Source: Spirochaetota bacterium (lineage in GTDB: Bacteria > Spirochaetota > Brachyspiria > Brachyspirales > JACRPF01). From it: DNA of 64,000 nt. The notes beneath the pieces are model-generated. The model was not told the DNA's origin and ran no database searches. It worked only from the letters and a program-made list of their open reading frames with translations. Below, piece after piece: positions 1 through 64,000 of this stretch. Position 1 is the stretch's first letter, and each line of letters opens with the position of its first letter. Where the stretch lies: the NCBI GenBank assembly GCA_038043445.1, contig JBBTBY010000028.1, positions 1 to 64,000 on the forward strand, in the 5' to 3' direction. The translations under genes and the position numbers were made by a program.

Positions 1-1
1 G

Positions 2-784
2 GGCATACCGTTCACCAATATTACCTCGGCGTTAGGCAATTACAATCCGCAGGCGAGTATTGCTGCAGGGCGGATAAAATCGAATGCGCAATATTTCCAG
101 TATAAAATGAGGATGTTCACCGGCATGCAGGGGTATACGCCCATCCTTACGAACGTCTCTCTTGTCTTCGACAACAGCGTCGATACCCTCGCTGCCGTGC
201 GGCGTCCGTATCTCTATGCCAGCAATATTACCAGCGGACGGCTGGTGCTGTCGATAAGCAATTTCTATGACCCGATAAACACGAGGATACTCGCACGCAA
301 TCGCCAGACCGGTGCCGTAGTGCGACTCAATGTCATCGATATGACGGTGGCAACCTACGATACGATCCGCGCCGTGACCGCCGATATCGCACTTCCGTTC
401 GGCAATTATGACCTTGTCATAAGTAATACGACCGATCCGAACCCCGTCGTTTGGCTCAAGGCCATTATGGGCGGTTTGCCGGAGGGTGAGCCGATCGATC
501 TCATATCGATGCATCGGACCTACAAGCCGGATGTCGATGGGAAGGTGAGCCTTACCGTATCGCTCAACATCGCCGGCAGCAGACAAATGGATTTCGAGGT
601 GTATAACTCTTCCGGTGCGCTTGTCCATCGCACGAGCGGCAGCGGTCTGCCCGGGGAGAACACCATCGTATGGTCGCCGCGCGGTAGCCGGATACCCCTC
701 GGTATCTATGTCTATCAGGTGCGCATCTCATCCGACAGCGGCACGGTGTTCAGTAAACGCGGCATGTTCGTCGTCGCGAAATAA
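2..784 (+). CDS. C-terminal part of an exported protein with a FlgD-like/Por-type C-terminal domain (5' truncated)
   Basis: The frame is already open at base 2, so the gene starts outside the window. About 260 codons are visible. The last 80 or so residues have the pattern of the small Ig-like FlgD/secretion-associated C-terminal domain of large exported proteins: a 'FEVYNSSGALVHR' strand, a tryptophan strand ('NTIVWSPRG') and a closing 'PLGIYVYQVRI' strand. The upstream part is rich in Asn, Thr and Ser and looks like beta-sandwich repeats, with no recognisable catalytic motif. The likely location is extracellular or outer membrane. The domain assignment rests on the pattern; the function of the whole protein cannot be judged without its N-terminus. 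Confidence 0.7.
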   Translation, partial: GIPFTNITSALGNYNPQASIAAGRIKSNAQYFQYKMRMFTGMQGYTPILTNVSLVFDNSVDTLAAVRRPYLYASNITSGRLVLSISNFYDPINTRILARNRQTGAVVRLNVIDMTVATYDTIRAVTADIALPFGNYDLVISNTTDPNPVVWLKAIMGGLPEGEPIDLISMHRTYKPDVDGKVSLTVSLNIAGSRQMDFEVYNSSGALVHRTSGSGLPGENTIVWSPRGSRIPLGIYVYQVRISSDSGTVFSKRGMFVVAK

Positions 785-807
785 CCGCGTTCCGACACGT
801 GCTATTA

Positions 808-835
808 TTTACAAAATCCCCTGTACACGTATAAT
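808..835 (+). promoter_or_regulatory. sigma70-type promoter upstream of the MBL-fold gene
   Basis: TTTACA (808-813), 16-nt spacer, TATAAT (830-835). The predicted transcript starts near 842 and has a leader of about 14 nt with a GAGGAG ribosome binding site before the ATG at 856. Confidence 0.6.
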
Positions 836-855
836 GTCATGAACGAGGAGCATTC

Positions 856-1677
856 ATGACGATACGTTTTCACGGTGTGCGCGGCTCGACCCCGGTGCCC
901 GCCGCCGACATGATGAAATACGGCGGCAATACCGCCTGCGTCGAGGTCCGCTCAGCTAAGGGCACGATATTAATACTGGACGCCGGTACCGGTATACGCG
1001 GCCTCGGACACTCGCTGATAAAAGAATTCAAGCGCAAGCCCATAGAGGCGCATGTTCTTCTCAGCCATACGCATTGGGACCATATCCAGGGATTCCCGTT
1101 CTTCATGCCCATCTTCAACAAAGCGAACCGCTTCCATATCTACGGGAAATCGCGGTATACGAAGTCGCTCGAAGAGATAATGTCGGGGCAGATGGAGCAT
1201 AAGTATTTCCCGGTCAGTCTGAATGAGCTCGGTGCGCATATGGATTTTACCAAGGTCGAGGACGGGACATTCACCCTCGGCAGGGATGTTCGGGTAACGG
1301 CCATGGAGCATACCCATCCCGGCGGCGCATATGGCTACCGCATCGAGGCGGACGGGGCCGTGCTCGCATATTCGACCGATACCGAGCACCCTGGGAAAGA
1401 TCTCGACGAACGCGTCATCGATCTTGCCCGCGGGGCGGATATCCTCATACATGATTCGCAGTACGACGATGAGGATATCGTTACGCATGCGGGATGGGGG
1501 CATTCATCGTTTCGGCAAGCCGCTGCTGTTGCAGCCAAGGCGGGAGTGAAAAAGCTCGTGCTTTTCCATTACGATCCGCTCTACACCGACGCCAAGGTCG
1601 ATTCGATCGTGCGGAAAGCGAAAAAGCTGTTCAGGAACACCGTTCCTGCGCGCGAGAATTCGTCGATAACGCTCTGA
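856..1677 (+). CDS. MBL-fold metallo-hydrolase
   Basis: Predicted cytoplasmic metallo-beta-lactamase-fold hydrolase of 273 residues. The zinc-binding HxHxDH motif is present as HTHWDH at residues 71-76, and later His/Asp ligands fit the fold ('EHTHPGG', 'IHDSQY', 'LFHYDP'). The N-terminus 'IRFHGVRGSTP' and 'YGGNT' are typical of the phosphodiesterase-like branch of the family (PhnP / class II cAMP-phosphodiesterase-like). The start at 856 is supported by GAGGAG 5 nt upstream and a good promoter. There is no signal peptide. The substrate is unknown. The stop lies 2 nt from the 3' end of the oppositely oriented tRNA-Leu gene. Confidence 0.9.
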   Translation: MTIRFHGVRGSTPVPAADMMKYGGNTACVEVRSAKGTILILDAGTGIRGLGHSLIKEFKRKPIEAHVLLSHTHWDHIQGFPFFMPIFNKANRFHIYGKSRYTKSLEEIMSGQMEHKYFPVSLNELGAHMDFTKVEDGTFTLGRDVRVTAMEHTHPGGAYGYRIEADGAVLAYSTDTEHPGKDLDERVIDLARGADILIHDSQYDDEDIVTHAGWGHSSFRQAAAVAAKAGVKKLVLFHYDPLYTDAKVDSIVRKAKKLFRNTVPARENSSITL

Positions 1678-1679
1678 AT

Positions 1680-1764
1680 TGCCCGGGGCCGGACTTGAAC
1701 CGGCATGGCCGTTACAGCCAACGGATTTTAAATCCGTTGCGTCTACCAATTCCGCCACCCGGGC
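1680..1764 (-). tRNA. tRNA-Leu (anticodon UAA)
   Basis: The reverse strand folds into a class II tRNA. It has a 7-bp acceptor stem GCCCGGG/CCCGGGC (1764-1758 with 1687-1681), a D-loop of GGCGGAATTGGTAGACGC type, an anticodon stem ACGGA/TCCGT with loop TTTAAAA (anticodon TAA), a variable arm, and a T-arm with GGTTCAAGTCC. The discriminator base is A (1680), as expected for Leu. CCA is not encoded. The gene converges on the MBL-fold gene with a 2-nt gap. Confidence 0.95.
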
Positions 1765-1806
1765 GTTCTCGTCGGCCGGGCGAATGCGTAGCGCCCAAGC
1801 CATCCA

Positions 1807-1864
1807 TGCGCGAGTCGGCATCCATGCCTCGCGCAGCTGGCACATCCTTGTGCCACGCGTGGCG
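1807..1864. repeat. cluster of three overlapping palindromes upstream of tRNA-Leu
   Basis: Three inverted repeats follow one another: GCGCGAG (1808-1814) with CTCGCGC (1828-1834); TGGCACA (1838-1844) with TGTGCCA (1849-1855) around a TCCT loop; and the 12-nt palindrome GCCACGCGTGGC (1852-1863). The last two overlap, so they would be mutually exclusive hairpins. A related CACATCC-TGTGC hairpin next to an ACGCGTGGC string occurs at about 58,836-58,865, which suggests a dispersed palindromic element. Confidence 0.5.
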
Positions 1865-1900
1865 CATGGTAGCACAGTGACGTCAAAATGCAATACCGAA

Positions 1901-1929
1901 TTGACAATTTCGCTGCAACGGATTATAGT
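1901..1929 (+). promoter_or_regulatory. sigma70-type promoter, predicted leaderless transcript
   Basis: TTGACA (1901-1906), 17-nt spacer, TATAGT (1924-1929). The ATG at 1936 begins exactly 6 nt after the -10 box, where +1 is expected. No ribosome binding site precedes that ATG. The promoter lies inside a longer open frame that starts at 1888, which argues against the upstream start. Confidence 0.7.
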
Positions 1930-1935
1930 GAACAC

Positions 1936-3153
1936 ATGCGTATGGAAATATTTGAGGAACTCCTGCCGCTCGCTGCGTGGGATACGCATACGCATCTCGA
2001 GTCATCGCCGAAGATCGGCGCCCGCGATATCTGGGACATCGTACATTACTTCTGGTTGAGGCAGGAACTTGAAGCGGCGGGGTATCCCGCGCAGGCGGAA
2101 AAATTACCTGAGCCGGAGCGTGTCGAAGCGCTTGCGAAGGCTTTTTCGGAATCCCGGACGACGCATTGGAACCGCATCGTGCGCCGCATGCTCAAGGACC
2201 TCTACGGGGTGACTATCGACGGTACAGCGAGCATTCACGACGCGAATGAGCGCATCAAGGCGAACGCGGCCGATCCCGCATGGCCCAGGCAGATATGTGC
2301 GCGCGGTTCTCTGTTCCGTATCGTGGCGGGTATTACCGCGCCCAATGACCTTGCATCGCTCGCGGGCATCATCCATTCAGTACCCGTATTCGACAGATTG
2401 AACGATCGTGTCATCGATGCCGTGCTCGTTTCGCAGAAGCAGGCGGACAAGGCCGCGGAGGTCGCCGCGGAACTGGACAGTGCCGTCGGCGCGCTGTACG
2501 ACCAGGGTATTCGTACCGTACGTATAGCACCGTACCCGTTCGACGGCATGGACGGCGCTGCGAAAGTACCCGTGCTCGCTGCAACAGGCAATACGCGTGA
2601 TGCGGTGAGGCTTGTCCTCGGGCATGCGCTTTTCTCCTCGCTTGCACGTCGGTCGTTGCACGTGCAGCTTTTTACCGGTGTTCGGCGCAGGCCGACCATT
2701 GCCGTTTCCGTGAACGATACCGAGCGCATACCGCGCATGAACGAGATATTCGAAAAATACCCGACGATAATATTCGAGGTGCTCAATGCCGCGGAGCTGT
2801 CCGCGGTCGATCTCGTGCAGTCGGCGCGCGCGCGGAGGAACGTATACTGCGGGGCGCCGTGGTGGTTCTCCGTACGTGCAAGCATCATACGCGCGAACAT
2901 GCAGTACCGCATCGAGGCACTGCCGGTGTCCCGCTCACTTCTGCTCGCGTCCGATGCGCGCGTGATAGAATGGGTGTATGCGAAAACGATATTCGTGAAG
3001 CTTCTGCTCGCGGATTTCCTTTCCGCATCGATTGAGCGTGACTGGCTCGACAGGGCGGATGCGCTCTATGCGGCGTCGTGGTGGCTGTCGAAGACGGCTG
3101 AGCGTATCTACCGTGAGGATGCCCCGGCGAAAGCGTCCGTACCGCCGAATTAG
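1936..3153 (+). CDS. uronate isomerase-like (UxaC-like) amidohydrolase-fold protein
   Basis: 405-residue TIM-barrel protein of the amidohydrolase superfamily. The N-terminal 'WDTHTHLESS' supplies the HxH metal motif. The following helical region ('DIWDIVHYFWLRQEL', 'LKDLYGV') resembles glucuronate/uronate isomerase-like proteins, and 'YCGAPWWFSV' near the C-terminus is also in keeping with that group. Uronate isomerases convert glucuronate or galacturonate to the ketose; whether this one does so is inference, since it is shorter than classical UxaC. The start at 1936 (or 1942) is chosen because the promoter overlaps the longer frame. Its stop overlaps the stop of the convergent aspartokinase gene (shared TTAG). 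Confidence 0.7.
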   Translation: MRMEIFEELLPLAAWDTHTHLESSPKIGARDIWDIVHYFWLRQELEAAGYPAQAEKLPEPERVEALAKAFSESRTTHWNRIVRRMLKDLYGVTIDGTASIHDANERIKANAADPAWPRQICARGSLFRIVAGITAPNDLASLAGIIHSVPVFDRLNDRVIDAVLVSQKQADKAAEVAAELDSAVGALYDQGIRTVRIAPYPFDGMDGAAKVPVLAATGNTRDAVRLVLGHALFSSLARRSLHVQLFTGVRRRPTIAVSVNDTERIPRMNEIFEKYPTIIFEVLNAAELSAVDLVQSARARRNVYCGAPWWFSVRASIIRANMQYRIEALPVSRSLLLASDARVIEWVYAKTIFVKLLLADFLSASIERDWLDRADALYAASWWLSKTAERIYREDAPAKASVPPN

Positions 3154-4505
3154 GCGCGTCCGAAGAATTCCCCGTAAATGGCGGCTACTGCTTTCGCATT
3201 GTCCTTCGCCTTAATGCCGAACATCATGCTCACTTCCGACGAGCCCTGATTGATTATCTCGATATTGACGTTCGCTTTCGCGAGCGCGCCGGTGATGCGC
3301 CCTGCGATGCCGACGATGTGCCGCATGCCTTCGCCGACGACCATGAGAATGGCGATACCGCGTTCGACGGCCACATCATCGACCTTGAGCTCATTGCGAA
3401 TCTTCGCGAGCACGCGTTTTTCCGTCACTGCATCGAAGAATTTTTCGCGGACGATGACGGAAAGATTGTCTATGCCCGACGGCATATGCTCGAAGGGTAT
3501 CTTCTCTTCCTCGAGGATCTTCAAGAGCCTGCGCCCGAAGCCTATCTCGCGGTTCATGAGGTATTTGCTGAGGTAGATGCAGGCAAAACCAGCGTCGCTC
3601 GCGATGCCGACCACCGGCGTGTCCGTTATCGTGCGGCGCTGTACGATGCGCGTTCCCGGCGCCGACGGATTATTCGTGTTGCGCACGTTCACCGGCACAC
3701 CGCCCTGATACGCGGGGACGAGCGCTTCTTCGTGGAATACGCTGAATCCGGCATACGAAAGCTCGCGCATTTCGCGATAGGTGAGCTCGGCTATCGGCGC
3801 GGGATTCTTGACGATAGCGGGCGATGCCGCGAACACGGAATCCACATCGGTGAAATTCTCGTACACCTCGGCGCCCACGGCACGGGCGAGTATGGCGCCG
3901 GTAATGTCGGAGCCGCCGCGGGGAAAGGTCACGATATCGCCGCGGGGGGAAAAGCCGAAAAATCCGGGAAATATCACGATGCCCTTCGCGTTCTTGAGCT
4001 TCTTGAGCGAATCGTATGACTTCTCGAGCACCTGCGCATTGCCGAATTCATCGCTTACCATGAGACCGGCGGTGCGCGGGTTGACGTACTGTGCTTTCAC
4101 GCCGCGACTGACGAGATATGCCGCGACGAGCTTGGCGCAATTGTCCTCGCCTGCCGCTTTCATGTTGTCGAGATATTTCTCCCTGTCGCTCGTATGCGAA
4201 ACGAGCCGTGAGCGGAAATCCTTCTCGATGGTGCCCATGATGTCGTTCGGTACGGAAAGTTCATCGGCTATCTCACGGTAGCGCGAAATGACGGCCATTA
4301 TCTCCTTTTCTGCGCTCTTCGTCGACAGATATTTTTCCGCCGCTGCGATAAGGAGATCGGTGACCTTGGTGTCCGTCTTGCTGCGTTTTCCCGGCGCGGA
4401 GACGACCACATACTTTCGTGCGCTGTCCGCAAGGACCACATCGCATACGGTCTTTATCTGCTGTGCCCCGGCAAGCGATGTGCCGCCGAATTTCGCGACT
4501 TTCAT
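3150..4505 (-). CDS. lysC: aspartate kinase
   Basis: 451-residue monofunctional aspartokinase. It phosphorylates L-aspartate in the first step of Lys/Thr/Met (and diaminopimelate) synthesis. The N-terminal 'KFGGTSLA' (residues 4-11) is the kinase signature, 'FPRGGSDITGAI' is the aspartate-binding segment, and the last 150 or so residues are tandem ACT domains ('GIAGRITGALAKANVNIEII'), which usually carry feedback inhibition. There is no homoserine dehydrogenase fusion. The start is supported by GAGG upstream and a TTGACA promoter. The gene is a single transcription unit, convergent with the uronate isomerase-like gene. Confidence 0.95.
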   Translation of the reverse strand: MKVAKFGGTSLAGAQQIKTVCDVVLADSARKYVVVSAPGKRSKTDTKVTDLLIAAAEKYLSTKSAEKEIMAVISRYREIADELSVPNDIMGTIEKDFRSRLVSHTSDREKYLDNMKAAGEDNCAKLVAAYLVSRGVKAQYVNPRTAGLMVSDEFGNAQVLEKSYDSLKKLKNAKGIVIFPGFFGFSPRGDIVTFPRGGSDITGAILARAVGAEVYENFTDVDSVFAASPAIVKNPAPIAELTYREMRELSYAGFSVFHEEALVPAYQGGVPVNVRNTNNPSAPGTRIVQRRTITDTPVVGIASDAGFACIYLSKYLMNREIGFGRRLLKILEEEKIPFEHMPSGIDNLSVIVREKFFDAVTEKRVLAKIRNELKVDDVAVERGIAILMVVGEGMRHIVGIAGRITGALAKANVNIEIINQGSSEVSMMFGIKAKDNAKAVAAIYGEFFGRA

Positions 4506-4537
4506 GGTAATCCTCGTGTTGAATGAATGCCGCGGGG

Positions 4538-4566
4538 ATAATATCAGATGTGGGGGATGCTGTCAA
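4538..4566 (-). promoter_or_regulatory. sigma70-type promoter of lysC
   Basis: On the minus strand: TTGACA (4566-4561), 17-nt spacer, TATTAT (4543-4538). The leader of about 26 nt contains GAGG before the ATG at 4505. Confidence 0.6.
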
Positions 4567-4604
4567 ATGCATACAGAGAAAAATTCATTGTCATAAGGGA
4601 AAAG

Positions 4605-4758
4605 AGAAACCACGGAGATCACGGAGAAAAGCCTGAGAGATCAAAGTCGAGAAGTTGACCATTTTCTCCCGAGTGGTGAACCTGTTGCAATTTTCTTCTC
4701 AAATATATTTCCACTGTACTCTCTTGTATTCTCTGTGCCCTCGGTGGTTTTCTTTTCT
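4605..4758. repeat. imperfect inverted repeat of 'accacggag'-type sequence
   Basis: The left arm (about 4608-4632) reads gaaaccacggagatcacgg and the right arm (about 4730-4758) is close to its reverse complement (gccctcggtggttttc). A related string with cacgcagaggcgcagg occurs at about 17,008-17,040. Such 'CACGGAGA/CACGCAGAG' runs look like a dispersed intergenic repeat family rather than a gene-specific site. Confidence 0.5.
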
Positions 4759-4833
4759 TGCGTGATAATGCGGGTGTACCGATAAATGTCTAGCGATAAG
4801 ATAATGTATCCTCTGATACCTTACGGAATTCTA

Positions 4834-4861
4834 TTGACATAATTCCGGCGGGTGATAGAAT
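4834..4861 (+). promoter_or_regulatory. sigma70-type promoter of the CsgG-like/lipoprotein pair
   Basis: TTGACA (4834-4839), 16-nt spacer, TAGAAT (4856-4861). Predicted leader of about 26 nt with GAGGAG at 4882-4887. Confidence 0.6.
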
Positions 4862-4893
4862 CACGAACTACTATTGAGCTTGAGGAGATATCT

Positions 4894-5970
4894 ATGCGAG
4901 CGGGGTTGCTTCTATTATCATTCCTTGTGTGCTGTACGGTCGGCTTTGCTGCGGACGCAGCGAAAAAACCGGTCGTCAAGAAGGTCCGCGTCGGCGTGCT
5001 CGATTTCAAGGCGAATAGTGTCGCTGCCATGGAAACGACGCTCGTCAACGACATTTTCCGCAATGAACTTGTCGACAGCGGAAAGTACGATGTGCTTGAC
5101 AGGAAGAACATGCAGAGCATCATGTCCGAGCAGGAATTCCAGCAGACAGGCTGTACGGACAGCGAATGCGCAGTGAAGCTGGGTAAAATGCTCAATATGG
5201 AGTATATGATAAACGGCGTGCTCGCGAAAACGAGCGGCAAGTACTTCCTGAGCGTCGAGATGATATCGGTGGAAAGCTCGAAGATAGAGAAAACCGCGCG
5301 TGTGCAGTTCGAGTCGATGGATAAGCTCGAGAAGGCTATCGTAGAGCTCGTAGAAGGTTTGACAGGAGAGAAAAAACCGGAAGATATTTCGAGCTATTCA
5401 TTTTATATTGAGGGGATATACGCCGGTTTTCTGATAACATACGGCAGGATGAGTTATTCTGTCCCAACGGAATTGCCCTACGAAACGGGAATGGGCGGCG
5501 ATATATTCCTCCGCGGCCGCCTTTTCGGCAAAAAGAACGACGTGCTGAAATTGACATGGATGATCGGGTGTGAAGCATACATAACATCGATAAATACGAA
5601 TAACGGCGGAGCCGAGCGGAGCCCGGGTCTTTCTGCCGCTTCAGCTATATGGATAAACCCCTATATATGTCCGCTTGTCGGCGTTACGCTCAAGCTCGGC
5701 CCGGTGAATACTATCATCGCCGGCCAGGCGGGGTATCTGTTCCTTATGGAGCGTGCGACGCTTAACGGTATCGAGTATACTCAGATGTTCAGCATGATGA
5801 CGCTTGGCGGCGTTATAACATTCGATATTAAGTTGTTTGATGTAGTCGGGATATTCCTGAAAAATGAATTCACCTATCACGTTTTCCTGGGAACAGGCGG
5901 GTATATAGACACCGGCAGTATCAACTATAATTCGTTCAAAGGCTCGAGCACGCTCGGGATAATGTTCTAA
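4894..5970 (+). CDS. CsgG-like outer-membrane-associated protein with a C-terminal barrel-like region
   Basis: 358 residues with an N-terminal signal peptide (hydrophobic 'GLLLLSFLVCCTVGFA'). Residues 30-170 match the CsgG/FlgO-type pattern: 'VRVGVLDFKANSVA', 'LVNDIFRNELVDSGKYDVLD', 'CTDSECAVKLGKMLNMEYMI'. This family forms or helps build outer-membrane assemblies and often senses or secretes surface material. The last 170 or so residues alternate aromatic and polar residues, suggesting beta-strands of a small barrel or sandwich. The start at 4894 is chosen because GAGGAG sits 6 nt upstream; an in-frame upstream start at 4852 would place the -10 box inside the gene. It is followed after 11 nt by a lipoprotein gene, probably co-transcribed. 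The partner substrate is unknown. Confidence 0.7.
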   Translation: MRAGLLLLSFLVCCTVGFAADAAKKPVVKKVRVGVLDFKANSVAAMETTLVNDIFRNELVDSGKYDVLDRKNMQSIMSEQEFQQTGCTDSECAVKLGKMLNMEYMINGVLAKTSGKYFLSVEMISVESSKIEKTARVQFESMDKLEKAIVELVEGLTGEKKPEDISSYSFYIEGIYAGFLITYGRMSYSVPTELPYETGMGGDIFLRGRLFGKKNDVLKLTWMIGCEAYITSINTNNGGAERSPGLSAASAIWINPYICPLVGVTLKLGPVNTIIAGQAGYLFLMERATLNGIEYTQMFSMMTLGGVITFDIKLFDVVGIFLKNEFTYHVFLGTGGYIDTGSINYNSFKGSSTLGIMF

Positions 5971-5981
5971 GGGAGATGAAA

Positions 5982-6977
5982 ATGAAATACTCTATACAGC
6001 TGCTCTCGGCTCTGTCCGCGTTCATCATACTCGGCACTGCCGGGTGTACGCCCAATGCGCGGCCATTCGAGCTGCTCATGGGCCTTGCCCCGCTAGGGGA
6101 TGTTGATTTTCTGAATCTGCCGAATGTAACGCCTTCATCAGTAACGGTGTATTCGAACGGGGCGGGCATATATGACCCTCAGATATTCATGAATGACAGC
6201 GGATATGACCTGACCGTAACCGGCACCAATGTTTTTGTCTTGAGAAAAGACAGATGCGATGTCGTCTCAACAAACGGCATACTCCTTCATACGGTAATTA
6301 TCTCGAATACTCAGATGGATTATTTCGGCATTGAATCCTGCGTTGGGAGTTTTTACATGACAGGACGGACTGCAACCGGGATGAAAGTTTACTTTAAAAC
6401 AAACCTGGCTGCTTCTTCAAATATTAATCCCGGCGATTACGGCTGGGGCGGCAGCGAATTCTATGATTTTCAGGCAAAGTACATGAAAATTAATCCTGCT
6501 GACGGGAGCTATTGGTTCATACGCTATCATCAGCCGATACAAACGGAAAATCCTTATCCCGAAAGTGATAGCCCGCCGATTCAGGAACAGATACGCAAGT
6601 ATCGATACGCATTCAGTGTTTCAAATTTGACGCATTCAGCACTGTATGATAATAATATGCGCTTCCTTGTCGGGCTTCGTGTCCCGGCCGGTCAATGCTT
6701 CGGAATGGCTTTCCATCGCGGTAAATTGTATGTGATGTATCGTACGCCCACAATCGATAACGGTACTGTCCGCTGGGATAATGGCGAGGCGAAAACAATA
6801 TTTATCATCGATCCGAGAACGTTAACGTATGTCGGCAAAGTCAGTCAGAGGATGAGCGGTTATGCGAACGGACTTGCCAGCGACGGAGTGAATCTGTATA
6901 CAATTGGCCAGCCGTTTATCGAGAACTTTTCAGGATATAGCGGGACGTTCCTGGTAAAGATGAATATACCGAACTGA
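5982..6977 (+). CDS. hypothetical lipoprotein
   Basis: 331 residues. The N-terminus is a lipoprotein signal peptide with lipobox LGTAGC, so the mature protein is probably anchored in a membrane by Cys. The rest contains many short beta-strand-like segments and the phrase 'IIDPRTLTYVGKVSQRMSGYANGLASDGVNLY', which resembles a blade of a beta-propeller (DPxTL...v.G.a.dG..LY). No catalytic motif is recognised. ATG 5982 is preferred over ATG 5976 because GGGAG (5971-5975) is then 6 nt away. It lies 11 nt after the CsgG-like gene. Its codon use is more AT-rich than that of most neighbours. The 52-bp gltD-derived repeat begins 3 nt after its stop. Confidence 0.6.
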   Translation: MKYSIQLLSALSAFIILGTAGCTPNARPFELLMGLAPLGDVDFLNLPNVTPSSVTVYSNGAGIYDPQIFMNDSGYDLTVTGTNVFVLRKDRCDVVSTNGILLHTVIISNTQMDYFGIESCVGSFYMTGRTATGMKVYFKTNLAASSNINPGDYGWGGSEFYDFQAKYMKINPADGSYWFIRYHQPIQTENPYPESDSPPIQEQIRKYRYAFSVSNLTHSALYDNNMRFLVGLRVPAGQCFGMAFHRGKLYVMYRTPTIDNGTVRWDNGEAKTIFIIDPRTLTYVGKVSQRMSGYANGLASDGVNLYTIGQPFIENFSGYSGTFLVKMNIPN

Positions 6978-6979
6978 CG

Positions 6980-7031
6980 CTACATGACCGGCAGATCGCT
7001 CGCACCCATGAGGTATTCATCGATGAAGCGC
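6980..7031. repeat. direct repeat copy 1: duplicated 3' end of gltD
   Basis: These 52 nt match 7965-8016 at 50 of 52 positions (differences at 6991/7976 and 7028/8013). Copy 2 is the genuine 3' end of gltD and begins exactly at its stop codon. The two copies bracket a 985-nt offset holding the HEPN/MNT pair. Confidence 0.9.
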
Positions 7032-7040
7032 ACTCACTCC

Positions 7041-7068
7041 TTGAATTCCGATGGGATTCAGCTATACT
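7041..7068 (+). promoter_or_regulatory. sigma70-type promoter of the HEPN/MNT pair, predicted leaderless
   Basis: TTGAAT (7041-7046), 16-nt spacer, TATACT (7063-7068), then exactly 6 nt to ATG 7075. No ribosome binding site precedes the ATG. The -10 box lies within the in-frame extension from ATG 7051, so 7075 is the likely start. Confidence 0.7.
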
Positions 7069-7074
7069 GACCGC

Positions 7075-7473
7075 ATGAATGAGAACACCGTAGCGAATTG
7101 GATAAGCCTTGCGGAATACGATCTTGCCACCGCTGATTCGATGTTATCGGCAGCGCGGTATCTCTACGTGGCATTTACCTGTCAGCAGGCGATTGAAAAG
7201 GTTCTGAAGGCATATTATGTGTATCGATACGGAAAAACGCCTCCGTATACGCACAATCTGAACAAACTTGCGGAAGAAACCGGTCTTGCTGAGGCTATGA
7301 GCGAAAAGCAGATATCATTCCTTGACTCATTGAACGCTTATTATATTCAATCGCGGTATACTGAAGAAATACAAACTCTTTCGGTATCGTTCACGCACGA
7401 AAGAGCGGTTGCACTTATCGCAGAAATGAAGGAGGTGTACCAATGGCTACGGTCAAAGATAGCGATACGATAA
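7075..7473 (+). CDS. HEPN domain protein (toxin-like partner of the MNT protein)
   Basis: 132-residue all-alpha HEPN protein of the type paired with minimal nucleotidyltransferases. Family signs are 'WISLAEYDLATADSML', 'FTCQQAIEKVLKAYYVY', 'THNLNKLAEETGL' and 'YYIQSRYTEE'. HEPN proteins are often RNases. The classical Rx4-6H motif is not obvious here, so the nuclease site may be degenerate or of the other subgroup. The gene overlaps the MNT gene by 31 nt, indicating translational coupling. The pair sits between copies of the gltD 3' end and is probably acquired. Role as a toxin is inference from family and context. Confidence 0.85.
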   Translation: MNENTVANWISLAEYDLATADSMLSAARYLYVAFTCQQAIEKVLKAYYVYRYGKTPPYTHNLNKLAEETGLAEAMSEKQISFLDSLNAYYIQSRYTEEIQTLSVSFTHERAVALIAEMKEVYQWLRSKIAIR

Positions 7474-7772
7474 GATCGGTGACAGCCCGATATGCATCAT
7501 TGGTGCAGAGTTCTTTTCCTGGTGCCAGGGTATTCTTATACGGATCGTACGCAAAAGGCAGCGCGACCGGTGCAAGCGATATCGATATTGCGGTTGTGCT
7601 CGACATTGCCCATGGGGATAAGATCGAATATGCGACACGATTATTCGGCTTGGCGCGAAAGGTCGATGTTTCGATAGAGCCGTTCTGTGTTTTCCGTGAT
7701 GAATACGATGATCCGCCGGCTGCAAGTATCCTTTCCGAGATCAAACGAACCGCCATACCAGTTGCGGCATGA
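7443..7772 (+). CDS. minimal nucleotidyltransferase (MNT) domain protein, antitoxin-like
   Basis: 109 residues with the polymerase-beta-type nucleotidyltransferase signature: 'FLYGSYAKGSATGASDIDIA' gives the GS pair (residues 34-35) and the two metal-binding aspartates (46 and 48). A third acidic strand is plausible at 'VDVSIEP'. In characterised HEPN/MNT modules the MNT protein neutralises HEPN, sometimes by AMP transfer. A good ribosome binding site (AAGGAGG, 7428-7434) lies 8 nt before ATG 7443. The overlap with the upstream HEPN gene is the usual arrangement. Confidence 0.9.
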   Translation: MATVKDSDTIRSVTARYASLVQSSFPGARVFLYGSYAKGSATGASDIDIAVVLDIAHGDKIEYATRLFGLARKVDVSIEPFCVFRDEYDDPPAASILSEIKRTAIPVAA

Positions 7773-7791
7773 TGACTCGTCGTTCCGAACA

Positions 7792-7815
7792 CTACATGAC
7801 CGGAATGAAACGCAC
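7792..7815. repeat. third, internally deleted copy of the gltD-end repeat
   Basis: 7792-7803 equals the first 12 nt of copy 1 (6980-6991), and 7805-7815 equals its end (7023-7033) with one mismatch. The 31 nt between are missing. It begins 19 nt after the MNT stop, so the toxin-antitoxin pair is closely bracketed by copy 1 and this remnant. Confidence 0.65.
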
Positions 7816-7886
7816 CTCCATCCTGCCGTTCGCCTATGCTCATATGGCAAACATGTTTTCGAGACAATTTTCTATTGAGGTGTGCA

Positions 7887-7910
7887 CACACGGGGCTGAA
7901 GCCCCGTGTG
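7887..7910. terminator. GC-rich hairpin downstream of the MNT gene
   Basis: CACACGGGGC (7887-7896), TGAA loop, GCCCCGTGTG (7901-7910): a 10-bp perfect stem followed by the T-rich CTCTTTCATT. It probably terminates the HEPN/MNT transcript. Confidence 0.6.
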
Positions 7911-7931
7911 CTCTTTCATTCTATATGTACA

Positions 7932-7957
7932 AAGCACGGGGTCTTGGCCCCGTGCTT
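7932..7957. terminator. GC-rich hairpin downstream of gltD
   Basis: AAGCACGGGG (7932-7941) pairs with CCCCGTGCTT (7948-7957), with further pairing in the loop. The AA/TT ends make it usable on either strand. It lies 7 nt beyond the gltD stop and forms a bidirectional terminator pair with the hairpin at 7887. Confidence 0.6.
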
Positions 7958-7964
7958 CTTATCC

Positions 7965-8016
7965 CTACATGACCGACAGATCGCTCGCACCCATGAGGTA
8001 TTCATCGATGAAACGC
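7965..8016. repeat. direct repeat copy 2: native 3' end of gltD
   Basis: Partner of 6980-7031 (50/52 identical). The left boundary coincides with the gltD stop codon. Confidence 0.9.
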
Positions 8017-9416
8017 GCCGTACGGCGGCCTTCGGATATTGCCCAGACGATGAGCGACTGCCCGCGGCGCATGTCGCCTGCGGAGAATACGCCCTTTACG
8101 CTCGTCATGCCGTTCGCGTCGGTCTTCACATTGCCGCGCTCGTCGAACGCCGTGCCCATATCGGTGAGCATGCCTTCCCTCACGGGGCCGAGAAAGCCTA
8201 TCGACAGGAGCACGAGGTCGGCCTCTATGGTGAATGCGCTGTGCGGCACTTCCTTCATTATCGGGGCGCCCTTCGCGTCCTTCTGAGAGAAATCCACGCG
8301 CACACATTCTATCTTCTTTACCGCGCCGTTCATGCCGAGAAAACGCTTCGTGAGCACGGCCCAATCGCGTACGACGCCTTCTTCATGGCTCGATGTTGTC
8401 TTTAAGAGCATGGGGAATTTCGGCCAGGGATACATATCGGTGCGCGAGTCGGGGGGCATGGGAAGCACTTCGATCTGCACCACATGTTTCGCGCCCTGGC
8501 GGTTCGCCGTGCCGACACAGTCGCTCCCGGTATCGCCGCCGCCTATCACGACGACGCTTTTATCCCTTGCATCGATGACGGCCTCGCTGAACGCTTCACC
8601 GGAGATGCGCTTGTTTGATTGCGTGAGATACTGCATGGCGTAATAAATGCCCGACATCTCGCGTCCGGGTATGGCAAGGTCGCGCGGTTTTTTCGCTCCG
8701 CCGGCGAGGCACACCGCGTCGAATTCGGCGGTGAGCTTCGATGCGGGGTATGCCGGCGATCCGACGTCGGTGCCGGTGACGAATGATATCCCTTCTTTTG
8801 TGAGGAGATCGATGCGGCGGTCGAGCACCCATTTCTCGAGCTTGAAGTCGGGTATGCCGTAGCGCATGATACCGCCGGCGAGCTTTTCCTTCTCGAACAC
8901 GGTCACCGTATGACCTGCGCGATTGAGCTGTGATGCACACGCTATGCCTGAGGGGCCGGACCCGACAACGGCGACCTTCTTTCCCGTTCTCTGTACGTGC
9001 GGACGCGGCGTTATGATGCCTTGGCGGAACGCATACTCTCTGATGCCGAGCTCATTTTCGCGTATCGATACCGCCGCGTGGTTGATGCCGAGTACGCAGG
9101 AATATTCGCACGGGGCGGGACAGACACGGCCGGTCACTTCGGGGAGATTATTCGTCGAATCGAGGAGCTCGAAGGCGCGGCGGTGGTCGCCCATCATCAT
9201 GCGGTCGTTCCATTCCGGTATGATGTTGCCTATGGGGCAGGCCCAGTGGCAGAACGGTATCCCGCAGTCCATGCAGCGCGACGTCTGCGCCGTCGTTTCC
9301 TCGACCGAGCGTTCAAGTGCGACGTGTCTGTAATCCTTAAGGCGTTCGTACACCGGGCGGTATTCCTCGTGACGGCGGCCTATCTTCAGGAACGCATGCA
9401 CATCCTTCTTAGCCAT
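7965..9416 (-). CDS. gltD: glutamate synthase small subunit (NAD(P)H-dependent)
   Basis: 483 residues. It takes electrons from NAD(P)H and passes them by FAD and Fe-S clusters to GltB for glutamate synthesis. Features in order are an N-terminal Cys cluster 'RCMDCGIPFCHWACPIGN', a second set ('CPAPCEYSCVLG'), the FAD Rossmann motif 'VVGSGPSGIACASQL', the NAD(P) motif 'VIGGGDTGSDCVG' and the C-terminal FAD segment 'GVFSAGDMRRGQSLIVWAI'. Start 9416 is chosen because AGGAG is 6 nt upstream and it overlaps the gltB end by 8 nt. The final 52 nt are duplicated at 6980-7031. Confidence 0.95.
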   Translation of the reverse strand: MAKKDVHAFLKIGRRHEEYRPVYERLKDYRHVALERSVEETTAQTSRCMDCGIPFCHWACPIGNIIPEWNDRMMMGDHRRAFELLDSTNNLPEVTGRVCPAPCEYSCVLGINHAAVSIRENELGIREYAFRQGIITPRPHVQRTGKKVAVVGSGPSGIACASQLNRAGHTVTVFEKEKLAGGIMRYGIPDFKLEKWVLDRRIDLLTKEGISFVTGTDVGSPAYPASKLTAEFDAVCLAGGAKKPRDLAIPGREMSGIYYAMQYLTQSNKRISGEAFSEAVIDARDKSVVVIGGGDTGSDCVGTANRQGAKHVVQIEVLPMPPDSRTDMYPWPKFPMLLKTTSSHEEGVVRDWAVLTKRFLGMNGAVKKIECVRVDFSQKDAKGAPIMKEVPHSAFTIEADLVLLSIGFLGPVREGMLTDMGTAFDERGNVKTDANGMTSVKGVFSAGDMRRGQSLIVWAISEGRRTARFIDEYLMGASDLSVM

Positions 9417-12400
9417 CGTATGCTCCTGCCAGACGCATCTGCTTATTGACGTCCTTCGTCTCAAGTATGCGCTTGTATTCGAGCGGCATCACCTTGATGA
9501 ACCGTTTCTCTGCCGCGCTGAAATCGTCGAGCGCCGTTCTTGCCGCAGGGCTTCTGGTGTATCGGAAATGATTATGGATGAGGGAACGCACGAGCGTCGT
9601 GTCATAGTCGTTGAGTCCGGAGAGCTCGACCATATCCATATTGCATTTATCCCTGAAGTCGCCGTCGATGTCGTATACATATCCGATGCCGCCGGACATG
9701 CCCGCGGCGAAATTGCGTCCTGTCCTGCCGAGAATGACCACGCGTCCGCCGGTCATGTATTCAAGGCCGTGATCGCCCACGCCTTCGACGACGGCATAGA
9801 CGCCGGAATTACGTATGCAGAACCGCTCGCCGGCAACGCCGCGTATGTACGCCTCGCCGCGTATGGCGCCGTAGAACGTCGTGTTCCCGATGATGATATT
9901 TTTCGCGCTGTCGTATGAAGCCTGCTTCGGCGGATAGATGATGATGCGCCCGCCGAAAAGCCCCTTGCCGACATAGTCGTTCGCCATGCCCTCAAGTTCG
10001 AAGGTGATGCCGTTGGTGAGGAAGGCCCCGAAACTCTGGCCGGCGATGCCGGTGAAACGGGCATGTATCGTGTCGTCGGGAAGCCCTTCCTCGCCGACAC
10101 GCTTGCAGACCTCGCCCGAGAGCATGGCGCCTGTCGTGCGGTTCACATTGCGTATCGGGAGCTCGATAGAAACGGCCTTCTGTTCGTTAAGCGCGCTTGC
10201 CGCTTTTTCGATGAGCGTCCTGTCAAGCACGTTCTCGATGCCGTGGTCCTGCATTATCGTTCTGCGAACGGCGACGTTCTTCGGCACGTCCGGGCGATAG
10301 AATATGCGCGAGAAGTCTATACCCTTCGCTTTCCAGGGGAGTATGGCGGTATTCGTTTCAAGGAGGTCGCTCCGCCCGATGAGCTCGTCGATGCTTTTTA
10401 CGCCGAGTGCGGCCATTTCCTCGCGTGCGTTCTCCGCGATGTAGGTGAAGAAATTGACGAGATGATCGACCTTCCCGCGGAAGCGCCGTTCGAGGAGTTC
10501 GTCCTGTGTGGCGACGCCGACCGAACAATTATTGAGATGGCAATGCCTGAGCATGACGCAGCCGAGCACGATAAGCGCGCTCGTGGCGAATCCGTATTCC
10601 TCCGCACCGAGCATGGCGGCGATGACAAGGTCGCGCCCCGTGCGTATCTGGCCGTCGGTCTGGAGGCGCACACGGCTCCTCAAGTCGTTCATGACAAGTG
10701 TCTGATGCGTTTCGGCGAGCCCGAGCTCCCACGGGAGCCCCGCGTGTTTTATCGAGCTTAACGGCGAAGCGCCGGTACCGCCGTCGCCGCCGGCGATGAG
10801 TATCATATCCGCATGGCCTTTTGCCACACCGGCAGCAATGGTGCCGACACCAATCTCGGACACGAGCTTTACGCTTATGCGTGCCGATGGATTAACGTTC
10901 TTGAGATCGAAGATGAGCTGCGCGAGGTCCTCTATGGAATAGATGTCGTGATGCGGGGGAGGGGATATCAGCGTTACCCCCTCGGTGGTGTAGCGCGTAC
11001 GTGCTATCACCGCATTGACCTTATGGCCGGGGAGCTGTCCGCCCTCGCCGGGCTTGGCGCCCTGCGCAATCTTTATCTGCAGTTCATCCGCGTTGATGAG
11101 ATAATTCGTCGTTACGCCGAAACGTCCGCTCGCCACCTGCTTTATCGCGCTCCGGCGCGAATCGCCGTTGGGGAGTTTCGTGAAACGCGCGGGGTCCTCG
11201 CCGCCCTCACCGGTGTTCGACATCCCGCCGATGCGGTTCATGGCAATGGCTATCGATTCATGCGCGCCGCGGCTTATCGAGCCGAAGCTCATCGCACCGG
11301 TGACGAATCGCCTGGTGATGTTCTTCGCAGGCTCAACATCCGAGAGCGCTATCGCCTTCGTCTTTTTGAACATGAACATGCCGCGGAGCGTGCCCGCATT
11401 CTTCGACTGATCGTTGATGAGTGCGGCGAATTCCTTATAGCGCGCGTAATTGCCGGTGCGTGTGGCTTCCTGTATAGCCGCTATCGTCTCGGGGTTCCAG
11501 AGATGATATTCACCGTCGCGCCGCCATTGATAGAGTCCGCCGCTCACGGTCTTCTTCGCTATGCCGTATGCGGTCGTGTGCCGCATGAGCGTCTCTTCGG
11601 CGATGGTATCGAAGGTGATGCCGCCGATGCGCGAGACGGTTCCCGCGAAACAGCGTTCTATCACTTCCGGGCCTACACCGAGCGCCTCGAATATCTGCGC
11701 GCCGCGATAGCCCTGCAGGGTGGATATGCCCATTTTCGAGAATACTTTGAACAAGCCCTTCTTTATCGCTTTGATATAATTGTACACCGCTTTGGCATCA
11801 TCGATGGGTACGGCGAAATCCTTTACCGCGTGGCGCACCGCTTCGTAGGCGAGATAGGGATTGACGCAGTCCGCGCCGTAGCTGAAAAGAAGTGCGAAGT
11901 GATGGACCTCGCGCGGCTCGCCTGTTTCGAGTATGAGATCGGTCTTTACACGAAGTGAAACCTTTACCAGATGATGATGCACCGCCCCGACGGCGATGAG
12001 CGCGGGAATGGGGGCGTTATCCGCGTTCACGGAACGGTCCGAAAGGATGATGAACGATATGCCGTCGCGTACGGCCTGTTCAGCTTCGGCGCAGACACGG
12101 TCAAGCGCCGCTTTGAGATCGTTCTTCTTTGCATCGAACACTATCGGTATACGCCGGGTGCTGAATCCGCGCGATGCTAATGTCTCCAGCCTGAGCATTT
12201 CCTCATCGGTAAGGATGGGGTTCTCAAGCACAAGACGCTTTGCATGCTCCGGGCTTTCTTCGAGGATATTGCCCTGCGGCCCGAGATAGCTTTTCATGCT
12301 CATCACTATCTCTTCGCGTATCGGGTCTATCGGCGGGTTCGTTACCTGCGCGAAGAGCTGCTTGAAATACGTGTAGATATGATGCGGCATGTTCGACAGC

Positions 12401-13902
12401 ACCGCGGGCGGCGTATCATTACCCATGGAGCCCACCGGCTCCTCAGCGTTCTCCGCCATGGGCTTCATGATGATACGCATGTCCTCGCGCGTGTAGCCGA
12501 ATGCCTTGAACTGCGTCACCGCATTGTCGATGGCAGCCGGTGTTTTTGCTGCCGGCGGGATGTCGCTGAAGAGTATCGTGTTCGCCGTCCATTCGCTGTA
12601 GGGCTTCTGGGAAGCGACGGTATCCTTCACCTCGGCATCATCGATGATGCGACCTTTTGCGGTATCGACGAGGAATATCTTTCCCGGTTCTATGCGCCCT
12701 GAAACGGCGATATCCTCCGGCGGTATATCGAGCACGCCGACCTCGGAAGCCATGACCACCATGCCGCTCTTTGTCTGTATGTAGCGCGCCGGGCGCAGGC
12801 CATTACGGTCGAGGAGCGCGCCCACTTCGGTGCCGTCGCTGAACGCAAGCGCAGCGGGCCCATCCCACGGCCCCATGAGCAAGGCGTGATAGAGATAGAA
12901 ATCCTTAAGCTTCTTATCGATAAGCTTATTATTCTCCCATGCCGGGGGGACGAGCATCATCATCGCATGCGCGAGCGAGCGTCCCGAGAGGAGCAGGAGC
13001 TCGAAGGCATTATCGAGCGCGGCGGAATCGCTGCCGCCGGGGACGATGAGCGGGGAGAGATGCTTTATCCTGTCGCCGAAGAGCGGGCTCTGTATCACCT
13101 GTTCGCGCGAACGCATCCAGTTGACGCTGCCCTGCAGGGTGTTTATCTCGCCGTTGTGCGCGAGATAGCGGAAGGGCTGTGCAAGGTCCCAGGTGGGGAA
13201 GGTGTTGGTGCTGTAGCGGGAATGTACGATGGCGATCGCGCTTTCTATCGACGGGTCGGAAAGCTCGGGGAAGAATTTCTCCATCTGATCGGGCATGAGA
13301 AGCCCTTTGTAGGAGAAGGTGCGGCAGGATAGATTCGTTATATAGAAGAACTTTTTCTGTTCAATGGATGAAGCGCGTACTGTATTTTCCGCCATCTTCC
13401 TGACGAGATACAGTGAACGCTCGAAGGACAGCGTGTCCGTCATAGCCTTGCGGCGCGCGATGAAAGGCTGTTCTATGACCGGTTGGCTTGCCTGCGCGGT
13501 CTTGCCGATCTCTTTGCCGTTGACCGACACCGTTCGCCAGCCAATGATGGAAAGCCCTTCGGCGTTCACGGCACTTTCGAGGGCGCGCTTGCATGTATCG
13601 CGCTCTTCTTTCTTTTGCGGGAGGAAGACGAGGCCGGTACCGTATTCGCCGACAGCGGGGAGTGAGAATCCGGCGTCCGCGGATACCTTCTCGAAAAAGC
13701 GATGCGGCATCTGCATGAGAATGCCTGCGCCGTCGCCTGTCTTCGGGTCCGCCCCGGTCGCCCCGCGATGCGAGAGACGCCGCAGTACTTCAAGGCCCTG
13801 CGATACTATCGTGCGGGAACGGCGTCCCTGAATATCGCAGACGAAGCCCACGCCGCAGCTGTCGTGCTCGAATGCCGGATCGTAGAGGCCGTGAGTACTC
13901 AT
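9409..13902 (-). CDS. gltB: glutamate synthase large subunit
   Basis: 1,497 residues, the normal length for bacterial GOGAT large subunit. It converts glutamine plus 2-oxoglutarate to two glutamates. The class II glutaminase domain begins at 'HDSCGVGFV' (catalytic Cys15 after removal of a short propeptide). The central and FMN-binding barrel carries 'GAKPGEGGQLPGHKV' and the 3Fe-4S cysteines 'CVMLRHCHLNNCSVGVATQ'. The C-terminal beta-helix has 'GGRVVILGRTGRNFAAGMSGG'. AAGGA precedes the ATG. It lies 48 nt after the PEP-synthase-like gene on the same strand, so co-transcription is possible. It overlaps gltD by 8 nt. Confidence 0.97.
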   Translation of the reverse strand: MSTHGLYDPAFEHDSCGVGFVCDIQGRRSRTIVSQGLEVLRRLSHRGATGADPKTGDGAGILMQMPHRFFEKVSADAGFSLPAVGEYGTGLVFLPQKKEERDTCKRALESAVNAEGLSIIGWRTVSVNGKEIGKTAQASQPVIEQPFIARRKAMTDTLSFERSLYLVRKMAENTVRASSIEQKKFFYITNLSCRTFSYKGLLMPDQMEKFFPELSDPSIESAIAIVHSRYSTNTFPTWDLAQPFRYLAHNGEINTLQGSVNWMRSREQVIQSPLFGDRIKHLSPLIVPGGSDSAALDNAFELLLLSGRSLAHAMMMLVPPAWENNKLIDKKLKDFYLYHALLMGPWDGPAALAFSDGTEVGALLDRNGLRPARYIQTKSGMVVMASEVGVLDIPPEDIAVSGRIEPGKIFLVDTAKGRIIDDAEVKDTVASQKPYSEWTANTILFSDIPPAAKTPAAIDNAVTQFKAFGYTREDMRIIMKPMAENAEEPVGSMGNDTPPAVLSNMPHHIYTYFKQLFAQVTNPPIDPIREEIVMSMKSYLGPQGNILEESPEHAKRLVLENPILTDEEMLRLETLASRGFSTRRIPIVFDAKKNDLKAALDRVCAEAEQAVRDGISFIILSDRSVNADNAPIPALIAVGAVHHHLVKVSLRVKTDLILETGEPREVHHFALLFSYGADCVNPYLAYEAVRHAVKDFAVPIDDAKAVYNYIKAIKKGLFKVFSKMGISTLQGYRGAQIFEALGVGPEVIERCFAGTVSRIGGITFDTIAEETLMRHTTAYGIAKKTVSGGLYQWRRDGEYHLWNPETIAAIQEATRTGNYARYKEFAALINDQSKNAGTLRGMFMFKKTKAIALSDVEPAKNITRRFVTGAMSFGSISRGAHESIAIAMNRIGGMSNTGEGGEDPARFTKLPNGDSRRSAIKQVASGRFGVTTNYLINADELQIKIAQGAKPGEGGQLPGHKVNAVIARTRYTTEGVTLISPPPHHDIYSIEDLAQLIFDLKNVNPSARISVKLVSEIGVGTIAAGVAKGHADMILIAGGDGGTGASPLSSIKHAGLPWELGLAETHQTLVMNDLRSRVRLQTDGQIRTGRDLVIAAMLGAEEYGFATSALIVLGCVMLRHCHLNNCSVGVATQDELLERRFRGKVDHLVNFFTYIAENAREEMAALGVKSIDELIGRSDLLETNTAILPWKAKGIDFSRIFYRPDVPKNVAVRRTIMQDHGIENVLDRTLIEKAASALNEQKAVSIELPIRNVNRTTGAMLSGEVCKRVGEEGLPDDTIHARFTGIAGQSFGAFLTNGITFELEGMANDYVGKGLFGGRIIIYPPKQASYDSAKNIIIGNTTFYGAIRGEAYIRGVAGERFCIRNSGVYAVVEGVGDHGLEYMTGGRVVILGRTGRNFAAGMSGGIGYVYDIDGDFRDKCNMDMVELSGLNDYDTTLVRSLIHNHFRYTRSPAARTALDDFSAAEKRFIKVMPLEYKRILETKDVNKQMRLAGAYDG

Positions 13903-13950
13903 GCAGTATCCTTCTCGTTGCGCTCAAAGGCTAAGAGCGTGCACCGCCCG

Positions 13951-16521
13951 TTATTTCAGCCGATAGCAGATGACCTTCTGCTCCTGGGCGTCGGCGGCTA
14001 CACCGATGCCTTTTGCGTTCGTCGTATCGATGACCCTGATGACATCCTTCCATTTCGCGCGTGACGGCACCAGTTCTTCCAGTATGGAGGGCGAGCCCTC
14101 AAAGAACGTATGGTTGAAGAAACTGTCCGCCTGCCGCGGGAAAAGGGCGAGATAGAGCATATCCCATTCCACGAGCTCGTTCAAGAAATGCGTTCCGAGC
14201 GATACATCGGGGACAAGGTCTTCGCGCATCATCACGAGTTCACAGAGTATCGTCGTCCTGTTTATCTCGGGGAATGTCACCGGTATGCCGAGTTCGGGTG
14301 AGCTTGTGCCCCAGCGCCCGGGGCCGATGAGCATGACATGCATGCCGACCGGGGTGAGCCTGTTTATCTCGCCGATGGCATGCGCTATCTCGTAGCGTTC
14401 GCGTTCGGGAAGTTCGCTGTATTTCTCGGGCACGATATAGATGATGCGCCCGATGCGCGACATGCGGCTCTGGCCGACGACGGCCGAGCGCGCCTGCATG
14501 ATGATATCGTCGTGAGCGACCTCTATCGCGGGGATCTTGGCGACATCGGCACCCTTTACCTGGAGCGGGCGGCATTGCACGAGATTGATGCGATAGTTCT
14601 TCTCCGCATCGAAGTTGGCCGTATATTCTATATCCACGGGATAATCATACGCCCCCTGCAGGATCGAGAGCATATCGCGCATATCCTTGGCGAATGGTGT
14701 CGATGAAAGCAGCGTATCGAACGTAAGCACGCGGTCGGTGCGAGATGAGCTTCTCTCCGATGTGCCGGTCGTGGTGAAAAGATCGAGCATCGCTTCCGGG
14801 ACGGCGCCTGCGATGTCGGTGAAATATCCCGACACGAGCTGATTGGCCTCAAGATCGAGATAGTCGACCTTGCGCTGCGAGTATTGGCGTACCGCATCGA
14901 AGCTCGCTTCCGGGCGGCGTGATGGATCGTTCAGTGCGACAAGCCGCGTATAGTCATCGTCCGCGCGATTAACGGCACGCGTGCCGAGGCCGAAGACGAG
15001 ACGGAGCACGCCCGCTTTCGGATCTATGCCGCGATTCCATACGAACGGATTGAACGAGAAGCCGACACCGGCCATGGACGGGTAGTAATGTCTGCCGTAT
15101 GCATCGCCGGATACGCGCATGACGAGGAGCGCCATCTGCTCGTCCTTGTCCAGAAGGCCGCGGCTTGCGCGGTAGCTCAACGCGCGTTCGCCCATGGAGC
15201 TCGCGTAGATGGAGCGCACCGCCGCGAGGAAATCCTCAAGACGGCGTTCGAGCGGCCCCTGATTGGCGCAGAACACGCTCTCGTATTTACCGGCGAATGA
15301 ATTGCCGAAATTATCCTCAAGGAGAGAACTGGACCGTACGATGAACGGCGATTGGCCGAAATGATCTATCATCTTTCGGAAACGCTCGACTATGTAGTCG
15401 GTGAACCGCCCGGTGAGTATCCTCCGCCGCGCCTCCTCGGCGCCTTCGAGGAAACGTTCCGGGTCGCGCTGCTTCTGGCGCATCCACCACACGCCGTTGC
15501 GCACGAGGAACGTGTAGAACACGTCCGAACCGATAAAGAAGCTGTCATGCGTTTCGAGTACATCCATGAAACGGGCATCGGTCTTCCTGAGTATGGAGCG
15601 CGCGAGGAGCATGCCGACGGATTTGCCGCCGATGAGGCCTGAGCCGATCATTCGCTTGGCGATGGCGAGCACATCCTCGAGCGTCATGTACTTGCCGACG
15701 AGCGAAAGTATCTTCTCGTCGCGCGATATTATCATACGGCAAAGCTGCGTGAACACCGCGTTCACGCGGTCTATGCGGGCGCGTCCGGCACGCACTTCCT
15801 TGAGTATCTCCTCCGCCTCAAGCGCGGTGCGCGCGGAGAAGTCCATCGATTCGTCGATGTCGGTGAGGTCGGCGTCGTTGAGTATATCGGCGATGACGGT
15901 GCTCGATGTTATGGGAGTGAACTCGTCCCTGCGCATCTCATGCAGAAGATGCATGGTCGGTGAATAGCGGTGCTGCACCTTGACGGGACGGACATAGATG
16001 CGTGCGTTATGGCGTATCACATCGAGGAGAAGCTGCGTCGTTTCAGCAATGGGCGTCGTCGCATGCTGCGAGTGGCGGTCGCGGTAGAGGGCGAAATAGG
16101 TTATCGTTTCAAGGTCGTAGAGATAGGGGCAGGTGAGCATGAAGAAATTGCCGAGCATGCGGTCCGAATACCAGTCACCGGCCAGTTCCGAGAGGCAGTC
16201 GAACACGTAGAACGCGCCGCGTCCGCATTTCTCTATCACCGAATGGATGGCGGCTATGAACGTTTCGAAACCTTCTTCGGGTTTGAGCGTATGTATCTCC
16301 GTGCACTGTTCCTGGCCGAGCAGCGCCGCATGGCTTGCGAAGCGGAAGTAGATGAGCTTCTTGCCGGCCTTCATTGCGGCCGCGGCATAGGGGCGGACGA
16401 ACGCCGAATAATCCTCGATGGAGTCGATCTGCCAGACGACATTGTCGCCGGGGATGAGGCCTTTCAATACGCTGTCAAGGCCGCTCATGCCGGTGGATAG
16501 CTTTATGTCTTGGGTGTCCAT
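13951..16521 (-). CDS. KaiC-like plus PEP/pyruvate-binding (PPDK_N) domain protein without the phosphohistidine domain
   Basis: 856 residues in three parts. Residues 8-180 look like a degenerate RecA/KaiC domain ('STGMSGLDSVLKGLIPGD' in place of a proper Walker A, and 'GAFYVFDCLSEL' as a Walker B-like strand). Residues 295-700 are a PEP-synthase-type ATP-grasp domain ('LIGGKSVGMLLARSIL', 'SPFIVRSSSLLEDNFGNSFAGKYESVF', 'MAGVGFSFNPF'). The last 150 residues carry 'LIGPGRWGTSSPELGIPVTF' and 'LGTHFLNELVE'. I see no TGGxTSHAAI phosphohistidine motif and no PEP-binding barrel, so this is not a working PEP synthase. The likely activity is ATP-dependent phosphoryl or pyrophosphoryl transfer to an unknown target. 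Confidence 0.75.
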   Translation of the reverse strand: MDTQDIKLSTGMSGLDSVLKGLIPGDNVVWQIDSIEDYSAFVRPYAAAAMKAGKKLIYFRFASHAALLGQEQCTEIHTLKPEEGFETFIAAIHSVIEKCGRGAFYVFDCLSELAGDWYSDRMLGNFFMLTCPYLYDLETITYFALYRDRHSQHATTPIAETTQLLLDVIRHNARIYVRPVKVQHRYSPTMHLLHEMRRDEFTPITSSTVIADILNDADLTDIDESMDFSARTALEAEEILKEVRAGRARIDRVNAVFTQLCRMIISRDEKILSLVGKYMTLEDVLAIAKRMIGSGLIGGKSVGMLLARSILRKTDARFMDVLETHDSFFIGSDVFYTFLVRNGVWWMRQKQRDPERFLEGAEEARRRILTGRFTDYIVERFRKMIDHFGQSPFIVRSSSLLEDNFGNSFAGKYESVFCANQGPLERRLEDFLAAVRSIYASSMGERALSYRASRGLLDKDEQMALLVMRVSGDAYGRHYYPSMAGVGFSFNPFVWNRGIDPKAGVLRLVFGLGTRAVNRADDDYTRLVALNDPSRRPEASFDAVRQYSQRKVDYLDLEANQLVSGYFTDIAGAVPEAMLDLFTTTGTSERSSSRTDRVLTFDTLLSSTPFAKDMRDMLSILQGAYDYPVDIEYTANFDAEKNYRINLVQCRPLQVKGADVAKIPAIEVAHDDIIMQARSAVVGQSRMSRIGRIIYIVPEKYSELPERERYEIAHAIGEINRLTPVGMHVMLIGPGRWGTSSPELGIPVTFPEINRTTILCELVMMREDLVPDVSLGTHFLNELVEWDMLYLALFPRQADSFFNHTFFEGSPSILEELVPSRAKWKDVIRVIDTTNAKGIGVAADAQEQKVICYRLK

Positions 16522-16540
16522 GATGTTGTGACCGCGGTAG

Positions 16541-16568
16541 ATAATACATCAAAAAATCGTGTAGTCAA
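16541..16568 (-). promoter_or_regulatory. sigma70-type promoter of the PPDK_N-like gene (possibly with gltBD)
   Basis: Minus strand: TTGACT (16568-16563), 16-nt spacer, TATTAT (16546-16541). The predicted leader before ATG 16521 is about 13 nt and shows no Shine-Dalgarno sequence. Confidence 0.55.
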
Positions 16569-16694
16569 GGACATTTGAAAACTCCTTGTATTCACTCAAA
16601 AGCCGCGGAAGATACTCGACGGCATCAGGTGTGTATATTTCATACATCATCGATGCCGGGAGGCGTCTTCCGCCCTCGAACCGAGATAGAACAG

Positions 16695-16727
16695 AAAGCG
16701 AACACAAAGCGAACGTAAAGCGAACAA
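16695..16727. repeat. three tandem 11-bp repeats, consensus aaagcgaacnn
   Basis: Units at 16695-16705, 16706-16716 and 16717-16727 share aaagcgaac and differ only in the last two bases. The 11-bp period puts all copies on one face of the helix, as in operator arrays. It could also be a slippage product. Confidence 0.6.
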
Positions 16728-17007
16728 GGTCCGAAGCCGCTTTGGACCGCCCTGCCGCCGCTACGGGTGGCCGCGTATTGTTGAAACCATGTCGTCCTCC
16801 TGTCGTTTTCCGTTTTCATCGCCCGCTGTGCGAACTGTTCCGCGGGTCATGCGTGGGAATATACGAAGGAGGGGCGAATTCGTATAGAGTAGGAACCTAC
16901 TGTTTTTTCGAATTTGATCTTGGAGCCGGAAAGATAGGAGAAAATATGTTGGAAAGAGGAACCTCGCGACGACGCGAAGCCGCGACGGGAAGCAAGACGA
17001 AGAGAAG

Positions 17008-17040
17008 AGATATCACGCAGAGGCGCAGGGAACGCAGAGA
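17008..17040. repeat. 'cacgcagaggcgcagg'-type intergenic repeat
   Basis: Short degenerate direct repeats of CACGCAGAG/GCAGGGA/GCAGAG type, similar in style to the 4605-4758 element. Confidence 0.4.
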
Positions 17041-17091
17041 ATTAGGAAGAAGAATATTACGTGACGACGTGATAGCTGTTTTACAGACCGT

Positions 17092-17255
17092 TTACAATTT
17101 ACAATGCGGATTATGCCGTCTTTGAGAAGAGCGGTGTTGAAGTTGAGAAGCAGGCCGAGTTTAAGGTTGGTCAGCTTAAGATACGTAAGCAGTTGCTTCT
17201 TATGCACAGCCTGTACGAAAAGTCTGAGATGATGTATAATGCGTTGAAGAAATAA
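17092..17255 (+). pseudogene. 3' remnant of an unidentified coding sequence
   Basis: A frame of about 54 codons with protein-like composition ends at TAA 17253-17255 (it includes 'EVEKQAEFKVGQLKIRKQL' and 'HSLYEKSEMMYNALKK'). It has no start codon, ribosome binding site or promoter in position, and the frame is lost upstream at about 17,090. It looks like the C-terminus of a helical protein left after deletion. I do not recognise the family. Confidence 0.35.
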
Positions 17256-17379
17256 TGGGCGCGCGCTTTGGCAACATTCGACGACTTGTTACCGTCAAGT
17301 CTCCACCGGATGATAACGATCCATTAGAGACGAAGTAGCACAAGCAAGCATGTCGCATGCCCTCTCCAAAAGATGATGG

Positions 17380-17420
17380 CAGCCGGAGGGCTGAATGGTT
17401 AGCGATCAGCCCTCCGGCTG
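17380..17420. repeat. perfect 15-bp inverted repeat upstream of the PIN gene
   Basis: CAGCCGGAGGGCTGA (17380-17394) pairs with TCAGCCCTCCGGCTG (17406-17420) around an 11-nt loop. There is no T-run. It lies 30 nt before the -10 box (17451-17456) of the PIN/antitoxin pair, so it could be an operator for that module or an old terminator. Confidence 0.55.
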
Positions 17421-17450
17421 ACTGGCGAGTGCAATTTCGCTGGAATATGG

Positions 17451-17456
17451 TATAGT
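17451..17456 (+). promoter_or_regulatory. -10 box of the PIN/antitoxin pair
   Basis: TATAGT 9 nt before ATG 17466. The -35 region is weak (GTGCAA at 17429-17434). No Shine-Dalgarno fits in the 9-nt gap, so translation would be leaderless or nearly so. The weak -35 would suit an autorepressed toxin-antitoxin operon. Confidence 0.45.
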
Positions 17457-17465
17457 AGTAGTGGT

Positions 17466-17948
17466 ATGCGTAAGTTAAAGATATATCTTGACACGTCAAT
17501 AATCAGTAATCTGTTCGCTGATGATCGACTTGACTGGAAACAAACGACGAATGAGTTATTTGATGCAGTGTTGCCAACGGGCGAGTATGAGTTTTATCTA
17601 TCAGATGTCGTGATTCGTGAGATTAATAAAACGAACGATGCTGCCCTGCGTGAACGAATGATGAATGCGGCAAAGAATAAAAACATTACAATGGTGCACT
17701 ATAATGAATTTGAGGTGCTGTCACTGGCGAAGCAATACATTTCCGAGGGTGCATTGCCGCCGAGATCAGTTGATGATTCACTGCATGTTGCGATAGCGAC
17801 AATATCGGGCATGGATATTTTACTGAGTTGGAATTATCGACATTTATCAAATATTGAGCGTGAGCGTAAACTGCATACAGTAAATATCAATGAGGGCTAT
17901 ACGCTGCCGCTGCGCATCACAAATCCGCTGGAGGTTATCCATGACTGA
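17466..17948 (+). CDS. PIN-domain protein (VapC-like toxin)
   Basis: 160-residue PIN-domain protein, the family of Mg-dependent RNases that includes VapC. The acidic positions are present: D9 ('YLDTSIISNLF'), E52 ('VVIREINK'), D103/D104 ('SVDDSLHVAIAT') and the 'LLSWNYRHL' strand with N123. It is followed, with an 8-nt overlap, by a 59-residue protein that is its probable antitoxin. Toxin-first order differs from classical vapBC but is known for PIN/small-protein pairs. Base composition is more AT-rich than the surroundings. Target RNA is unknown. Confidence 0.8.
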   Translation: MRKLKIYLDTSIISNLFADDRLDWKQTTNELFDAVLPTGEYEFYLSDVVIREINKTNDAALRERMMNAAKNKNITMVHYNEFEVLSLAKQYISEGALPPRSVDDSLHVAIATISGMDILLSWNYRHLSNIERERKLHTVNINEGYTLPLRITNPLEVIHD

Positions 17949-18120
17949 CAGTAAAATGCTTGAGATGGTGCGTGAAATAAAGGATGACTCATACGAAGAA
18001 GTGAAACATTTGCCGCTTGATGAACAATTAAAACAAATATTGCATGACAGTCATGTCGTAGCAGATCGATTGGGGTTCATACCTGCGATACCAAAACAAA
18101 AAGAGACGGAACACGCATAA
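17941..18120 (+). CDS. small antitoxin-like protein paired with the PIN protein
   Basis: 59 residues, charged ('MLEMVREIKDDSYEEVKHL'), starting at ATG 17941 inside the last codons of the PIN gene (overlap 17941-17948). It has no recognisable DNA-binding fold by eye. The C-terminal tail is basic and acidic and could wrap the toxin. Its size, overlap and position support antitoxin function; this is inference from context. Confidence 0.6.
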   Translation: MTDSKMLEMVREIKDDSYEEVKHLPLDEQLKQILHDSHVVADRLGFIPAIPKQKETEHA

Positions 18121-18221
18121 TTGTTAAACAGGCGTGTGTCGACCGTTCGTCCGCGAGGCTTCACTATTCGCTGCGTCGCCGCGAGCGCTGTTCTTCATGC
18201 ATTCGATATTCGCAATATCGG

Positions 18222-18250
18222 TTGATTTTTACCCGCCGGTGCGGTACTAT
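18222..18250 (+). promoter_or_regulatory. sigma70-type promoter of the rpoN cluster
   Basis: TTGATT (18222-18227), 17-nt spacer, TACTAT (18245-18250). The leader of about 18 nt contains CAGGAG before GTG 18275. Confidence 0.55.
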
Positions 18251-18274
18251 ACGCATGCAGGAGCGAAAACGCAG

Positions 18275-19645
18275 GTGAAAAACGCCCTTCATTTAAATCT
18301 CAAGCTGAAACAGCAGCTTCGCTTAAGCCCGCAGATGATACAATCCATCGGGCTTTTGACGCTGTCCAATCTTGACCTGCTTGCGCATATAGAGAAAGAG
18401 CTTGCCGAGAACCCGCTCCTTGAAAGCGACGAGAAAGGCAATACGGTCGAGATAGACCAGAACATCATGAACGACCCCGATATGCCGAGCTATGAATGGG
18501 TCGATTACCTCGAGGATTCGTCCGACCTCGGCATGCCGCGCGATAATGACAAGGAAGATTCGAAGCGCCGCTTCATCGAGGGTGGCATTGCCGAGGAAAA
18601 GGAAACGCTTTACGACCATCTCCTTGGCCAACTGCGCATGTCTCTCGGCGATGAGAAGAAGATCGAGCTCGGCGCGAAAGTGCTCGGTTTCATCGATCGT
18701 GAAGGGTATCTCTCCATGTCGAGCGATCTCATCGCGCTTGACCTCAATGAGCCCCGGGAAGATGTCGACAGCATACTTGATCTGATAAAGACGTTCGATC
18801 CGCCCGGTGTCGGCGGGCGCGACCTGAGAGAAGTGCTGCTTCTCGAGCTCGCTGCCTATTCGCCGAGGCAGCCCCTCGCGGAGCGCATCGTCGCCGATCA
18901 CCTCGATGCGCTCTCGCAGAAGGATCATGCGCTTATCGCAGCAACGCTCAATGTCGGCGTCGATGATGTAGCGCGTTCCGCAGCGGTCATCCAGACCCTT
19001 GAGCCGTTCCCCGGCCGTGCGTTCGATACGACGAAAGTGCGGTATATCGTCCCTGATATTCGGATAGATAAAAAGGACGGCGAATGGCACGTTGAGCTCA
19101 TCGATGATTTTCTTCCGGCACTTTCCATAAGCGAGAAGTACAGCGCCATGCTCAAGAAGAGCCCCGGCGAGGACGGGGGGAAATTCGCCTCGGAAAAGCT
19201 GTCGTCCGCATTGGCGCTCATCTACGCGATAGAACAGCGGCGGCGCACGCTCTATAAGACCGGCAAGGCGCTCATCGAACTGCAGCGGGATTTCTTCGAG
19301 CATGGTCCCGAGCATATGAAGCCGCTCCTCCTTCGCGACGTGGCAGGAGCCATAGGCATGAGCGAATCCACGGTGAGCAGGGTGAGCAACAGTAAATATG
19401 TCGAAACATCGTGGGGCATATTCCCGGTCAAATTCTTCTTTTCGGTGTCGGTACGGTCGTCATCGGGAACGGATTCCAAGCAGTCGGTAAAAGAGAAGCT
19501 TCGGCGCATCATTGCCGAGGCCCCGGACAGTCTGTCCGATGAGAAGCTCAAAGCGGTGCTCTCGGAACGGGGTATACATATCGCCCGCCGGACGGTTGCA
19601 AAATATAGAAAAGAGCTTAAAATACTTTCCTCGCGCGACCGCTGA
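18275..19645 (+). CDS. rpoN: RNA polymerase sigma-54 factor
   Basis: 456 residues. The N-terminal activator-interacting region reads 'LNLKLKQQLRLSPQMIQSIG', followed by the core-binding region ('LGAKVLGFIDREGYL') and the DNA-binding part ('MSESTVSRVSNSKYVETSWG' and the RpoN box 'ARRTVAKYR' near the C-terminus). Sigma-54 directs polymerase to -24/-12 promoters and needs AAA+ activators, none of which is encoded here. The GTG start at 18275 gives the family's normal N-terminus and has CAGGAG upstream; the frame continues open upstream but without family similarity. First gene of a cluster with hpf, ptsN, hprK and ptsH. Confidence 0.95.
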   Translation: MKNALHLNLKLKQQLRLSPQMIQSIGLLTLSNLDLLAHIEKELAENPLLESDEKGNTVEIDQNIMNDPDMPSYEWVDYLEDSSDLGMPRDNDKEDSKRRFIEGGIAEEKETLYDHLLGQLRMSLGDEKKIELGAKVLGFIDREGYLSMSSDLIALDLNEPREDVDSILDLIKTFDPPGVGGRDLREVLLLELAAYSPRQPLAERIVADHLDALSQKDHALIAATLNVGVDDVARSAAVIQTLEPFPGRAFDTTKVRYIVPDIRIDKKDGEWHVELIDDFLPALSISEKYSAMLKKSPGEDGGKFASEKLSSALALIYAIEQRRRTLYKTGKALIELQRDFFEHGPEHMKPLLLRDVAGAIGMSESTVSRVSNSKYVETSWGIFPVKFFFSVSVRSSSGTDSKQSVKEKLRRIIAEAPDSLSDEKLKAVLSERGIHIARRTVAKYRKELKILSSRDR

Positions 19646-19719
19646 CAGGATTGTTTCGTGCACGAGTGACGTCGTTCTACAGGTCGCGTACGCATGAACA
19701 TACAACGGAGATACGCACA

Positions 19720-20517
19720 ATGCATGTGAACATCCAGGGACGACACGTGAAAGTGGGCCGCGGGCTCAGGGAACATATCGCCAAGCGCATGGAGAAGTTG
19801 AAATTCTATTCGAAGAAGATAATCGACGCGCATGTGCTTCTCATGAAGGTGAAGTTCGATCATACGGCGGAAGTGACCGTTCTTCTCAATGGGAAATTCT
19901 TCCGCTTCGCAGAGACGGCATCGACGTTCCACGAGGCGATAGACCTGGTGTTCGTCAAGATAGACCGGAAATTGAGGAGCACCAAGGCGATCATCAAGCA
20001 TCATAAGCATGATGCGGGGCTTAAGAACGCCATCGCGCGTGCCGAGCCGGTGGAAGAGACCATTCACATCGATTATGCACCGTTCTCGGATAAACCGATG
20101 GACGAGGTCGAGGCTGTCCTTGAATTCTCGCTCGAGCGCGATCCTGTTTCCGGCTATTTTCCCGTCGTGAAGAACCGCGATATGATGAACGTGCAGGTGT
20201 CGCGCATACCGGTATTCCTTTTCCGCAACGGGAAGGATATCGTGGAATACCGATATCAGCCGGGGAATATCGTTACGACGGTGCTCGGTTTTGACGGCTG
20301 GTACGAACGCATCGTGGCGGTGTCCGGCGGGTCTTCCGTGAATTATGCGAAGAAGAAACGTGCTGTCGTTCCCGAATGCAATGTGGCGACCGCATCGCGC
20401 ACCGTTGCCGCGGGCGGCAGCAAGCGCTTTCTTGTGTTCCGCAACAGCGTGACCGGGTCGATAGAAGCGGTATGCCGGGACGGAAAGAAGATCGTCATCA
20501 TCAGCGAAGGACGCTGA
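19720..20517 (+). CDS. hpf: ribosome hibernation promoting factor, long form with an atypical C-terminus
   Basis: 265 residues. Residues 1-100 are the HPF/RaiA domain ('VNIQGRHVKVGRGLREHIA', 'ADVTVLL'-like strand, 'TFHEAIDLVFVKIDRKLRS'), which binds the ribosomal A/P sites and stops translation in stationary phase. Long HPFs have one short C-terminal dimerisation domain. Here 'KPMDEVEAVLEFSLERD' matches its first half, while 'KRFLVFRNSVTGSIEAVCR' near residue 245 matches its second half, with about 90 residues between. ACGGAG precedes ATG 19720. The gene lies between rpoN and ptsN, as in many Gram-negatives. Confidence 0.85.
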   Translation: MHVNIQGRHVKVGRGLREHIAKRMEKLKFYSKKIIDAHVLLMKVKFDHTAEVTVLLNGKFFRFAETASTFHEAIDLVFVKIDRKLRSTKAIIKHHKHDAGLKNAIARAEPVEETIHIDYAPFSDKPMDEVEAVLEFSLERDPVSGYFPVVKNRDMMNVQVSRIPVFLFRNGKDIVEYRYQPGNIVTTVLGFDGWYERIVAVSGGSSVNYAKKKRAVVPECNVATASRTVAAGGSKRFLVFRNSVTGSIEAVCRDGKKIVIISEGR

Positions 20518-20550
20518 GGCCCCGAACATCCTGGAAGGAGGCGACGTGCG

Positions 20551-21018
20551 ATGAAACTTGTCGACTGCATGGATGAGCGCTCCATCATCCTCAATATAGC
20601 GGAATTGGAAAAGGAAGCGGTACTGAGCCGGATAGTCGCCGTGCTCGCCGAGAACAACCTTATTGCGAATCAGCAGGAAGTGGAGAAGGCCATACTCGCC
20701 CGCGAGCGGCTCATGTCCACCGGTGTGGGGAGCGGGATCGCCATTCCGCACGCAAAAACGGACAAGGTCGACAAGATAACGATAGCCTTTGCCACCTCGA
20801 AGGCCGGGATACGATACAAGGCCGTCGACAAGAAGAATGTGCATGTCATATTCATGCTCATATCTCCCAAAGAGGCGGCGAGCGAGAACCTGAAGGTCCT
20901 CACCATCATCGCGAAGATACTGCGCGGCAATACCGCGCTCACCGAGAAGCTCCTCAAAGCGGAGAACCCCCGCGACGTCATCGATCTTATCGCCAAAGAG
21001 GAAGCCAAGATACAATGA
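20551..21018 (+). CDS. ptsN: PTS IIA-like nitrogen-regulatory protein
   Basis: 155 residues, fructose-type EIIA fold. The phosphorylatable histidine is H67 in 'SGIAIPHAKT'. In PTS-Ntr this protein receives phosphate from a HPr-type protein and regulates rather than transports. A very strong ribosome binding site (GGAAGGAGG) precedes the ATG. It overlaps hprK by 4 nt (ATGA). No EIIB or EIIC is encoded nearby, which supports a purely regulatory role. Confidence 0.93.
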   Translation: MKLVDCMDERSIILNIAELEKEAVLSRIVAVLAENNLIANQQEVEKAILARERLMSTGVGSGIAIPHAKTDKVDKITIAFATSKAGIRYKAVDKKNVHVIFMLISPKEAASENLKVLTIIAKILRGNTALTEKLLKAENPRDVIDLIAKEEAKIQ

Positions 21019-21974
21019 GCCGCGTTTCTATTGAACGCCTCCTTGCGATCAATGACAAGGCCGAGAATACGCTCAAAATGCGTTCGCTCACCGGGACGAC
21101 GGGGTTCGACAATAAACTTGCGAGCTACCACATCAATCGCCCGGGCATGAACCTGTTCGGCTACTTCGATAATTTCGGCTATGACCGTATACAGATATTC
21201 GGCAGGGGAGAGATAGGGTATCTCGCGAAGCTCATTGCCGCGGACGATTACCGCACCATCGATGAGATGTTCTCCTATAAGATACCGCTGTGCGTGTTCA
21301 CGAACAATCAGGAGCCGCCGCCCGCGTTCACCGACCGCGCCCGCGGGCATTCGATACCGGTATTCGTCACCGAGCACTCCACCGGCGACCTCATTGAACG
21401 GCTTACCACTATCCTCGAAGAGGAATTCGCCCCGCACACGACGCTGCACGGCGTGTTCGTGGAAGTGTTCGGTGTCGGCGTTCTCATAAAGGGGAAGAGC
21501 GGCGTGGGGAAGAGCGAAGCGGCGCTTGAGCTCATACAGCGCGGGCACCGCCTCATCGCCGATGACAGCGTCGATTTCCGTGCGCTGCGCGGGAGCATGG
21601 TCATCGGTTCGAGCAATCGCGTGCTCAAATACAATATGGAAGTGCGCGGCATCGGCATCATCAATATCGCGCGTCTGTCCGGCATGTCGGCGATACGCAA
21701 CAAGAAGCGGCTTGAGCTCATCGTTATACTTGAGGACTGGAAAGAGGACAAGGAATATGACAGGACCGGGCTTGAGGACCACACCGAGAGCATTCTCGGC
21801 GTCGAGATACCATCGCTCTGCATACCGGTGCGCCCGGGACGCAATATCCATATCCTTATCGAGACCGCGGCGAAGAACGAGCGGTTGAAGCTGCTTGGGT
21901 ATCACTCCGCAAAGGAATTCAATAAACGCGTTATGCGCCTCTTCGAGGGAGAAGAGGACGATACGGGTTTTTGA
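21015..21974 (+). CDS. hprK: HPr kinase/phosphorylase
   Basis: 319 residues. It phosphorylates and dephosphorylates HPr on the regulatory serine. The P-loop 'GKSGVGKS' is at residues 160-167, followed by 'LIADDSVDFRA' and the family signature 'MEVRGIGIINIARLSG'. The N-terminal HprK domain ('GRGEIGYLAKL') is complete. Length and motifs are normal. It is translationally coupled to ptsN and followed by ptsH after 36 nt. Confidence 0.95.
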   Translation: MSRVSIERLLAINDKAENTLKMRSLTGTTGFDNKLASYHINRPGMNLFGYFDNFGYDRIQIFGRGEIGYLAKLIAADDYRTIDEMFSYKIPLCVFTNNQEPPPAFTDRARGHSIPVFVTEHSTGDLIERLTTILEEEFAPHTTLHGVFVEVFGVGVLIKGKSGVGKSEAALELIQRGHRLIADDSVDFRALRGSMVIGSSNRVLKYNMEVRGIGIINIARLSGMSAIRNKKRLELIVILEDWKEDKEYDRTGLEDHTESILGVEIPSLCIPVRPGRNIHILIETAAKNERLKLLGYHSAKEFNKRVMRLFEGEEDDTGF

Positions 21975-22010
21975 TCCGTGGGACCGATTGAAATAAGGAA
22001 CGGAAGTTTT

Positions 22011-22340
22011 ATGACGCTTACGACGGTACTCGAGGTTAAGAACAGGAACGGGCTCCATACGCGCCCGGCGGGCATGCTCTGCAATATCGCCAACCGTTCG
22101 AAATACGGCGACATCGGGATATTCATGGTGCACAACGGCATGCGTGTCGACGTGAAGAGCATATTGAACGTTCTCACCCTGGGGGCGGTGTTCGGCGCCA
22201 AGGTCGTGCTCGAGATAGAAGGCGAGGATAAGGACAAGCCGATGATGGAAGCCTCGACAAAGGAGATCTCCGAATTCTTTGACTCCGGCTTTGACAACAT
22301 TGCCCCCGATCTTGAAGCGGACGAGGCCGCGGATTATTGA
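22011..22340 (+). CDS. ptsH: HPr phosphocarrier protein with an acidic C-terminal tail
   Basis: 109 residues, about 20 longer than the usual HPr. The active histidine is H16 ('NRNGLHTRPAGML') and the HprK target serine is S50 ('DVKSILNVLTLGA'). The extension after residue 88 is rich in Asp/Glu ('PDLEADEAADY'). ATG 22011 fits the family N-terminus; a GTG at 21978 is an alternative start. EI (ptsI) is not in the window, so how HPr is phosphorylated on His cannot be judged. The neighbouring hprK suggests Ser phosphorylation dominates. Confidence 0.92.
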   Translation: MTLTTVLEVKNRNGLHTRPAGMLCNIANRSKYGDIGIFMVHNGMRVDVKSILNVLTLGAVFGAKVVLEIEGEDKDKPMMEASTKEISEFFDSGFDNIAPDLEADEAADY

Positions 22341-22405
22341 CAGTTGCCGGAACAGGGATTTTTCTTACATTAACGCCGAGCGGATCTCGTACGAGGAGAA
22401 TTGAC

Positions 22406-22729
22406 ATGGGTACTATCGCAGAAACATCGGATGCAGGATTTGAAGCCGACGTGCTCAAGAGCAGCGTGCCTATCCTCGTCGATTTCTGGGCACCGTGGTG
22501 CGGTCCCTGCCGCATGCAGACGCCGATACTCGAGAAACTTGTCCCCCGGTATCAGGGGAAAATAACCTTTCTCAAGCTCAATACCGATGAGAATCAGGAT
22601 ACTGCCGTCAAGCTCGGCATAACGGGCATACCGACGATGATCATCTTCAAAGGCGGCCAGCCGGCGGAACGACTTGTCGGTCTGCGTACCGAAGCACAGC
22701 TCATACAGATCCTCGATGCTATGATCTGA
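22406..22729 (+). CDS. trxA: thioredoxin
   Basis: 107-residue cytoplasmic thioredoxin with redox motif WCGPC (CGPC at 32-35), cis-proline segment 'GIPTMIIF' and normal length. It reduces protein disulphides with electrons from thioredoxin reductase (not in the window). ACGAGGAG lies 7 nt before ATG 22406. The next gene is a close paralogue with a lipoprotein signal. Confidence 0.95.
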   Translation: MGTIAETSDAGFEADVLKSSVPILVDFWAPWCGPCRMQTPILEKLVPRYQGKITFLKLNTDENQDTAVKLGITGIPTMIIFKGGQPAERLVGLRTEAQLIQILDAMI

Positions 22730-22752
22730 TCGATACACGACAGGAGGCCTTC

Positions 22753-23157
22753 ATGTTCGTGCGAAATTGTGTGCTCGCGGCTCTGATCGTTCTTGCGCTC
22801 GGCTGCGGAAAAAAGGATGCCGTTGTCAGCGGCGGTGTCATGCCGGTCAGTGCGGCGGCGTTCGATGCCGACGTGCTGAAGAGCACCGCGCCTGTCCTCG
22901 TCGATTTCTGGGCGCCATGGTGCGGTCCCTGCCGCATGCAGGCACCGGTGATAGAGAAGCTCTCTCAGGACGATGCCTATAAAGGGAAAGTGAAATTCAT
23001 CAAGTTCAATGTCGATGATGACAATAAGATCCCGTCATCGTACGGCATTACGGGAATACCGACGCTCATCATATTCAGGAACGGAAAACCGGTCGAGACG
23101 ATGGTGGGCCTGCGCACGGAAGATCAGCTTAGGGCAGCGCTGAATAAGGTGCTATAA
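22753..23157 (+). CDS. thioredoxin-like lipoprotein
   Basis: 134 residues. An N-terminal lipoprotein signal peptide with Cys18 ('LIVLALGC') is followed by a short linker and a full thioredoxin domain (CGPC at 57-60, 'GIPTLIIF'). The domain is strikingly like the preceding trxA (shared 'VDFWAPWCGPCRMQ' and 'MVGLRTE'/'LVGLRTE'), so a tandem duplication with gain of an export signal is likely. It probably works in the periplasm, anchored to a membrane. AGGAGG precedes the ATG. Confidence 0.9.
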   Translation: MFVRNCVLAALIVLALGCGKKDAVVSGGVMPVSAAAFDADVLKSTAPVLVDFWAPWCGPCRMQAPVIEKLSQDDAYKGKVKFIKFNVDDDNKIPSSYGITGIPTLIIFRNGKPVETMVGLRTEDQLRAALNKVL

Positions 23158-23184
23158 GAACAAGGGCTCATGAGCCCTTGTTCT
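23157..23184. terminator. palindromic terminator between the Trx-lipoprotein and sugar isomerase genes
   Basis: AGAACAAGGGCTCA (23157-23170) is followed directly by its reverse complement (23171-23184). A 12-bp stem with a 4-nt loop is expected. It is symmetric and lies between convergent genes, so it can serve both. Confidence 0.65.
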
Positions 23185-23203
23185 CTGCCGTAGATGTCCT
23201 GTT

Positions 23204-24121
23204 CTATTTCCCCGCTTTTTTCTTCGCGTTCTCGACTATCGTCATGAAGCGCTTGCCGTACTCCACATAGATGCGGTACATCTCCGCTTCCGGCGACTGT
23301 ATCGATGTGTCATGGAATACGAGCGCCATATGCGGTTCAATGGAAAATCCGCCGTCATAGCCGCGCTTCACCATGTCATCGATGATGCGAATGACATCGC
23401 CCTCGCCCTCGCCGGGGTATTTCCAGTCGACGTTCGCGTAGAAGCCGTTCGCCGGCATATCCTTGAACACACCGTCCTTGATATGCACATATTCGATGTG
23501 GTCGCGTACGGCGGAGTAGAATTCCCATGCGCTCTGCCGTTTATCGGCAAGACCGGCCTGCCTGTCGTATGCGGCGACGGGATTGCCCGTGTCGAATACG
23601 AGCTTGAACGCTTTTGACTTGATGTTCTCGATGAGCTTCAGCGTATGCGCCTGTGAAAGCCCGCCGTAATTCATGCAGTTCTCATGGAGATACATGACGC
23701 CCGCGTCCTCGCACATCTTCGACAGATGCGTCACCTTGCGGAATATTTCCTTTTCTATCTCGGGTGTCGGCGGGTAATTATCGAGGGCCATCTTGAAGCT
23801 CATGGCGCGTATGTACTTCGTGCCCAGGCGCTTCATGCGCGGCAGCGCACGCGTGAGCTCCTCGATGCTTTTCTGAAAATCCTCTTCCCTGTCGGGATAC
23901 TTCGCCCAATTCGCCACGGCGCTCCCGAAACAGTTGATAGTGACCCCGGCGTCCTTGAGCTTGCCGGCGACCTCATCGAATTTCGCGTCGGTAATATCGG
24001 TCATATTAATGCCTTCAATGGCGCGGGATTCGATGTTCGTCCAGCCGAGCTCTTTCGTCGCCTTGATCTGAACGTCGATGGTCTTGCCAGCCTCGTCGGC
24101 GAATCCGGTAAAATACATCAT
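23204..24121 (-). CDS. sugar phosphate isomerase/epimerase-like TIM-barrel protein
   Basis: 305 residues of the xylose isomerase-like (AP endonuclease 2) family. Metal-ligand segments seen are 'MYLHENCMNYGG', 'KLVFDTGNPVAA', 'IEYVHIKDGVF' and 'FSIEPHMA'. There is no signal peptide, so it is cytoplasmic. Proteins of this type isomerise, epimerise or dehydrate sugars or inositols; the substrate cannot be read from sequence. A TATAAT box and AAGGAG (about 24130) precede the start. Single-gene unit, convergent with the thioredoxins. Confidence 0.85.
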   Translation of the reverse strand: MMYFTGFADEAGKTIDVQIKATKELGWTNIESRAIEGINMTDITDAKFDEVAGKLKDAGVTINCFGSAVANWAKYPDREEDFQKSIEELTRALPRMKRLGTKYIRAMSFKMALDNYPPTPEIEKEIFRKVTHLSKMCEDAGVMYLHENCMNYGGLSQAHTLKLIENIKSKAFKLVFDTGNPVAAYDRQAGLADKRQSAWEFYSAVRDHIEYVHIKDGVFKDMPANGFYANVDWKYPGEGEGDVIRIIDDMVKRGYDGGFSIEPHMALVFHDTSIQSPEAEMYRIYVEYGKRFMTIVENAKKKAGK

Positions 24122-24225
24122 GTGCTCCTTGAGTTATTGTGAATGAATTATAGCATTCCTCAGGGATTTTACTATAGACAAAGCCGCGAAATATATGGAT
24201 AAATGCGTTTCAGAGGGCATTTCGC

Positions 24226-24254
24226 TTGACGTTTGCTCCCGGCTGCAATACAAT
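24226..24254 (+). promoter_or_regulatory. sigma70-type promoter of the TonB-dependent receptor gene
   Basis: TTGACG (24226-24231), 17-nt spacer, TACAAT (24249-24254). Leader of about 45 nt to ATG 24306. The ribosome binding site is weak (GTGAAG). Confidence 0.55.
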
Positions 24255-24305
24255 CGGACCGGACATTGGTCGATGCGATAGTGAGCGAACAATAAACGTG
24301 AAGCA

Positions 24306-26633
24306 ATGAAAAGAATATTCATCATACTTCTCCCGATCTGTCTTTCCGCATCGGACCTCGCCGTCATTGTCACCGAGGGCCGAATGCCGCTTGCCGACGT
24401 ATCGGTGACCGTGCTTGAGACGGGACGGGAGATGTTCACCGATGAAAAGGGCAAGGCGGTGATGGCAACGCTCACCAACGGGACGTATACGGTGATAGCG
24501 TTCCTGTCAGGATACGGGCGTGAAGAGCGAATGGTCGCGATAGGAAGAACGAATGTCAGTATGGCGATAGCGCTCACCGCCGCGGTCACCAATGCCGCCG
24601 CGGAGATAATCGTTACCGGGAAACGCAATCAGGGGACGGTGACCGGCCAGTCGTCGATGAAAAAGGACGCGATGTTCCGCACCACGCAGATAGCGATGAA
24701 CGATGCCGCAAGCGCGCTCCAGTCCCTCCCCGGCGTTGCATCGTCGGGCGGCACCTTCGACAGCCGCATGTTCATACAGGGCGGCGACCAGAGCGAATGG
24801 TTCTCGATGATGGACGGTATTTATATCCCCGTGCCGCAGCGTTTCGCGGGCCGCATATCGATGTTCAACCCCTCTGTCATCGATCGCGTCGATCTCTACA
24901 CGGCGGGGTACCCCGCTTCGTTCGGACAGGGATTGTCGGGCATACTCGATGTGAGAACGGTCACCGGCGACCGTTCGAAATGGACGGGGTTCATCGATCT
25001 CGGCATCGCCGCGTTCGAGGCGAAGTTAGAAGGGCCGATAAACAGCAATCTCACGGTATTTTTTGACATACGCCGCACGTACTACGACTTCGTGGCGCCG
25101 ATATTCATAAAGGAAGAATGGCGCGAGAACACGCAGTTCCCGTATCTCCTCGACGGGCTGTGCAAGCTTTCCTGGTTCATTACCGAAGAGGACATCCTGG
25201 CGCTGAGCCTCTACGGCTCATCGGAGGGGATGGATTGGAACATGGCGATAACCTTTGACGGGCTGGTGACATCGTCCCTGCCTCCCGGTGCGGCGGGCAT
25301 CGATCATTACGCGGTCTTGAACGGCATCGTGGAGCTGCGCTACGAACACCGTTTCGGCGAGAACGATTATGCGGAGGTGTTCGGCGCCGTCATGCCGCGT
25401 GCATCCACCGCATGGCGTACGAGCGACGGCCTTTCGTCGACGTTCAGCAATACGGACAATGAGATGTTCTATGAGGCGGGTGCGAACTGTTATATCAATT
25501 CGCTTACGGGGCATAAGATAGCCTTCGGCGGCATCTATGTGCCCCTCGTTGCGAGCGCGTGGTATCGCAACGATTATTATGCGACGAATGCGAGCGGGAA
25601 ATATATACCGTACAGCAATTACAGCCGCGGCTATCCGGATATCGTTGCCCACTATGCCGGCGCCTATGTCATGGACGACTGGTCCATTGTCCCGTCGCTT
25701 ATTTTTCAGGCAGGCGTGCGGGGGGAGTATTTCTTCTATACGCCGGAGTATCAGATAAACCCGCGCGGCGGCATCAAATGGGAAATGACGAAGGACGTGT
25801 CGCTTTTCGCCCGCGGCGGGGCCTATTCGATGTTCCCGCTCAACTGGAATTACATCAATACCAATACGGGCAATCCCGCGCTCTACAGCCAGAAGGCCGT
25901 GCATGCGATAGGGGGCATCGAATTCGGCAATGCGCAATATGCCGCCAAGGCGGAGGCGTTCCATAAGCGGTACACCGATGTCGTCGAGCGCGATCAATCG
26001 AACCGTTACCGCAACAGCGGGGATCGTACCGTCTACGGCGCCGACGCATACTTCCAGAAAAAAGAGGAGAAGAACGGCTGGGTGAACGGGTGGGTGTCGT
26101 ACACCTATGTGCATGGGCTTGAGAGCATTCGCGGACTTGCGGTGCCGCTGCAGCCGAGCAATGTATGTTTCATCCCGCCGTATCTTCGAGAACATACGGT
26201 AGCCGCCATTCTCGAGCTCACCTATCGTGCGAACGATGCGACGCCGTATCTCAACTGGCTCAACGGCGTGAAATTATCGTTCGATTTCCGGCTCACCAGC
26301 GGCAAACCCTATACGCCCGGCATCGGGGTGCTCACGAACACGGGACCCGGGTACACGAACTATTCAGTCATCTACGGCGCGTACAACAGCATGGTGTCGC
26401 CGCTCGTGCACAATCTCGATATCAAGCTTACCATACCGATATCTCTTTTCACGCTCATCGATCTCTTCAATGTGGAGACGACGAGCGCAACGTACATTTC
26501 CTTCGTCAATGTTTATGCGATGCGCAATGTGCTCGATTATTCGTTCCGCATAAGCGCGTCAAAATCGCTCGAACAGCGCGAGATCCTTGATTTCCCTTTT
26601 CTCGCGACATTCGGCATGCGGATTGATTTTTAA
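24306..26633 (+). CDS. TonB-dependent receptor with an N-terminal carboxypeptidase-regulatory-like domain
   Basis: 775 residues. A short signal peptide ('IFIILLPICLSASDL') leads into a CarboxypepD_reg-like beta-sandwich (residues 20-95). The plug domain follows ('SALQSLPGVASSGGTFDSRM', 'RVDLYTAGYPASFGQGLSGI'), and then a long beta-barrel ending in 'FPFLATFGMRIDF' with terminal Phe, typical of outer-membrane barrels. Such receptors import large ligands (siderophores, cobamides, oligosaccharides) with energy from TonB-ExbBD, which are not encoded here. It is of the smaller class, without a SusD partner. The substrate is unknown. Confidence 0.9.
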   Translation: MKRIFIILLPICLSASDLAVIVTEGRMPLADVSVTVLETGREMFTDEKGKAVMATLTNGTYTVIAFLSGYGREERMVAIGRTNVSMAIALTAAVTNAAAEIIVTGKRNQGTVTGQSSMKKDAMFRTTQIAMNDAASALQSLPGVASSGGTFDSRMFIQGGDQSEWFSMMDGIYIPVPQRFAGRISMFNPSVIDRVDLYTAGYPASFGQGLSGILDVRTVTGDRSKWTGFIDLGIAAFEAKLEGPINSNLTVFFDIRRTYYDFVAPIFIKEEWRENTQFPYLLDGLCKLSWFITEEDILALSLYGSSEGMDWNMAITFDGLVTSSLPPGAAGIDHYAVLNGIVELRYEHRFGENDYAEVFGAVMPRASTAWRTSDGLSSTFSNTDNEMFYEAGANCYINSLTGHKIAFGGIYVPLVASAWYRNDYYATNASGKYIPYSNYSRGYPDIVAHYAGAYVMDDWSIVPSLIFQAGVRGEYFFYTPEYQINPRGGIKWEMTKDVSLFARGGAYSMFPLNWNYINTNTGNPALYSQKAVHAIGGIEFGNAQYAAKAEAFHKRYTDVVERDQSNRYRNSGDRTVYGADAYFQKKEEKNGWVNGWVSYTYVHGLESIRGLAVPLQPSNVCFIPPYLREHTVAAILELTYRANDATPYLNWLNGVKLSFDFRLTSGKPYTPGIGVLTNTGPGYTNYSVIYGAYNSMVSPLVHNLDIKLTIPISLFTLIDLFNVETTSATYISFVNVYAMRNVLDYSFRISASKSLEQREILDFPFLATFGMRIDF

Positions 26634-26651
26634 CGGTATATCCCATATACT
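26623..26651 (+). promoter_or_regulatory. sigma70-type promoter of the small membrane protein gene, short or no leader
   Basis: TTGATT (26623-26628, inside the last codons of the receptor gene), 17-nt spacer, TATACT (26646-26651). The ATG is 9 nt downstream with no Shine-Dalgarno sequence. Confidence 0.5.
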
Positions 26652-26660
26652 CTACGCCTC

Positions 26661-26909
26661 ATGAGAAGGCTCCCGACAAAAATACTGCTCCTTGTTTCAT
26701 GCGCGTTTTTCGCCGCAGGCGTGTATATGCTGAGCGATTCCATAGTCCGGCGCTCGCAGCGCGCGGCGGAACATATCGATGCGATCTTTGACCGACGTGC
26801 CATTATCCCGGCGGTAACATCGTTATCACTCGCCATGCTCGCGTTCATGGCCGGCATGGGGATACTGCGTGCCGACGGTTCAGCGATGATACAAAGGACG
26901 CGCCGATGA
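26661..26909 (+). CDS. small membrane protein with two transmembrane segments
   Basis: 82 residues with hydrophobic stretches at 8-25 ('ILLLVSCAFFAAGVYML') and 50-69 ('AVTSLSLAMLAFMAGMGIL') joined by a charged loop. No family is recognised. It overlaps the next gene by 4 nt (ATGA), so the two proteins are probably made together. Confidence 0.65.
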   Translation: MRRLPTKILLLVSCAFFAAGVYMLSDSIVRRSQRAAEHIDAIFDRRAIIPAVTSLSLAMLAFMAGMGILRADGSAMIQRTRR

Positions 26910-28585
26910 CCGATGCCGCTCTTGAGCTCAGGAAGCTCCCCTCCGCATCGCTCAGGAAGATATTCTCTGCATGGCATGCGCCGTTCGGCAATTTCAAGGA
27001 ATTGGCGAAGCGCTTCTCCGACCCCGCCATTGTGCTCACGCAGATAGCGGCCCTTTCGGAGCGTCAGCGGCGCATCATCGTGCTCCTTTCGTTCGAACAC
27101 GCCGAGGTCGATGCCGGGTCCCTCGTTTCCAAACTGCATGAAGCCGTTAAGCGCGAGGTCGACGCCTTTCACGATATTCAATGTCTCGCCGAACTCGGTT
27201 TTGTCTATCTCAGGCGTAAACGGGGGCGGCTCAATCAGGTCGAAGACAAGGTATTCCTGTTCCCGCCGCTCAAAGGCATCGTGCATGCCGCGGTGCTCCG
27301 CGATGTGACCGATGCGAGTCCCGGCACGGGCGAATACGACAAGGTGGCGCTGAAAAAGCACGAGCGCGCCGTGCGAACGCTGTATGAGGCCGGCGGATCG
27401 CTCACCTGCCGTTTTGCGGACTCGATATTCACGCTGCCCATGATAGCCGAACTCGCTCATGCGCGCATACTCTCGCTCTATCTCGTCAATGACCCGGTCA
27501 TGCTTGCGGCCGTGCTCTCCCCGTCGGTGCGTGCCGATATCGAACGGCGCAATAAACGCGACGCATCGCGCCTTGAATTCGAATACAACCATTACGGTCT
27601 CGTGAACGATATCGAGTCCTTTCTCTACGCCCTCGAATCGCATCGCATACGCAAGCTCAAGAACGGCGCGTATGATCTCTCGATCATCGAGAAGAACGGC
27701 ATGTCGCTCGTGACCCCCGGCATATCGGTCGCCGAGATCGCGGGCATGGCTGCATCGCTTTTTCTCGCAAAAGAGAACGGCGACGGCGATCTTATCATCT
27801 CCGCTGAGTATGCGAATTGGCGGACGGAGCGCCCCGAATGGAAGATGGAACGGGTACGCTCGCTCTACCGGGAAAAAATGCCCGAGCTTGCCGATGTGAA
27901 GGCCATTATCAGCGCCGAGCCGATGACGCTCGCGACACTTGCTGCCGAGCTCAACCGGCGCGTACCCCGCTATTCGGCGCCCGAGGTCCTGCGCATCGTA
28001 CGCACGCTCTTCGTACTCGGTGAATGCGAGGCGGGCGGGGTATCCGGCGCCCATATCGATTCCGTACGTACCCATGAGATATCATCAGGCGGGAAATGCC
28101 TTGTCAGCAACAGCTTCGAAGCGGTGGTGATGATGCCCGCGGCTTTCGACAGCGAGTTCATGTATCTGCTCATGTCGTTCGCGGTGCGTACCGAGCGTGC
28201 GCAGGTGCACACCTTCGTATTCACCGAGGAAAGCGTTCTGAAGGGCAAGCACCTTCTCGCCGGCGAGAGCGATCCGCTCGGTCATTTCCTCGAGCTCTTG
28301 AAGAACGCGCATGCCGCAGGGAAACCGCTTTCCAGGAACGTCGAACTCTCGCTCAGGCGATGGTACGATCGTTCCCCGGAGATAACGGTGCATATGCATG
28401 CGGTGCTTCTTGAGGCGGACAGCCCCACACGGCTCGCCGAGCTTGCGGTGAGCGCGAAAAAAGAGGGGCTGCATCTTGAGCGTATCGCCGAGCGTCATGC
28501 CCGCATCGTCTCGCCGGACGCGCACCCGCGGAAGATCACGCGGTTCCTGCGTAAAGAGAAGATGATAGCACGCATCATCGATTGA
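26906..28585 (+). CDS. helicase-associated (XPB/Helicase_C_3-like) domain protein without a helicase motor
   Basis: 559 residues, cytoplasmic. Residues about 402-515 resemble the XPB-associated Helicase_C_3 domain: 'EAVVMMPAAFDSEFMYLL', 'VHTFVFTEESVLKGKHLLAG', 'HAAGKPLSRNVELSLRRWYD'. The N-terminal part is helical with winged-helix-like stretches ('ALSERQRRIIVLLSFEHAEV'). There are no Walker or DEAD/H motifs. In other bacteria similar proteins lie next to an XPB-type helicase; none is present in this window. A DNA-binding or repair accessory role is inference. Confidence 0.6.
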   Translation: MTDAALELRKLPSASLRKIFSAWHAPFGNFKELAKRFSDPAIVLTQIAALSERQRRIIVLLSFEHAEVDAGSLVSKLHEAVKREVDAFHDIQCLAELGFVYLRRKRGRLNQVEDKVFLFPPLKGIVHAAVLRDVTDASPGTGEYDKVALKKHERAVRTLYEAGGSLTCRFADSIFTLPMIAELAHARILSLYLVNDPVMLAAVLSPSVRADIERRNKRDASRLEFEYNHYGLVNDIESFLYALESHRIRKLKNGAYDLSIIEKNGMSLVTPGISVAEIAGMAASLFLAKENGDGDLIISAEYANWRTERPEWKMERVRSLYREKMPELADVKAIISAEPMTLATLAAELNRRVPRYSAPEVLRIVRTLFVLGECEAGGVSGAHIDSVRTHEISSGGKCLVSNSFEAVVMMPAAFDSEFMYLLMSFAVRTERAQVHTFVFTEESVLKGKHLLAGESDPLGHFLELLKNAHAAGKPLSRNVELSLRRWYDRSPEITVHMHAVLLEADSPTRLAELAVSAKKEGLHLERIAERHARIVSPDAHPRKITRFLRKEKMIARIID

Positions 28586-28613
28586 CATGAATAGGCATTC
28601 TGCCATCGAGAAC

Positions 28614-28631
28614 AGCGGGTTGCAACCCGCT
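28614..28631. terminator. small hairpin after the helicase-associated-domain gene
   Basis: AGCGGGT (28614-28620), TGCA, ACCCGCT (28625-28631). It lies between convergent genes and probably terminates one or both. Confidence 0.45.
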
Positions 28632-28674
28632 GCGCATGATCCCTTGTTCCGAACGTGATCATTCGTAGATCGTT

Positions 28675-30930
28675 TTACGGGACCGTTGTGCTTGGACTTC
28701 GCGGCACCGGGGCGTTCTCTTCTTCCCGGCGTGCGATCTCTTCTGCATTCGGATATACGATGCGTCCGTGCAGGGACGACATTATCTCGTTCACGAACGT
28801 ATCCTCGATATGAGCGAGGTCCTTGAGCGTAAGCCCGCTTTCGTCGAGTTCCTTATCCCGTATCTTGTCATTGATGATGGCGCGCACGAGTTCCAATATC
28901 TTCTCGCCGGTGGGGTTGGGTATCGTCCGCGAGGCGGCTTCCACCGAATCGGCTATCATGAGCACCGCCGATTCGCGTGTCTGCGGTTTTGGACCCGCAT
29001 ATTGATAGAAGTCCTTGTCGATGGTCCCGCCGTGCTTGAGCGCCTGATTATAGAAATATTTTATGAGCGATGTGCCGTGATGCTCCTTTATGAAATCGAT
29101 TATCTTCTCCGGCAGGTCGTTCGCCTTCGCGAGCTCCACGCCGATGCGCACATGCGATTTTATTATCGTCGCCGAGAGCGAGGGCTTGATGTTCCGGTGC
29201 CGGTTCTCCCGCGGCGTCACGTTCTCGATGAAGTAGACCGGGTTCTCCATCTTGCCGATGTCATGATAATACGCCCCCACGCGCGCGAGGAGCGAATTCG
29301 CGTGTATGCGTTCACAGGCGGCCTCGACCATGCTGCTTAAGGTGAACGAATGATGGTAGGTCCCGGGCGCGGTGATCTGGAGCTGCCGAAGGAGCGGCGC
29401 GTTCAGATCGGAGAGCTCGAGGAGGCGGAACACGGTGGCCGTGCCGAGCATATGCTCAAGCCCCGAGAGGAGCCCTGCCGCGATGATGCCCTGCGCAATG
29501 CCGATGATGACAGCGATCACCGCTTCCGCCGCTGTCACCGCAAGCGTGACCTCGTTGCGAAGACCGTCGATGACGCATCCTGCCGCAAGGATGAGACCGA
29601 CGGCGAGCCCGCCGGTGAGTATCTCGTTGCGTTTGGTGAGGTTCTCCGTTATGAGTATCGCCGCGACCGAAGCGCAGAGGAGGATGAACAGATCGAAGAC
29701 CGTTCCGTAGGTGACGGCCACCGCGAGGAATGAACCGATGAACGCCATGAAGAACGCCGGGCGCTTGCCGAGTATGAGCACGTTCATGACGCTGAAAAGC
29801 GGCACCCAGGCGATGAGATACATCGGCACGGAGACCGCTTCCCTCGATACGAGCGTCGGCACGAACTGATAATGCATAAGATGCGCACTGATCGCGATGA
29901 CCAGATATTCCACTGCAAGGAGCGTGAATTCCTTCACATCGGTAAGTATCGAGGATACGTAGCGGGTGAGATAGAGCACCGCGAGGATGACGAAAATGGC
30001 GAGGAACGCGGAATCGAGAACGATAAGACGCAGATTGTAATAGGCAAGGTCCTTGGCGAGCGCCGAGAGGAGCGCTATCTTCTCCTCAGTGATGACATCA
30101 CCCTTGGCCACGATGACATAGCCGCGTTTATAGACGTCCATGACCGGCTTCGTCTTCTCGAGCAGTTCCGTGAGCTTACGCTCCGTAAGAACGTCATCGT
30201 AGATGATGGTGGGCCTCAACAGGGAGGAGGACAGCTCGGCGAGCGCGGCGATCTTGTCGCTCGGGAGGAAATCGAACTGGGAGAGCACGATGGCGCGCAT
30301 ATCGCGGACGGTGTCCTCAAGGAAATTGATGGCATCGACATCGACCGTCGTCGTTGATATCTCCTTGTCCGTGTTCCGGTACAGGGTGATGCCGTTGCGC
30401 ATCTTGAGTATCGTCGCATCGGCCAGGTTCGCACGCGCGATGACGCCGCGGTCATACAGCCGCGCGAGTATCGCGATCGTCTTTTCTTCATACCGGCTCG
30501 CCTTCGAGTAGAGAATGAGGTTCTTGAACGCCTCGAACCCGATGCGTATCTGCGTATCCGTCAGAAAGGTGCGATAGGATTCCGCGAGGGACTGCTCGCT
30601 CTTTTCCGCTTTTTCGAGCGCGGTGAAGACAGCCCGGACATTGCTCATGGACGCCTTCACGATGTGCGCGCGTACTTCGAACACGGGCCGGAAATTATTG
30701 ATGATGAGCTCGCGGCGCTTTTCGGTCTCGCGCCTGTTCTCGAAGCGTATGGTCTTCGACGCGACGATGTTCTCCGGGGCGGTATCGCCCGGCTTGAAAT
30801 TGGCCCGCGCGCCGGCATATCCGCGTGCGAGCAAGATGAGCGTGGCGAGGAAGAGCACGATCACAAGCGCGTATTTATAGTACCGTATCGGGTCGAAGCG
30901 GCGGTGTGTCGTGCGGCCGTTCTTCGCCAT
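28675..30930 (-). CDS. pgpH: 7TM-HD family cyclic-di-AMP phosphodiesterase (PgpH-like)
   Basis: 751 residues. It has one N-terminal transmembrane helix ('ALVIVLFLATLILLARGY'), a large extracytoplasmic 7TMR-HDED domain, a block of seven helices (about residues 290-500), and a cytoplasmic HD domain with 'APGTYHHSFTLSSMVEAA', 'YYHDIGKMENP' and 'IKEHHGTSLIKYF'. PgpH proteins hydrolyse c-di-AMP at the membrane. The start codon follows immediately after the phoH stop. The phoH-pgpH order is a conserved one, but ybeY, which often follows, is missing. No diadenylate cyclase is in the window. Confidence 0.9.
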   Translation of the reverse strand: MAKNGRTTHRRFDPIRYYKYALVIVLFLATLILLARGYAGARANFKPGDTAPENIVASKTIRFENRRETEKRRELIINNFRPVFEVRAHIVKASMSNVRAVFTALEKAEKSEQSLAESYRTFLTDTQIRIGFEAFKNLILYSKASRYEEKTIAILARLYDRGVIARANLADATILKMRNGITLYRNTDKEISTTTVDVDAINFLEDTVRDMRAIVLSQFDFLPSDKIAALAELSSSLLRPTIIYDDVLTERKLTELLEKTKPVMDVYKRGYVIVAKGDVITEEKIALLSALAKDLAYYNLRLIVLDSAFLAIFVILAVLYLTRYVSSILTDVKEFTLLAVEYLVIAISAHLMHYQFVPTLVSREAVSVPMYLIAWVPLFSVMNVLILGKRPAFFMAFIGSFLAVAVTYGTVFDLFILLCASVAAILITENLTKRNEILTGGLAVGLILAAGCVIDGLRNEVTLAVTAAEAVIAVIIGIAQGIIAAGLLSGLEHMLGTATVFRLLELSDLNAPLLRQLQITAPGTYHHSFTLSSMVEAACERIHANSLLARVGAYYHDIGKMENPVYFIENVTPRENRHRNIKPSLSATIIKSHVRIGVELAKANDLPEKIIDFIKEHHGTSLIKYFYNQALKHGGTIDKDFYQYAGPKPQTRESAVLMIADSVEAASRTIPNPTGEKILELVRAIINDKIRDKELDESGLTLKDLAHIEDTFVNEIMSSLHGRIVYPNAEEIARREEENAPVPRSPSTTVP

Positions 30931-31878
30931 CTATGCTTTCCCCGATTCGTATGCAGCGAGCACGTCGCGCACCAATGGGTGTCGGACCACATCGCGGCGG
31001 TCGAATTCCTGCAGGGCGATGCCGCTGATGCCGGCAAGGATGGAGAGCGCATGCACGAGCCCCGACTGCGTGTTCTTCGGCAGATCGATCTGCGTGATGT
31101 CGCCGGTGATGACCATTTTCGAATTCTCGCCGAGCCTGCTTAAGAACATCTTCATCTGTGCAACCGTGGTGTTCTGCGCTTCATCGAGGATGATGAATGC
31201 GTTGGAGAGCGTTCTCCCGCGCATGTATGCGAGCGGGGCCACCTCGATGCGGTCCTCCTCGTCGTAGCGTTTTATCGCCTCGTACGGCAGCATGTGATTG
31301 AGCGCGTCGTAGAGCGGGCGCATGTAGGGGGATATTTTCGCTTCGAAATCGCCCGGGAGGAAGCCGAGACTTTCCCCCGCTTCTACCACCGGCCGCGTGA
31401 GTATGAGGCGCTCATAGCGTTCTGTGACGAGATAGAACACGCCGAGCGCCACCGCGAGATAACTTTTCCCGGTACCGGCCGGACCTGCAGTGAACGTGAT
31501 ATCGTGCGTTTCCATCTTTTCGATATATTCGGCCTGCGCGGGGTTCTTCGGTACGATATGGCGGCCGTTCCTGGGGATCTTTATCTTCTTTGACAAGGTC
31601 TTTCCGCCGGGGTAGGCGGGGTCTTCGAGCTTACGCTGTATCAGCTGCTCCACCTTGTATTCATCGAGAAGGACATCGCTCCGGGTGAGGGCGAGCAGTT
31701 CTTCGAGTATGCCGCGTGCGGAATGAACGCTCCCGGTCTCCCCGCGAAGCGTAAGCGTGGTGCCCTTGGCGAATATCTCAAGCCCGCAGAGCGCCTCGAT
31801 GCGCTTGATGTGCGTGTCGTGACATCCGCATACGGCCGTGAACTGTGATGTCTCATCTATGGTGATCGATGCTGTCAT
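30931..31878 (-). CDS. phoH: PhoH-like ATPase
   Basis: 315 residues. A P-loop ATPase with Walker A in 'FTAGPAGTGKSYLAVAL', Walker B 'AFIILDEAQNTT', and an N-terminal KH-like region ('KRIEALCGLEIFAKGTTL'). PhoH proteins are linked to RNA metabolism and ribosome maturation. ATG 31878 is chosen: GAAGG lies upstream and the promoter's predicted +1 is near 31,920, while the longer frame would begin with TTG directly at the -10 box. The stop codon abuts the pgpH start, so the two are coupled. Confidence 0.92.
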   Translation of the reverse strand: MTASITIDETSQFTAVCGCHDTHIKRIEALCGLEIFAKGTTLTLRGETGSVHSARGILEELLALTRSDVLLDEYKVEQLIQRKLEDPAYPGGKTLSKKIKIPRNGRHIVPKNPAQAEYIEKMETHDITFTAGPAGTGKSYLAVALGVFYLVTERYERLILTRPVVEAGESLGFLPGDFEAKISPYMRPLYDALNHMLPYEAIKRYDEEDRIEVAPLAYMRGRTLSNAFIILDEAQNTTVAQMKMFLSRLGENSKMVITGDITQIDLPKNTQSGLVHALSILAGISGIALQEFDRRDVVRHPLVRDVLAAYESGKA

Positions 31879-31926
31879 TGGTACAAGTGCCTTCGGGCGC
31901 GGCCGGCGGCCATTCCCCGATGGCAA

Positions 31927-31954
31927 ATTCTATCAGAACCGGGGGGCAAGTCAA
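31927..31954 (-). promoter_or_regulatory. sigma70-type promoter of phoH-pgpH
   Basis: Minus strand: TTGACT (31954-31949), 16-nt spacer, TAGAAT (31932-31927). Leader of about 40 nt to ATG 31878. Confidence 0.55.
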
Positions 31955-31978
31955 GCGGTAAAACGACGGCAACTCGGC

Positions 31979-32911
31979 TCATGTTCGGCTATTATGCTCT
32001 ATTTCAGGGATAAAGAGCGCAAATGCCGCAATAGCGGCGAGACGGCCGGTAAGCGGCTCGAACGATGCCCCCGCGGCGAGGAACAGCGCCGCCGCAAGAG
32101 CAGTCTGCATCCAAGGGGTCTTTTTCTTACGATCGAACAGCACATAGAGAACAGCGACCGACAGGATAATGACAATGGTTCCCGTTACCGGTGCAGGGAA
32201 TACCTTTCCGATGCCGATGGCGTACGCGATACGGTCCGCCACGGCTTTCCCGTACGAACTCGCTATCGATGCTGCGGCAAGTGATGCGGTGATGAACACG
32301 GCAATGGCGAGGGGCGCGGTGTTGAGCCCGTTCCCCCGTACCTCAAGAACGATGCGCGCTGAAAAATAGATAATGGCCGCGGTATAGAAATACGCTGATG
32401 CATGCGAGAAATAGCGCGATACGGCGAAAAGGGAGCCGTGAGCACCGCTCATCATGACGAGGGTATGGATAGCGGCGGAGACGGCGGATGCACCTGCCAT
32501 GATGATGAGCGCACGATACGTTTCATCATGCGTTCGCCGGAAAGCGGTGTAGACGCTTGCTGCCACGAATACGAGGTAGCACACGGCCAGCGCGCGTATC
32601 ACGAAGGGGATGACGGGCGGGTACGCTCGCACGGATGCGAAGACGAATACGGCGATAAGGAATCCGGCGAGCGAAATACCCCTGACAATATCGGTTTTGG
32701 TCTTGCGCTGCGAGGAAAGTATATCGAAGGCAAGGAGGAATACGAAAATGCTGCCGGCGAGATAGGAAACCGCTCCGACCAATTCGCTGACGACGGGGAC
32801 ATAGAGGAGCGCCGACACCAGACGATTGAGAACGAGATCGAAGAGGAGCACCGCACAGAAGAGCCTGAGAAAAAAACCGCTCTTGAGCGGTATGAGCTCG
32901 AAAACCCTCAC
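31979..32911 (-). CDS. polytopic membrane protein of unknown function
   Basis: About 310 residues if GTG 32911 is the start. At least eight hydrophobic segments are seen ('LFCAVLLFDLVLNRLVSALL', 'GISLAGFLIAVFVFASV', 'AVCYLVFVAASVYTAF', 'IIMAGASAVSAAIHTLVMM' and others), ending in 'LAAIAAFALFIPEIE'. The frame stays open for 90 more codons upstream, antisense-like within ahcY, but that part is Arg/Ser-rich and non-protein-like. The chosen start is 4 nt after the ahcY stop, and no clear ribosome binding site is seen, so translation is probably coupled to ahcY. No family recognised. Confidence 0.6.
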   Translation of the reverse strand: MRVFELIPLKSGFFLRLFCAVLLFDLVLNRLVSALLYVPVVSELVGAVSYLAGSIFVFLLAFDILSSQRKTKTDIVRGISLAGFLIAVFVFASVRAYPPVIPFVIRALAVCYLVFVAASVYTAFRRTHDETYRALIIMAGASAVSAAIHTLVMMSGAHGSLFAVSRYFSHASAYFYTAAIIYFSARIVLEVRGNGLNTAPLAIAVFITASLAAASIASSYGKAVADRIAYAIGIGKVFPAPVTGTIVIILSVAVLYVLFDRKKKTPWMQTALAAALFLAAGASFEPLTGRLAAIAAFALFIPEIEHNSRT

Positions 32912-32915
32912 GCGA

Positions 32916-34346
32916 TCAATACCGGTAATGGTCCGGCTTATACGGGCCGTCGACCGGCACGCCGATGTAGTCCGCCTGTTTCTGCGTAAGCCGCGTGAGC
33001 TTGACGCCGAGCTTTTCCAAATGCAGCCGCGCAACTTCCTCGTCGAGCCTTTTCGAGAGGCGATAGACACCCGGTTTGTACGTGTCCTTATTCTTCCAGA
33101 GATCGAGCTGCGCGAGCGTCTGGTTGGTGAACGAATTGGACATGACGAACGAGGGGTGACCCGTCGCACAGCCGAGATTGACAAGGCGCCCTTCGGCGAG
33201 GAGTATGATGCAGTGCCCGTCGGGGAAATAGAATTTATCGACCTGCGGCTTTATCGTAACGCGCTTGACGCCTTTTTCGTTCATGAGCTTTGAAACCTGT
33301 ATCTCATTATCGAAATGCCCGATATTGCAGACGATCGCTTCGTCCTTCATCAGTTTCATGTGTTCGAGCGTGATGATGTCCGCGTTGCCGGTCGTCGTTA
33401 CGAAGATGTCCGCTTCCTTGACGACGTCTTCGAGCGTTTTTACTTCGTAGCCCGCCATCGCCGCCTGCAGTGCGCATATCGGATCGATCTCGGATACGAT
33501 GACGCGGGCGCCGAACGCGCGGAGCGACTGGGCGCTCCCTTTGCCCACATCGCCGAAACCGGCGACGAAGGCCACCTTGCCGGCCACCATCACATCGGTA
33601 GCTCGTTTTATGCCGTCACAGAGCGATTCGCGGCAGCCGTAGAGATTATCGAATTTCGATTTTGTGACCGAATCGTTCACATTGATCGACGGGACAAGAA
33701 GCTCGCCCTTCTCATGCATCTGATAGAGCCGATGGACGCCGGTAGTCGTCTCTTCGGAAACGCCGCGCCATGATTTGACGACCGTATGCCAATGCTTCGG
33801 GTCTTCCTTGAAAACGCGCTTGAGCACGGCATAGAGGGCTTCCTCTTCCTCGCTCTCAAGCTTCTTGTCGAGGAGCTTCGGGTCTTTCTCGATCTTGAAG
33901 CCGAGATGTATCATGAGCGTTGCATCACCGCCGTCGTCCACGATAAGTTCCGGCCCGAGGTTGTTCTCGAATGTAAGCGCGTTGTAGGTGAGCTCCCAGT
34001 ATTCTTTGAGCGTTTCACCCTTCCACGCGAATATCTTCCTTCCTTTCTCAACAAGTGCGGCCGCGGCATGGTCCTGCGTCGAGAAGATATTGCAGCTTGC
34101 CCAGCGCACGTTCGCGCCGAGTTCGACAAGCGTGTCGATGAGCACGGCCGTTTGTATCGTCATATGGAGGGAGCCCGTGATGCGTACGCCGGAAAGCGGT
34201 TTTTCCCTGCCGTACTTCGCGCGCACCGACATGAGGCCGGGCATTTCCTTCTCGGCCATTTCTATCTCTTTATGCCCCCATTCGGCGAGGGTCAAGTCCT
34301 TTATCTTGTAATCGGTGCCTTCTTTCAATGATGTTTTCATGTTCAC
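32916..34346 (-). CDS. ahcY: adenosylhomocysteinase
   Basis: 476 residues. It splits S-adenosylhomocysteine to adenosine and homocysteine in the methyl cycle. Motifs include the NAD-binding '[20 protein letters not shown]', '[20 protein letters not shown]' with the active Lys/Asp region, '[12 protein letters not shown]', and the C-terminal 'KPDHYRY' that reaches the neighbouring subunit. A GTG start (34346) has GAGGAG 6 nt upstream; ATG 34340 is possible. No SAH riboswitch-like fold is evident in the short leader. Confidence 0.97.
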
Positions 34347-34376
34347 GATTTTCTCCTCGAATTCATAGCGCGTGAT

Positions 34377-34405
34377 ATACTATATGATTGAAGGTGAAAA
34401 GTCAA
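34377..34405 (-). promoter_or_regulatory. sigma70-type promoter of ahcY
   Basis: Minus strand: TTGACT (34405-34400), 17-nt spacer, TAGTAT (34382-34377). Leader of about 25 nt with GAGGAG. Confidence 0.55.
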
Positions 34406-34467
34406 TTGCGATCGGTTCTCAGTGTCATGGCGTGCAATTTTATCCATCGCCGGGTATATTTTGTGCA

Positions 34468-34496
34468 TTGACAAAGCGCCGACGGGCATCTACACT
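34468..34496 (+). promoter_or_regulatory. sigma70-type promoter of the beta-helix/lyase/methyltransferase run
   Basis: TTGACA (34468-34473), 17-nt spacer, TACACT (34491-34496). Leader of about 22 nt with TATGGAG before ATG 34525. Confidence 0.6.
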
Positions 34497-34524
34497 GATG
34501 TCAGCAGCCTATGGAGTCATACTC

Positions 34525-36867
34525 ATGTGGAAAAATATCATGGCGATAAGTACACTGGCGGTCGCGAGCCTCGTGGGATCGGTAACGATCGGTTTTGAGA
34601 AAGGCAAGGATGATACCTTCACGTTCCTCAATGATTCCTATGCTTCGATAATCGCCGATGGCGCGCTATCAGGTTCGGCCTCGCTTCGCATCGATACCCG
34701 CAAAAGCACGTCGGTGTGGAACCCGGGATTCGCGACCGCGCAGGGCCTCCTGAAAGCAGATACTGAATACGTGATATCGTTCACCTGCAGGATACTCGAG
34801 GCGGAGAAGGATGCATTCGTCCACGCGCTCATACGCCCGCTCGATACACCCAACGAAAAACTCGATGCCGAGCGACTCAATTTTACCGATATCGGCATTG
34901 TGAAGAAGCTGAAGATGAAATTCAGGACAAAGGACAATAATACCTACGCGCTTCAGATACACACCAGGAACAAGGTGCTGTGTCTTATCGACGACATCGT
35001 GATCACCGAAGGGACCGGCGAAACGTTCACCGGCATAACAGCCGGAAGTTCCTATACGAAACCGCTGTCGACAGCGACAGGGTCCGCGGACTTCACTATC
35101 GATATGCCCGCACGAGCGGAGAAGACCGTATCGGTCGCCGATTTCGGGGCATCGCCGGCATTGAGCGATAACCGCAGGCAGTTCGCGGACGCGATCGCGT
35201 TCTGCGCCTCCAATCGCATCGGCAGGCTTATCGTGCCCAGGGGCGTATATCGATTTACCGATAACAACCCGATACGCTTCGAGGGTCTGACCAATTTCGA
35301 ATTCGACGCGCAGGGGTCGGAATTCATCTGGCGCAAGGAACGCGGCACGCTTGTGGAGATACATACATGCGAGCGCGTATTGTTCCGGAATTTTTTCATC
35401 GACTGGGATTGGGAGAAGGACCCTGTCGGAAGTATCGTCAAAGCGACCGCGGTCGATCTCAACGCCCCATCCATCGATCTTGAGTTCGTCGATCATACCC
35501 GTTTCCCGCGGCGCGACATGCGCATAGGCATCCTGGAGGCGCTCGATCCAGCGACGATGTCGGTTGGCTATGAGAACGGCTTTACTATCGGATTTGAATT
35601 CTATAAGGGACGCGCCGACACGCCCCCGGCAAAATACGAATGGCTCTCCGATAATTCGATACGCCTCTACGGAGTATCATCCGATCAGAAATACAAAATG
35701 ACAGCATTTGTAAAACCGGGCGTCCTATTCCGTATCCGCCATTATGTCTATGATATGGTCGGTATCTCGATGGGGAATAATACGCATCTGACATTGTCGA
35801 ATGTGACCGTGTACTCATGCCCGAGCCATGCATATCATTCGTTCGGCGAGCAGCATCATTGGCAATTCCTCAACACGCATATCATTCGCCGTCCGGGGAC
35901 GAAGCGTCCGCTCACGTGTTCAGCAGACCATCATCACATTTCACAATCGCAGGGTTTTTTCAAAATGGATGGATGCGAATTCTCGCTCGGCGGCGACGAC
36001 TGCCTCAATGTGCATGATACCACGGGGTTCGCGTTCAAGACCGGCGAGAGAACGCTAAAGACCAAGAATTACGATCCCGGATCGCTCCGTGTCGGTGATA
36101 CGGTAGAACTGCGCAATGACGACTATTCGCCGACAGGACATATCACGAAACTTGCCGAAAAGAAGGGCGCCGGAGGGCGCAACGGAGTGTACGACCTCAC
36201 GTTCGAGGATGCGCTGCCTGAGCAGAAAGGGACCGGTTTCATCCTGTTCAATAAACGCTACGGTTCGCGGAACATCATCATACGCAATTCCTATTTTCAC
36301 GACAATAAAGCCCGCGGCCTCCTCATCCTGGCGAACGATGTGACCATAGAGCATAACCGGTTCTTCCATAATGAGATGGGGGCGATTAAGATAGAGACCG
36401 GATACACGTTCAATGTGTGGAGCGAGGGCTACGGCGCATCGAACATCGTCATACGCAACAATAAGTTCGAGAACGTGAACCCCATCGGCGCCTATGTGAA
36501 CGAGAAACAGCCTGTCATCTACATGAGCGTGTATCTGAAGAGCGATCCGTCGGTAGAGAAGACGCTCTACCCGATACTGAACACCATCCTTGTGGAGAAG
36601 AACGAATTCATCAATAACCCCGGCGTCATCGCCTATGTCTGTTCGGCGGGGAATGTCGTTATCCGGGAGAATGTGATACGCAATACGGTGCCGCGGATCG
36701 AAATGCAGAAATATCGCGGCGCTGTCGGCGTTTCCCATGCGGGCGATGTGAAGATCATCAACAATACCTGGGTGCGTACGTCGCACGCGCCGAGACCGGG
36801 CGTGTTCACGGATGATGAGACGACGAGGGATATCGAGATCGAGGGGAACACCATTGTTGATAAATAG
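34525..36867 (+). CDS. exported right-handed parallel beta-helix protein (pectate-lyase-like fold)
   Basis: 780 residues. After a signal peptide ('MAISTLAVASLVGSVTIG'), residues 20-190 look like a carbohydrate-binding jelly roll. From about 195 there is the pectate-lyase-superfamily entry motif 'SVADFGASPALSDNRRQFAD' and then many beta-helix coils ('GDDCLNVHDTTGFAF', 'NIIIRNSYFHDNKARGLLIL', 'NIVIRNNKFENVN'). The fold is used by polysaccharide lyases and hydrolases (for example GH28 and GH110), and 'GGDDCLNVHD' is reminiscent of such active sites, so a glycan-degrading role is plausible. ATG 34525 is preferred for its ribosome binding site. It overlaps the next gene by 14 nt. Confidence 0.8.
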   Translation: MWKNIMAISTLAVASLVGSVTIGFEKGKDDTFTFLNDSYASIIADGALSGSASLRIDTRKSTSVWNPGFATAQGLLKADTEYVISFTCRILEAEKDAFVHALIRPLDTPNEKLDAERLNFTDIGIVKKLKMKFRTKDNNTYALQIHTRNKVLCLIDDIVITEGTGETFTGITAGSSYTKPLSTATGSADFTIDMPARAEKTVSVADFGASPALSDNRRQFADAIAFCASNRIGRLIVPRGVYRFTDNNPIRFEGLTNFEFDAQGSEFIWRKERGTLVEIHTCERVLFRNFFIDWDWEKDPVGSIVKATAVDLNAPSIDLEFVDHTRFPRRDMRIGILEALDPATMSVGYENGFTIGFEFYKGRADTPPAKYEWLSDNSIRLYGVSSDQKYKMTAFVKPGVLFRIRHYVYDMVGISMGNNTHLTLSNVTVYSCPSHAYHSFGEQHHWQFLNTHIIRRPGTKRPLTCSADHHHISQSQGFFKMDGCEFSLGGDDCLNVHDTTGFAFKTGERTLKTKNYDPGSLRVGDTVELRNDDYSPTGHITKLAEKKGAGGRNGVYDLTFEDALPEQKGTGFILFNKRYGSRNIIIRNSYFHDNKARGLLILANDVTIEHNRFFHNEMGAIKIETGYTFNVWSEGYGASNIVIRNNKFENVNPIGAYVNEKQPVIYMSVYLKSDPSVEKTLYPILNTILVEKNEFINNPGVIAYVCSAGNVVIRENVIRNTVPRIEMQKYRGAVGVSHAGDVKIINNTWVRTSHAPRPGVFTDDETTRDIEIEGNTIVDK

Positions 36868-37828
36868 GGCATTGTACATCTGCACGCTCCTCATCATGGC
36901 AGCGGCCGTGTTCGCCGATGAGATACAGGTCATAGACGGCAAAGAATTCATCATCAGCAATGGCAACGCGTACAGACGGGAGAACGGGCACTGGCAATTG
37001 TTCGATCGCCTCTATGACCCCGATTTCTACCGCAAGAACTATATCGAACGCGGCGGAAAGGTGTTTCGCGCTGCGGACGGAAGGGAATGGGAGATGTCAC
37101 GTTCATTCGCTGCTGATCTTGAGGGCGTGAACGACATTCGGGGGCTTATCGGTGAGAAATGCCGCTTTACCGAATTCACGCTGCAGTCGCCGAGAACGCC
37201 GACGGTCAAGGAATATGTCGCGTTGCGTGCACGAATCCTGAAAGGTGAAAGCGGCTTCCTTGACAATGCGATAACGCTTGAGACGAACATCGTCCACGGA
37301 GGGACGCGGTCGCTGAAATGCATGAGCGTGCCGGCGGGTTTCGGGATGGTCTGCGCCAAAACGTCGGTGAGTACCGAGTTCATTCACTTCCGAAAAGGCG
37401 ACCATTGCTGGTATTCTGCGTGGTACTATATCGACGAGGGGATGCCGTTCACGATAGTCGATATCGAAAGTTCCTGGATAGCACAGTCTCCCGGCCCGCG
37501 CATAGCCATCGACGACAGGGGCGTGGCATATATCGAGCTCAAGTGGGCCGAGAAGCCGAAATACCGCCCGAAAGACAGCTCGGTCACCGTACCGCGCAAG
37601 CGCTGGTTCCACATCGAACTGCATCTGTTGTTTTCCGAGAAGGCCGATGGCATCATCGAGCTATGGCAGGACGGCAGAAAGACCGTAGACGCTGTCGGCA
37701 GAACGCTCCCGCTCGCCGATACGATAATGAACAGCCTTGAGATCGGCATCAGTGCGAATCTGCATGACCGCAAGACGGTTTTATATGTCGATGATGTGCG
37801 GATCTCTGAGCTGCGGTCCATGCATTGA
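36854..37828 (+). CDS. exported polysaccharide-lyase-like (jelly-roll) protein, TTG start
   Basis: 324 residues. TTG 36854 is the likely start: GAGGGG lies 8 nt upstream, and it yields a signal peptide ('ALYICTLLIMAAAVFA'). No ATG in this frame fits. The C-terminal two thirds resemble heparin-lyase-I/PL20-like beta jelly rolls ('HCWYSAWYYIDEGMPF', 'PRKRWFHIELHLLFSE', 'VLYVDDVRISEL'). Family membership is tentative. Translation is coupled to the beta-helix gene by a 14-nt overlap, suggesting joint action on one polysaccharide outside the cytoplasm. Confidence 0.65.
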   Translation: MLINRALYICTLLIMAAAVFADEIQVIDGKEFIISNGNAYRRENGHWQLFDRLYDPDFYRKNYIERGGKVFRAADGREWEMSRSFAADLEGVNDIRGLIGEKCRFTEFTLQSPRTPTVKEYVALRARILKGESGFLDNAITLETNIVHGGTRSLKCMSVPAGFGMVCAKTSVSTEFIHFRKGDHCWYSAWYYIDEGMPFTIVDIESSWIAQSPGPRIAIDDRGVAYIELKWAEKPKYRPKDSSVTVPRKRWFHIELHLLFSEKADGIIELWQDGRKTVDAVGRTLPLADTIMNSLEIGISANLHDRKTVLYVDDVRISELRSMH

Positions 37829-37842
37829 ACGGAAAAGGTAGA

Positions 37843-38616
37843 ATGTACATGGGAAGACCAACTGAGGCGTCCGTTATCCTGCGTTCATCGAGCAATTGGT
37901 GGCAGATAATTGCGCGAAAAAAACCACGTAGCTCTCCGTTGTTCCCGCACGTGAAAGAGTTGTTCGACGGTATGAGGGGCTTGGAGATCGGCGGCCCAAG
38001 CGGTCTGTTCAATGAATATTACCCGATCTACCCGATCGCTGCCGCTGTTGATGGATGTAATTTTTCATCGCGAACGATGTGGGAAGGGAAGCTGCATGAG
38101 GGGGAGAATTTCAGCTACGGGGATAGGGTCGGTCATCAGTACATTCTCGACGCCGTTGATCTGAACACGATCCCGTCAGGGAGCTATGATTTCATTATAT
38201 CATCGAATTGTCTTGAACATGTCGGTAATACGATCAAGGCTGTGGTCGAATGGCTTCGTGTGCTGAAATCGGGCGGCGCGATCCTGATAGCGGTGCCGAA
38301 CAAGCGATACTATTTCGACCGCAAGCGTCCGGACACGACCATGGAGCATGTGCTCAATGATCACAACGCGGATATTGATGAGCATGACCTGACCCACCTG
38401 GAAGAGATCGTGCGCCTTCACGATTACCGCAAGGACAGATCGGCAGGGTCCCCGGATGATTTCCGAAGGCGGTCAATGAACAATTTCGAGAACCGGTGCC
38501 TTCATCATCACATATTCAGCATGTCGTTGCTCGAGCAGATAGCCGATCATTGCGGTATACGTGTCATTGCACTGGAGGAGCGGCTCGACCTCACGCTGAT
38601 CGGACAGAAAAGATAA
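37843..38616 (+). CDS. class I SAM-dependent methyltransferase
   Basis: 257 residues. SAM motif I is 'LEIGGPSGLFNEY'; 'YDFIISSNCLEHVGN' with the Leu-Glu-His core and 'LKSGGAILIAVPNKRY' complete the Methyltransf_11-like pattern. It follows the lyase-like gene by 14 nt and is probably in the same operon. The ATG at 37843 is one of several nearby choices (TTG 37825, ATG 37849). The substrate is unknown; a sugar or cell-surface target would suit the context. Confidence 0.75.
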   Translation: MYMGRPTEASVILRSSSNWWQIIARKKPRSSPLFPHVKELFDGMRGLEIGGPSGLFNEYYPIYPIAAAVDGCNFSSRTMWEGKLHEGENFSYGDRVGHQYILDAVDLNTIPSGSYDFIISSNCLEHVGNTIKAVVEWLRVLKSGGAILIAVPNKRYYFDRKRPDTTMEHVLNDHNADIDEHDLTHLEEIVRLHDYRKDRSAGSPDDFRRRSMNNFENRCLHHHIFSMSLLEQIADHCGIRVIALEERLDLTLIGQKR

Positions 38617-38651
38617 GTGCCGTAGTCCCTGTTGATCGGGACGTATCCCGC

Positions 38652-39152
38652 TTATCGTGTACCGCAGGACATTATCTCCCCGATATACATGCGGTGATAA
38701 TCCTTCTTCGGATAATTCTTATCGATCGATGCATCGATGAAATTCCGCGGGTCGATGTCCTGGAAATATATCTTCCTGCAGTCGATGATAAGCCGCGCCT
38801 GCGAGAACGCCACGCCGGCAGTCGTTCCCACCGCGGTCAATCCAGTGACTTTTGCCTTGTCGATATCACGGCCGGACTTGGCGCCGCAGACATTGAGCGC
38901 TTCCCGGTATTGTTCCTCGAAGAACGAGAGCGTGAATGATCCGGCCCGCTCAAGGAAACCGTATGTGTGCCGCCCCGGGCGTACCACGCACCAGGCGATG
39001 TTCCTGTTCCAGAGCACGCCCAATCCGCCCCAGCTTGCCGTCATTGTGTTGTACGATGCTATCGTGCCTGCCGTGATGAGCATCCATTCCCTGCCGATCA
39101 GCGAAAACACATTGTCGATCGCTTCGGTCTTGATGTCGGTGAATCCGATCAT
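38652..39152 (-). CDS. flavin reductase-like domain protein
   Basis: 166 residues of the FMN-binding split-barrel flavin reductase family: 'REWMLITAGTIASYNTMTAS' and 'VVRPGRHTYGFLERAGSFTL' are typical. ATG 39152 has AAGGA 7 nt upstream, and upstream of it the frame lacks family similarity. Probably cytoplasmic and electron-transferring. Own promoter at 39188-39216. Confidence 0.85.
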   Translation of the reverse strand: MIGFTDIKTEAIDNVFSLIGREWMLITAGTIASYNTMTASWGGLGVLWNRNIAWCVVRPGRHTYGFLERAGSFTLSFFEEQYREALNVCGAKSGRDIDKAKVTGLTAVGTTAGVAFSQARLIIDCRKIYFQDIDPRNFIDASIDKNYPKKDYHRMYIGEIMSCGTR

Positions 39153-39187
39153 AATGATGTCCTTGTTTGGGATGCGTCGCACCGGGG

Positions 39188-39216
39188 ATTGTATATCACC
39201 GAGCATCTGGTTGCAA
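39188..39216 (-). promoter_or_regulatory. sigma70-type promoter of the flavin reductase gene
   Basis: Minus strand: TTGCAA (39216-39211), 17-nt spacer, TACAAT (39193-39188). Confidence 0.5.
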
Positions 39217-39251
39217 CCATCTGTTCTCGATGGTCCGGGCATTCCCTTGTG

Positions 39252-39279
39252 TTGCATTAATCCGGAATGATGCTATAGT
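39252..39279 (+). promoter_or_regulatory. sigma70-type promoter of the DEAD-box helicase gene
   Basis: TTGCAT (39252-39257), 16-nt spacer, TATAGT (39274-39279). The leader would be about 140 nt, unusually long for this window. Cold-induced DEAD-box genes often have long 5' UTRs. Confidence 0.45.
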
Positions 39280-39427
39280 ATACGCGTAACGTGTTGCGTC
39301 TTGTATCGATCTTACTGCCGGATCCGGCCTTCTTTGCAAAGTCCCAGCGCGTACCGAACCGGATGTATCAAATACCGCGGAAAACCGCAGAACAATATGT
39401 GCCGGAAAAAGATCAACGAGGCACACC

Positions 39428-40882
39428 ATGCAATTCACTGACTTCAAGCTTGACGAGCGCTTATTACACGCCGTTCAGAAACTGGATTACAGCACCCCGA
39501 CGCCCATTCAGGAGAAAGCGATACCGATATGCCTTGACGGGCATGACCTCATCGGCACCGCGGCTACCGGTACCGGCAAAACAGCCGCGTTCGTACTGCC
39601 GATACTCCACAGGCTTATCACCAACCATGCGGAGCACCGCTCTCCGCGCGTCCTTATCGTAACGCCGACGCGGGAGCTTGCCGAGCAGATACGCATGGTC
39701 GTGAAAGGGCTGTCGCACGGCACGCATATACGTTCTGCATCGGTCTACGGCGGCGTCGGTTTTGACGATCAGCGTCGCGCACTTACCAACGGTACGGAGA
39801 TAATCGTCGCCTGTCCGGGACGGCTCCTCGACCATATGCAGCGCATGAAGGTCGATCTTACCCATGTGGAGACCGTCGTTCTTGATGAGGCCGATCGCAT
39901 GCTCGATATGGGATTTCTCCCGGACATCAAACGCATACTCGATGCGCTCCCGCGCGAACGCCAGACGCTCCTTTTTTCGGCGACATTCGCGAAAGAGCTC
40001 ATGGACCTCGTGCATCATTACCTTCGCCATCCAAAACGCATCTCGGTCGATACGGAAAAACCCGCCGAGACCGTCGATCATTGCTTTTATCCGGTGCGCC
40101 AGCATCTGAAGACACCGCTCCTCATATCGCTCCTTAAGACGACGGAGCATCGGTCCATATTGATATTCACCCGCACGAAACATCGCGCCAATCGATTGAA
40201 GGACAATCTCGAACGCGCGGGCTTTGCCGCCGGCGTGCTCCATTCCAATAAATCGCAGAATCAGCGGCGTCAGGCCATGGACGGATTTCGCAGCGGACGG
40301 CTTGCCATGCTCGTCGCCACCGATATCGTCGCGCGCGGCATCGACATTAATACGATATCGCATGTCGTTAATTATGATATCCCGGATACGGCGGTCAACT
40401 ATATACACCGTATCGGTCGTACTGGGCGCGCAGCACGCGAGGGAGATGCGATAACGTTCATAACACCCGAGGACAATGCCGAGGTGCGTGAGATAGAGCG
40501 TCGTCTCGGCAAGCGCGTCGAGCGGCGGGAACTCCCCGGATTCAATTACAATGCTGAGCCGCCGCCCGCATCCGAGCGGATGTCGTACGGCACGGGGCAT
40601 CAGCAGGGAAGACAGGGCCATAATGGCGGAGGACGCGGCGGACGTTCGGATTTTCCGCGCGGCGGACATGCCGGTAATAGAACACATACCGGCTCCGGGC
40701 ATGGTCGTCCCCCCGCAGGTACGCACGCTCAGGGCGGGCATGATCGCCCCGCGCACGATGCACAGCCCAAAACGAATGATCACGGCGGGATCGGAACGCG
40801 CGGCCTTCACGGCGGATATGGCGGTCAAGGGCACCGGAAGCCGGGGAAACGCCCGCATGGCCGCAATCGGCGGTTTCGGTAG
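39428..40882 (+). CDS. rhlE: DEAD-box RNA helicase with a Gly/His/Arg-rich tail
   Basis: 484 residues. Helicase motifs in order: 'YSTPTPIQEKAIP' (Q), 'ATGTGKTAAFVLP' (I), 'TPTRELAEQI' (Ia), 'DEADRMLDMGFLPD' (II), 'FSATFAKEL' (III), 'IATDIVARGID'-type and 'HRIGRTGRAAREGDAI' (VI). The core ends near residue 375. The remaining 110 residues are low-complexity, rich in Gly, His, Arg and Pro, and are a probable RNA-binding tail. The RhlE-type assignment (rather than CshA/DeaD) follows from length and core sequence. Roles are ribosome assembly and RNA unwinding. Confidence 0.92.
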   Translation: MQFTDFKLDERLLHAVQKLDYSTPTPIQEKAIPICLDGHDLIGTAATGTGKTAAFVLPILHRLITNHAEHRSPRVLIVTPTRELAEQIRMVVKGLSHGTHIRSASVYGGVGFDDQRRALTNGTEIIVACPGRLLDHMQRMKVDLTHVETVVLDEADRMLDMGFLPDIKRILDALPRERQTLLFSATFAKELMDLVHHYLRHPKRISVDTEKPAETVDHCFYPVRQHLKTPLLISLLKTTEHRSILIFTRTKHRANRLKDNLERAGFAAGVLHSNKSQNQRRQAMDGFRSGRLAMLVATDIVARGIDINTISHVVNYDIPDTAVNYIHRIGRTGRAAREGDAITFITPEDNAEVREIERRLGKRVERRELPGFNYNAEPPPASERMSYGTGHQQGRQGHNGGGRGGRSDFPRGGHAGNRTHTGSGHGRPPAGTHAQGGHDRPAHDAQPKTNDHGGIGTRGLHGGYGGQGHRKPGKRPHGRNRRFR

Positions 40883-40951
40883 ACATGTGTCCATGCCTGT
40901 TTTATGAGCGTATCTCATGATTCGGCTGAGATAGTGCGTTTCGCAAGGATA

Positions 40952-40979
40952 TTGACATGTACTATTTGCATGATAGATT
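40952..40979 (+). promoter_or_regulatory. sigma70-type promoter of the GT2 gene, predicted leaderless
   Basis: TTGACA (40952-40957), 16-nt spacer, TAGATT (40974-40979), then exactly 6 nt to ATG 40986. No Shine-Dalgarno sequence. Confidence 0.65.
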
Positions 40980-40985
40980 GACAGC

Positions 40986-41741
40986 ATGAAGAAAAGGAAC
41001 GATACGGAAAAGCTCCTGCTCATCCTGCCGGCCTTCAATGAGGGCAAGGCGCTGCCGCCGCTCCTCGCAGCCTGTGAGCGTACGCGGGAGATCATCCCGC
41101 ATCTGATCGTTGTCGTCATCGATGACGGCAGTTCCGACGATACGGCTCATGTCGTGCGCTCGTTCCGCCGCCCTTGGTGCAGGCTCGTGCAGCACAGGAA
41201 GAACATGGGGCTTGCCGCGGGCATGCGCACCGGGATAGCCTATGCGGTCAAAACGTCGGGCAAGAACGATCTCATCGCCGTCATGGACGCGGATAATTCG
41301 CATCAGCCGGAGCAGCTTCCGCAGATGTGCGGGAAACTGCGTTCGGAAGTGTATGATGTGATCATCGCTTCACGATATCAGCCGGGTTCGAGGTCGGCAG
41401 GTATTCCGCCCCATCGCCAGCTCTTCAGCAATGTGATGAGCGTTGCGTTCCAGATGATCGCCCGCGTGCCCGGCGTACGGGACTATTCATGCGGGTTCAG
41501 GGTATATACTGCGGCGGTGCTGAAAAAAGCGCTCGACAAATACGGTACTATCGATGCGTTCATAACCGAAAAGGGCTTCGCCTGCATGACGGAGATACTG
41601 CTGAAACTGGCGCATCTGCCCGGCGTGCGTATCGGCGAATGGCCGATGGACCTTCGGTATGACAGAAAGCCCAGCGTTTCAAAGATGAACGTATGGAGCA
41701 CCATTCGCGATCAGATAGCACTGGTCATGCGTCACCGCTGA
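40986..41741 (+). CDS. family 2 glycosyltransferase (dolichol-phosphate mannosyltransferase-like)
   Basis: 251 residues, GT-A fold. 'ILPAFNEGKALPPLL', 'VVIDDGSSDDTAHVV' and the DXD-type 'AVMDADNSHQPEQL' are the nucleotide-sugar and metal-binding segments; 'DYSCGFRVYTA' is typical of polyprenyl-phosphate hexose synthases. There is no C-terminal transmembrane domain. It probably transfers a hexose from a nucleotide sugar to a lipid phosphate, which could feed the nearby GT39 enzyme. Confidence 0.85.
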   Translation: MKKRNDTEKLLLILPAFNEGKALPPLLAACERTREIIPHLIVVVIDDGSSDDTAHVVRSFRRPWCRLVQHRKNMGLAAGMRTGIAYAVKTSGKNDLIAVMDADNSHQPEQLPQMCGKLRSEVYDVIIASRYQPGSRSAGIPPHRQLFSNVMSVAFQMIARVPGVRDYSCGFRVYTAAVLKKALDKYGTIDAFITEKGFACMTEILLKLAHLPGVRIGEWPMDLRYDRKPSVSKMNVWSTIRDQIALVMRHR

Positions 41742-41785
41742 TGTCATGCCGCGCATAAGGGCATGGATCAGAGCACGAACGCGCT

Positions 41786-43237
41786 TTACCGCGCCCGTGC
41801 GATAATGGATGCTATCGGCGAATCGAATACGACGCGCATTGATCTTCGTATCGAATAGGGAAGACTGTTCGTCGCTCTTCGATCGAGCATGACTATCGAT
41901 CCGCCGTTCGTATAAAATGCCTCGAGGTCCCCCGGGCGAACATTCGTAAAATACGGAGCATGGAAGGCATATCCGTCGTATATCATTACCGGCTGTACAT
42001 ATATCTGAAATAAAGGGAAAAGCGCATATGGCGTTTTCGTGCGATTGAGCTCGGTGATGATCGGCCGATGTTCCTCCCATCCCGACCAGTCGATATCCTT
42101 CCATTTTGGTGTGAATGCCGCAACAGCCATGCCGGCAGCGACGATGGAAAATCCTATCACTATCTGTTTCCCAAAACGCCATGATGTCGTTCCTGCGGCA
42201 ATGAGCACGGCCATGCCGTAATAGATGGGGAGCACATAGGCATATCGCTTTATGCTCGCAAGCTGATACAAGCCGAGTATCACGAATATCCAGATGACGG
42301 CATACCATCGCAGAGAGAACGCTCCGTCGTGCTTTCGCCGTACCGTACGCACTATCGTGTCGATGACGGCGTAGAGCAGAAAGGGGAGATACGGCCAATA
42401 CGTATCGCCGATCTTCCTGAAATTGATATCGGCGCTCATTATCTGGGCCCCGTGGCCGGAGCCTTTCCCCGGAAGGAAATACGCGAGCTGGCGCTCCCAG
42501 AAATACGTACGAACGAACACCTCTCCGTGGCGGGATATCATGCCGATATGCCAGGGGAGTACAACGGCAAGGAAGGTGATCATGGAGCTGTACAGGAACG
42601 GGTCGCGCAATCGGGCACGGCCGTTGGGGAGCGCAAGGCAATAGATGCCGACAGCGGCGAGGGGTATTATCCCGGAAACGCCCTTCGTCATGACAGCGAT
42701 ACCGATAGCCGCACCGAAGAGGAGATAGTATGACCGATGCCGGTCGGCGAAAAAGAAGAGCAGGAAGGCGATATAGAGCGATGCCGCAAGTACGCCGTCA
42801 AAGCCGACGCGGCGGGAGAAATGCAGAATCTGGAATGTCGTCCCCGCGATGAGGCTCGCAGCGAAGGCGGTTCGCTCCCCTGCATCACGGCGCAGCAGCA
42901 CATAGCCGAGCATCACCGATACAAGGCAGTAGAAGGCGATGAAGGACCGTGCGCCGAACGATGTGGCGCCGAACAGTTTTATCCCGAGCGATGAGAGCAT
43001 GAGCATGAACGGCGGCTTTTCAAAGTAGGGCGTGCGAAGGAGCGTATCCTGTATCCCGAAGATGTCCCCGCGCACGGCGAAGTCATGCGCCATGGTGACA
43101 TGATACGTATCATCGAAGAATTTTATCAGATTGGCGCCGAGCTGTCCGAAGAACGTACAGGCGAGAACGGCGATAAGGAAAGCGAGCCGGACATTCGGTG
43201 ACCCGCAGAACGACAGTATCTGTTTTATGGAACGCAT
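41786..43237 (-). CDS. GT39-type (ArnT/PMT-like) membrane glycosyltransferase
   Basis: 483 residues with about ten hydrophobic segments. The first extracytoplasmic loop carries 'FFDDTYHVTMAHDF', the acidic motif of the GT-C superfamily, followed by 'PYFEKPPFMLMLSSLGIKLF', typical of ArnT/PMT_2 proteins. The enzyme uses polyprenyl-phosphate sugars to glycosylate lipids or proteins outside the cytoplasm. It is convergent with the GT2 gene, its plausible donor-making partner. The short leader has no ribosome binding site. Confidence 0.85.
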   Translation of the reverse strand: MRSIKQILSFCGSPNVRLAFLIAVLACTFFGQLGANLIKFFDDTYHVTMAHDFAVRGDIFGIQDTLLRTPYFEKPPFMLMLSSLGIKLFGATSFGARSFIAFYCLVSVMLGYVLLRRDAGERTAFAASLIAGTTFQILHFSRRVGFDGVLAASLYIAFLLFFFADRHRSYYLLFGAAIGIAVMTKGVSGIIPLAAVGIYCLALPNGRARLRDPFLYSSMITFLAVVLPWHIGMISRHGEVFVRTYFWERQLAYFLPGKGSGHGAQIMSADINFRKIGDTYWPYLPFLLYAVIDTIVRTVRRKHDGAFSLRWYAVIWIFVILGLYQLASIKRYAYVLPIYYGMAVLIAAGTTSWRFGKQIVIGFSIVAAGMAVAAFTPKWKDIDWSGWEEHRPIITELNRTKTPYALFPLFQIYVQPVMIYDGYAFHAPYFTNVRPGDLEAFYTNGGSIVMLDRRATNSLPYSIRRSMRVVFDSPIASIIARAR

Positions 43238-43248
43238 AGATGGGAGCG

Positions 43249-43277
43249 AGTATATCGATTTTCATCGGTTATGACAA
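43249..43277 (-). promoter_or_regulatory. sigma70-type promoter of the GT39 gene with a very short leader
   Basis: Minus strand: TTGTCA (43277-43272), 17-nt spacer, TATACT (43254-43249), 11 nt to ATG 43237. Predicted leader of about 5 nt, too short for a Shine-Dalgarno sequence. Confidence 0.55.
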
Positions 43278-43286
43278 GTATCGTGT

Positions 43287-43313
43287 TTGATTTTCCCATG
43301 ATGCCGATATACA
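43287..43313 (+). promoter_or_regulatory. probable promoter of the flavoprotein gene with a very short leader
   Basis: TTGATT (43287-43292), 15-nt spacer, TATACA (43308-43313), 8 nt to ATG 43322. The spacing is short, so confidence is moderate. Confidence 0.4.
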
Positions 43314-43321
43314 CTTGTTCC

Positions 43322-44608
43322 ATGTCAGATCTGCAGCATGGGAATTACGACGCCATTGTCCTCGGCGGCGGTCCGGCGGGACTTTCCGCAGCGCTTCGCC
43401 TTGCCGAGCGCGGCATACGCACGATCGTCATCGAGCGGGGGAAGATAGGCGTAACACAGAAGACGTGGCTCACGTTCGACTATGCGCTCAACGAGCACGG
43501 TCTTGCCGATGCGGTGCGGCATCGCTTCGAGAAAGTGACGTTTTCAAGTTATCTCGGCAGCAGATATACCATGACATCGCCGTTCCTTTTTCCCATCGAC
43601 GAAGGGAAGGCGCTTATCATGCTCGCGGAAAAAGCGCGTTCGCACGGCGCGCGGATAGCGGAGCAGGAGGAGTTCGTCAATTACCGCGTCGATGAGCTCG
43701 GCGTTATCATCGTCACATCGAAACGGGAATACCGCGCCCGTATCGCCGTTGATTGTACGGGGCGAACATCGCCGCTGCCGCGGAGCACCGGATGCATGAA
43801 CGAATCCATCGATATGGGATGTCTTGCGTTCTTCCTTAAAAAAAGCTCGGGCTACGATGCCGCTGAATGCCTTCTCTACGATTCGTTCTTCCCCGGTTCG
43901 GATTATTTCTGGCTGGTACCGCTCGGCAAGGACATGCTCATGGCAGGCGTATTCTTCTTTTCTGCGCTTACACCGGCGAACATGGCGGAAAAAGAAGCCC
44001 TCCTCCAGAGATATATCCGCATAAAGAAGGTCACGGGTACCGTTCTCGAACGGCGTGCCGGCAATATCCCCCTCGGGGAGCAGCGCAGCATCGCATCGGA
44101 ACGCATGATATTCTTCGGCGACAGCGGGCATACGCCGCTGCCCTCATCGGGTTTTTCCTTCTCGCGCAGCCTTGAAGAATCGAAGATACTCGGGGAATTC
44201 TGTGCGCTGTATCTGGACGGCAAAAAAAAGATATCCGACTATACGACGATGACGCTTGCCGCGAAGATACCCGGCATTGAGCTCCATCTGGTGATATCCG
44301 ATATGCTCGCGAAATTCTCGGACGGCATGCTCAACAGGGCCATCGGGGCTATGAACAGGCTTGATGAGTCGTTCATCGTCGATTTTCTCTCCGGCCGCGA
44401 TATGAGCGTGGTGTTCTGCGCGAAGGCGCTCATCGCCATTTCCCAGACATTCAGCGTGAGCGAGCTCACCGCTCTCTCGCTCAAGCAGAAGTACCTGACG
44501 ATACTGCATCGATTATACCATCTCCTGCCGTCGATACCGCAGGCGAAGCTCGTAACACAACTCACCGATTTTGCACGCACGGTCATCCATTCGCTCAGGG
44601 ATGAGTAG
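43322..44608 (+). CDS. FAD-dependent oxidoreductase, geranylgeranyl reductase/lycopene cyclase-like
   Basis: 428 residues. The dinucleotide-binding 'AIVLGGGPAGLSAALRLAER' follows shortly after the start, the flavin-contact 'VDCTGRTSPLPR' lies near 165, and 'IFFGDSGHTPLPSSGFSFSR' near 265 is the second FAD segment. The pattern is that of lycopene cyclase/geranylgeranyl reductase-type flavoproteins that act on isoprenoids, but no carotenoid or isoprenoid gene is near. ATG 43322 is preferred to 43271, because the longer frame spans the promoter and lacks family similarity. Confidence 0.75.
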   Translation: MSDLQHGNYDAIVLGGGPAGLSAALRLAERGIRTIVIERGKIGVTQKTWLTFDYALNEHGLADAVRHRFEKVTFSSYLGSRYTMTSPFLFPIDEGKALIMLAEKARSHGARIAEQEEFVNYRVDELGVIIVTSKREYRARIAVDCTGRTSPLPRSTGCMNESIDMGCLAFFLKKSSGYDAAECLLYDSFFPGSDYFWLVPLGKDMLMAGVFFFSALTPANMAEKEALLQRYIRIKKVTGTVLERRAGNIPLGEQRSIASERMIFFGDSGHTPLPSSGFSFSRSLEESKILGEFCALYLDGKKKISDYTTMTLAAKIPGIELHLVISDMLAKFSDGMLNRAIGAMNRLDESFIVDFLSGRDMSVVFCAKALIAISQTFSVSELTALSLKQKYLTILHRLYHLLPSIPQAKLVTQLTDFARTVIHSLRDE

Positions 44609-44639
44609 CACGTCTGCCGTGTTGTCCAACCCGGAGCGT

Positions 44640-44667
44640 TTGACAAACCGGTCCTGTAGACTATAAT
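44640..44667 (+). promoter_or_regulatory. near-consensus sigma70 promoter, predicted leaderless
   Basis: TTGACA (44640-44645), 16-nt spacer, TATAAT (44662-44667), then exactly 6 nt (CGTATC) to ATG 44674. Both boxes match the consensus. There is no Shine-Dalgarno sequence. Confidence 0.75.
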
Positions 44668-44673
44668 CGTATC

Positions 44674-45336
44674 ATGTATATACGATCTCATATCGTCCTT
44701 GTGTTCGTCTTATGTGCGCTCATGCCTCTGTCGGCCCTCGAGAACTCGGCGCGCGTCGTGCGTGTCATCGGGACCGCCGAGGTGTTGCGGCTTAAGGCGG
44801 CAACATGGATGCTCTGCGATGTGAACATGCGGATACTCGAAGGCGAGCGTGTCCGCACCGGGCTGCGTTCCAATCTCGAGCTTGAGCTTTCCGACGGCAC
44901 GGTCATAAAGACCGGAGAAGCGACCGTCGTCGATCTTTCGGTGGTGAATCTCGAGACGAAAAGCCGCCTCGATCTGCTCACCGGGAAATTGCTCAGCAAA
45001 ATAACGAAGATAACCGGCGATCGATCGTTCGTGATAACGACACCGACGGCGCTCGCATCGGTGCGCGGGACGGAATTCGGCGTAAGCTTCGAGCCGGGGA
45101 CGAAAGAGAACAGGATAGTCGTGTTCGAGGGGGCCGTTGCCGTAAGCCCGTCGGGGGCGGCGAGCAATGAAATGCTCACGCTCAAACGCAATGAAACGGT
45201 CACGTTCAGCAAAGCGGCGATACCCGTGACGGCGGAGATATACAATCCGGTCAAGGATGCCGACGTGTGGGACCTTAAGAAATACACGAAAACACGGCTT
45301 GAGATGATCAATATCGACAGGAATAAAAAATGGTAA
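44674..45336 (+). CDS. exported FecR-domain protein
   Basis: 220 residues. A signal peptide ('IVLVFVLCALMPLSALE') is followed by a FecR-type beta-domain: 'LEGERVRTGLRSNLELELSD', 'LLTGKLLSKI', 'VITTPTALASVRGTEFGVSF'. Unlike classical FecR there is no cytoplasmic anti-sigma helix and no transmembrane anchor, and no ECF sigma gene is adjacent, so this is the stand-alone exported type. It overlaps the next gene by 7 nt and heads a three-gene operon with an NfeD protease. Confidence 0.85.
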   Translation: MYIRSHIVLVFVLCALMPLSALENSARVVRVIGTAEVLRLKAATWMLCDVNMRILEGERVRTGLRSNLELELSDGTVIKTGEATVVDLSVVNLETKSRLDLLTGKLLSKITKITGDRSFVITTPTALASVRGTEFGVSFEPGTKENRIVVFEGAVAVSPSGAASNEMLTLKRNETVTFSKAAIPVTAEIYNPVKDADVWDLKKYTKTRLEMINIDRNKKW

Positions 45337-46379
45337 GCGTGCGGTTCGCTTTCGTGATCGCTTCGGTGTTCGCCGTGTCGGCACTTGCCGCGGTGAGCGG
45401 CGCATCGACCGCCCCCGATCTCGGCTACCGCTATGTGTTCTCGAAACAGGCGGTGTTCGCCCGCATACCGAGATCGTATTCCAATGTAACGGTCACGATA
45501 ACGAAGGGCGGCTACCCCCTCATGAACCGTGATGTGCGCTTTTCCACAACTGACACACGCATCGTTCGTTTCAAGAACGGTGAGAGCGATGTCGTGAAGA
45601 CCGATGACCGCGGCACGGCGCGCGCGGCATTCACGCCGGTGTCGAGCGGCACGGTCACGATGCTCGTCGAAGTACTCTCGCCGCGGGGTTCTGAGATGAG
45701 CCAGCGGGGGAGCATATCCGTTACCGCATTCTCGATGCGGGAGCTTCTTCTCAGGCCCGCGCTCCTCTATCTTTTTGTCATCACCGCGACGGCATTCCTC
45801 ATAGCGTTCTTCCGCCGTACACGCAAAGGCGTCGAGCGTACGACCTATTCATTCGTCGGCATGTCGACGTTGTTCGGCCTTTCCATGACGGTGAAACGCA
45901 TACACCTCATACCGATACTTGCCGCCATCGAATGCGTCATCATGTTCCTGCTTTTCCTCCCGCAGACATCGCTCCTGGCCGGGATGTTCCTCGCGCTCAT
46001 GGCGCTCACCGCCTTCGTCATACCGCGCGACCGCGGCTACAGCTTCTTCTTCATGTTCGGTGCCCTCATCGGCATGACCTTTATTTTCCGTGACCCGACG
46101 CTCGGCGAGCTTTTCTCGTACATCCATGCCCCGGCATTCCTTTCCGCATGGTATTTCATGCCGATACTGTTCTTCATCGCCGTGATCTTCTTCAGCGGGA
46201 ATTTTTTCCCGTACCTGATACTGACGCTCTACGTGACGCTGTTCACGCCCGATCTCATCGCCATAGGAGTATCGCTCGCCATGATGTATCTGGCCGATAT
46301 CGCCTATGTCCTTAAGACGAAATACCGTTTCGATACCCGCATCTTCTATCGCATCAATTTTCTGAAATTCGAGGAGTAA
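45330..46379 (+). CDS. membrane protein with an exported Ig-like domain and C-terminal transmembrane bundle
   Basis: 349 residues. A signal peptide ('AFVIASVFAVSALAAV') leads to an Ig/Big-like domain (residues 35-130, 'VTVTITKGGYPLMNRDVRF', 'KTDDRGTARAAFTPVSSGTV'). A transmembrane helix at about 140-155 is followed by six or so more hydrophobic segments to the end. The architecture suggests a membrane scaffold with an external sensor domain. I do not recognise the family. Its overlap with the FecR gene and 1-nt gap to the NfeD gene imply one complex or pathway. Confidence 0.65.
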   Translation: MVSVRFAFVIASVFAVSALAAVSGASTAPDLGYRYVFSKQAVFARIPRSYSNVTVTITKGGYPLMNRDVRFSTTDTRIVRFKNGESDVVKTDDRGTARAAFTPVSSGTVTMLVEVLSPRGSEMSQRGSISVTAFSMRELLLRPALLYLFVITATAFLIAFFRRTRKGVERTTYSFVGMSTLFGLSMTVKRIHLIPILAAIECVIMFLLFLPQTSLLAGMFLALMALTAFVIPRDRGYSFFFMFGALIGMTFIFRDPTLGELFSYIHAPAFLSAWYFMPILFFIAVIFFSGNFFPYLILTLYVTLFTPDLIAIGVSLAMMYLADIAYVLKTKYRFDTRIFYRINFLKFEE

Positions 46380-46380
46380 T

Positions 46381-47676
46381 ATGCGCCGAATACTCTGCCT
46401 TCTGGCCCTCATGGTGCCGCTTTCCGCGGCGACGAACGTCTATCACATCGCAAAGCTCGAGTATCAGGTCATCGATAAATGGTATGCCCATTATATCGAG
46501 ACGCAGTACAAAAAAGCGAAGGATGCGGGGGCTTCTCTCATCGTGTTCGAACTTGACACCCCGGGCGGGTATGTCGTTGATGCGCTCAAGATAAAGGGCA
46601 TCATCATGGATTCGCCCGTCGATACCGCGGTGTTCGTGAACCGCAACGCGATCTCTGCAGGGGCGCTGATATCGCTTTCTGCGAAGTATATTTATCTCTC
46701 GCGCGGTGCGGTGATCGGTGCCGCCACGCCGGTGCTGCAGGCATCCAATTCGTTCATCAAAGCGTCCGAAAAGGAAGTGTCGGTGATGCGGGCGGAGATG
46801 CGAAGCGCTGCCGAACGGCACGGACGCAATCCGCGTATCGCTGAGGCCATGGTGGATGAGAGCATCGGGCTTACGAAGAAAGTCGACGGCATCGATATTG
46901 AAAAGGGGCGACTCCTGACACTCACCACCGACGAGGCGGTCCGTCTCGGCTTCGTGAACGGGAGCGTTTCATCGGTGCGCGATATCCTTACTGCCCTCGG
47001 CAAAGCGGATGTGCCTGTCATAAAAGGCGAACCGACCACGCGCGATCGTTTCATCGGCTTCCTTACGAGTCCCGTTGTACTCATGCTCCTCCTCGCCATC
47101 GGCATCATCGCGGCGTTCGTGGAGTTTAAGACGGCGGGTTTCGGCGTCGGCGGTAGCGTCGCCGTGCTTTCGTTCGCGACGTTCTTCATATCGCAATTCC
47201 TCCTCGGCGATTCGAACTGGATGGCCCCGGCGATTTTCTTCGTCGGCGTCGTTCTTATCGTCGTCGAGGTGTTCCTGGTCCCCGGTTTCGGCATTCCCGG
47301 TATTGTCGGCATCGTGCTCATGTTCGTCGGGATAGTCATTTCGTTCGGCATCAAACGTCTCGAATACGGCATTGTCGTACTGCTCGTTGCCATCGTCGCG
47401 GCGACGATAGTGAGCGTATTCATCGCAAAAAAGCTTCCGAAGTCACGGTTATTCAGCGCGCTATCGCTTACCGCTGACGAAAAAGGTGCCATTGCGAACG
47501 ATAATCTCGAAAGGCTCCTCGGGAAGACCGGCACGGTCATCGGGACGCTGCGACCGGCCGGACAGATCGAAATAGACGGCAATAGATATGACGCGGTCAG
47601 CCAGGGAAGCTTCATCGAATCCGGGACCACGGTCAAGGTGATAAAGGTCGAGGGTCATAGGGTAGTGGTTGCATAG
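46381..47676 (+). CDS. NfeD-like membrane serine protease (ClpP-class)
   Basis: 431 residues. After a signal peptide comes a ClpP/crotonase-fold protease domain: 'SLIVFELDTPGGYVVDALK', and 'NRNAISAGALISLSA' with the catalytic Ser92. A Lys near residue 131 is the candidate dyad partner. Then four or so transmembrane helices (about 228-345) and a C-terminal NfeD OB-fold ('LLGKTGTVIGTLRPAGQIEI', 'GTTVKVIKVEGHRVVV'). Such proteases cleave membrane proteins and work with SPFH/stomatin partners. No stomatin gene follows here; instead two envelope genes precede it. Confidence 0.9.
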   Translation: MRRILCLLALMVPLSAATNVYHIAKLEYQVIDKWYAHYIETQYKKAKDAGASLIVFELDTPGGYVVDALKIKGIIMDSPVDTAVFVNRNAISAGALISLSAKYIYLSRGAVIGAATPVLQASNSFIKASEKEVSVMRAEMRSAAERHGRNPRIAEAMVDESIGLTKKVDGIDIEKGRLLTLTTDEAVRLGFVNGSVSSVRDILTALGKADVPVIKGEPTTRDRFIGFLTSPVVLMLLLAIGIIAAFVEFKTAGFGVGGSVAVLSFATFFISQFLLGDSNWMAPAIFFVGVVLIVVEVFLVPGFGIPGIVGIVLMFVGIVISFGIKRLEYGIVVLLVAIVAATIVSVFIAKKLPKSRLFSALSLTADEKGAIANDNLERLLGKTGTVIGTLRPAGQIEIDGNRYDAVSQGSFIESGTTVKVIKVEGHRVVVA

Positions 47677-47700
47677 TATGCTATTTAAGGAATAAATATT

Positions 47701-49398
47701 GTGAATTTTACGGATGATATCTCGATCGTGCTTGCCGGCGAGGCGGGGCAGGGGATAGCGTCCATTGAGAAGATCGTCGTGTCGCTCGTAAAGAATGCGC
47801 ATATGCACATCTTCGCGACGAAGGAATATATGTCGCGCGTCCGCGGCGGCGTGAACTCGACAAGTATCCGTATTGCGTCAGAACGAGTCTCTGCGTATAC
47901 CCAGCGCATCGATATCCTTATCCCGCTGACCGGTGAGACGACGACGCATCTGGCAAAACGCATTTCCAAGCGAACCGTCATCATCGGTGAAAAGAACGAT
48001 CGGTATCCCGGGATCATCGATGTCCCGTTCAGCGATATTGCCCGAGAAGCCGGCAATTCATTATATGCGAACACCGTAGCGGCAGGCATGTGTGCAGGCC
48101 TGTTGTCGATCGATGAATCAATTCTCGAACGGACGATACGCGCGTCGTTCCATGGCAAGGATGAACATGTCGTATCCGCGAATGTGGCAGCGGGTGCCAA
48201 AGGATATGCAGCAGGCAGAGAATTATCGAAAACGATACGCATATCGATCAAGCCTGATAGTTCCGTTGCTGATGATATCATCCTGAGCGGCACCGATGCC
48301 ATTGCTGTCGGGGCCGTTGCCGGCGGATGCAATTTCGTTTCAGCATATCCTATGACGCCGTCATCGGGCGTGTTGACCGCGCTCGCGGGACTGTCGAAGA
48401 CGAATGACATCATCGTAGAACAGATAGAGGATGAGGTAGGTGCGCTGAACATGGTGCTCGGCGCATGGTATGCCGGTGCGCGCGCAATGACGACGACATC
48501 GGGCGGCGGATTCGCGCTCATGACGGAAGCGGTAAGCCTCGCGGGCATGATAGAAAGCCCGGCGGTGATCCTTGTCTCACAGCGCCCGGGTCCTGCCACC
48601 GGGCTTCCGACACGCACCGAACAGGGCGATCTTGATCTCGTGCTCCATGCCGGACACGGGGAATTCCCGCGCATTATTCTGGCACCGGGAGATACCGCCG
48701 AAGCGTACGAATTATCGAGAACGGCGTTCGATCTTGCGGACCGATATCAGGTGCCGGTGTTCATACTGTCCGATCAATATCTTGTAGACACGTACTACAA
48801 TATTCCCAAGCCCGATACTGCTCGGACGCCGTCGTCATGCGTGCTGCGAACTGATTCATCGTATCGCCGATTCGCTCTCACAAAAAGCGGGATTTCCCCG
48901 CGCGGGATACCCGGATATGGCGAGGGGATAGTGCGTGTTGATTCGGATGAACACGATGAGGACGGACGGATCACCGAAGACCTGGATGTCCGCAATGACA
49001 CGGTGCAGAAGCGTCTTTCAAAGTTCAAGGCCATGAAAAAAGACGAGCTTCCTGCCGTATTGATCGGTCCGAAAAAACACAGCACGCTCATCGTCGGATG
49101 GGGCTCCACGAAGGAGATGGTGCGCGAAGCACTCACGGGCATCGACGATGGAAAGACGGCGTATCTCCATTGCCCGCAGATATTCCCGTTCCCGGTGACA
49201 GCCAAACGTATCATCGATGCGGCGAAAAAGTTTGTCGTGATCGAAGGGAATGCCACCGGTCAGTTCGCATCGCTTATACATCGGGAGACCGGAAGACGTG
49301 CCGATGATGCGGTGTTGAAATATAACGGCCTGCCGTTCTCAGTAGAGGAAGTCATGGCATCGATACAGCGCGTGACGAAAAAACGGGGAAAACGATGA
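47701..49398 (+). CDS. korA: 2-oxoacid:acceptor oxidoreductase, fused gamma-alpha subunit
   Basis: 565 residues. Residues 1-180 are the gamma domain ('[19 protein letters not shown]', '[14 protein letters not shown]') and residues 195-565 the alpha (pyrimidine-binding) domain ('[19 protein letters not shown]', '[19 protein letters not shown]'). With KorB it oxidatively decarboxylates a 2-oxoacid to acyl-CoA and reduces ferredoxin. Specificity (2-oxoglutarate, pyruvate or branched chain) cannot be decided from sequence alone. GTG start with AAGGA upstream. 4-nt overlap with korB. Confidence 0.9.
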
Positions 49399-50249
49399 TG
49401 TCCTATAAAAAAGAGAACATCGATATCGCCTGGTGCCCCGGCTGCGGGAATTATCCCATACGCGATATGCTCGACAGCGCCCTCGGAGAATTATCGATCG
49501 ACCGGAAGAATTTCGTCATGGTGTCGGGCATCGGGCAGGCCGCGAAATCGCCCCAATATATGGACGTCCATTATTTCAACGGCCTTCACGGACGAGCGCT
49601 CCCGCCGGCTACCGCAATAAAAGCCGCGAACCCATCGCTTACGGTCGTCGTTGAGAGCGGCGACGGCGATATGTACGGCGAGGGCGGCAATCATTTTATT
49701 CACACGATACGCAGGAACCCGAATATCACCGTCATCGTTCATGACAATATGATATACGGGCTCACGAAGGGGCAGGCGTCCCCTACGACGATGAAGTCGA
49801 TGGTCACACCGGTGCAGGTCAACGGCGTGTTCAATGAGCCGTTCAATCCCCTTGCGGTGGCGATATCGCTTGACTGTTCGTTCGTAGCGCGTGCCAATGC
49901 CGGCGACAAGGAAGAGACGAAGGAGATGTTCAAACGCGCGATAGCACATCAGGGCTTCGCGCTTGTCGATGTATTTCAGGCGTGTGTTTCATTCAACAAA
50001 GTGAACACGTTCAAGTGGTACAAGGACAACACCTATTATCTCGAAGGTCATGACACGAGCGACCGCATCGCGGCGTTCAGGCGTTCCTTGGAAACGGAGC
50101 GGCTGCCGCTCGGGGTTTTCTATCAGCACGAAAAGCCGGTATTCGAAGCGGAATTATCATGTTATCGGACAGATAAGCGACCGCTGTTCCAGAGAACTGC
50201 CACCGCAGAGCGGATAGACGCGATACTCGACGGATATCGCGGCGGATGA
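49395..50249 (+). CDS. korB: 2-oxoacid:acceptor oxidoreductase, beta subunit
   Basis: 284 residues. The TPP- and Fe-S-binding subunit: '[20 protein letters not shown]' at the N-terminus and the TPP motif '[19 protein letters not shown]'. It is the catalytic partner of the fused KorA. No delta (ferredoxin) subunit follows, so a free ferredoxin is the expected acceptor. The stop is 6 nt from that of the convergent ilvB. Confidence 0.92.
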
Positions 50250-50255
50250 AATTCT

Positions 50256-51992
50256 CTACGCGAGGCCGTGCGTGAGCATTTGATTGATCGGCTGTCCCGC
50301 GGGGACCATCGGCATGACATTCTCTTCTTCCGAGACGTGTATGTCGAGCATGAACGGTCCGTTGTGCGAGAACGCTTTGTCTATCGCCGCTTTCACATCG
50401 CCCTTCTTCGTTACGCATTCACCCGGTATGCCGTACGCGTCCGCAAGCTTGATGAAATTCGGTATATAGACCGGGCATTTGTCCGACGGGTGATTGCAGT
50501 CCGGTGCGCACGACGCTTCCCTGCGGAGGCACGTTGCCGAGTACACTTTATCGAAGAACAATTCCTGCCACTGCCGGACCATGCCGAGATAATGATTGTT
50601 GAGTATTATTATCTTCACCGGCAGATCGTAATGCGCGACGGTGGCAAGCTCCTGAATGTTCATCTGTATGCTGCCGTCGCCGGTGACGACGATGGTCTTC
50701 TTCCCAGGATTGGCGAATTGCGCACCGATGGCCGCGGGGAGGCCGAATCCCATGGTGCCGAGACCGCCGGAGGTAAGGAAGCGCCGGGGTTCGCTGAATT
50801 GATAGAATTGCGCCGTCCACATCTGATGCTGGCCGACATCGGTGGCGACAAAAGCGTCCTTACCGAATACTGAAGAAAGCGTTTCTATGACGTACTGCGG
50901 CTTTATCTCGCTGCTGTCGCGGTCATAGCGGAGCGGGTTGTCGCGCTTCCACGCAAGCACCCTTGTCCGCCATTCGTCGATGCCGCAATGCGATACATCG
51001 GCGATGAGCTCCGTGAGGACATTCTTCGCATCGCCGATTATCGGGAGGTCGACGGCGACGCTTTTATCCACCGAGGTGGGATCGATATCGATATGGATTA
51101 TCTTCGAATGCGGGGCGAAGCTTTCGAGCTTACCGGTAACGCGGTCGTCGAAGCGTGCACCGATCGACATGATAAGATCGCTTTCTGTGAGCGCGTGATT
51201 CGCCGCATAGAGCCCGTGCATGCCCGGCATACCGAGAAAAAGCTCTTCCTGCATGGGATAGACGCCCATGGCAAGGAGCGTCGTCGTCACCGGGATGCCG
51301 GTCTTTTTGACGAACGCTCTCAGCTCATCCGAAGCACCTGAGGATATGATGCCTGCGCCGACGAGGAGCACCGGCCGCTTGGATTCCATTATCATCTTCG
51401 CGGCCTGTTTTATCTGACGGGGATGCCCTTTGTAGGTCGGCTTGTAGCTCCGGATATCCACGGTCTCAGGATATTCCATCGCATGGGAGGTTTTCACTAT
51501 GTTCGACGGCATATCAACGAGAACCGGTCCGGGTCTCCCGGTACGTGCGATATAGAACGCCTCTTTCAGAATGCGCGGAAGGTCCTCGATGGTCTTGACG
51601 AGGAAATTATGATTGGTTATCGATCTCGTTATCCCGATGATATCGGCTTCCTGGAACGCATCGTTGCCGATAAGGCTGGTCGGCACCTGACCGGTTATCG
51701 CGACCATGGGTACGGAATCCATATAGGCGGTAGCGAGACCAGTGACGAGATTGGTGGCGCCGGGACCGCTCGTGGCGAGGCACACGCCCACCTTGCCGCT
51801 CGATCGTGCATAGCCGTCGGCAGCATGCGCCGCAGCCTGCTCATGACGCGGTATGATGACGCGTACATCCTTCTGCTTCGCGAGCGCATCGAAAATGGGA
51901 ATGACCTGTCCTCCCTGATAGCCGAACAGATATTCCACGCCCTCGCGACGCAACGCCTCGATTATCATTTCAGAGCCAAGCATCTTCTTCAT
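50256..51992 (-). CDS. ilvB: acetolactate synthase large subunit with a four-cysteine insert
   Basis: 578 residues. A TPP-dependent enzyme joining two pyruvates (or pyruvate plus 2-oxobutyrate) in valine/leucine/isoleucine synthesis. The catalytic Glu lies in 'IIPRHEQAAAHAADGYAR', the FAD-region motif is 'ATSGPGATNLVTGLATAY', and the TPP motif is 'VTGDGSIQMNIQELATVAHY'. Between 'FFDKVYSA' and 'PNFIKLADAYG' there is an extra segment with Cys488, 495, 499 and 506 (C-X6-C-X3-C-X6-C). ATG 51992 has GAGG upstream and gives the family N-terminus. No ilvN regulatory subunit is adjacent. Confidence 0.92.
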   Translation of the reverse strand: MKKMLGSEMIIEALRREGVEYLFGYQGGQVIPIFDALAKQKDVRVIIPRHEQAAAHAADGYARSSGKVGVCLATSGPGATNLVTGLATAYMDSVPMVAITGQVPTSLIGNDAFQEADIIGITRSITNHNFLVKTIEDLPRILKEAFYIARTGRPGPVLVDMPSNIVKTSHAMEYPETVDIRSYKPTYKGHPRQIKQAAKMIMESKRPVLLVGAGIISSGASDELRAFVKKTGIPVTTTLLAMGVYPMQEELFLGMPGMHGLYAANHALTESDLIMSIGARFDDRVTGKLESFAPHSKIIHIDIDPTSVDKSVAVDLPIIGDAKNVLTELIADVSHCGIDEWRTRVLAWKRDNPLRYDRDSSEIKPQYVIETLSSVFGKDAFVATDVGQHQMWTAQFYQFSEPRRFLTSGGLGTMGFGLPAAIGAQFANPGKKTIVVTGDGSIQMNIQELATVAHYDLPVKIIILNNHYLGMVRQWQELFFDKVYSATCLRREASCAPDCNHPSDKCPVYIPNFIKLADAYGIPGECVTKKGDVKAAIDKAFSHNGPFMLDIHVSEEENVMPMVPAGQPINQMLTHGLA

Positions 51993-52038
51993 GCCGCGAC
52001 CTCGCTTGCATTTGCCGCGCTCAAAGCGCAGCGCAGAT

Positions 52039-52067
52039 ACTGTATAATAAAACGCGATAAACGTCAA
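52039..52067 (-). promoter_or_regulatory. sigma70-type promoter of ilvB
   Basis: Minus strand: TTGACG (52067-52062), 17-nt spacer, TACAGT (52044-52039). Leader of about 40 nt. No obvious attenuator. Confidence 0.5.
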
Positions 52068-52126
52068 ACGCAGTACGGACCGACGCGAATTCCCGCGAAG
52101 AGCGGCCCGATTCCGGCCGGAAACCA

Positions 52127-52155
52127 TTGACAGTACGGGTACTTGCGGCTATACT
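52127..52155 (+). promoter_or_regulatory. sigma70-type promoter of the CPBP-like gene with a very short leader
   Basis: TTGACA (52127-52132), 17-nt spacer, TATACT (52150-52155), 11 nt to ATG 52167. No ribosome binding site. Confidence 0.6.
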
Positions 52156-52166
52156 ATCCACCCATT

Positions 52167-53063
52167 ATGAGCATTCGTATATCACAAAGAACGGGCGGTA
52201 TCATATTCTGCTCGCTCGCATATGCTGCGGTCACCGCGGTGTGGTTCCTCTCGTATGCGGCGTCCCCCGGGACCTTCGTGTCGGCATATCCGAAGCCGTC
52301 CATGGCGTATTATTTCACGATGATCGCCGCTCTATTCGCGTTCGTGCTCTGTTATGTGAGGAAGGAAAGCCGTCCGCTTGCCGCCGTGTTCATTATTTTC
52401 GCGGCCGATTCCGCGACATCGCTCCTGCTTTCAGTCGTCGGTCCTGTCGTTTTCCCGAAACTCGCATCCGACCTTCCATCAAAATTGACCTTCGATGCGC
52501 TCCATTTTTCCGTTGAGATAGCCCTCTATTGTCTCGCCTTGCTGCCGATATTCCCCGTGCTCTCCGTGCGCTCATCGTCCCCGCGTGACGGTGTGGCCCG
52601 CGTACTTGCTTTTGCGCCGTTCGAGCGAACGAGCCGTGTCAGGCGCAGCATCATTACCGTGCTCTTCGTGCTTACCATGCTCATCCTCATCATGCTCATC
52701 GTCCGTACGTGGATGAAGCCGGTGACGGGCGAACCGCTCATGCGCATCTGGCCCTTCCTCATCATATTATCGATACTGGTGGCCGTGCTCAATGAGCTCC
52801 CGTTCCGATGGATAATGCCGCGGGCGATACGATCGGTGAGCGGGTCATGGCTCATCGGCATCCTCCTGCCGGCGCTGGCCTGGGCGCTTTATCACGCGTT
52901 CTTCGGCGAGGGCATGCCCCGCGGTGCGGCAGGTTTCATCATTTCGTTCGCCGGGGCGATATGGTTCCAGATATTGGTCGATGAATTCCGGACGCTTCGA
53001 TTTGCGGTCATCATGCATGCGCTCATCGAGCTCTACGCATTCGGTCAATTATATGCACGATAG
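52167..53063 (+). CDS. CPBP-like (Abi) intramembrane protein, possibly inactive
   Basis: 298 residues with eight or so hydrophobic segments. The C-terminal third resembles the CPBP intramembrane protease domain: 'LNELPFRWIMPRAI' (motif 1, where EExxxR is expected), 'WALYHAFFGEGMP' (motif 2 His) and 'FAVIMHALIELYAF' (motif 3 His). The first Glu of motif 1 is Asn, so activity is doubtful. The start at 52167 is preferred over 52143, since the -10 box overlaps the latter. It is followed after 24 nt by the GT4 gene. Confidence 0.6.
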   Translation: MSIRISQRTGGIIFCSLAYAAVTAVWFLSYAASPGTFVSAYPKPSMAYYFTMIAALFAFVLCYVRKESRPLAAVFIIFAADSATSLLLSVVGPVVFPKLASDLPSKLTFDALHFSVEIALYCLALLPIFPVLSVRSSSPRDGVARVLAFAPFERTSRVRRSIITVLFVLTMLILIMLIVRTWMKPVTGEPLMRIWPFLIILSILVAVLNELPFRWIMPRAIRSVSGSWLIGILLPALAWALYHAFFGEGMPRGAAGFIISFAGAIWFQILVDEFRTLRFAVIMHALIELYAFGQLYAR

Positions 53064-53087
53064 GCCGCTCTATAATAAGGAGATCTC

Positions 53088-54257
53088 ATGAAGGTCGCGA
53101 TGTTCTCGGATTGCTATATCCCTATTATCAACGGCGTCGTCACCGCCATTGCGCAGCTCAAGGACGGTCTGGAAAAGCGCGGGCATGAAGTCCATGTCGT
53201 TACGGTCCGGTATCATGGGCATAAAGGGAAGGAGCCGAACGTGCTTCGTCTCCCGACGCTGCCGTTCTCCTTAGGAAAGCAAAGCTATGGATTAGGGCTC
53301 GATCTCTTCGGCATGGCGACGAGGCGGATGCGTTCCGTCGGCGTCGAGCTCATTCATTCGCACACGGAATTCCTGCTCGATGAGTCCGCGCGAAGCGCAG
53401 CACGGAAACTCGGCATACCGATAATCCATACGTTCCATACGATGTGGCATGACTATGTCCATTACATACCCGGCGGATTTTTGAACTACGAGCGCATCAA
53501 ACGGATGTATAAAGTACGGCTCGCCCCCTGCGCGGCGATAATCGCGCCTTCGATAAAGGCGAAAAAGTACGTGCTCGATATCGTGCCGGACATGCCCATC
53601 GAGGTGATACCCAACGGCATCGATACGTCGAAGTTCCGTTCATCCGTGGTGACGCCCGAATTCATACGCGATGCCCGCGCGCGGTACGGGCTTAAGGACG
53701 GGGAAAAGCTCATGCTCTTCGTCGGGCGCATCGGTCCGGAAAAACGCGTCGTGGCGCTCCTCGATGCGATGCTGCCGGTGCTTAAGAAGCATGCGAACGT
53801 GAAGATGGCGTTCGTGGGCGACGGGGGCGATCTGCATACGCTCAAGCACCGTGTCGATCATGAAAAGCTCCACGGCCGTGTCATGTTCCCCGGCTTTGTG
53901 ACCTGGAAGGAGATATTCGCCATCTATTCCATCGCTTCGCTCTACGTGACCGCTTCGCTTTCCGAAGTGCATCCGATGACCGTTATCGAAAGCCTCATCT
54001 GCGGGCTGCCGCTCGTCGCCCGTCGGGACGACAGCTATCTCGATCAGATAATCGAGGGAGAGAACGGTCATCTTGTTCCGAGCGAAGAGGAGATGACGCG
54101 CGTGGTCATGGACCTTATCGTTGATGACGAACGTCTTCTGGCATACTCGAAGAAAAGCGCGGCCTTTGCTTCGAAATTCTCGGCGGAGGGGCACACCGTC
54201 GCTGTTGAGTCGTTCTATCGCCGTGTCATCGATGCATATCCCGGACGGATATCGTAA
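53088..54257 (+). CDS. family 4 glycosyltransferase
   Basis: 389 residues, GT-B fold. The N-terminal 'DCYIPIINGVVTAIAQLKDG' and 'IIHTFHTMWHDYVHYIPGG' are typical of glycolipid-forming GT4 enzymes (diacylglycerol or phosphatidylinositol glycosyltransferases). The donor-binding region includes 'LMLFVGRIGPEKRVVALLDA' and the EX7E motif 'SEVHPMTVIESLICGLPLVA'. AAGGAG precedes the ATG. It probably makes membrane glycolipid at the cytoplasmic face. The acceptor is inferred, not shown. Confidence 0.9.
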   Translation: MKVAMFSDCYIPIINGVVTAIAQLKDGLEKRGHEVHVVTVRYHGHKGKEPNVLRLPTLPFSLGKQSYGLGLDLFGMATRRMRSVGVELIHSHTEFLLDESARSAARKLGIPIIHTFHTMWHDYVHYIPGGFLNYERIKRMYKVRLAPCAAIIAPSIKAKKYVLDIVPDMPIEVIPNGIDTSKFRSSVVTPEFIRDARARYGLKDGEKLMLFVGRIGPEKRVVALLDAMLPVLKKHANVKMAFVGDGGDLHTLKHRVDHEKLHGRVMFPGFVTWKEIFAIYSIASLYVTASLSEVHPMTVIESLICGLPLVARRDDSYLDQIIEGENGHLVPSEEEMTRVVMDLIVDDERLLAYSKKSAAFASKFSAEGHTVAVESFYRRVIDAYPGRIS

Positions 54258-54277
54258 CGCGCCGGCAGCGGGGGATC

Positions 54278-56272
54278 ATGAAACGCAAGAACGGGAAACC
54301 GATGAACGGCGATACGTCACGCCATTATGACATCAACTGGCGCGATCTTGTTTCCGCGCCCGCCGTTGAACTGAAATTCGGCACCGAGCGCAAACGGTTC
54401 CCCCTCTCGGCGAACGCATCGCCCGCGCGCAGGGACCTGTCGTTCAGCAATGAGCATATCTCGCTTACCGGCGTCTGGAAGAACCTCGATGCTTCCGGGT
54501 CCGCGCTCTCGCTTTCTCTCACCAATGTCTCCCGCCAGTCCCTGCGGATAACACGGCTCATCTTTCCCGCGGAGAACGGCATCGATAATTTCCTTAAGAA
54601 TTTCCTGCCGAAGAACATATCGTTCCTTCGTAACGGTTATCAGTCATGGTCCACGGCGAGGAGCTATCGCATCAAGGACAGGCCGCTTCGTCCCTGGCTC
54701 CATATCGTGTCGAGCATATCGGGCAACCTGTCCAATCTTCCGTCCCATACGCCGGGCATATTCTCAAGCGAGATGTACTCGATAATCGCAGATTCATCGA
54801 ACGATGCGGCGTTCCTGGTGGGGCAGGCGGGGCGCTTCGATCAGCTCTTCTATATCAAGCTCCATCTGTACCCGCGAACGAAGAAAAGCCACTTCGAGGT
54901 CATATTCGACTTCGGGAGGAAGATGCTGCAGCCCGGGCAGACCGTTGCGCTCGATGAGATAATACTCGCGAAAGGGGAGAAGATATCCCTTCAGCAGCGG
55001 TATTTCGATTATATCAAAAGATCCATGGGATATAAGCCGCCGAAAAAAAGCTACACCGGATGGAGCAGCTGGTACTATTATTTCAATAATATCACGCCCG
55101 AGGTCATCTATAAGAACCTTTCCATCATCAAGAAGTTCAATATCCCTCTCGACATCATTCAGATAGACGACGGGTATATGAAGATTGTCGGAGACTGGTT
55201 CGCATTGAAGCCCGCGTTCACGGGGAAAATGGGCGAGCTTGCGGGGGCGATACGCTCGGCGGGATTCACGCCGGGTATATGGACGGCGCCGTTCGTTGCG
55301 GATAAGACATCCGACCTCGCGCGTTTCTATCCCGAATTCCTGCTCCGCACCGAATTCGGCAAACCCATAGTCGCCGGATATAATCCGACATGGCCGGGGA
55401 AATTCTATTACAGCCTCGATGTAACGCACCCCCTTGTCGAGGATTACATCACGCAGGTCATTCGCACCTATACGAAGGAGTGGGGGTTCTCGTACCTCAA
55501 ACTCGATTTCATGTTCGCCGCATGCGTCCGCGGCGGGAATCACATGAACCTGAAGCTCTCGCGGCCGGAGGCGCTCAAGCACGGCATGGAGCTCATCAAA
55601 AAAGCCGCCGGCAATTCGGTCACCCTTTCCGGCTGCGGCATGCCGCTGTCGCCGGGCATAGGCCTTGTCGACTCGATGCGCGTGGGCCCCGATACCGCGC
55701 CGTATTGGATGGAGATAGCCGGTTCCATTCTGCAGACGGCCGCCATGTACGGGGTGCGCAATTCCATACGCAATACCTTCGTGCGCTGCTTCATGAACAA
55801 GCGGCTCTGGGTGAACGACCCCGACTGTCTCATGCTCCGCGAACATCGTACCAAGCTCACCCGGCATGAACGGACGAGCCATGTGAACGCGGTGCTCATT
55901 TCCGGCGGCTCGCTTTTCTTCAGCGATAATTTTGAGGAGCTGCCGCCGCGCATCATCGACAGGATACCCACGATACTTGCTGTCGCCGCGAAATGCTACC
56001 GCGGGGAGACGATACCGCTCGATTACATGGAAAAAGAGATACCGGAGATGATATATAACACGTCCGGCTATATCGGTCTCTTCAATTTCTCATCGGGCGA
56101 GCGTACGTTCACCATTTCCGCACGCGGCACCGCGGTGCTTCCTCCGATAAAGGCATTGAAGAACGTATGGACCGGCGATATGGAATTCCCATTGTCCAAC
56201 GGCACGATAGTCCCGCCGCGCGTGAAGCATCATGCATCGCAGTTGTACGAGATAATACCGATTTCCCGATAG
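54278..56272 (+). CDS. alpha-galactosidase (GH36-type, clan GH-D)
   Basis: 664 residues, no signal peptide, so intracellular. The N-terminal beta-sandwich (to about 250) is followed by the barrel: 'TGWSSWYYYFNNI', 'IIQIDDGYMKIVGDWF' and 'SYLKLDFMFAACV' with nucleophile Asp410, and 'DSMRVGPDTAPYW' with acid/base Asp472. The C-terminus is a small beta-domain. It hydrolyses alpha-galactosides such as raffinose-family sugars or galactomannan side chains. The start is 20 nt after the GT4 stop, and the upstream GGGGG/GCAGCGGGGGATC is a weak ribosome binding site. Confidence 0.92.
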   Translation: MKRKNGKPMNGDTSRHYDINWRDLVSAPAVELKFGTERKRFPLSANASPARRDLSFSNEHISLTGVWKNLDASGSALSLSLTNVSRQSLRITRLIFPAENGIDNFLKNFLPKNISFLRNGYQSWSTARSYRIKDRPLRPWLHIVSSISGNLSNLPSHTPGIFSSEMYSIIADSSNDAAFLVGQAGRFDQLFYIKLHLYPRTKKSHFEVIFDFGRKMLQPGQTVALDEIILAKGEKISLQQRYFDYIKRSMGYKPPKKSYTGWSSWYYYFNNITPEVIYKNLSIIKKFNIPLDIIQIDDGYMKIVGDWFALKPAFTGKMGELAGAIRSAGFTPGIWTAPFVADKTSDLARFYPEFLLRTEFGKPIVAGYNPTWPGKFYYSLDVTHPLVEDYITQVIRTYTKEWGFSYLKLDFMFAACVRGGNHMNLKLSRPEALKHGMELIKKAAGNSVTLSGCGMPLSPGIGLVDSMRVGPDTAPYWMEIAGSILQTAAMYGVRNSIRNTFVRCFMNKRLWVNDPDCLMLREHRTKLTRHERTSHVNAVLISGGSLFFSDNFEELPPRIIDRIPTILAVAAKCYRGETIPLDYMEKEIPEMIYNTSGYIGLFNFSSGERTFTISARGTAVLPPIKALKNVWTGDMEFPLSNGTIVPPRVKHHASQLYEIIPISR

Positions 56273-56290
56273 GGCTCTGACTGCGTGATG

Positions 56291-57559
56291 TTACATCTGT
56301 CCATGCATGAGCGTCATCTGAATCAGGAAAACGGCTATCCCCGCGATATAGCCGATGAACGCGAGTGCGCCTATTCTTTTCAGATACCAGAAAAAATCGA
56401 TCTTCTCGATGCTCATCGCCGCCACACCTGCCGCCGATCCGATGATAAGGATACTGCCCCCGGTGCCCGCGCAGTAGGTGAGGAATTGCCAGAAAAAGCT
56501 GTCCGTGCCGTGCAGTGAAAGCGGGTACATCCCCATGACCGCCGCCACGAGCGGTACATTATCGACGACGGCTGAAAGCAGCCCGATGACGGAGATGATG
56601 ATAACATCATTGCCTATCGCTGCCGACAGGAATTTCGACAGTTCTGCAAGGGAGCCGTTCGCTTCGAGCGCCGCTACGCAGAGCAGTATACCGAGAAAGA
56701 AAAGGACGCTCGCGCTGTCTATCCGCTGAAGCGCATTGGCTACCGAGAATTTCTTTCGCGATTCGTTATCTTTCCCCCGATGCATTATTTCGGTCGCTAT
56801 CCACAGGACGGAGAGCCCGAAGAGGATGCCGATGAACGGCGGAAGATGGGTGACCGTTTTGAACACCGGTGTGAAAAGCAGTACCCCGAGGCCGAGGAAG
56901 AACACGACGTTCTTCTCGCGCGAGACCACGCCCGCATCGTTCGCTGCGATACGCCCGCGGACAAAGAACGATGCTGCTATGAGTGGAACGAGAAGACACG
57001 CGATCGAGGGGAGGATATTATGCTGTATCGTCGGCAGCGTTGTTATATTCCCGCCTATCCAGAGCATGGTCGTCGTAACGTCGCCGATGGGGGACCATGC
57101 CCCGCCGGCATTCGCCGCAATGACTATCATGCCGGCGAAGGTAAGCCGGTCATTCCTGTCGGACAATATCTTCTGCACGAGGGAGACCATGACGATGGCG
57201 GTAGTGAGATTGTCGAGCACCGCTGAGAGAAAGAACGTGATGCTCGCGATTATCCAAAGGAGCGTTCGTTTGTTGCGTGTACGGATACGGCTTGTGATGA
57301 CCTCGAACCCGCCATGTGCATCGATGAGTTCGACGATGGTCATAGCCCCGAGCAGGAAGAACAGTATCTCTGCTATTCCCTCGAAATGCTCCTTGAGCGA
57401 GAGAATGACCTCATGTTTATCCGGCTGCCAGAGGACGTATACTGTCCATGCCAGTATTCCCGCTGCAAGCGCGCTCGCAGCCTTGTTCACCTTCAGCGTA
57501 TGCTCGAGAGCGATGAGCGTATACCCGGCGATGAATATGGCGATCATTACGAATATCAT
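56291..57559 (-). CDS. NhaD/ArsB-type sodium:proton antiporter-like protein
   Basis: 422 residues with 11-12 hydrophobic segments. The family signature lies at 'ILFFLLGAMTIVELIDAHGG', 'FFLSAVLDNLTTAIVMVSLV', 'IVIAANAGGAWSPIGDVTTT' and, in the second half, 'GLLSAVVDNVPLVAAVMGMY', an inverted repeat with the conserved Asp-Asn pairs of ion-transporter (IT) superfamily proteins. NhaD exchanges Na+ for H+. ATG 57559 has GAGG 6 nt upstream. Single gene, convergent with the alpha-galactosidase. Confidence 0.88.
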   Translation of the reverse strand: MIFVMIAIFIAGYTLIALEHTLKVNKAASALAAGILAWTVYVLWQPDKHEVILSLKEHFEGIAEILFFLLGAMTIVELIDAHGGFEVITSRIRTRNKRTLLWIIASITFFLSAVLDNLTTAIVMVSLVQKILSDRNDRLTFAGMIVIAANAGGAWSPIGDVTTTMLWIGGNITTLPTIQHNILPSIACLLVPLIAASFFVRGRIAANDAGVVSREKNVVFFLGLGVLLFTPVFKTVTHLPPFIGILFGLSVLWIATEIMHRGKDNESRKKFSVANALQRIDSASVLFFLGILLCVAALEANGSLAELSKFLSAAIGNDVIIISVIGLLSAVVDNVPLVAAVMGMYPLSLHGTDSFFWQFLTYCAGTGGSILIIGSAAGVAAMSIEKIDFFWYLKRIGALAFIGYIAGIAVFLIQMTLMHGQM

Positions 57560-57587
57560 TGACGCCTCATGATAATAAAGTAGTCTA

Positions 57588-57616
57588 CGTATACGGCATA
57601 ACATGTGATATGTCAA
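57588..57616 (-). promoter_or_regulatory. sigma70-type promoter of the antiporter gene
   Basis: Minus strand: TTGACA (57616-57611), 17-nt spacer, TATACG (57593-57588). Leader of about 22 nt with GAGG. Confidence 0.55.
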
Positions 57617-57689
57617 TATTATTTTTGTCCGTGTGAAGGGATAGGAGATTTACCCGGATTCCCGGATTCACAAGATTTTATTGGCTATG

Positions 57690-57742
57690 CCAACGCACCC
57701 CTAACCCCCAGCCCCTTTCCCCTCTGAGAAGGGAAAGGGGAG
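57690..57742. repeat. C-rich/G-rich palindromic repeat
   Basis: A run of cccctaacccccagcccctt is followed by a hairpin (CCCCTTTCCCCTC ... GAGAAGGGAAAGGGG). Such 'aacccccagcccc' elements occur as dispersed, low-complexity intergenic repeats. Here it stands at the left edge of the AT-rich toxin-antitoxin-like segment. Confidence 0.5.
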
Positions 57743-57799
57743 CGTTTATTGTTTTACAGAAAATATCATTTACATGTGCAAAGCACGTAAAGCTGAATA

Positions 57800-57827
57800 T
57801 TGACAAAATGTCAAAAGAGGTTACTAT
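57800..57827 (+). promoter_or_regulatory. sigma70-type promoter, predicted leaderless
   Basis: TTGACA (57800-57805), 16-nt spacer, TACTAT (57822-57827), then exactly 6 nt to ATG 57834. The GAGG within the spacer is upstream of the predicted +1 and so is not a ribosome binding site. Confidence 0.65.
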
Positions 57828-57833
57828 TTCATC

Positions 57834-58418
57834 ATGACTACAGAACGTTTAATAAAGTCGAATGTAATTTCAAAAGAACAAGAAATCCAAGAGTTATCAG
57901 AAATCGTTGAGGCTCTTCAGGAAAACAACAAGGAACTCAGTGAATTAATCGGGCACCTTTCAGCCGAGAACGAGGACTTGCAGATTCAGTACAAACAATT
58001 AAAAGACATTATACCATACATTCAATGTAAATATCCCCCATACACGTTCGCGGAAATAATGCATTTGTCTTCACACCAAGTGGTGAAAATTGCAGAGAAA
58101 ATCGACTTGTTTTCCGATGAAAAATCTGCGCTTAGAATTTCCCGTGTAAAAAAGGGTGCGCCGCGAAAATATGAAACATTAGTTTTACTTTCAGCGTTCG
58201 CTTTTATTAAAATATTCGAGTCAATAACTAATGCAATAAAATATCCATCTGATTATTCAGGCGTGTATAAAATAATTAAATCGAAGTTGAAATTACTGGC
58301 GCCCCTTGTGATTAATTATGAAGCTATTGATTCTATTGCGATATCGAATTCCTCCGACAAGTCATTAAAAAAAATATGGGATAATAACATAGAGGACGAG
58401 GCGTGGAGGGATTTATAG
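57834..58418 (+). CDS. coiled-coil protein paired with a PemK-like toxin (putative antitoxin)
   Basis: 194 residues. Residues 10-60 are a strong coiled-coil ('KEQEIQELSEIVEALQENNK'). The middle holds 'TFAEIMHLSSHQVVKIAEKI', which may be a helix-turn-helix. The rest is helical with many Lys, Ile and Ser. The base composition is clearly AT-richer than the chromosome around it. It overlaps the downstream toxin-like gene by one nucleotide. Antitoxin role is inferred from the partner; at 194 residues it is about twice the size of usual MazE/PemI antitoxins. Family not recognised. Confidence 0.6.
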   Translation: MTTERLIKSNVISKEQEIQELSEIVEALQENNKELSELIGHLSAENEDLQIQYKQLKDIIPYIQCKYPPYTFAEIMHLSSHQVVKIAEKIDLFSDEKSALRISRVKKGAPRKYETLVLLSAFAFIKIFESITNAIKYPSDYSGVYKIIKSKLKLLAPLVINYEAIDSIAISNSSDKSLKKIWDNNIEDEAWRDL

Positions 58419-58738
58419 TGAAAGGTGAAGTTGTTGTTGTGAACTATCCGTTTACGGATCATGCAAATGCAAAAAAGCGCCCCGCGTTCTCGATAAGAAA
58501 GCACGGAGAGGATTATACTTTATTGCCGATCACGAAGCAGGCGCATCATGATATGCGTTACACCCATAAAATCACGAATGCGTCATTCAGCAACGGCTAT
58601 CTTGCATTTGATTCGTATGTCCGTTGCGACACGATATTTACTCTCCATGAAAGCCTTGTCGATCGCGCAATCGGTCAAATAAAACAGATCGATGTGGATG
58701 CTGTCATAGAAAAAGTTGTCGATTTCATAAAGAACTAA
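58418..58738 (+). CDS. PemK/MazF-like growth inhibitor (toxin)
   Basis: 106 residues. The N-terminus 'VKGEVVVVNYPFTDHANAKK' plus 'RPAFSI' is the PemK/MazF pattern ([G/D].v..v.fPftd....KkRPa), and 'LLPITKQAHHD' fits the next strand. MazF-type proteins are SH3-like barrel mRNA interferases. GTG 58418 overlaps the preceding stop codon (TAGTG) and has GGAGGG 7 nt upstream, so it is translationally coupled. Catalytic competence cannot be confirmed by eye. Confidence 0.75.
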   Translation: MKGEVVVVNYPFTDHANAKKRPAFSIRKHGEDYTLLPITKQAHHDMRYTHKITNASFSNGYLAFDSYVRCDTIFTLHESLVDRAIGQIKQIDVDAVIEKVVDFIKN

Positions 58739-60005
58739 CCGGATTTCATCGCTCGTGTAATCCTGTGATCCGGTCGATGCAAATCGCCCTCCCGTAGCGG
58801 CTTTGCCGCCTGGCTGCGCCAAAGGCGCACGCGTGGCTCGCATCGACTAAGCACATCCTGTGCAATCGATATGACGTGTTGCTCAATGTTGTTTTAAGCA
58901 CACTCAATATTGCTTAAGATTAGCGAATATTGCAAGCATATTTCATCACGAACATGGGTGAATGTTGGTTTACGTTGTCAATGCTTGCTCTATCTACTAC
59001 ATCATGGGCAATATACGGACAACATTTTTATTGAGAATCAGGATAGGAAGCACTGCCCGCATCGACCCCCTACAGGTTCGGTTTCCTCCTGCGCTTCGAC
59101 TCCACTATCGTTCCGCTCAGCTACCACCTTCCCTTATTTACCCCAGAAGAGTATTATGACGCCATTCTTTCAGAATGCCTTTCTTGCGCATCATGAGGAA
59201 ACCTATTCCAGAGGGGGTGTCGACGGCGACGACCTTCCGCGCAGTCAGGTCGCCCTCGGCTCATCGTCCGCCTCGGGTAACGCGACATCCGTGTCGCTAT
59301 CGCCGCACAGTACTCCGCACTACCGCTTGCACTTAACAGCGCGCGCTCTGTGTTGCATACTATGAGTGGTGCAGGTAGTGCAATATCACAAACGACCGAA
59401 AGGTCGAGGCGCTTACGCTTAAGACTACGCTGCGCTACCCACCCTGCCGCGTGTAGCACGCTCCCTTAGATTCATTATTTATATCATCTATGCCAAGCAA
59501 GCAGATGCCATACAGCGGATACTGAAGTCGCTGGGACTGTGGACGGTGGATACGCCGCGCGCACCGCCGAGGAGACTGTTGCCTGAGCCGGAGCTGACAT
59601 ACGTGCCCATCGTGGATGACTGGTGGGTGGGTGTAGACTTGTTTGAACCCTCGCAGGCAGAGGGCACGATGTACGGATTTGACGATGCCGTGCAAAACGG
59701 CGACAGCAATGCTGATCAGGTATGCGAGACCGATACCGACGCTGATCAAACGGAGCGCTGGTATGAGGCAGCAGTCGATGACTGGGGCTCCAGAGTGAGT
59801 TCGCGCATGCGTAAGGAGAGATGCGTCCTTATAGGTTGTAAATGTTCAGAGGCGACTGCGATTCAAGCTAAATTCAGCAGGTGGAAGAATGAGCGTGGGC
59901 GTAAGGTAGATGGACGGACGGGAGAGGCGGTAAAAATGGACGCGGATTCGACCGCGACTTGACGGGGTGCATTGATAGCGGTAATATGAGGTTATGAACG
60001 GCTGG
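58739..60005. other. 1.3-kb region without intact genes
   Basis: It begins with a hairpin-rich element (58772-58865: GCGGC-TTT-GCCGC, TGCGCC-AAA-GGCGCA, GCACA-TCC-TGTGC). From 58,870 to 59,470 nothing coding is convincing; the frames that stay open have no protein-like composition. From about 59,470 a frame resembles the end of a transposase (see that entry). The texture is that of decayed mobile DNA. Confidence 0.6.
59468..59962 (+). pseudogene. possible C-terminal remnant of a transposase
   Basis: The frame is open from about 59,468 and reads 'YAKQADAIQRILKSLGLWTV' followed by a Pro/Arg stretch and a long acidic tail to TGA 59960-59962. 'AIQRILKSLGL..' followed by a proline-rich segment recalls the end of IS91-type (Y2) transposases. 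There is no start codon with a ribosome binding site and no N-terminal catalytic part. Assignment is tentative; it could instead be unrelated decayed DNA. Confidence 0.35.
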
Positions 60006-60436
60006 CTAAAACGAAGGTCTTATCACTTTAAGTATAATACTGGCCGCGCCGACAGCAAATTCGCTCCAGAACACTATCGTATTCACGAATTTTTCCTTTA
60101 TCCCGGACAGGACCTTCCTGCGCTCACGATCCTCCTGCAGTTTTTTCTGCCGACCCTCATCAAGTAATTTCTGTGCAAGGACGATCGATGACTGCGCCTT
60201 TTCAATAAACGCGGAATCCTGTTTTATCTGCAGCCAGTGGTCGATAGCTTCCTGGAATTTTTTGTTTTTCACAAGGGTGACACCGTCATTATACAGCGCC
60301 TGTCATGGCATACATTATATTTCCGCCCCTGCACAACATCTTTCAGCACGTGTACCTGCTCTTCTTTTGTGGCATATACTTCCGTCCCAATCGATGCCTC
60401 CAACGCAGTTTGCGATCTCTCGCACGCCGTTTTCAC
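60006..60436 (-). pseudogene. frameshifted remnant of a TPR-like protein gene
   Basis: Reading on the minus strand, a frame from GTG 60436 gives 'QTALEASIGTEVYATKEEQV' and 'HVLKDVVQGRKYNV', and then runs on out of phase. A second frame resumes at about 60,308 directly after an in-frame TGA with 'QALYNDGVTLVKNKKFQEAI', a clear TPR helix pair, and continues to the stop at 60006 with 'AQKLLDEGRQKKLQEDRERR' and a hydrophobic end. The two parts fit one protein broken by a frameshift near 60,310. The 3' half alone would encode 88 residues from GTG 60272. Confidence 0.55.
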
Positions 60437-60470
60437 TATTTATTGAGGCTCGATAATTCTTACAGGCACG

Positions 60471-61472
60471 CTATTGATTCTGCAAGACATCAAGCATTGC
60501 CAGCATGTTATCTACCGGCACATCGCCAGGGACATAATGGGCCGGAGAGCAAATATATCCCCCCGAACGGCCTATTTCTTTGATTAACTTCCTCGTTCCC
60601 GCTTTCACTTCCTCTGGTGTGCCGAATGGCAGAATATTTTGAATGCTCATTCCTCCGAAAAAAGACAGCGTATCGCCGTACTGCTTCTTAATTTTGTTGA
60701 CATCAAATACTTCAGGCTGGAATGGATTGAGACAGTCAAGCCCTACTTCTATCAAATCAGGAATTATTTCTCCCACATCTCCACAGGTGTGGATAAATAC
60801 TTTTTTATCTGATTCCTTTACTTTCCTGTATAATTTTGCGATTCTTGGTTTGATGAACTTCCGCCAAAGATTTGGGCCCATGATTAGTCCCTGTTGCTGC
60901 CCCCAGTCATCCCCGAACATTACTCCGTCGATTGTGTGATTCGCGGCAAGCTCAATAAGGGCAAAAAGTGTATCGGTGATCCTGTCAAGTAATTCCTCGA
61001 CGAATGCCGGATTTGTTATCATGTCGCACAGCAGGTTTTCCATTCCTCGCAACATCCAGGCACGCTCAAAAATGCTAAATCCTCCGCGTGCCAGAATGAA
61101 ACAATCTTTGTGGTTGCGGATGGCCGTGTCGTAATGATCAAATCTGCCGCTTTTTTTTGGATCAGGGAAAACATATTTGTCTAAATCTGCGGTGTCATTC
61201 ATAACGATATTTTTCACCGTGCCGATATCCCTATCAATAGTGCGATCCCATATCGTCCCGTATTCATCCCGGAAGATGCCCGGCGTCACTTCAGTCATGT
61301 CATACGCCGGGCGTATGTAATGCAAGTGGTTTCCGATGCTGTCGCTGAAATTTTCATCTTTGAAATGATGCGCCATTTTCTCCCGCATCGGGATGGTAAA
61401 ATCGATATGGAAGGGTGTACGGTCGGGTTGTTCATGTCGTAATGCAATTGTTGTCCTTTCTTTATATGTCAT
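60471..61472 (-). CDS. uroporphyrinogen decarboxylase (URO-D)-like protein
   Basis: 333 residues of the URO-D/methylcobamide methyltransferase superfamily. 'DGVMFGDDWGQQQGLIMGP' and 'KVFIHTCGDVGEIIPDLIEV' are family landmarks; 'HTCGD' is the zinc-site-like motif of corrinoid methyltransferases. The classical haem-pathway motif at the N-terminus is absent, so a role in corrinoid-dependent or sugar catabolism, as in many such paralogues of saccharolytic anaerobes, is more likely than haem synthesis. AGAGGG precedes the ATG. It follows the exported glycosidase gene on the same strand after 87 nt. Confidence 0.8.
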   Translation of the reverse strand: MTYKERTTIALRHEQPDRTPFHIDFTIPMREKMAHHFKDENFSDSIGNHLHYIRPAYDMTEVTPGIFRDEYGTIWDRTIDRDIGTVKNIVMNDTADLDKYVFPDPKKSGRFDHYDTAIRNHKDCFILARGGFSIFERAWMLRGMENLLCDMITNPAFVEELLDRITDTLFALIELAANHTIDGVMFGDDWGQQQGLIMGPNLWRKFIKPRIAKLYRKVKESDKKVFIHTCGDVGEIIPDLIEVGLDCLNPFQPEVFDVNKIKKQYGDTLSFFGGMSIQNILPFGTPEEVKAGTRKLIKEIGRSGGYICSPAHYVPGDVPVDNMLAMLDVLQNQ

Positions 61473-61559
61473 AGTGCCCTCTGAGATTTGATTAACCTGG
61501 CGATCGATATAAATCCATAATACGCAATATAAATTTTACACTCCATACACATGGAGACA

Positions 61560-64000
61560 TTACTGCATGATAAGCCGACCATAATTCATACGGTTATTAT
61601 AGTTGTCGTTTTTTCCGCACCAGAGCATCTGCCATTTCCTCTTATCGCTCACATTATTATCGATGCCAACATCAAAACCGATGATTCCGCCGCCAGAGAG
61701 ATGCCCCCCGTTTATCTCGCTCCATGGGATGCGCACTTCAAAACCGTATCCACCAGCGGTCGTAGCGGTTGCCGATGTTATATTCGCCGGATTCATCTGT
61801 TTATCCGTCATGCCGCGCTTTACGCAGAAGACACCCGGGAATTTTTTAGTTGGCATGCCGAGGAGAATCTGAAAACAATTCTTCGTGAACGTCGGCGTAT
61901 CGAGCATACTATCGGGCTCTGTATCAATAAACAGCTCCATCGCATCACCATCCCATGCTGATTCAATATCGCGCCGCTCGCCGCGCGGGCCATCTTTCTT
62001 AACGACCATAGCGACATAAAGTGCATCCGCATCATAGGTCGCTGATACAACACCGGAAAAATCATCCGGACCATTCCAGCTATCGGCTTTGCCTTCTATT
62101 ATTTGTTCACGCCGATTAAGAATCATTGATGCAGCTCCGGCCCATTCCGCTGCATTGACAGTGCCGTCGAGTACGATTGATCCCGTGCGCGCGGTACACG
62201 ATGCAGACATTTTTGACTGAATTACCGCTGGAACTTCGATAATGTTGTCACCGATCATTGCCTGGAGCGAAACGTTCGCCTGGGACCAGCTGCCCTTTTC
62301 TTCAAGCGGTAGATAGAACGTCTTTGCCGAAAATGCCGGTATTGTTTTCTCTTTCCCGCCTGCCGGCAGGCGAAGTGCGTCCCCCTTTACTTGTGCGTTG
62401 ATAAAACAGGTCATATCCTCGGGGGTAGTGTTCTTTACTTCGAATGCGAGCGACGGCGTTGCACCACGAAACGTATATTGTGCAAAAAGTTCAAGCGCAT
62501 TTTTTCCACGCACCGAGGCAGCATCCATAAGTGCTACGAACGCTTGCTTATCTATTCCCGCAGGAACGATATAGAACGGCGTATTGTTGAGCTCCATAAC
62601 GACATCCGCGCCAGACGGAACAGCTATCGTATTGCCCATGATATCAATGAGCCGTATTTTACCACCGGCGTTCGGCAGCTTTATCATACTCGGTTTATTA
62701 TCGAGGTCATAACTCCATGCCGCTGCGATTGGCCCTGCCGAACGTTCATACAGATACAATTTATTCCTGCCGGAAGTGGTCACCTGTTTGATAAATTTCA
62801 CACCGGTAAACTCGCGAGCCAAGGTATTCTGTATAACGAAGAGGCGGCTTGGAATAAGGTCACCGCCCAAGTATCCGAAACTGTGGAAATAATTTAGGGC
62901 AAGGTCCCAACGAAAAAGATAGTCGTTTGGGAGATTAAACGATCTTACCACGCCAGTAGCCGCATCGATCAAAACGCGCCGCGCGAGCTCATGTCCCTGC
63001 ATAAGCGATTGCGCACTCATGTTATTTTTCACCGGTTTTGCCAAATAGAAACACTCAGTGTTCCATAACTCCTTTTTCTCGCCCCCATATTTATTGACCA
63101 GTGCCCTCATAGCAATATTGTTTGCTTCTGCCGACATGGGCGCCGTCCAATCGAGTGCAGCGCCATATGGATGGAACGACACAGCATCGCAGTGGTCAAG
63201 AGTGCCAAGTTTGAAGCATACATCGAGGAATTTCAGCATATTCCCGCCAAGATCGCCAGTAGCGCAAAACCCCACCACGCGGGCGTTCGGGTCCGCTTCC
63301 TTGATGATGCGGTTCATCATCTTGAGATAAGCAGCGTAGTACTCCGGAGTAATGCTTACGTTCGGCTCATTCAATATCTCCCAATGCGTGATGCGCCCTT
63401 TGTACCGCGATACACATGCCTTTACAAAGCGTTGCCAGTCGATCAACTCCTCCGGCGGCGTCGAACACATAAGAACCCCCCTGGCGGCTTCGGGAGCATA
63501 TGTACCTGCGGAAAATATCATTCGTGACTTTGCCCACTCGGGAAAATATTCTTGCCCCCAGCTATCCAGGGGTTTTTGTATACACCACCAGTCACCGAGA
63601 CACGGCACTACCTTCATGCCACGCTTCGTCGCCTCGTCAAGATACCGATCGGCTATAGTCCAATCATATGCCCCTTCGGCTGGCTCGATTCGCCGCCAGT
63701 TGAGCATATGATTACCACCGCCTCCCCAATCGCGAACTTGACGCACCCCCGACTCCGCCAAAAAGTCAAACCAGTCATTAAGCGAATTACCGTAGAGTTT
63801 GTAATACTGACCGTCATTGTAGCCCATACCATATGGACTCAAGAATCCCTGCCCGCACATTGAAATACCATCGGTCAATTCCGCAGTACGGACAGAATCG
63901 ATAACTGCGTAGGTAAAAGAACTTTTATCAACCACTGCACCGCCGCTCGTCAGCTCTGCAGTAAAGACAAAAGATCCGCGTTTCAGCGGCGAGACGTTCG
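61560..64000 (-). CDS. glycoside hydrolase-like clan A protein with C-terminal CBM9-like domain (5' truncated)
   Basis: The frame is open to the window edge; about 813 codons are visible. A TIM-barrel resembles GH39/GH5-type clan A enzymes: 'VRQVRDWGGGGNHMLNWRRI', the acid/base Glu in 'HWEILNEPNV' and the nucleophile Glu in 'KELWNTECF'. A beta-domain follows, and the last 200 residues resemble a CBM9-like carbohydrate-binding/DOMON-type domain ('SIVLDGTVNAAEWAGA', 'DAMELFIDTEPDS', 'GGYGFEVRIPWSEI'). Probably exported, but the signal peptide is outside the window. The substrate is unknown. Confidence 0.8.
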   Translation of the reverse strand, partial: NVSPLKRGSFVFTAELTSGGAVVDKSSFTYAVIDSVRTAELTDGISMCGQGFLSPYGMGYNDGQYYKLYGNSLNDWFDFLAESGVRQVRDWGGGGNHMLNWRRIEPAEGAYDWTIADRYLDEATKRGMKVVPCLGDWWCIQKPLDSWGQEYFPEWAKSRMIFSAGTYAPEAARGVLMCSTPPEELIDWQRFVKACVSRYKGRITHWEILNEPNVSITPEYYAAYLKMMNRIIKEADPNARVVGFCATGDLGGNMLKFLDVCFKLGTLDHCDAVSFHPYGAALDWTAPMSAEANNIAMRALVNKYGGEKKELWNTECFYLAKPVKNNMSAQSLMQGHELARRVLIDAATGVVRSFNLPNDYLFRWDLALNYFHSFGYLGGDLIPSRLFVIQNTLAREFTGVKFIKQVTTSGRNKLYLYERSAGPIAAAWSYDLDNKPSMIKLPNAGGKIRLIDIMGNTIAVPSGADVVMELNNTPFYIVPAGIDKQAFVALMDAASVRGKNALELFAQYTFRGATPSLAFEVKNTTPEDMTCFINAQVKGDALRLPAGGKEKTIPAFSAKTFYLPLEEKGSWSQANVSLQAMIGDNIIEVPAVIQSKMSASCTARTGSIVLDGTVNAAEWAGAASMILNRREQIIEGKADSWNGPDDFSGVVSATYDADALYVAMVVKKDGPRGERRDIESAWDGDAMELFIDTEPDSMLDTPTFTKNCFQILLGMPTKKFPGVFCVKRGMTDKQMNPANITSATATTAGGYGFEVRIPWSEINGGHLSGGGIIGFDVGIDNNVSDKRKWQMLWCGKNDNYNNRMNYGRLIMQ

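Follow-up and report, generated by a model that had tools for sequence, protein, structure and literature searches.

The window, a 64,000-nucleotide stretch of a Spirochaetota contig (JBBTBY010000028.1), carries on its minus strand a single open reading frame that starts with an ATG at 16521 and stops at 13951–13953. A gap of 48 nt separates it from gltB, which is followed by gltD (Table 1). A sequence-only reading of the window had placed a gene at 13951–16521, directly upstream of gltBD; our reading of the open reading frame bears out both the coordinates and the position and assigns the gene to the minus strand. Judging from the translation, the likely start of gltD is an ATG at position 9416 that lies within the end of gltB. 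We also sought a sigma-54 promoter upstream of the gene, for which the best candidate had three mismatches and shuffled sequences gave equally good ones.

Table 1. Features of the locus, with residue numbers of the window protein where they apply.
Feature	Residues	Coordinates	Strand	Basis
Whole gene	1–856	13951..16521	minus	Single ORF, 856 aa + stop
gltB, glutamate synthase large subunit		9409..13902	minus	Pfam GATase_2, Glu_syn_central, Glu_synthase, GXGXG
gltD, glutamate synthase small subunit		7965..9464	minus	Pfam Fer4_20 and Pyr_redox_2
KaiC/RecA-like domain, without P-loop	5–217	15871..16509	minus	Structural match to KaiC
Helical linker	218–285	15667..15870	minus	DSSP of predicted model
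PPDK_N ATP-grasp domain	296–662	14536..15636	minus	Pfam and conservation
CTD, predicted swivelling beta/beta/alpha (phosphohistidine-like)	664–856	13954..14532	minus	Model, low-Z VIA matches, conservation
GPGRWG motif	733–738	14308..14325	minus	Conservation
G776-T777-H778, with H778 the proposed phospho-acceptor	776–778	14188..14196	minus	Conservation

The gene product is a three-part protein, consisting of a KaiC-like N-terminal domain, a PPDK_N ATP-grasp domain and a C-terminal domain (CTD) of ~190 aa. In a Pfam search run to a maximum E value of 10, PF01326 (PPDK_N) matched residues 296–662 (E = 1e-46, 160 bits), and the single further match, to DUF7620 (E = 7.2), was taken as chance. The same search at E ≤ 10 returned no His domain (PF00391), no PEP/pyruvate-binding barrel and no KaiC match, and the protein ends after the CTD. 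It thus has PPDK_N in common with PEP synthase and pyruvate phosphate dikinase (PPDK) but differs from them in its lack of PF00391 and of a PEP barrel and in its extra N-terminal domain.

The predicted fold of residues 5–217 matches that of KaiC ATPase domains (Z about 20, 2.8–3.2 Å over about 200 residues), from which the protein differs in having a single such domain and no P-loop, as well as no Pfam KaiC match. Within this domain, a Walker A motif (GxxxxGK[ST] or GK[ST]) is present in 0 of 60 aligned homologues, and a conserved GDN[VI]V stretch occupies the place of the P-loop. These results agree with the earlier description of a KaiC-like domain that has lost its Walker A, fused to a PPDK_N ATP-grasp domain with no PEP domain, the KaiC likeness being that of the predicted model. 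When the N-terminal domain profile was compared with PDB sequences, the best hit (E = 0.013, replication protein A 32) was taken as chance. The KaiC-like domain is also found separately, joined to an HTH and a cupin, and PF06745 matches one HTH-fused relative (P0003) with E = 7e-4, below the family cut-off. The gene for this KaiC–HTH–cupin regulator lies upstream of a KaiC–PPDK_N–CTD gene in four of the nine genomes encoding it and, in two of the other five, adjoins glutamate-synthase genes.

Within the ATP-grasp domain, K300, R396, E402, D403, E632, Q649 and R651 are invariant in all 60 KaiC-type homologues, and all but R651, which is changed in two receiver-type proteins, are identical in 16 of 16 sequences spanning three architectures. 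The DIE..Q.RP segment aligns with PEP synthase at the profile level. Rifampin phosphotransferase (5hv1) is the best structural match of this part of the model (Z 25.1, 295 aligned residues, ending at residue 660). For this enzyme, RPH-Lm (5hv1, 5hv3), the available text of the study describes a catalytic His in a C-terminal swivel domain and experimental tests of Lys22, Arg117 and Thr136 (PMC4844700); pairing by motif suggests that K300 corresponds to Lys22 and R396 to Arg117. RPH-Lm has a rifampin-binding domain between ATP-grasp domain and swivel domain, whereas the window protein has none before its CTD and carries the KaiC-like domain in front.

The CTD had been described as an uncharacterised block replacing a missing His domain, with two motifs that we locate at residues 733–745 and 775–785. 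Besides the lack of a PF00391 match, the canonical GG.TSH, or GG.[ST][SCT]H, occurs in 0 of 60 homologues. Nor did profile comparison yield the significant His-domain match that would have overturned the earlier description, as hhalign gave probabilities of 0.04–1.5% for CTD profiles against the His domains of PPDK, PEP synthase and EI. In sets of 150 runs with column-shuffled decoys, the true score was equalled or surpassed in 7–19 runs when the CTD profile was mixed or receiver-type, and in 47 and 63 when it was KaiC-type. Reversing the His profile gave a higher score than the true profile in two of six comparisons, each of them with the KaiC-type CTD, and a score less than 1 point away in a third. 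For the receiver-type CTD, hhalign produced two local matches at the expected colinear places, whose scores were attained by 8 and 12 out of 150 decoys. One relative (L228), part of whose sequence reads as X, was excluded from the CTD profiles, and the best E value of the CTD profile against PDB sequences was 0.65.

That the His domain is truly missing is nevertheless doubtful, because the CTD model (pLDDT 90.7) resembles swivelling domains and contains the invariant H778. The GTH triplet is found in 60 of 60 KaiC-type homologues, and H778 is kept in 16 of 16 sequences spanning the three architectures. A VIA comparison of the CTD model retrieved the DRTGG protein AF1212 (Z 6.0, 107 aligned residues, 3.5 Å), PPDK (5lu4, 5jvj, 5jvl and 2r82; Z 5.5–5.7, 119–122 aligned residues, 3.4–3.7 Å, with CTD-model residues 1–196 on PPDK 374–510) and EI (5woy; Z 5.4, 106 aligned residues, 3.0 Å). 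The PPDK matches tie with those to DRTGG, TRiC apical, RraA and LD-carboxypeptidase structures, at Z scores of 5–6 for which, according to the tool, likeness may reflect merely a common arrangement. Foldseek returned no match for the CTD model at E ≤ 0.001. The full-length model aligned with rifampin phosphotransferase 5hv3 (Z 24.4, 389 residues, 4.9 Å, model residues 225–854) and PEP synthase 2ols (Z 23.2, 359 residues, 4.9 Å, model residues 288–855) over ranges that run to their His domains, a range here giving the first and last aligned residue only. In the same model, a helix at 777–785 lies between strands 758–762 and 789–793. By this secondary-structure topology, H778 would occupy the position of the catalytic His of PPDK. 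GPGRWG was considered as the counterpart of GG.TSH, on a local profile match that pairs PSLGVPV with R.LG.PA, a pairing that would leave no His; we prefer H778, since it agrees with the secondary-structure order and is the His that does not vary. Judging from the model, then, the CTD may be a hidden, divergent His domain.

The same core occurs in other architectures. Receiver-like–PPDK_N–CTD proteins, found in Bacteroidota and some spirochaetes, share the GPGRWG and G-T/S-H motifs with the window protein and have a receiver-like N-terminus where it has the KaiC-like domain; the gene for one of them, WP_041525632.1 of Parabacteroides distasonis, is adjacent to gdhA. PF00072 scores over the cut-off in two such proteins (L231 and L232) and just below it in that of P. 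distasonis. In a third subfamily, PPDK_N–CTD–nucleotidyltransferase proteins (P0002, L224 and relatives), the core is as in the window protein, whereas the N-terminus differs and an NTP_transf_2 domain is fused (P0002, L224); the genes of these proteins adjoin glutamate dehydrogenase (GDH) genes.

The family, with identities of 43–62% in the kept loci, extends over many phyla, including Asgard archaea; strains that carry a homologue include Propionivibrio dicarboxylicus DSM 5885, Desulfobotulus alkaliphilus and Pontiella sulfatireligans. We counted GDH or glutamate synthase (GOGAT) genes within 3 kb of relatives in 80 kept loci and, separately, in 40 Spirochaetota loci. Such genes are present in 53 of the 80 and 30 of the 40; they are absent from the other 27 (of which 17 have flanks of 1.5 kb or more on each side) and the other 10, respectively. 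In a Phocaeicola relative, GDH is about 250 bp away. A FastTree phylogeny implies at least seven switches of partner, and NrpR lies within 5 kb in 10 of the 80 loci and 2 of the 40. Genomes that were checked mostly have one to three ELFV matches, and we therefore estimate the probability of chance adjacency at well under 1%. The gltBD link noticed in the window thus recurs across many phyla, with either gltBD or gdhA as the neighbor, and argues strongly for a functional link between this family and glutamate formation, the principal route by which nitrogen is incorporated into biomass.

We propose, with a probability of about 50%, that the gene encodes a sensor-coupled phosphohistidine (di)kinase or phosphotransferase controlling how much glutamate is formed. 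We infer an ATP-dependent autophosphorylation, in which the PPDK_N ATP-grasp domain would bind Mg-ATP and phosphorylate H778 on the mobile, divergent swivelling CTD. As the protein has no PEP/pyruvate domain, the phosphoryl group would not be spent on PEP; it could instead serve as a conformational signal or be handed to a partner, most likely the next-door enzymes, which would be glutamate synthase here and GDH in many relatives. The KaiC-like domain, its own P-loop lost, would provide the signal input, which in related proteins appears to be swapped for a receiver-like domain or, in the third subfamily, another N-terminal region, and which may also act in the HTH–cupin regulator beside the same genes. 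The sequence-only reading had suggested regulation of nitrogen or energy metabolism by phosphorylation; the gltBD and gdhA linkage makes nitrogen regulation the best reading, and phosphorylation is the part that we infer.

A similar principle may operate in VadK (Rv1127c) of Mycobacterium tuberculosis. According to the available text of a preprint (PMC12636432), VadK combines an ATP-grasp and a His domain with no PEP domain, autophosphorylates, co-precipitates pathway enzymes and is proposed to be a regulatory histidine (di)kinase; its His422 was placed by PPDK overlay and confirmed by mutation and mass spectrometry. The window protein is like VadK in its PPDK-derived ATP-grasp domain and lack of a PEP domain, with a putative His-type CTD known from model resemblance only, and differs in the added KaiC-like domain and in the linked pathway, glutamate synthesis. 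By this analogy it resembles VadK in principle, and we assign it to no known family. Tentatively, the family could represent a new and widespread control of nitrogen assimilation in bacteria and Asgard archaea, in which interchangeable sensors (KaiC-like pseudo-ATPase, receiver-like and others) drive a shared ATP-grasp/phosphohistidine core that sets GDH and glutamate synthase activity, the role of PII/GlnE or GarA elsewhere, and in which the KaiC-like sensor also feeds a transcription factor at the locus. If so, one unstudied family would steer GDH/GOGAT in Bacteroides-type gut bacteria, spirochaetes, planctomycete relatives, Omnitrophota and Asgard archaea, and how these groups tune ammonia assimilation to the energy and nitrogen available to them would become testable. 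The PPDK-type core would then be a modular signalling device, with this family a second case next to VadK.

The conserved catalytic residues of the ATP-grasp domain would also suit a metabolic enzyme, namely a small-molecule dikinase that passes phosphoryl from ATP through H778 to a metabolite bound by the KaiC-like domain and yields a product required wherever cells form glutamate. Rifampin phosphotransferase, as described in the available text on it, has an ATP-grasp/His core adapted to a different acceptor (PMC4844700), and PigC/RedH models give weak ATP-grasp matches, below cut-off. We consider such an enzyme unlikely, because an acceptor-binding domain is not expected to vary, whereas the N-terminal part varies over three architectures while the GDH/GOGAT link stays; the receiver-like domain and the HTH-fused KaiC-like copy, in turn, point to signalling. 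We also doubt a non-catalytic, allosteric role, in which the protein would bind ATP without phosphotransfer, report energy charge and directly bind and modulate GDH/GOGAT. The missing P-loop and the lack of significant sequence matches between the CTD and His domains would fit such a partner, but the invariance of K300, R396, E402, D403, E632, Q649 and H778 suggests catalysis. A degenerate PEP synthase with incidental gltBD linkage is very improbable despite the homology of PPDK_N to PEP synthase and the annotation of one relative merely as 'PEP/pyruvate-binding domain-containing protein', given the absent PEP barrel, a CTD with its own conserved motif set, the recurrent and hardly accidental GDH/GOGAT linkage, and the presence elsewhere in the same genome of PF00391-bearing proteins that are as large as PPDK and EI.

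Among the open-access papers searched, we found no biochemical or genetic study of a family member. DVU0246 of the Desulfovibrio nitrate cluster, whose annotation in the available text of PMC4001038 includes a PEP-utilizing mobile domain, was treated as a different protein, and a study of vesicle mutants of strain HM13 (PMC12096838) was not linked to the family. A plasmid search with P0001 yielded three Bacteroidota relatives and two matches to the ATP-grasp domain alone.

The gene is a single uninterrupted ORF; an earlier sequence-only reading had its coordinates right, and its strand, which was not given there, is minus. Consistent with the position upstream of gltBD assigned to it in that reading, its stop lies 48 nt from the start of gltB, which is followed by gltD with a likely start overlapping the gltB end. 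The genome holds one copy (E ≤ 0.001). Within a 61-genome sample, the closest relatives are in G001 of the same family (69% identity) and in G053 (54%), and the gene is absent from the other genomes of the order.

Coordinates of the gene, its domains and features at this and related loci
Feature	Location	Strand	Basis or remark
KaiC-PPDK_N gene	window 13951-16521	-	856 aa
KaiC-like domain	aa 5-217		model
ATP-grasp resemblance	aa 260-660		model
PPDK_N	aa 296-662		Pfam
C-terminal domain (CTD)	aa 664-856		
gltB	window 9409-13902		
PIN-domain-like ORF	window 17466-17948	+	by eye
rpoN, then HPF-like, PTS EIIA-like, HprK-like, HPr-like ORFs	window 18134-22340		rpoN by Pfam, others by eye
Tandem thioredoxin-like ORFs	window 22337-22729, 22753-23157		by eye
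Second PPDK_N protein of the genome (L092)	G000:C66:85736-88084		
Regulator copy	L200:5732-7024	+	by eye
Oxidoreductase-like and GltD-like ORFs	L200:13708-16067		
Nucleotidyltransferase-type gene	L029:4601-7846	-	
KaiC-type neighbor	L029:1933-4500	+	
Split pair, Thermomicrobium roseum	L238:3095-6026		

The PPDK_N ATP-grasp domain noted in that reading is clear (E = 1e-46), and with the threshold relaxed to E ≤ 10 Pfam still finds neither a phosphohistidine domain nor a PEP barrel nor a KaiC domain in the 856-residue protein. In a full-length AlphaFold2 model built from 60 sequences (mean pLDDT 85.8, pTM 0.82), the N-terminal part resembles solved KaiC structures (Z about 20, with about 200 residues aligned), and the central part resembles the rifampin phosphotransferase ATP-grasp domain at Z 25.1. 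The suspected loss of Walker A holds across the aligned homologs, with a P-loop in none of 60 and a conserved 'GDN[VI]V' stretch in its place, whereas K300, R396, E402, D403, E632, Q649 and R651 of the ATP-grasp domain are invariant (60/60); judged from these residues, the KaiC-like nucleotide site therefore looks dead and the ATP-grasp site live.

The histidine domain had been read as missing, which agrees with the Pfam result but sits less easily with the predicted CTD fold. Modeled by itself from 79 sequences, the CTD reached a pLDDT of 90.7. Foldseek returned no match at E ≤ 0.001, and the VIA structure comparison gave low, tied matches (Z at most 6.0), with DRTGG, PPDK central (His), EI N-terminal, TRiC apical, RraA and LD-carboxypeptidase entries near the top. 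The PPDK His domain recurs in several entries, with CTD-model residues 1-196 on PPDK 374-510. We take the top rows to represent the swivelling β/β/α fold class, and a few lower ones, such as malyl-CoA lyase, to fall outside it. Alignments of the full model with 5hv3 and 2ols reach the CTD end and include roughly 65-95 more aligned residues than the 5hv1 match, which ends at 660. The element order (strand, strand, helix, strand, short helix, strand, helix, strand, closing hairpin; DSSP of the models) presumably matches that of the PPDK His domain. T777 and H778, the latter our candidate phospho-acceptor, start a helix that is flanked by strands 758-762 and 789-793 in the full-length model. All 60 homologs have G776-T777-H778, and all 16 sequences of a set spanning three architectures share G733, G735, R736, W737, G738, E761, S774, G776, H778, F779 and Y790. 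Against this, the CTD profile scored below significance with known His-domain profiles, column-shuffled decoys matched the true score in 7-19 of 150 runs with broader CTD profiles and in 47-63 of 150 with the KaiC-type one, and a reversed profile came ahead of the true one in two of six comparisons. Weighing resemblance and conservation against these profiles and decoys, we regard the CTD as a probable, unproven, divergent phosphohistidine domain.

We scanned for homologs with one genome per species and used the best 80 of 136 matches, all but three with near-complete query coverage and the majority from MAGs. Their titles include Verrucomicrobia, Kiritimatiellota, Lentisphaerae, Planctomycetes groups, Desulfobacterota, other Deltaproteobacteria, Spirochaetes, Latescibacterota, Hydrogenedentota, Chitinispirillaceae, Omnitrophota, Auribacterota, a betaproteobacterium and Asgard archaea; the CTD profile matches 40 of 198 sampled Spirochaetota genomes. 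A PPDK_N-CTD core is common to three architectures. The first, that of the window gene, has the KaiC-like N-terminus. The second has a receiver-like domain in front (PF00072 in three of three scanned, above cut-off in L231 and L232 and slightly below it in Parabacteroides distasonis), and Prevotella and Phocaeicola proteins were assigned to it by similarity. The third has a different N-terminus and ends in a nucleotidyltransferase domain (PF01909, matched in P0002 and L224 but not in the partly masked L228 sequence). In a MAG titled Spartobacteria, a nucleotidyltransferase-type gene adjoins a KaiC-type one, and the T. roseum pair encodes a PEP-utilizing enzyme, then a PEP/pyruvate-binding protein.

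Neighbor clustering, with one representative scanned for most clusters, surfaced GltB, GltD, glutamate dehydrogenase (GDH), glutamine synthetases, a Fis-like regulator and NrpR. The adjacency to gltBD has counterparts across genomes: GDH, GltB, a close GltD or an archaeal-type glutamate synthase lies within 3 kb in 53 of the 80 best-match loci (27 GDH, 28 glt, 4 archaeal-type; categories overlap) and in 30 of 40 Spirochaetota loci (29 GDH, 6 glt), with two more at 3.0 and 3.3 kb. The latter set holds 40 of 44 CTD-profile places, excluding the window, G050, a second G113 place and G063, whose gene has a GDH match directly beside it; the two sets are partly dependent (one gene appears as both L030 and L235), and Omnitrophota are over-represented. 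Among the 27 unlinked best-match loci, ten have a flank shorter than 1.5 kb; the other 17 have ≥1.5 kb on both sides, two of them with gltB at 4.3 and 6.0 kb. Because ELFV dehydrogenase matches occur in 140 of 198 Spirochaetota genomes, mostly one to three each among the matches listed, we estimate chance adjacency at well under 1%. The gene may precede or follow its partner, and a FastTree phylogeny implies at least seven switches between GDH without gltB/gltD (49 rows) and glt without GDH (27), so the link, if that tree holds, has been re-made repeatedly. The receiver-like form adjoins gdhA in P. distasonis, and in Phocaeicola some 250 bp separate it from GDH; GDH was not found within the stretch fetched for Prevotella. 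The nucleotidyltransferase-type core adjoins a GDH in L224-L228 (best NCBIfam match in L224 GdhA_Arch, under that model's cut-off). We put the probability that the family serves glutamate synthesis at about 85%. At L200 and several other loci, GDH is often accompanied by an oxidoreductase-like ORF and one resembling GltD at about 30% identity, which may be an NfnAB pair supplying NADPH.

Separate proteins of about 424-464 aa with the KaiC-like domain occur in 9 of 149 genomes. P0003, in L006, also has HTH and cupin matches (Pfam; cupin below cut-off), a layout that by eye the L200 copy shares. In four of the nine, all spirochaetes (G069, G144, G165, G168), coordinates place the regulator-like gene directly upstream of the KaiC-PPDK_N gene, which in L200 is followed by a RecQ-like ORF and GDH; of the remaining five, those in L270 and L272 adjoin glutamate-synthase genes, unlike the other three. 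Since the domain also occurs separately, in regulator-like proteins some of which lie at GDH- or glutamate synthase (GOGAT)-linked loci, the KaiC-like part is best seen as an input module.

The nearest studied parallel is Mycobacterium tuberculosis VadK, likewise PPDK-derived and lacking the PEP domain. According to a preprint (PMC12636432), VadK phosphorylates itself on His422, two enzymes of the methylcitrate cycle co-precipitate with it, and it adjusts flux. For the present family the data show architecture, conservation, model resemblance and linkage; by analogy with VadK we infer chemistry, target and signal: ATP would drive phosphorylation of H778, the sensor domain would gate it, and the target would be GDH or GOGAT. 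We give this specific phosphohistidine mechanism roughly even odds. PPDK-derived phosphotransferases as such are already known; searches of open-access papers returned no study of this family, one relative of which is annotated 'PEP/pyruvate-binding domain-containing protein'.

Upstream of the gene, on the opposite strand, is the small PIN-domain-like ORF, and the second thioredoxin-like ORF farther along has a lipoprotein-like N-terminus. The second PPDK_N protein of the genome carries a C-terminal His domain and, by eye, no PEP barrel, a layout as in rifampin phosphotransferase.
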